The notes under the pieces were generated by a model. It saw nothing but the letters and a program-made list of their open reading frames with translations, searched no databases and was not told where the DNA came from. Below are positions 1-17,724 of a stretch of 17,724 nt of DNA, piece after piece. Both the position numbers and the translations under genes were made by a program. This stretch comes from Clostridia bacterium (GTDB lineage Bacteria > UBA6262 > WVXT01 > JAUXBS01), in assembly GCA_030619245.1 (NCBI GenBank), contig JAUXBS010000007.1, positions 1 through 17,724 of the forward strand. Direction: 5' to 3'. Every line of letters begins with the position of its first letter. Positions within the stretch are counted from its first letter, which is position 1.

Positions 1-111
1 CGAAACTTTACACGCAGACTGCTGGAGTCAATGAGAACCAGCGTCTTGTCTCAAGAAGAGCTGGAATCGATTCTTTCTGAGAAATTTCAAATACGTTTCG
101 ATACTTCTTAG
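1..111 (+). CDS. 3' end of an unidentified gene (partial, runs off the left edge)
   Basis: Frame 1 is open from the first base to a TAG at 109-111 and encodes 36 residues. The tail contains a charged, helix-like stretch LSQEELESILSEKFQIRF, which looks like a genuine protein C-terminus. A pattern of this kind (hydrophobic-x-E-E-L followed by F-x-I) ends several families, arylamine N-acetyltransferases among them, but 36 residues are too few to name it. A GTG-started minus-strand frame overlaps this stretch but has no ribosome-binding site. The gene ends about 200 bases before the promoter of the galactose operon and is probably a separate unit. Confidence 0.35.
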   Translation, partial: RNFTRRLLESMRTSVLSQEELESILSEKFQIRFDTS

Positions 112-261
112 TTTCAACTATGTTGTTACACTTGTTCCGGTGTATCCCCCTGAGATGATTATAGAATATTTTACTTTTCCTTTCCACTGAAAAATATTTT
201 GCAGGATACCTGTCTCCCTGAAATTCTTCCACAAATATTTCGTAATTTATAGGAATTTATT

Positions 262-270
262 TGATATAAT
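262..270 (+). promoter_or_regulatory. Possible extended -10 promoter element
   Basis: TGATATAAT matches the extended -10 form TGnTATAAT exactly. The hexamer 17 bases upstream (GTAATT, 242-247) is a poor -35, so this would depend on the extended -10 contact. It could be an alternative start for the operon transcript or a chance match in A/T-rich DNA. Confidence 0.3.
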
Positions 271-309
271 AAAAATCGGTTCATCACGGCTGACTGGACG
301 TAAATATAC

Positions 310-338
310 TTGACAATATTTAAAAATTATGTTTTAAT
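310..338 (+). promoter_or_regulatory. Predicted sigma70-type promoter of the galactose operon
   Basis: A perfect TTGACA (310-315) is followed, after exactly 17 bases, by TTTAAT (333-338), five of six matches to TATAAT. The expected start is near 345, giving a leader of about 240 bases before the ATG at 585. The intrinsic terminator at 418-463 therefore lies inside the leader. Confidence 0.65.
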
Positions 339-363
339 AGAAAAAACTTAAAAAAGGGATAGG

Positions 364-388
364 TTGCTTATTTCGAAAGAATGAGCAA
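364..388 (+). promoter_or_regulatory. Leader hairpin with GNRA (GAAA) tetraloop
   Basis: TTGCTTA (364-370) pairs with TGAGCAA (382-388), with one T-G wobble. TTC (372-374) pairs with GAA (379-381) around the loop GAAA (375-378), leaving T371 bulged. A GNRA-capped stem with a one-base bulge between a promoter and a terminator is typical of structured regulatory leaders. The RNA class is not recognised. Confidence 0.5.
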
Positions 389-392
389 AAAA

Positions 393-424
393 AATCTAAG
401 CTCCATAATAAAGAGAGCCGGATT
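393..424 (+). promoter_or_regulatory. Possible antiterminator pairing
   Basis: GCTC (400-403) can pair with GAGC (415-418), and AATC (393-396) with GATT (421-424). Both right-hand strands overlap the left arm of the terminator (418-425), so the two folds exclude each other. GCTC can also pair with GAGC at 383-386 inside the GNRA hairpin. The stems are only four pairs each, so this is a suggestion. Confidence 0.25.
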
Positions 425-463
425 GCCAAAACACTACATGTGTTATCACAATTCGGATTTTTT
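418..463 (+). terminator. Intrinsic terminator within the operon leader (attenuator candidate)
   Basis: CCGGATTG (418-425) pairs with CAATTCGG (449-456) over eight pairs including one G-T wobble. An inner stem AACAC/GTGTT (430-434 with 440-444) closes a TACAT loop. The hairpin is followed by A and then six T (458-463). It lies downstream of the predicted operon promoter and upstream of the first gene, so it would stop most transcripts unless something prevents it from forming. The alternative is that it ends an upstream transcript, but the nearest upstream stop codon is 300 bases away. Confidence 0.65.
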
Positions 464-572
464 ATTTAACTCGTAAAAAAAGAACAGGAAGTTCAAAAAA
501 TAAGTTCCGTTACTGAAGAGGCGGGTAAAATCCTAAGAAGACTTCTTGCTTGCGGGCAGGATGTTTTCATAG

Positions 573-4295
<3,723 letters not shown>

Positions 4296-4333
4296 AACCT
4301 TTTACTTTATTGTATAAGAATTTCAATATTTAT

Positions 4334-4351
4334 CGCAACCTGAAGGTTGCG
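4334..4351 (+). repeat. Intercistronic perfect hairpin between the beta-galactosidase gene and galT
   Basis: CGCAACC (4334-4340) pairs perfectly with GGTTGCG (4345-4351) around TGAA. There is no T-run, so it is not a standard terminator. It may protect or process the mRNA between the two cistrons, or be one copy of a dispersed palindromic (REP-like) element, which the trailing GGTTACC also suggests. Only one copy is visible in this window. Confidence 0.5.
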
Positions 4352-4386
4352 GTTACCTTTGAGCACTAGAATAAAACGAGGGTTAT

Positions 4387-5337
4387 ATGTTTGAACTAAG
4401 ATGGAATCCCCTGATTAAATGGTGGGTTATGGTATCTTCATCCAGGCAAACGAGGCCGTTGCTACCCAGTAAAATTTGTCCGTTCTGTCCAGGTTCAGGT
4501 AAAGTCCCGGATAAGTATTCAGTGATGGTATATCAGAATGACTGGCCTATCCTGATGAAGAATCCTACCGGAACAATATCAAAGAATACGAAACTGTATA
4601 AAGCAGCAAAGTCTTACGGCCACTGTGAAGTTATACTCTATTCTTCAGACCATAATATGCAGCTTGGCAAAATGAACAGGTCACAGATCCTTGAAATAAT
4701 TGATTTATGGATTAAAAGATATAAAGCGCTTTCAAAAGAAAAATATATAAAGTATGTATTTATTTTTGAAAATAAGGGTGAGGTTGTAGGAGTTACCATA
4801 AACCATCCTCACGGCCAGATATATGGGTATCCGTTTATACCGAAGAAATTGGAGCTGGAGCTGAAATCATGCCGGCAGTATTACAATAAAAACAGGAAAT
4901 GCCTTCACTGTGATATTTTAAAGGAAGAAAAGGAGGACGGCAGACGGGTTGTTTACAGGAATAAATCTTTTACTGCTTTCGTGCCCTTCTTCGCTGAATA
5001 CCCTTACCAGGTCTTCGTGATGTCAAACCGGCATATACAGTCACTTGCGGATTTCAGTAAAAAGGAAAGAGAAATGCTGGCTGACATGCTCAAGAAACTT
5101 ACCCTGGCATACGACAGGATTTTTAATATGCCGTTCCCGTATATGATGTGCTTCCACCAGCAGCCGGTTGATGGGAAGAAATACGATTACTATCATTTTC
5201 ATATAGAGTTTTATCCGCCTATGAGGAATAAATTAACTCAAAAATTCAACGCCAGTTCCGAAACCGGCGCCTGGGTACACGGCAATCCTTCGTCACCGGA
5301 GGAGAAGGCGGAAGAGATTAGAAAGGCTATAAGATGA
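4387..5337 (+). CDS. galT: Galactose-1-phosphate uridylyltransferase
   Basis: Swaps UMP between UDP-glucose and galactose-1-phosphate, giving UDP-galactose and glucose-1-phosphate in the cytoplasmic Leloir pathway. The active site H140-P-H142-G-Q matches the E. coli HPHGQ, with H142 the predicted uridylylated histidine. C31 and C34 (CPFC), H89 (SDHN) and H140 match the zinc ligands of the E. coli enzyme. The C-terminal half has a second CxxC (C172/C175) and the family's HFHIEFYPP strand (270-278). At 316 residues it is shorter than E. coli GalT (348) but complete at both ends. The ATG follows GAGGG (4378-4382). It begins 91 bases after the beta-galactosidase, and its stop overlaps galE (ATGA). 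Confidence 0.93.
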   Translation: MFELRWNPLIKWWVMVSSSRQTRPLLPSKICPFCPGSGKVPDKYSVMVYQNDWPILMKNPTGTISKNTKLYKAAKSYGHCEVILYSSDHNMQLGKMNRSQILEIIDLWIKRYKALSKEKYIKYVFIFENKGEVVGVTINHPHGQIYGYPFIPKKLELELKSCRQYYNKNRKCLHCDILKEEKEDGRRVVYRNKSFTAFVPFFAEYPYQVFVMSNRHIQSLADFSKKEREMLADMLKKLTLAYDRIFNMPFPYMMCFHQQPVDGKKYDYYHFHIEFYPPMRNKLTQKFNASSETGAWVHGNPSSPEEKAEEIRKAIR

Positions 5338-6320
5338 AAGTTCTGGTTCCGGGAGGAGCAGGATATATAGGAAGTCACACGGTTTTGGAATTAATTGACA
5401 GGGGATATGAAGTAGTAGTCCTTGACAACCTGCAAAAAGGGCACAGGAAGGCCGTTGATTGTGAATTCGTCCAGGCTGATCTGTTAGATAAGGATAAGGT
5501 AAGTGAAATACTGAAAGAACATAAGGTGGAAGCCGTTATACATTTTGCGGCAAACAGCCTGGTGGGCGAATCCATGGAAAGGCCGGACAGTTATTTCAGG
5601 AATAACGATGTTGGAGGACTTAACCTGCTTGATGCCATGAAGGAAAACGGCGTGAAGTATCTTGTGTTTTCATCCACTGCCGCAACGTACGGTGAACCTG
5701 AGAATATACCCATACTTGAAACAGACCCTACTATCCCGACTAATCCTTACGGAGAGACCAAACTGGTGTTTGAGAAGATTATGAAGTGGTATGACAAAGC
5801 TTTTGGGATTAAGCATATGATCCTAAGGTACTTCAATGTGGCAGGAGCTCACTCGTCAGGCAGGATAGGGGAGGACCATGACCCGGAAACGCACCTGATA
5901 CCGCTGGTTTTAAAAACCGCCCTCGGGATAAGAGAGGACATACGTTTGTTCGGGACAGATTATGATACTGAAGACGGGACCTGTATAAGGGATTATATTC
6001 ACGTAACGGACCTGGCTGATGCTCATATACTTGCTCTTGAGAACATGGTTTCTAAAAACAGAAGCAATATATACAATTTGGGTAACGGGAACGGTTTTTC
6101 CGTTAAACAGATAATAGACGCTGCCAGGGAGGTTACGGGCTGCAGTATAAAAACTGTAAATACGGACAGGCGCCCGGGTGATCCTCCTGTATTGATTGCA
6201 AGCTCGGAGAAGATACAAAAGGAACTTGAATGGAGTCCGAAGTTCAATGATATAAATACGATAATAGATTCTGCATGGAAGTGGCACAAGGAAAACCCAA
6301 AGGGTTTCAACGATAAATAG
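5334..6320 (+). CDS. galE: UDP-glucose 4-epimerase
   Basis: Interconverts UDP-galactose and UDP-glucose with tightly bound NAD, regenerating the UDP-glucose used by GalT. It is an extended short-chain dehydrogenase/reductase. The N-terminal GGAGYIGSH dinucleotide-binding loop is followed by VLDNL at the end of strand 2. FSSTAATYG supplies T115 at the position of catalytic Ser124 in E. coli, and Y139-GET-K143 is the YxxxK pair. Later motifs include LRYFNVAGAH, RDYIHVTDLA and the RRPGDPP loop. At 328 residues it has normal length (E. coli 338). The ATG overlaps the galT stop codon (ATGA, 5334-5337), so the two are probably translationally coupled. UDP-sugar epimerases acting on N-acetylated substrates look similar, but the gal context favours GalE. 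Confidence 0.93.
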   Translation: MKVLVPGGAGYIGSHTVLELIDRGYEVVVLDNLQKGHRKAVDCEFVQADLLDKDKVSEILKEHKVEAVIHFAANSLVGESMERPDSYFRNNDVGGLNLLDAMKENGVKYLVFSSTAATYGEPENIPILETDPTIPTNPYGETKLVFEKIMKWYDKAFGIKHMILRYFNVAGAHSSGRIGEDHDPETHLIPLVLKTALGIREDIRLFGTDYDTEDGTCIRDYIHVTDLADAHILALENMVSKNRSNIYNLGNGNGFSVKQIIDAAREVTGCSIKTVNTDRRPGDPPVLIASSEKIQKELEWSPKFNDINTIIDSAWKWHKENPKGFNDK

Positions 6321-6347
6321 TTAATAATTCTCCGGAGAAGATGTTGA

Positions 6348-7748
6348 ATGGAAGAGAATAAACCTAATAGAATTGTTTCAGAAAATAAAGGTTTTTATAT
6401 AGATTCCAAAACAGGACTCTTTAACCAGAAGTATTTAATGGAGTGCTGTATGAAGGAATTATCCAGGGCGAAAAGACATAAATATTCTCTTTCGGTTACC
6501 GTTATAAAGCTTGATTACAGGGCTCAGGTCCTGCGGGACAGCGAGAAAAGACTCAAGAATATAATTGATGAGATTGGCAGGTTTGTAAGGAAGAGTATGC
6601 GTTTTGAGGATATTGCCGGGTATTACGAAGACGATAAAATAGGATTGCTCATGCCTTATTCCACCAGGAAAGAATCCTTTAATATGATGGAAAGGCTGAG
6701 GAAAAAATTCTATCAGCACCCGATGGTCAGGAAGTATAAAGTAAAGCTGACTCTGAGTTTTGGGATGGCATCCTATCCTTATAATGCCAGTACAGTTCAA
6801 CACCTGTTTGAGAAAGCCATGGATTCCCTGGCCCTTGCATCGGAATCCGGAGGCAACCAGGTAAGATCGTCCGTCAAGATAGAGAAGGATGCTTTTAAGC
6901 TGGCTTTCTGCCCTCCGTCTTTCAATAGTTCTTTTTATTCTAACGTTCTTTCCGGAGTAAGGGAGGTTTTAGAAGACGTAGGAAATATAGACCTGAAGAT
7001 TGATGCGCCCGACAAGGAATCTGATTATGAATCACTACGCCAGATACTGGAGAAGTATATCAGAAACAAGGTCGGCGCAATAGCGGTTTGCACAATGGCG
7101 TCGGAGTTGCTAAAAGAAACCGTTCAGAAGGCGTATGAATCAGAAATCCCTGTTTTCTTCTTCAATACACCGAAAAACCTGTTTCATGACAAGGTGGCGT
7201 CGTATATAGGATATAACCAGATGGAAGCGGGAAGGAAAGTTGGGAGATACCTTTCAAGACTCATGAGGAAGAAAGGAAAGTTAGCAATCATAGATGGCCT
7301 TCCGGAGGAAACCTCTATGGAAAGAAGGTGTGGGTTCATGGAAGTGATAAAGGAATGCCCGGAAATAGAAATCGTTGATATAATAAGAGCTGACTGGGAG
7401 AGGGAGAAGGCAAGGAAGGCTGCTGAAAGGATATTTAGATCCCATTCTGATGTTGACTCATTTTTTGCATTGAACGATGAGATGGCTCTCGGTATTACAG
7501 ATACCCTGGAAGAGAAGGACAAACAGGGTAAGGTATTCGTTGTTGGTCTTGACGGCACAACAGCCGCAAAGGATTCTATAAGGGAGGGGAAACTTACCGC
7601 TACACTGGACACACACCCGGTTGAAATGGGCAGGATACTGATGAGGAGTATCCTGAGGTATAAGATAAAAAAAGAGAGGGTGTCAAGGAATATACGTTCT
7701 CCCATTACTATGGTTGATGAGGAGAATCTTGAATTCGCATTTAAATAA
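6348..7748 (+). CDS. Degenerate GGDEF domain fused to an RbsB/MglB-type sugar-binding domain; putative cytoplasmic sugar sensor
   Basis: I do not know a named family with this order. Residues about 19-175 follow the GGDEF fold (DSKTGLFNQKYL start, LSFGMASYP late strand, final helix ending SGGNQV). The signature is EDDKI at 94-98, with both glycines lost, and the first metal-binding Asp is K54 (D56 remains), so diguanylate cyclase activity is unlikely. Residues about 183-466 are a periplasmic-binding-protein type 1 fold of the Peripla_BP_4 kind. Likely ligand contacts align with MglB/RbsB: N273 (FFFN), R327, W350 (ADW), N376 (FALND) and D402 (GLDG). There is no signal peptide, membrane segment or helix-turn-helix, so it should be neither an ABC-importer binding protein nor a standard LacI repressor. 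It sits 27 bases after galE and 21 before galK, suggesting that it senses galactose or a pathway sugar. Its output is unknown. Confidence 0.75.
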   Translation: MEENKPNRIVSENKGFYIDSKTGLFNQKYLMECCMKELSRAKRHKYSLSVTVIKLDYRAQVLRDSEKRLKNIIDEIGRFVRKSMRFEDIAGYYEDDKIGLLMPYSTRKESFNMMERLRKKFYQHPMVRKYKVKLTLSFGMASYPYNASTVQHLFEKAMDSLALASESGGNQVRSSVKIEKDAFKLAFCPPSFNSSFYSNVLSGVREVLEDVGNIDLKIDAPDKESDYESLRQILEKYIRNKVGAIAVCTMASELLKETVQKAYESEIPVFFFNTPKNLFHDKVASYIGYNQMEAGRKVGRYLSRLMRKKGKLAIIDGLPEETSMERRCGFMEVIKECPEIEIVDIIRADWEREKARKAAERIFRSHSDVDSFFALNDEMALGITDTLEEKDKQGKVFVVGLDGTTAAKDSIREGKLTATLDTHPVEMGRILMRSILRYKIKKERVSRNIRSPITMVDEENLEFAFK

Positions 7749-7769
7749 AAAGAAAAGGAATATATTGAT

Positions 7770-8939
7770 ATGGAACAAAGGGTGAAGGAGCTTAACAGGA
7801 AGTACAAAGAAATATTCTCTGACGGGAATAAGGTAAGGAATTTCCAGGCCCCCGGAAGGGTAAACCTTATAGGGGAGCACACCGATTACAACGGCGGCTT
7901 CGTTATGCCTATGGCAATTAACAGAAATGTGCTTTCGGCCGCGGCGCCGAGGGGGGATAACGAGGTTCATATCCATTCGGTGAACTTTGATAAAACCATA
8001 CAGTTTAAGCTGAATAATATAGAGTACAGGAAAGAAGACGGCTGGGGCAATTATATAAAAGGTATGGCGAAAGTTCTGATGGATAAAGGGTACAAAATAT
8101 GCGGTATGAACATATTGTTTGAAGGAGATATTCCCCTGGCAAGCGGACTGTCTTCATCGGCCGCTATAGAAGTACTGAGCGGAAAGACCTTTGCAATGAT
8201 ATCAGGGGTGGAAATACCCGCAGAGGAACTGGCCCTGCTTGCCCAGAAAGCGGAAAACGAGTTCATAGGGGTAAATTGCGGGATAATGGACCAGTATATT
8301 ATCAGTACAGGGAAGAAGAACAATGCATTGTTCCTTGACTGCAGGGACCTTTCTTCCGAACAGGTGCCGTTTATATTTGATGACGTTTACGTTGTCATAG
8401 GCAATACGAAAAAAGAAAGGGGACTGGTTGATTCTGAGTACAATTCGCGCAGGAAAGAATGTGAACACGGCGTAAAGGAGTTTAACAAAATCCTGGGCGG
8501 TGTAAAGGACCTGAGGGATGTTACAAGCCGGCAGTTCGAAGAGAGCAAGGACAAATTGCCGGAAATTACCAGGAAGAGGTGTCAGCATGTAATATATGAG
8601 GACGAGCGTGTGAAAAAGGCGGTTAAATACCTTAAAAGCAAGGACCTCGAGTCTTTTGGGAACCTTATGGTTGAGTCTCATGAATCATTGAGGGATCTAT
8701 ATGAAGTGAGCTGCCGGGAACTGGATATTCTAGTTGAAGAAGCATTGAAGATGGACGGAGTATTCGGCTCCAGGATGACCGGTGCAGGTTTTGGCGGTTG
8801 CAACGTCAGCCTTGTTTTGAAGGACCACGTTGAGAAATTCATAGTACTTATAACGGAAGCATATAAGAAAAAAACATCCAGGAAACCTGAGTTCTATATA
8901 TGTACTCCAGAGGACGGAGCTAAGGAAATAGTTTTATAA
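7770..8939 (+). CDS. galK: Galactokinase (GHMP kinase family)
   Basis: Phosphorylates galactose at C1 with ATP, the entry step of the Leloir pathway. All three GHMP motifs are present. Motif 1 is APGRVNLIGEHTDYNGG (27-43), including the galactokinase signature with E36, H37 and D39. Motif 2 is the phosphate-binding loop PLASGLSSSAA (122-132). Motif 3 is MTGAGFGGC (336-344). D174 in CGIMDQ is the predicted catalytic base, at the same number as in E. coli GalK. Length 389 residues (E. coli 382). The ATG lies 21 bases after the sensor gene, preceded by AAAAGGAA. It is the last gene of the operon. No galM, transporter or regulator with a DNA-binding domain follows. Confidence 0.95.
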   Translation: MEQRVKELNRKYKEIFSDGNKVRNFQAPGRVNLIGEHTDYNGGFVMPMAINRNVLSAAAPRGDNEVHIHSVNFDKTIQFKLNNIEYRKEDGWGNYIKGMAKVLMDKGYKICGMNILFEGDIPLASGLSSSAAIEVLSGKTFAMISGVEIPAEELALLAQKAENEFIGVNCGIMDQYIISTGKKNNALFLDCRDLSSEQVPFIFDDVYVVIGNTKKERGLVDSEYNSRRKECEHGVKEFNKILGGVKDLRDVTSRQFEESKDKLPEITRKRCQHVIYEDERVKKAVKYLKSKDLESFGNLMVESHESLRDLYEVSCRELDILVEEALKMDGVFGSRMTGAGFGGCNVSLVLKDHVEKFIVLITEAYKKKTSRKPEFYICTPEDGAKEIVL

Positions 8940-8985
8940 GGCCTGCCCGCGATTTATTTATAGTTATAAAAAATATATTAGGTTC

Positions 8986-9002
8986 AGCCTTAGATAGAGG
9001 CT
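8986..9002 (+). terminator. Weak hairpin after galK
   Basis: AGCCTT pairs with GAGGCT (five Watson-Crick pairs plus one wobble) around AGATA, 47 bases after the galK stop. The following CTTCTGT is only partly T-rich, so this is a marginal terminator candidate. Confidence 0.25.
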
Positions 9003-9026
9003 CTTCTGTAAATAGTAATGGAATTT

Positions 9027-9106
9027 GACCCTGGATTGCAATCGAATTCCGGCCCCCTATTCTATTTTTGTATTTAATATTATCTAATAAGGCAGGGTCG
9101 TTTTTC
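9027..9106 (+). terminator. Possible long-range terminator stem after galK
   Basis: GACCCTG (9027-9033) is exactly complementary to CAGGGTC (9093-9099), which is followed by G, five T and C. The enclosed 59 bases include part of a competing local hairpin, GGAATTTG/CGAATTCC (9020-9027 with 9043-9050). The long loop makes efficiency doubtful. Confidence 0.3.
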
Positions 9107-9129
9107 GATTATAGAAGACAGTCAAATAT

Positions 9130-9180
9130 GCAGGTTTGGAGCCCGGGTTTTTTCCTGCTAAATTATTTTTTTATTTTTTT
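9130..9180 (+). terminator. Possible terminator just before the rpoB promoter
   Basis: GCAGG (9130-9134) pairs with CCTGC (9154-9158), followed by TAAATTA and long T-runs. The five-pair stem with a 19-base loop is weak on its own. The T-rich tract may instead serve as the promoter's upstream element. Confidence 0.25.
9160..9170 (+). promoter_or_regulatory. UP-like element of the rpoB promoter
   Basis: AAATTATTTTT matches the distal UP consensus AAAWWTWTTTT at 10 of 11 positions. It lies at about -58 to -48 relative to the predicted start near 9218, which is where alpha-CTD contacts are expected. Confidence 0.45.
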
Positions 9181-9182
9181 AC

Positions 9183-9211
9183 TTGACATGATATTGATTA
9201 TTTAGTATACT
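9183..9211 (+). promoter_or_regulatory. Predicted strong sigma70-type promoter of the rpoB-rpoC-rpsL-rpsG operon
   Basis: A perfect TTGACA (9183-9188) is followed, at exactly 17 bases, by TATACT (9206-9211, five of six). The expected start near 9218 gives a leader of about 105 bases. The ribosome-binding site GAGGGTGAT (9311-9319) precedes the rpoB ATG at 9323. This makes rpoBC transcriptionally independent of the gal genes. Confidence 0.75.
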
Positions 9212-9322
9212 CCCCCCTCGCGTTAATTTTCTGAAAAATCATTATATATAAGAAATATTTTTCTGAGATTTAATTTTATAAGCAGGGTTATATACGCTAA
9301 AAAATATTTAGAGGGTGATATA

Positions 9323-12300
9323 ATGCGTAAAAAAAGTTTTTCAAGTATACCGGAAATAATAGATATACCTAACTTGATAGAAGTTCAGAATAATTCATTT
9401 GATACATTCCTGCAATTAAATACTTCAAAAGAGAAAAGAAAATGGCAGGGATTACAGACGGCTTTCCTTGATGTCTTTCCGATAGTTAATATTGACGGGA
9501 CAATCAAGCTTGATTTCCTGGATTACACCATTGAAAAACCGAAGTATTCTCCCGAAGAATCCATTGATAAGGACACTACGTATTCATTGCCTATACGAAT
9601 AAGAACCAGGTTGACGGTAAAGAAAGAGGGTAAGAAAAACCCGATTTTAAAGGAACAGGAAGTATATCTCTGTAACCTTCCGTGTATGACCCTTTCAGGA
9701 ACTTTTATTATTAATGGAGCAGAAAGAGTAATAGTGAATCAATTGCATCGTTCTCCGGGTGTTGTTTTTGAAGAGGACATTGAACTGGGAATGGATAAGG
9801 CAAAGATTTCCGCCTTCGGTAAGAAACTTTATGCCGGCAGGATGATTCCTTACAGGGGTTCATGGATAGAATTTGAGTTTGATACAAATAATCTTCTGTT
9901 TGTAAAAATTGATAAAAAGAGAAAAATGCCGGCAACTGAGCTATTGAAGGCAATAGGGATAGAAACGAATGAAGATATACTAAGTATTTTCTATCGTTCT
10001 ATCAAGATGAAAGTTGGTTCTGGAACCAAATCAAATGACAAGTTGCTCGGTAAGGTTATTGCCAGGGATATTATTGATAAGGGAACAAAGGAAATTTTAG
10101 TTGAAGCAAATGAGGAAATATGCAAAGAAATAATTATAAAGTTAAGGAAGAAAAAAATAAAAGAAGTAGAAGTGCTTGATATGGATCCGGGTTTAAGGAA
10201 TGTTGCTATACATCTTACTTTGAAAAAAGATAACATTAAATCAAGAATCCAGGCAATCCTGGATATTTTTAAAAGATTGCGTACACAGGAGTACATTGAT
10301 GAGAAATCTGCAAAGGAATTTTTTGATACACTATTGTTTAAGACAATCCGGAGATATGATTTATGTAATGTTGGAAGGTATAAGATAAACAAGAAGCTGA
10401 AGTCGGTATTTGATATGATGAAGAAAGAACTGCCTAAATCCGCACAAAACATTATAATGAATTCTGACTATTACATCAAAGACAAGGGAAGCAGTAACAT
10501 TGAACCTCCTCCCCTTAAACACCGAACCTTGTCTGCCCAGGATATTATTGGAACCATGATATACATTATTAATCTAAACAATAACGTTCCTGACTATAGC
10601 ATTGATGATATTGACCACCTGGGTAACCGCCGGGTGCGTTCCGTTGGAGAATTACTGGAAAACCAGATTAGAATCGGGTTGTCGCATATGGCAAGGTTAA
10701 CCCGGGAAAAAATGAATATGCAAAATGCCGAAACAGTTACCCCGCGTGATATATTGAATACGGCTCCTATAGTGGGAGTAATAAGAAAGTTTTTCGGTAC
10801 CAGCCAATTATCACAATTCATGGACCAGACTAACCCGCTATCCGAGCTTACTCATAAACGCAGGTTGTCTGCATTGGGCCCCGGAGGTTTAAACAGGAAG
10901 AGGGCAGGATTTAAGGTCCGTGATGTTCATTATTCTCATTATGGACGAATATGCCCGATAGAAACTCCTGAAGGCCCGAATATTGGTTTGATTGTAACTC
11001 TTTCGCTTTATTCAAGAATAAATGAATATGGTTTGATAGAAACGCCTTACAGGAAAGTGGTGAACGGGCGGGTTACCAATGAAATTGATTACTTGACTGC
11101 TGATATGGAAGATGAGTGTGTGATTGCCCAGGCGGATGCGCCTATTGATGCGAAAGGAAATTTCAATGTAGAAAGGGTTATTACCCGTTGCCGGGGTGAT
11201 TTTACCAATGTTGCTGTCAGAGAAATAGATTATATGGATGTCTCACCGAAACAACTTGTGGGCCCTTCTGCCGGACTAATACCATTTCTGGAACATGACG
11301 ATGCTAATCGCGCCTTAATGGGTTCAAATATGCAGAGGCAGGCGGTTCCTTTATTGATAACAGAGGCGCCCCTGGTTATGACGGGTATTGAAAAAACCAT
11401 TGCCCGTGATTCCAGGGTGGTCGTCACTGCTCGTTCAAGTGGAGTGGTGAAAAGAGTAACTGCTGATAAAATAATTGTATGGAAAGACGATGCCGGGAAA
11501 GAATCCGGTGTGGATATTTATAATTTAAGGAAATATTACCGTTCAAATCAGGATACCTGTATGAATCAAAACCCTATTGTGAAAGAAGGGGTGCATGTAA
11601 AAAAAGGACAGGTTATTGCTGATGGCGCTGCTACCAGGGAAGGGGAACTTGCCCTTGGCAGGAACCTGCTGGTGGCATTTCTTTCCTGGGATGGGTATAA
11701 CTTTGAAGATGCAATAGTCATCAGCGAAAGACTTGTCAAGGAAGACGTTTTTACCTCCGTGCATATACAGGAATTTCAGGTGGATGCCCGTGACCTGGCA
11801 ATAGGGTCAGAGGAGATTACCCGTGATATTCCGAATGTTGGGGAAGACGCGCTGAGGAATCTTAATAGTAATGGGATTATTCATGTTGGCGCGGATGTAA
11901 AGCCGGGGGATATTCTGGTTGGCAAGGTTACACCAAAGGGGGAAAGCCGCGCTACTCCCGAAGAAAGGTTATTAAAAGTTATTTTTGGTAAGAAGGCGGA
12001 AGAGGTACAGGATGCATCACTTCGTGTCCGTCCCGGAGTGGAAGGGAAGGTATTAAAGATAGAGGTGTTTACACGCGGGGGTAAAGTCAGTAAGGCGGTT
12101 GAGGAAGCTGCAAAGAACAAGATTAATGCAAAATATAGTGCCTTTACTGATAATATAAGGAAAGAGAAGAAGAGTCAGTTGAAGAAAGCGGGATCAGGGA
12201 AGGAAGAGCAGTGTATTAAGGAAATAGCGGAAGCGCGGATTAATGAGTTTAAGGACAAGAAAAAGAAAGAACTTGAAGTCTTGAAACATGGGGATGATTT

Positions 12301-13039
12301 ACCTGTAACGGTGAATAAACTGGTTAAGGTGCATATTGTTACAAAAAGAAAGATTTCAATCGGGGATAAGTTATCCGGCCGCCATGGTAACAAGGGGGTT
12401 GTATCAAGAATTCTGCCGGAAGAGGATATGCCGCATTTACCTGATGGGACTCCTGTTGACATTATACTGAATCCATTATCGGTTCCTTCAAGGATGAATG
12501 TAGGACAGATTCTTGAGACAGTACTGGGCTGGGCGGCGCGGTTACTTGATACTCAGATGGTTTGTCCGATTTTTGATGGCGCCAGTGAAGCTGATATCGG
12601 CCGGGAAATGAAGAGGGCAGGATTGCCGGAAAACAGTAAGACTGTAATATATGATGGCCGGACCGGAGAGCCAATGAAGTCAAAGGTTACAGTTGGATAT
12701 ATATATGTAATGAAACTGGCTCATATGGTTGAAGATAAAATGCATGCTCGTTCAATAGGCCCTTATTCATTGATTACCAGACAGCCGTTGGGTGGCAAGG
12801 CCCAGTTTGGAGGCCAGAGGTTCGGTGAAATGGAAGTATGGGCAATGGAAGGGTACGGCGCAGCTTATGCCCTTCAGGAGTTCCTGACGATGAAGAGTGA
12901 TGATGTTGCAGGAAGAACAAAGATGTATGAGAAGATAGTTAAGGGAGAACAACTGGAAGCCGGGGGTGTTCCGGAATCCTTCAAGGTTCTTGTAAAGGAA
13001 TTGCAGGCATTGTGCCTGAATGTGGAATTGATAAAATAA
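9323..13039 (+). CDS. rpoB: DNA-directed RNA polymerase subunit beta
   Basis: Catalytic-core subunit of RNA polymerase. The sequence is complete, from an IPNLIEVQ start region to a C-terminus with HARSIGPYSLITRQPLGGKAQFGGQRFGEMEVWA-type sequence. The active-site lysines are K1016 and K1024 in GDKLSGRHGNKG (E. coli K1065 and K1073). The rifampicin pocket (492-518) keeps the residues at E. coli Q513, D516, S522, H526, R529, S531 and L533; only N518 is Thr (T503). Natural rifampicin sensitivity is expected. At 1238 residues it is intermediate between B. subtilis (1193) and E. coli (1342). Part of the SI1 region is kept (about 225-290), and a lysine-rich coiled-coil-like segment (about 927-989) replaces the larger beta-SI2. 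It is 31 bases upstream of rpoC. Normally rplL precedes rpoB; here galK does. Confidence 0.98.
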   Translation: MRKKSFSSIPEIIDIPNLIEVQNNSFDTFLQLNTSKEKRKWQGLQTAFLDVFPIVNIDGTIKLDFLDYTIEKPKYSPEESIDKDTTYSLPIRIRTRLTVKKEGKKNPILKEQEVYLCNLPCMTLSGTFIINGAERVIVNQLHRSPGVVFEEDIELGMDKAKISAFGKKLYAGRMIPYRGSWIEFEFDTNNLLFVKIDKKRKMPATELLKAIGIETNEDILSIFYRSIKMKVGSGTKSNDKLLGKVIARDIIDKGTKEILVEANEEICKEIIIKLRKKKIKEVEVLDMDPGLRNVAIHLTLKKDNIKSRIQAILDIFKRLRTQEYIDEKSAKEFFDTLLFKTIRRYDLCNVGRYKINKKLKSVFDMMKKELPKSAQNIIMNSDYYIKDKGSSNIEPPPLKHRTLSAQDIIGTMIYIINLNNNVPDYSIDDIDHLGNRRVRSVGELLENQIRIGLSHMARLTREKMNMQNAETVTPRDILNTAPIVGVIRKFFGTSQLSQFMDQTNPLSELTHKRRLSALGPGGLNRKRAGFKVRDVHYSHYGRICPIETPEGPNIGLIVTLSLYSRINEYGLIETPYRKVVNGRVTNEIDYLTADMEDECVIAQADAPIDAKGNFNVERVITRCRGDFTNVAVREIDYMDVSPKQLVGPSAGLIPFLEHDDANRALMGSNMQRQAVPLLITEAPLVMTGIEKTIARDSRVVVTARSSGVVKRVTADKIIVWKDDAGKESGVDIYNLRKYYRSNQDTCMNQNPIVKEGVHVKKGQVIADGAATREGELALGRNLLVAFLSWDGYNFEDAIVISERLVKEDVFTSVHIQEFQVDARDLAIGSEEITRDIPNVGEDALRNLNSNGIIHVGADVKPGDILVGKVTPKGESRATPEERLLKVIFGKKAEEVQDASLRVRPGVEGKVLKIEVFTRGGKVSKAVEEAAKNKINAKYSAFTDNIRKEKKSQLKKAGSGKEEQCIKEIAEARINEFKDKKKKELEVLKHGDDLPVTVNKLVKVHIVTKRKISIGDKLSGRHGNKGVVSRILPEEDMPHLPDGTPVDIILNPLSVPSRMNVGQILETVLGWAARLLDTQMVCPIFDGASEADIGREMKRAGLPENSKTVIYDGRTGEPMKSKVTVGYIYVMKLAHMVEDKMHARSIGPYSLITRQPLGGKAQFGGQRFGEMEVWAMEGYGAAYALQEFLTMKSDDVAGRTKMYEKIVKGEQLEAGGVPESFKVLVKELQALCLNVELIK

Positions 13040-13057
13040 AACAGTTGGTTCGGATGC

Positions 13058-13073
13058 AAGGAGATAAGTTTTG
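13058..13073 (+). promoter_or_regulatory. Ribosome-binding site that fixes a TTG start for rpoC
   Basis: AAGGAG (13058-13063) lies seven bases before TTG (13071-13073). The nearest in-frame ATG (13098, codon 10) is preceded by GCGAAAAAATCTAAA, with no Shine-Dalgarno match. The TTG is therefore the better start. Confidence 0.7.
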
Positions 13074-16000
13074 GTTAGAAAAGCGAAAAAATCTAAAATG
13101 CGTAAAACGCTGGATTTCAATTCTTTCAATAAAATCAAGTTTACGCTTGCTTCTTCTGCTCAGTTAAGGGCCCAGTCTTTTGGTGAGGTTAAAAAACCTG
13201 AAACTATAAACTACAGGACTTTTAAACCGGAATGGGAGGGGCTCTTCTGTGAAAGAATATTTGGCCCGGTAAAGGATTTTGAATGCAACTGTGGTAAGTA
13301 TAAATGGAAAAAGAATGAAAATGTTATTTGTGACCGTTGTCAAGTTGAGGTTACGGAATCAAATGTCAGAAGGGAAAGAATGGGGCATATAGAACTGGCA
13401 GTGCCTGTTACGCATATATGGTTTCTCAAGAAACCTCCATCGAGGATTGGACTGATTTTAAATATAAAACTTGCTGACCTGGAAAAGATTATTTATTATG
13501 CAAGCTATGTTGTGATAGATCCAGGCAAAGATACAAAACTCAAGAAGAATCAACTGATTGGAGAAGAAGAATACCAGAGATATCGCAGGGAATACGGGAA
13601 CAGGTTCCAGGCAGAAATAGGAGCCGGGGCAATTAAGACGTTATTGAAGGAAGTGGAAATACAGAAACTTTATAATGAAACGAGAGATAAGATTAAAAAA
13701 GAATCTTCCCAGGCCACTCAGATACGTCTTGTAAAACAACTGCGCGTAATAGATGGATTTATGAAATCAAGCGTTAAACCTGAAAACATGGTGTTGGATT
13801 GCATCCAGGTTATACCTGCTGATTTACGGCCGCTGGTTCCACTGGAAGGCGGCAGGTTTGCCTCCTCGGATCTTAATGACTTATATAGAAGGATTATAAA
13901 CAGGAATAACCGTTTGAAGCATATCCAGGATCTTAAAGCGCCTGCCGTTATGATTAATAGTGAAAAACGTTTACTTCAGGAGGCTGTAGATGTCCTGTTT
14001 GAAAACGGCGCCAGGGGGAAGACAGTCAATGGCCCGGGTAACCGCCCGTTGAAGTCTTTTTCGGACATACTTAAAGGGAAGCAGGGGAGATTCAGGCAGA
14101 ACTTGCTGGGTAAGAGAGTTGATTATTCAGGCCGTTCAGTAATTGTGGTTGGCCCGAATCTACGGTTGGGTCAATGCGGGTTGCCCAAGGAGATGGCGCT
14201 TGAGTTGTTTAAACCCTTTATTTTGAAGGAATTACTGCAAAAGGGTATCGCATCAACTTTGAAGAGCGCCAAGAGGGAACTTGAGAAACAAACACCTCAG
14301 GTATATGACATTCTTGAAAAGATTATTTCAAGCAGGCCGGTTATGCTTAATAGGGCGCCTACTCTTCACCGTTTTGGAATTCAGGCATTCCAGCCCATCC
14401 TTGTGGAAGGGAAGGCAATTCAACTGCATCCACTGGTATGTACTGCTTTCAATGCTGATTTTGATGGAGATCAAATGGCTGTCCACGTGCCTTTGACCGT
14501 TCAGGCTTGCCTGGAGGCAAGGTTGCTTATGATGGCAACGAATAACATTTTAAATGCTGCAAACGGACAGCCGATAGTAACTCCTACCCAGGATGTGGTC
14601 CTTGGGTGTTGTTATTTGACGAAAGAGAAGAAAGGCATCAAGGGTGAGGGTAAGATTTTTGCAAATATAGATGAGGTTATAGTTGCTGAGCAGGAAATGG
14701 AAGTTGATTTACACGCAAGAATAAAGGTACGAGGTATTAATAAATTAAAGGAAAATGATAACTGGAAGCGGGAGGATTTTATTAATCCTGACTGCTGGAA
14801 AGATTACACCACAGTGGGAAGGATTATTTTTAACCAGGTGGTACCCGGGGAACTCGGTTATGCTAACAGGGTTATTGATAAAAAGAGTATCAGTGAGATT
14901 ATAATAAAATGTTATGATAAATTGGGCAGCAATAAAACAGTTGCTCTTCTTGATGATGTGAAAAAACTTGGTTTTAAGTATGCAACGATATCAGGAATTT
15001 CAATGTCAATTGAGGATATGAAAACGCCCAAGGTAAAAAATGAACTTATAAATAAATCTCATGAAAAGGTAAAAAAAATCGAGAATGCGTATAATCAGGG
15101 GTTGATAACATTTACCGAGAGGTATCACGCAATTATTGATATATGGACACATGTAACGGAACAGATAGCCAGTCTTATGATTAATGAATTAAAGAAACAG
15201 GAAGACCATGTTCACGAGGAAGGTGTTTCTGATTTTAATTCCATTTACATCATGTCGGAATCAGGGGCTCGTGGATCAAAACAGCAGATAAGACAGCTTG
15301 CGGGTATGAGAGGCTTGATGGCAAGGCCTCAAAAGAAGATAACCGGACAGGTGGGTGAAATTATTGAATCTCCGATTGAATCCAATTTCCGTGAAGGTTT
15401 GACAGTTCTGGAATACTATATTTCCACGCATGGAGGAAGGAAAGGACTTGCGGATACAGCCTTGAAAACAGCAGATGCGGGTTACCTTACAAGGAGATTA
15501 ATTGATGTAGCTCATGACGTGGTAGTAAACGTGGATGATTGTGGTACCATAAATGGGATTCGCGTTACTGAGTTGAAGGAAGGAGATGAAGTCATTGAAT
15601 CTCTCTCAGAGCGTATCATAGGCAGGTACACTGTTGACAGAATTACAAATCCTCTTACAGACGAGGTTATAATAAAAACAGGTGAAATGATCATGGCAGA
15701 GCATGCAAAGAAAATAAAAGAAGCTGAAATTGAGCTTATTAAAATACGCTCAGTTCTGACATGTGAAACTTCCCAGGGTGTATGCGCAAAATGTTATGGC
15801 AGGGATCTTTCAACCGGCAAACTTGCCGATATAGGCCTTGCTGTGGGAATAATATCCGCGCAGTCAATCGGTGAGCCGGGTACCCAGCTTACACTCAGAA
15901 CTTTCCATATAGGCGGTACCGCGAGCCGTGAAGTGGCAAAATCAGAAATCCGCTCAAATAATGACGGCATTATAAAGTTCCATAATATAAAGACAGTGAT

Positions 16001-17177
16001 TGACAGGGAAAATAGGAATGTGGTTATCAGCAGAAACGGAGAGGCAGGAATTAAAACCAAAAAAGGAATAGCCAAAAATATTTACCAGAGTATACGTTAT
16101 GGCGCAAGATTGCTTGTGAAAGAAAATGGCAGGGTAAAAAAAGGCCAGCTGATAGCTGAATGGGATCCTTATTCAATGCCCATAATTTCAGAGTTTAGCG
16201 GTAAGGTTGAATTACACGGGATTTCCAAGGATATTACTTTACAGGAAGAAGTAAACCGTACGACAGGTATGACAGATAGTATAATCATCCCTGACCGTTC
16301 AGGCAGGTTGAGACCGCAGATTAGCATAGTAAACAGGAGTAGGAAAAAGCTGGTTGATTATCCCCTGCCCGTGGATACCAGGTTAACTGTAAAGAACGGT
16401 AGTCATGTTGAAGCAGGGGATTTGGTTGCCAGGATTCCCCAGGATATAAGCAAACCCCGGGATATTACAGGTGGTTTGCCGAGGATTTCCGAGCTTTTTG
16501 AAGCCCGTAACCCAAAGAGAAGCTCAATAATTTCAGAAATTGAGGGCAAGGTAAAACTTGGAAGAACAGATAAGGGTGAAATTAAATTAACGGTGGAGAA
16601 TGACATCGGTATTAAGAAAGAATACAAAATACCCGCAGACAGGCATCTCGTGGTTTATGAGAGTGATAATGTACGAGAAGCATCTCCCTTGACTGATGGG
16701 CCTGTCAATCCGCATGATATTCTGCAAATAAAAGGCGCGCAGGATGTACAGGAATACCTGCTTAACGAGATCCAGGAGGTTTACAGGCTCCAGGGGGTTA
16801 CGATAAATGATAAACATATAGAAGTTATTATACGGCAGATGCTGTCCAATGTTCGTATTGAGGATGGAGGAGATGGGAACTTTCTGCCGGGTGAACAGGC
16901 AAAGAAGCAGAAGGTGCTGATGGAGAATGATAAGATAGCATCAAAGAAGGGTAAGCCTGTTAAATACAGGCCTATCCTGCTTGGGATAACCAAGGCGGCT
17001 TTGCTTAGCGATAGTTTTATTTCAGCTGCAAGTTTCCAGGAGACGACGAGAATATTGACGCAGACAAGTATTTCCGGTAACGTTGATAATCTTATAGGAT
17101 TAAAAGAAAACGTTATTATAGGAAGATTGATTCCGGCAGGTACGGGCATGAAATCTTATCAAAAAGAGGGGAAGTAA
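13071..17177 (+). CDS. rpoC: DNA-directed RNA polymerase subunit beta'
   Basis: Largest core subunit of RNA polymerase. The N-terminal zinc site is C72, C74, C87 and C90. The catalytic NADFDGD triad is at 461-467 (D463, D465, D467, binding Mg). The second zinc site is C824, C898, C905 and C908, offset by exactly ten from E. coli. The bridge-helix region reads GLADTALKTADAGYLTRRL, and the trigger loop begins QLTLRTFHIGG (939-949). An SI3-type insertion (about 953-1120) separates the trigger-loop halves before DITGGLPR (1131-1138), as in proteobacteria and related diderms. Length 1368 (E. coli 1407). Translation starts at TTG with AAGGAG seven bases upstream. It is co-transcribed with rpoB, and its last codons (GAGGGG) hold the ribosome-binding site of rpsL. 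Confidence 0.98.
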   Translation: MVRKAKKSKMRKTLDFNSFNKIKFTLASSAQLRAQSFGEVKKPETINYRTFKPEWEGLFCERIFGPVKDFECNCGKYKWKKNENVICDRCQVEVTESNVRRERMGHIELAVPVTHIWFLKKPPSRIGLILNIKLADLEKIIYYASYVVIDPGKDTKLKKNQLIGEEEYQRYRREYGNRFQAEIGAGAIKTLLKEVEIQKLYNETRDKIKKESSQATQIRLVKQLRVIDGFMKSSVKPENMVLDCIQVIPADLRPLVPLEGGRFASSDLNDLYRRIINRNNRLKHIQDLKAPAVMINSEKRLLQEAVDVLFENGARGKTVNGPGNRPLKSFSDILKGKQGRFRQNLLGKRVDYSGRSVIVVGPNLRLGQCGLPKEMALELFKPFILKELLQKGIASTLKSAKRELEKQTPQVYDILEKIISSRPVMLNRAPTLHRFGIQAFQPILVEGKAIQLHPLVCTAFNADFDGDQMAVHVPLTVQACLEARLLMMATNNILNAANGQPIVTPTQDVVLGCCYLTKEKKGIKGEGKIFANIDEVIVAEQEMEVDLHARIKVRGINKLKENDNWKREDFINPDCWKDYTTVGRIIFNQVVPGELGYANRVIDKKSISEIIIKCYDKLGSNKTVALLDDVKKLGFKYATISGISMSIEDMKTPKVKNELINKSHEKVKKIENAYNQGLITFTERYHAIIDIWTHVTEQIASLMINELKKQEDHVHEEGVSDFNSIYIMSESGARGSKQQIRQLAGMRGLMARPQKKITGQVGEIIESPIESNFREGLTVLEYYISTHGGRKGLADTALKTADAGYLTRRLIDVAHDVVVNVDDCGTINGIRVTELKEGDEVIESLSERIIGRYTVDRITNPLTDEVIIKTGEMIMAEHAKKIKEAEIELIKIRSVLTCETSQGVCAKCYGRDLSTGKLADIGLAVGIISAQSIGEPGTQLTLRTFHIGGTASREVAKSEIRSNNDGIIKFHNIKTVIDRENRNVVISRNGEAGIKTKKGIAKNIYQSIRYGARLLVKENGRVKKGQLIAEWDPYSMPIISEFSGKVELHGISKDITLQEEVNRTTGMTDSIIIPDRSGRLRPQISIVNRSRKKLVDYPLPVDTRLTVKNGSHVEAGDLVARIPQDISKPRDITGGLPRISELFEARNPKRSSIISEIEGKVKLGRTDKGEIKLTVENDIGIKKEYKIPADRHLVVYESDNVREASPLTDGPVNPHDILQIKGAQDVQEYLLNEIQEVYRLQGVTINDKHIEVIIRQMLSNVRIEDGGDGNFLPGEQAKKQKVLMENDKIASKKGKPVKYRPILLGITKAALLSDSFISAASFQETTRILTQTSISGNVDNLIGLKENVIIGRLIPAGTGMKSYQKEGK

Positions 17178-17180
17178 TAT

Positions 17181-17612
17181 ATGCCTACGATAAACCAATT
17201 AATTAGACAGGGAAGGAAAAGACTCAAGAAGAAAAACAAGGGGCCTGCTCTAGCCGGGTCGCCTTTCAAGAGAGGGGTTTGTACAAGGGTTTATACTACT
17301 ACTCCAAAAAAGCCTAATTCAGCATTGCGTAAGGTGGCAAGAGTGAAATTAACGAATGGGATGGAAGTTACTGCATACATACCCGGTATAGGGCATAATT
17401 TACAGGAGCATTCCATAGTCGTAATAAGAGGAGGCAGGGTGAAGGACCTGCCTGGAGTGCGTTATCATATTGTAAGGGGAATGCTTGACACTTCGGGTAC
17501 GGAAAACAGGATGCAAAGCCGGTCAAAGTACGGCGCGAAGAAGTCAAAGAAAACGGAAGGTGCGGCGCCGGCGGCGTCAGCACCGGCACCACCGGCGCCG
17601 GCTGATACATGA
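17181..17612 (+). CDS. rpsL: 30S ribosomal protein S12 with an Ala/Pro-rich C-terminal tail
   Basis: Decoding-centre protein of the small ribosomal subunit. It aligns without gaps to E. coli S12 through most of its length: [20 protein letters not shown] (32-51), GHNLQEHS (71-78), [14 protein letters not shown] (83-96). The streptomycin-contact residues K43, K88 and P91 are wild type, so no intrinsic resistance is suggested. The family norm is about 124 residues. This protein has 143 because KYGAKKSKK is followed by a low-complexity [17 protein letters not shown] tail encoded by unusually G+C-rich codons. The ATG comes three bases after the rpoC stop, with its ribosome-binding site inside the rpoC coding end. 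Confidence 0.97.
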
Positions 17613-17622
17613 TTTTTCGATT

Positions 17623-17647
17623 CCCGCTGGTCGCCCCGGGCTTTTTT
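17623..17647 (+). terminator. Weak hairpin plus T-run between rpsL and rpsG
   Basis: CCCG (17623-17626) can pair with CGGG (17637-17640), then C and six T (17642-17647). The stem is short. At most it would be a partial terminator reducing transcription into the rest of the str operon. Confidence 0.25.
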
Positions 17648-17689
17648 AATATTTGAGAATAGAAACATTTAGTTTAAAAGGAAAAGGAT

Positions 17690-17724
17690 ATGTCAAGAAA
17701 AGCAAGAAAAACGCAATCAAGAAA
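17690..17724 (+). CDS. rpsG: 30S ribosomal protein S7, N-terminal fragment (runs off the right edge)
   Basis: ATG at 17690 follows AAAAGG (17676-17681) and opens a frame beginning MSRKARKTQSRK. Eleven complete codons remain in the window. The basic MSRK/R start and the position right after rpsL fit ribosomal protein S7, the standard next gene of the str operon. Identity rests mainly on gene order, since conserved S7 motifs lie beyond the edge. Confidence 0.6.
   Translation, partial: MSRKARKTQSR

What the first reader, a model, noticed from the sequence alone, without database searches (positions are those of the whole stretch)
6348..7748. Gal-operon protein joining a dead GGDEF fold to a cytoplasmic sugar-binding domain
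Seen: the N-terminal part follows the GGDEF fold but carries EDDKI in place of GGDEF and K54 at the first metal aspartate. The C-terminal part is an RbsB/MglB-type fold with pocket-like residues N273, R327, W350, N376 and D402. No export signal, membrane segment or DNA-binding domain is visible. Known: Peripla_BP_4 domains normally serve ABC importers or sit behind a LacI helix-turn-helix; degenerate GGDEF domains can act as GTP/c-di-GMP receptors or dimerisation modules. Inference: a one-protein cytoplasmic switch that reads galactose (or a pathway sugar) and signals through its pseudo-GGDEF domain, controlling the operon, possibly its leader, in a way not described for gal regulation.
Basis: partly seen in the sequence, partly recalled or inferred. 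Interest (0 to 1): 0.72.

Follow-up and report, generated by a model that had tools for sequence, protein, structure and literature searches.

The report
Dead sugar-sensing cyclase in galactose operon
A gene inside a bacterial galactose operon encodes a catalytically dead relative of a little-studied family of cytoplasmic proteins that join a sugar-binding domain to the enzyme domain that makes the messenger c-di-GMP, so it may read both a sugar and the messenger, but a sister species has the same genes without it.

Summary
Window 6348-7748 encodes 466 aa: a GGDEF-fold domain (residues 17-171) with a ruined active site (K54, EDDKI), then a Peripla_BP_4 sugar-binding domain (186-438), with no membrane segment, export signal or DNA-binding domain. 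It lies between galE and galK. It is not a one-off: a search returned 65 proteins with both domains, and 68 of 73 aligned rows covering the motif carry intact GG(D/E)E. By sequence these are cytosolic diguanylate cyclases with a C-terminal sugar sensor; I found no study of one. The window protein is a dead paralogue. It keeps 0 of 11 conserved active-site residues (1 of 11 leniently) but 4 of 4 c-di-GMP I-site residues; its sister in the tree, P0003, shows the same pattern. Its genome has four other members, eight PilZ and three HD_5 (HD-GYP-type) matches and no EAL match. The gal-regulator reading is weak: the congener's gal cluster lacks the gene, and no ortholog was found there. Most likely it is a sugar-responsive c-di-GMP receptor, or a pairing partner of active paralogues, acting like E. 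coli CdgI. Ligand, partner and output are inferred. The structure jobs failed, so the fold rests on sequence profiles.

The parts
6348..7748 (+). gene for the 466-aa GGDEF-Peripla_BP_4 protein (P0001)
6396..6860 (+). GGDEF-fold domain, residues 17-171, active site lost
   Evidence: Pfam PF00990 E 9e-14; aligned with solved diguanylate cyclases; same span found by genome search
6507..6509 (+). K54 in place of the first metal-binding Asp (PleD D327, number recalled)
   Evidence: 67 of 68 motif-intact rows have D
6627..6641 (+).
6474..6476 (+). R43, secondary I-site Arg (WspR R198 by counting; role recalled), kept
   Evidence: 68 of 68 motif-intact rows; WspR alignment
6600..6611 (+). RFED (R85, D88): RxxD c-di-GMP I-site motif, kept
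   Evidence: 68 of 68 motif-intact rows carry RxxD; the intact paralogue L144 aligns here with WspR RSSD, named as the I-site in PMC7288161
6693..6695 (+). R116, I-site Arg (PleD R390, recalled), kept
   Evidence: 67 of 68 motif-intact rows
6903..7661 (+). Peripla_BP_4 sugar-binding domain, residues 186-438; pocket candidates S194, F196, Y197, N273, R326, W350, N376, D402
   Evidence: Pfam E 2.6e-47; nearest solved chain by sequence 2ioy E 6.9e-31
585..4295 (+). lacZ-type beta-galactosidase (GH2) with a LamG insertion
4387..5337 (+). galT
   Evidence: TIGR00209 above cut-off
5334..6320 (+). galE
   Evidence: TIGR01179 above cut-off
7770..8939 (+). galK
   Evidence: NF003705 and TIGR00131 above cut-off

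Best explanation
The gene is a lineage-specific, catalytically dead paralogue of a family of cytosolic diguanylate cyclases whose C-terminal Peripla_BP_4 domain senses an intracellular sugar. Made together with the galactose enzymes (inferred from strand and spacing), it most likely binds a sugar or sugar derivative with its C-terminal domain and c-di-GMP at its retained I-site. It would act through protein contact, by pairing with the GGDEF domains of active paralogues or with another target, and so tie galactose use to the cell's c-di-GMP pool. Shown: domains, dead active site, kept I-site residues, family, genome context, presence of PilZ and HD_5 domains in the genome. Inferred: both ligands, the partner and the output.
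For: Both domains in 65 of 96 listed hits (only the 8000 candidates sharing most words were scored). 68 of 73 rows covering the motif have GG(D/E)E, and those 68 all have RxxD. P0001 keeps 0 of 11 active-site residues (P 1.4e-4 against random loss) but 4 of 4 I-site residues (P 0.056). P0003, 45% identical and its sister in the tree (100/99), keeps 0 of 11 and 4 of 4 (P 0.0081 and 0.0083). The genome has 8 PilZ, 3 HD_5 and 0 EAL matches, and two paralogues with intact motifs. Sugar genes adjoin 4 of 10 members in the genus: gal, a ROK kinase in both species, and GH2-NagB. Precedent: E. [quoted passage not shown]
Against: I-site retention is only suggestive: P0001 alone gives P 0.056, P0003 is a sister and not independent, and the residue sets were chosen after seeing the alignment. 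A separate dead clade (468 aa) in the same genus has lost the I-site (2, 2 and 1 of 4), so dead members need not bind c-di-GMP. Long branches (0.91 and 1.1) fit relaxed selection. The gene is absent from the congener. Six of 10 members in the genus and at least four of 7 outside it have no recognised sugar gene beside them, and no background rate was computed. No binding data and no structure.
Confidence: 0.45

Rival explanations
1. It is a lineage-specific leftover or repurposed scaffold: the GGDEF fold is only a dimerisation body or is drifting, and neither c-di-GMP nor GTP is read; at most the sugar domain still works.
For: Long branch; 28 of 56 conserved GGDEF columns lost; a second dead clade lost the I-site too; the gene is missing in the congener; the congener also holds a short C-terminal remnant of another member.
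Against: Intact reading frame, tight operon spacing (27 and 21 nt), strong sugar-domain score, and the same keep/lose pattern in P0003 at 45% identity.
Confidence: 0.27
2. A galactose-responsive regulator of the gal operon itself, working without a DNA-binding domain, for example through a partner.
For: Position between galE and galK in the window; sugar-binding domain of the RbsB/MglB kind; N273, W350, N376 and D402 match the MglB residues at the aligned places.
Against: The congener's gal cluster runs without it; the family is mostly cyclases by motif; no DNA-binding domain; no leader RNA family; N273, W350 and D402 are invariant across the aligned family, so they do not point to galactose; overall similarity is higher to ribose and allose binders than to MglB.
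Confidence: 0.13
3. A GTP-sensing pseudo-GGDEF domain that reports the GTP level, as in C. crescentus CC3396.
For: A precedent exists (PMC7288161 passage); D56 and D96 remain.
Against: The positions aligned with PleD N335, D344, K442 and R446 (numbers recalled; D344 as guanine binder in a PMC7288161 passage) are all changed.
Confidence: 0.07
4. Still an active diguanylate cyclase with a variant motif.
For: A variant AGDEF cyclase exists (PMC3974145, title and start of abstract in the listing); D96 is an allowed residue.
Against: The metal Asp, both glycines, the Glu after D96 and the positions aligned with guanine and phosphate contacts are lost together.
Confidence: 0.02

Closest known systems
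E. coli CdgI (degenerate GGDEF protein with intact I-site)
   Same: Dead A-site, intact I-site, shares its sensor domain with active cyclases (PMC5635695 passages)
   Different: [quoted passage not shown] here the shared sensor is a cytosolic C-terminal sugar-binding domain and the gene lies among catabolic genes; c-di-GMP binding is untested here
P. aeruginosa PelD (degenerate GGDEF receptor)
   Same: A GGDEF domain that binds c-di-GMP to regulate a process (PMC7288161 passages)
   Different: PelD is a membrane protein that controls Pel polysaccharide; no Peripla_BP_4 domain (recalled)
P. aeruginosa RmcA (PBP-clan sensor in a c-di-GMP protein)
   Same: PBP-clan ligand domain joined to c-di-GMP domains (PMC8846402, passages and section 10)
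   Different: RmcA uses SBP_bac_3 for L-arginine; the review describes PBP-clan domains as periplasmic with signalling through a TM linker. Here Peripla_BP_4 is at the C-terminus and no membrane segment is predicted
RbsB / MglB / LacI-type sugar-binding domains
   Same: Homologous domain and pocket positions
   Different: No export signal, no ABC genes in the window, no helix-turn-helix; joined behind a GGDEF domain

Membership tests
Active diguanylate cyclase | GG(D/E)EF motif | tested here: not met
   EDDKI at residues 94-98
Active diguanylate cyclase | Metal- and GTP-binding residues | tested here: not met
   0 of 11 conserved positions kept, 1 of 11 if D96 is allowed
Degenerate-GGDEF c-di-GMP receptor (CdgI/PelD-like) | GGDEF fold | tested here: met
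   By sequence only: Pfam E 9e-14, match to solved cyclases over residues 14-171; no model could be made
Degenerate-GGDEF c-di-GMP receptor (CdgI/PelD-like) | RxxD I-site and its partner arginines | tested here: met
   R43, R85, D88, R116 kept, 4 of 4
Degenerate-GGDEF c-di-GMP receptor (CdgI/PelD-like) | Binds c-di-GMP | not testable with these tools
   Needs a binding assay
GGDEF-Peripla_BP_4 family found here | GGDEF followed by Peripla_BP_4, no membrane segment in the window protein | tested here: met
GGDEF-Peripla_BP_4 family found here | N-terminal extension, GAF in some members | tested here: not met
   Window protein has only 16 residues before the GGDEF match; of 8 relatives scanned 2 have GAF above the curated cut-off and 2 more weakly
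Periplasmic sugar-binding protein of an ABC importer | Export signal and transporter genes | tested here: not met
   GGDEF region precedes the sugar domain; maximum hydropathy 0.92; no ABC gene recognised among the window's ORFs of 100 aa or more
Sugar-binding Peripla_BP_4 domain | Sugar pocket residues | tested here: inconclusive
   N273, W350, N376 and D402 align with MglB residues and R326 with the RbsB Arg, but N273, W350 and D402 are invariant in the family; ligand unknown
LacI/GalR regulator | N-terminal helix-turn-helix | tested here: not met
   No HTH family in the Pfam scan
Conserved gal-operon component | Present in related gal operons | tested here: not met
   The one other gal cluster found in the order, in congener G001, lacks it; galK was not found in the four further genomes of the order

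The most novel reading that the evidence does not exclude
A dual-input pseudo-cyclase: one cytosolic protein that binds both an intracellular sugar (C-terminal Peripla_BP_4) and c-di-GMP (I-site of a dead GGDEF). It would be derived from a whole family of soluble sugar-sensing diguanylate cyclases that feed carbohydrate status straight into c-di-GMP without a membrane sensor or PTS, and be recruited into a galactose operon to gate its active paralogues by heteromer formation.
Probability: 0.3. Interest if true: 0.78.

Novelty: new variant of a known kind. Interest (0 to 1): 0.5.

Why it matters
[quoted passage not shown] A soluble family with the sugar domain behind an intact GGDEF domain would be a direct, membrane-free route from sugar to c-di-GMP. 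The window member is a natural test of what remains when such a cyclase dies but keeps its product-binding site. In its recovered genome (76% complete) the only GGDEF matches that show a GG(D/E)E motif are members of this family, so the link to sugar can be tested in a small network.

Tried and rejected
I did not try again, and no structure search was run. In their place: sequence matches to solved structures.

The first genome-contig scan with P0001 alone found no relative. The scan with alignment A1 gave 5 full-length named loci (L006-L010); the other 75 of the 80 kept matched only the GGDEF part or little beyond it.

Single-domain hits fill most rows. I counted as family members only hits covering about residues 17-462, plus pieces of the same kind cut by contig ends in G000 and G001.

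A leader RNA switch was considered and not found. Horizontal arrival by base composition was considered: GC 0.421 and GC3 0.469 lie within the range of the other gal genes, so there is no signal. Plasmid carriage: 11 records match, the five listed over 63-70% of the query, none over 80%. RpoC comparison for taxonomy was uninformative (47-63% in eight genomes); among the 120 RpoB hits listed, the nearest with a taxon name are Elusimicrobiota at about 55-60%.

A phylum search around the Omnitrophota locus reached the same 7 genomes and added nothing (2 of 7). Eight paper searches aimed at this domain combination or at sugar and c-di-GMP, and one at degenerate GGDEF receptors (20 of 36 listed). 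None listed a paper that by title or abstract start deals with a GGDEF-Peripla_BP_4 protein; the review PMC8846402 only names the Periplas_BP domain among unvalidated sensory domains. The library lacks most subscription papers and all preprints.

Full report
What is there. Window 6348-7748 (+) encodes a 466-residue protein. Pfam places a GGDEF domain at residues 17-171 (E 9e-14) and Peripla_BP_4 at 186-438 (E 2.6e-47), both over the curated cut-offs, and lists no helix-turn-helix. The first half aligns over residues 14-171 with the solved cyclase construct 6d9m (E 3.1e-15) and more weakly with other solved cyclases; the second aligns with ribose- and allose-type binding proteins (2ioy, E 6.9e-31). 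The highest 19-residue hydropathy mean is 0.92, so the protein is predicted to be soluble and cytosolic. The neighbours are lacZ, galT, galE and galK, with 27 nt before and 21 nt after the gene.

It belongs to a family. A database search listed 96 proteins, 65 of them (P0002-P0066) with both domains (only the 8000 candidates sharing most words were scored; P0002 is 99% identical to the query with no source given, and may be its own record). Many are about 620 residues long with an N-terminal extension. Of 8 relatives scanned, 2 have a GAF domain there above the curated cut-off and 2 more weakly. I aligned 76 rows: P0001, P0003-P0066 and 11 translated loci, some of which probably repeat database rows. 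Three rows are fragments without the motif. Of the 73 that cover it, 68 carry GG(D/E)E and five are degenerate (sorted by eye, then counted); all 68 also carry RxxD. By sequence the 68 are cytosolic diguanylate cyclases with a C-terminal sugar-binding domain. Ten of the 76 rows have a hydropathy window over 1.6 (highest 1.85), so membrane contact of some relatives is not excluded.

How the window protein is dead. Fifty-six GGDEF columns are at least 90% conserved in the 68 rows; P0001 keeps 28 and P0003 18 (gaps counted as lost). Of 11 active-site columns both keep 0 (leniently 1, because D96 is an allowed letter). Of 4 I-site columns (R43, R85, D88, R116) both keep 4. Against random loss the chance is 1.4e-4 (active site) and 0.056 (I-site) for P0001, and 0.0081 and 0.0083 for P0003. 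I chose the two sets after seeing the alignment, and the two proteins are sisters (100/99), so this is suggestive and not proof. A second dead type of 468 residues (L145, L138, with L139) forms a separate clade (100/100) and has lost the I-site (2, 2 and 1 of 4). In a tree of 35 of the 76 rows this clade falls with P0053 and the Omnitrophota group (92/96) and away from P0001/P0003, whose own place is unsure (50/4, and the program warns of P0003's long branch). So loss of the N-terminal extension together with death of the active site probably happened twice.

The genome. The window's genome G000 (1.5 Mb, 76% complete) has five family members. Of its seven GGDEF matches these are five; the other two carry GGDDF. 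In two of the five the GG(D/E)E motif is present, in two it is dead, and in one the contig begins after the motif. There are 8 PilZ matches, 3 HD_5 matches (HD-GYP type; the catalytic motif was not checked) and no EAL match. The congener G001 (98% complete) has 8, 2 and 0, plus one PAS-like cyclase outside the family with GGEEF. So a c-di-GMP circuit is plausible in this genus. Among 120 RpoB hits listed, the nearest with a taxon name are Elusimicrobiota at about 55-60% identity, so the lineage is near that phylum but not placed.

Link to sugar genes. In the genus, 4 of 10 members with readable neighbours lie beside sugar catabolism genes on the same strand: the gal genes (window); a ROK-family kinase in both species (C223 in G000, Pfam; C30 in G001, read by eye against the former, and itself only an N-terminal piece of a member at a contig end), which looks like one ortholog pair; and a GH2 exo-glucosaminidase-like enzyme plus NagB (C49 in G001, Pfam). 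The other six lie beside genes that I read by eye as dnaK, cell-wall, lipoprotein-signal-peptidase or unrelated genes, or at contig ends. The congener's C35 fragment, a 76-codon open frame, was left out of the ten. Of 7 loci outside the genus one (L009) lies 304 nt behind a GH141-like gene with a GH31 gene before it, two Omnitrophota loci lie behind a zinc dehydrogenase, and the other four show no sugar gene that I recognised (most genes there were read by eye). No background rate was computed. Full-length members are rare in broad samples: 2 of 98 relatives, 3 of 144, 1 of 100, 2 of 7; in the last three samples the centre genome was chosen because it has one.

Against a gal regulator. In G001 the orthologous genes read galT-galE-galK-(DUF4380-like, just under the cut-off)-lacZ with about 60 nt between galE and galK and no such gene between them, and the family hits elsewhere in G001 fall in other subfamilies. 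GalK was not found in the four other genomes of the order, so this is one comparison. No regulatory RNA family scored (one lncRNA match at E 0.5, far below its gathering score), and promoter-like sites are near expectation. The gene was gained or lost since the two species parted and is not a fixed part of the gal pathway.

The pocket. N273, W350, N376 and D402 match E. coli MglB at the aligned positions, and R326 matches the RbsB arginine; RbsB has D and F where P0001 has N273 and W350. N273, W350 and D402 are invariant across the aligned family, and scores to ribose and allose binders exceed those to MglB, so the ligand cannot be named.

Literature. A review (PMC8846402; [quoted passage not shown] So the co-occurrence is in print, but I found no study of a cytosolic case. 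PMC5635695 (passages) gives the nearest functional precedent, CdgI: dead A-site, intact I-site, c-di-GMP bound, contacts with other GGDEF domains. PMC7288161 (passages) names PelD and the WspR RxxD site. In the passages of PMC12268683 that I saw, Peripla_BP_4 is given for LsrB and LuxP and GGDEF for other receptors. Searches are listed in Tried and rejected.

Judgement. The best reading is a dead, lineage-specific paralogue of a cytosolic sugar-sensing cyclase family that may serve as a sugar- and c-di-GMP-responsive partner. The largest gap is the absence of a structure model and of any binding data.

Noticed in passing
window 585-4295: The LacZ-type beta-galactosidase carries a Laminin_G_3 (LamG) domain at residues 616-761, between the TIM barrel and LacZ domain 4, and a hydrophobic N-terminus (by eye), so it may be exported.
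   Followed up: no
L141:3087-3296 (-), congener G001 contig 35: A C-terminal remnant of a GGDEF-Peripla_BP_4 family member lies in a 76-codon open frame with stops before it.
   Followed up: partly
L227, congener G001 contig 144: Gal gene order differs between congeners: galT-galE-galK-(DUF4380-like)-lacZ against lacZ-galT-galE-[P0001]-galK in the window.
   Followed up: yes
L137:1976-5458, congener G001 contig 49: An intact-motif family member is followed 33 nt downstream by a GH2 exo-glucosaminidase-like gene and nagB, which suggests glucosamine sensing.
   Followed up: partly
L144 and L211: A ROK-family kinase gene lies directly upstream of a family member in both species of the genus; in G001 the member is cut by the contig end.
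   Followed up: partly
L010 and L146: In two Omnitrophota-class genomes the family member follows a zinc-type dehydrogenase gene and lies near a CstA gene (Pfam for L010; L146 by eye).
   Followed up: partly
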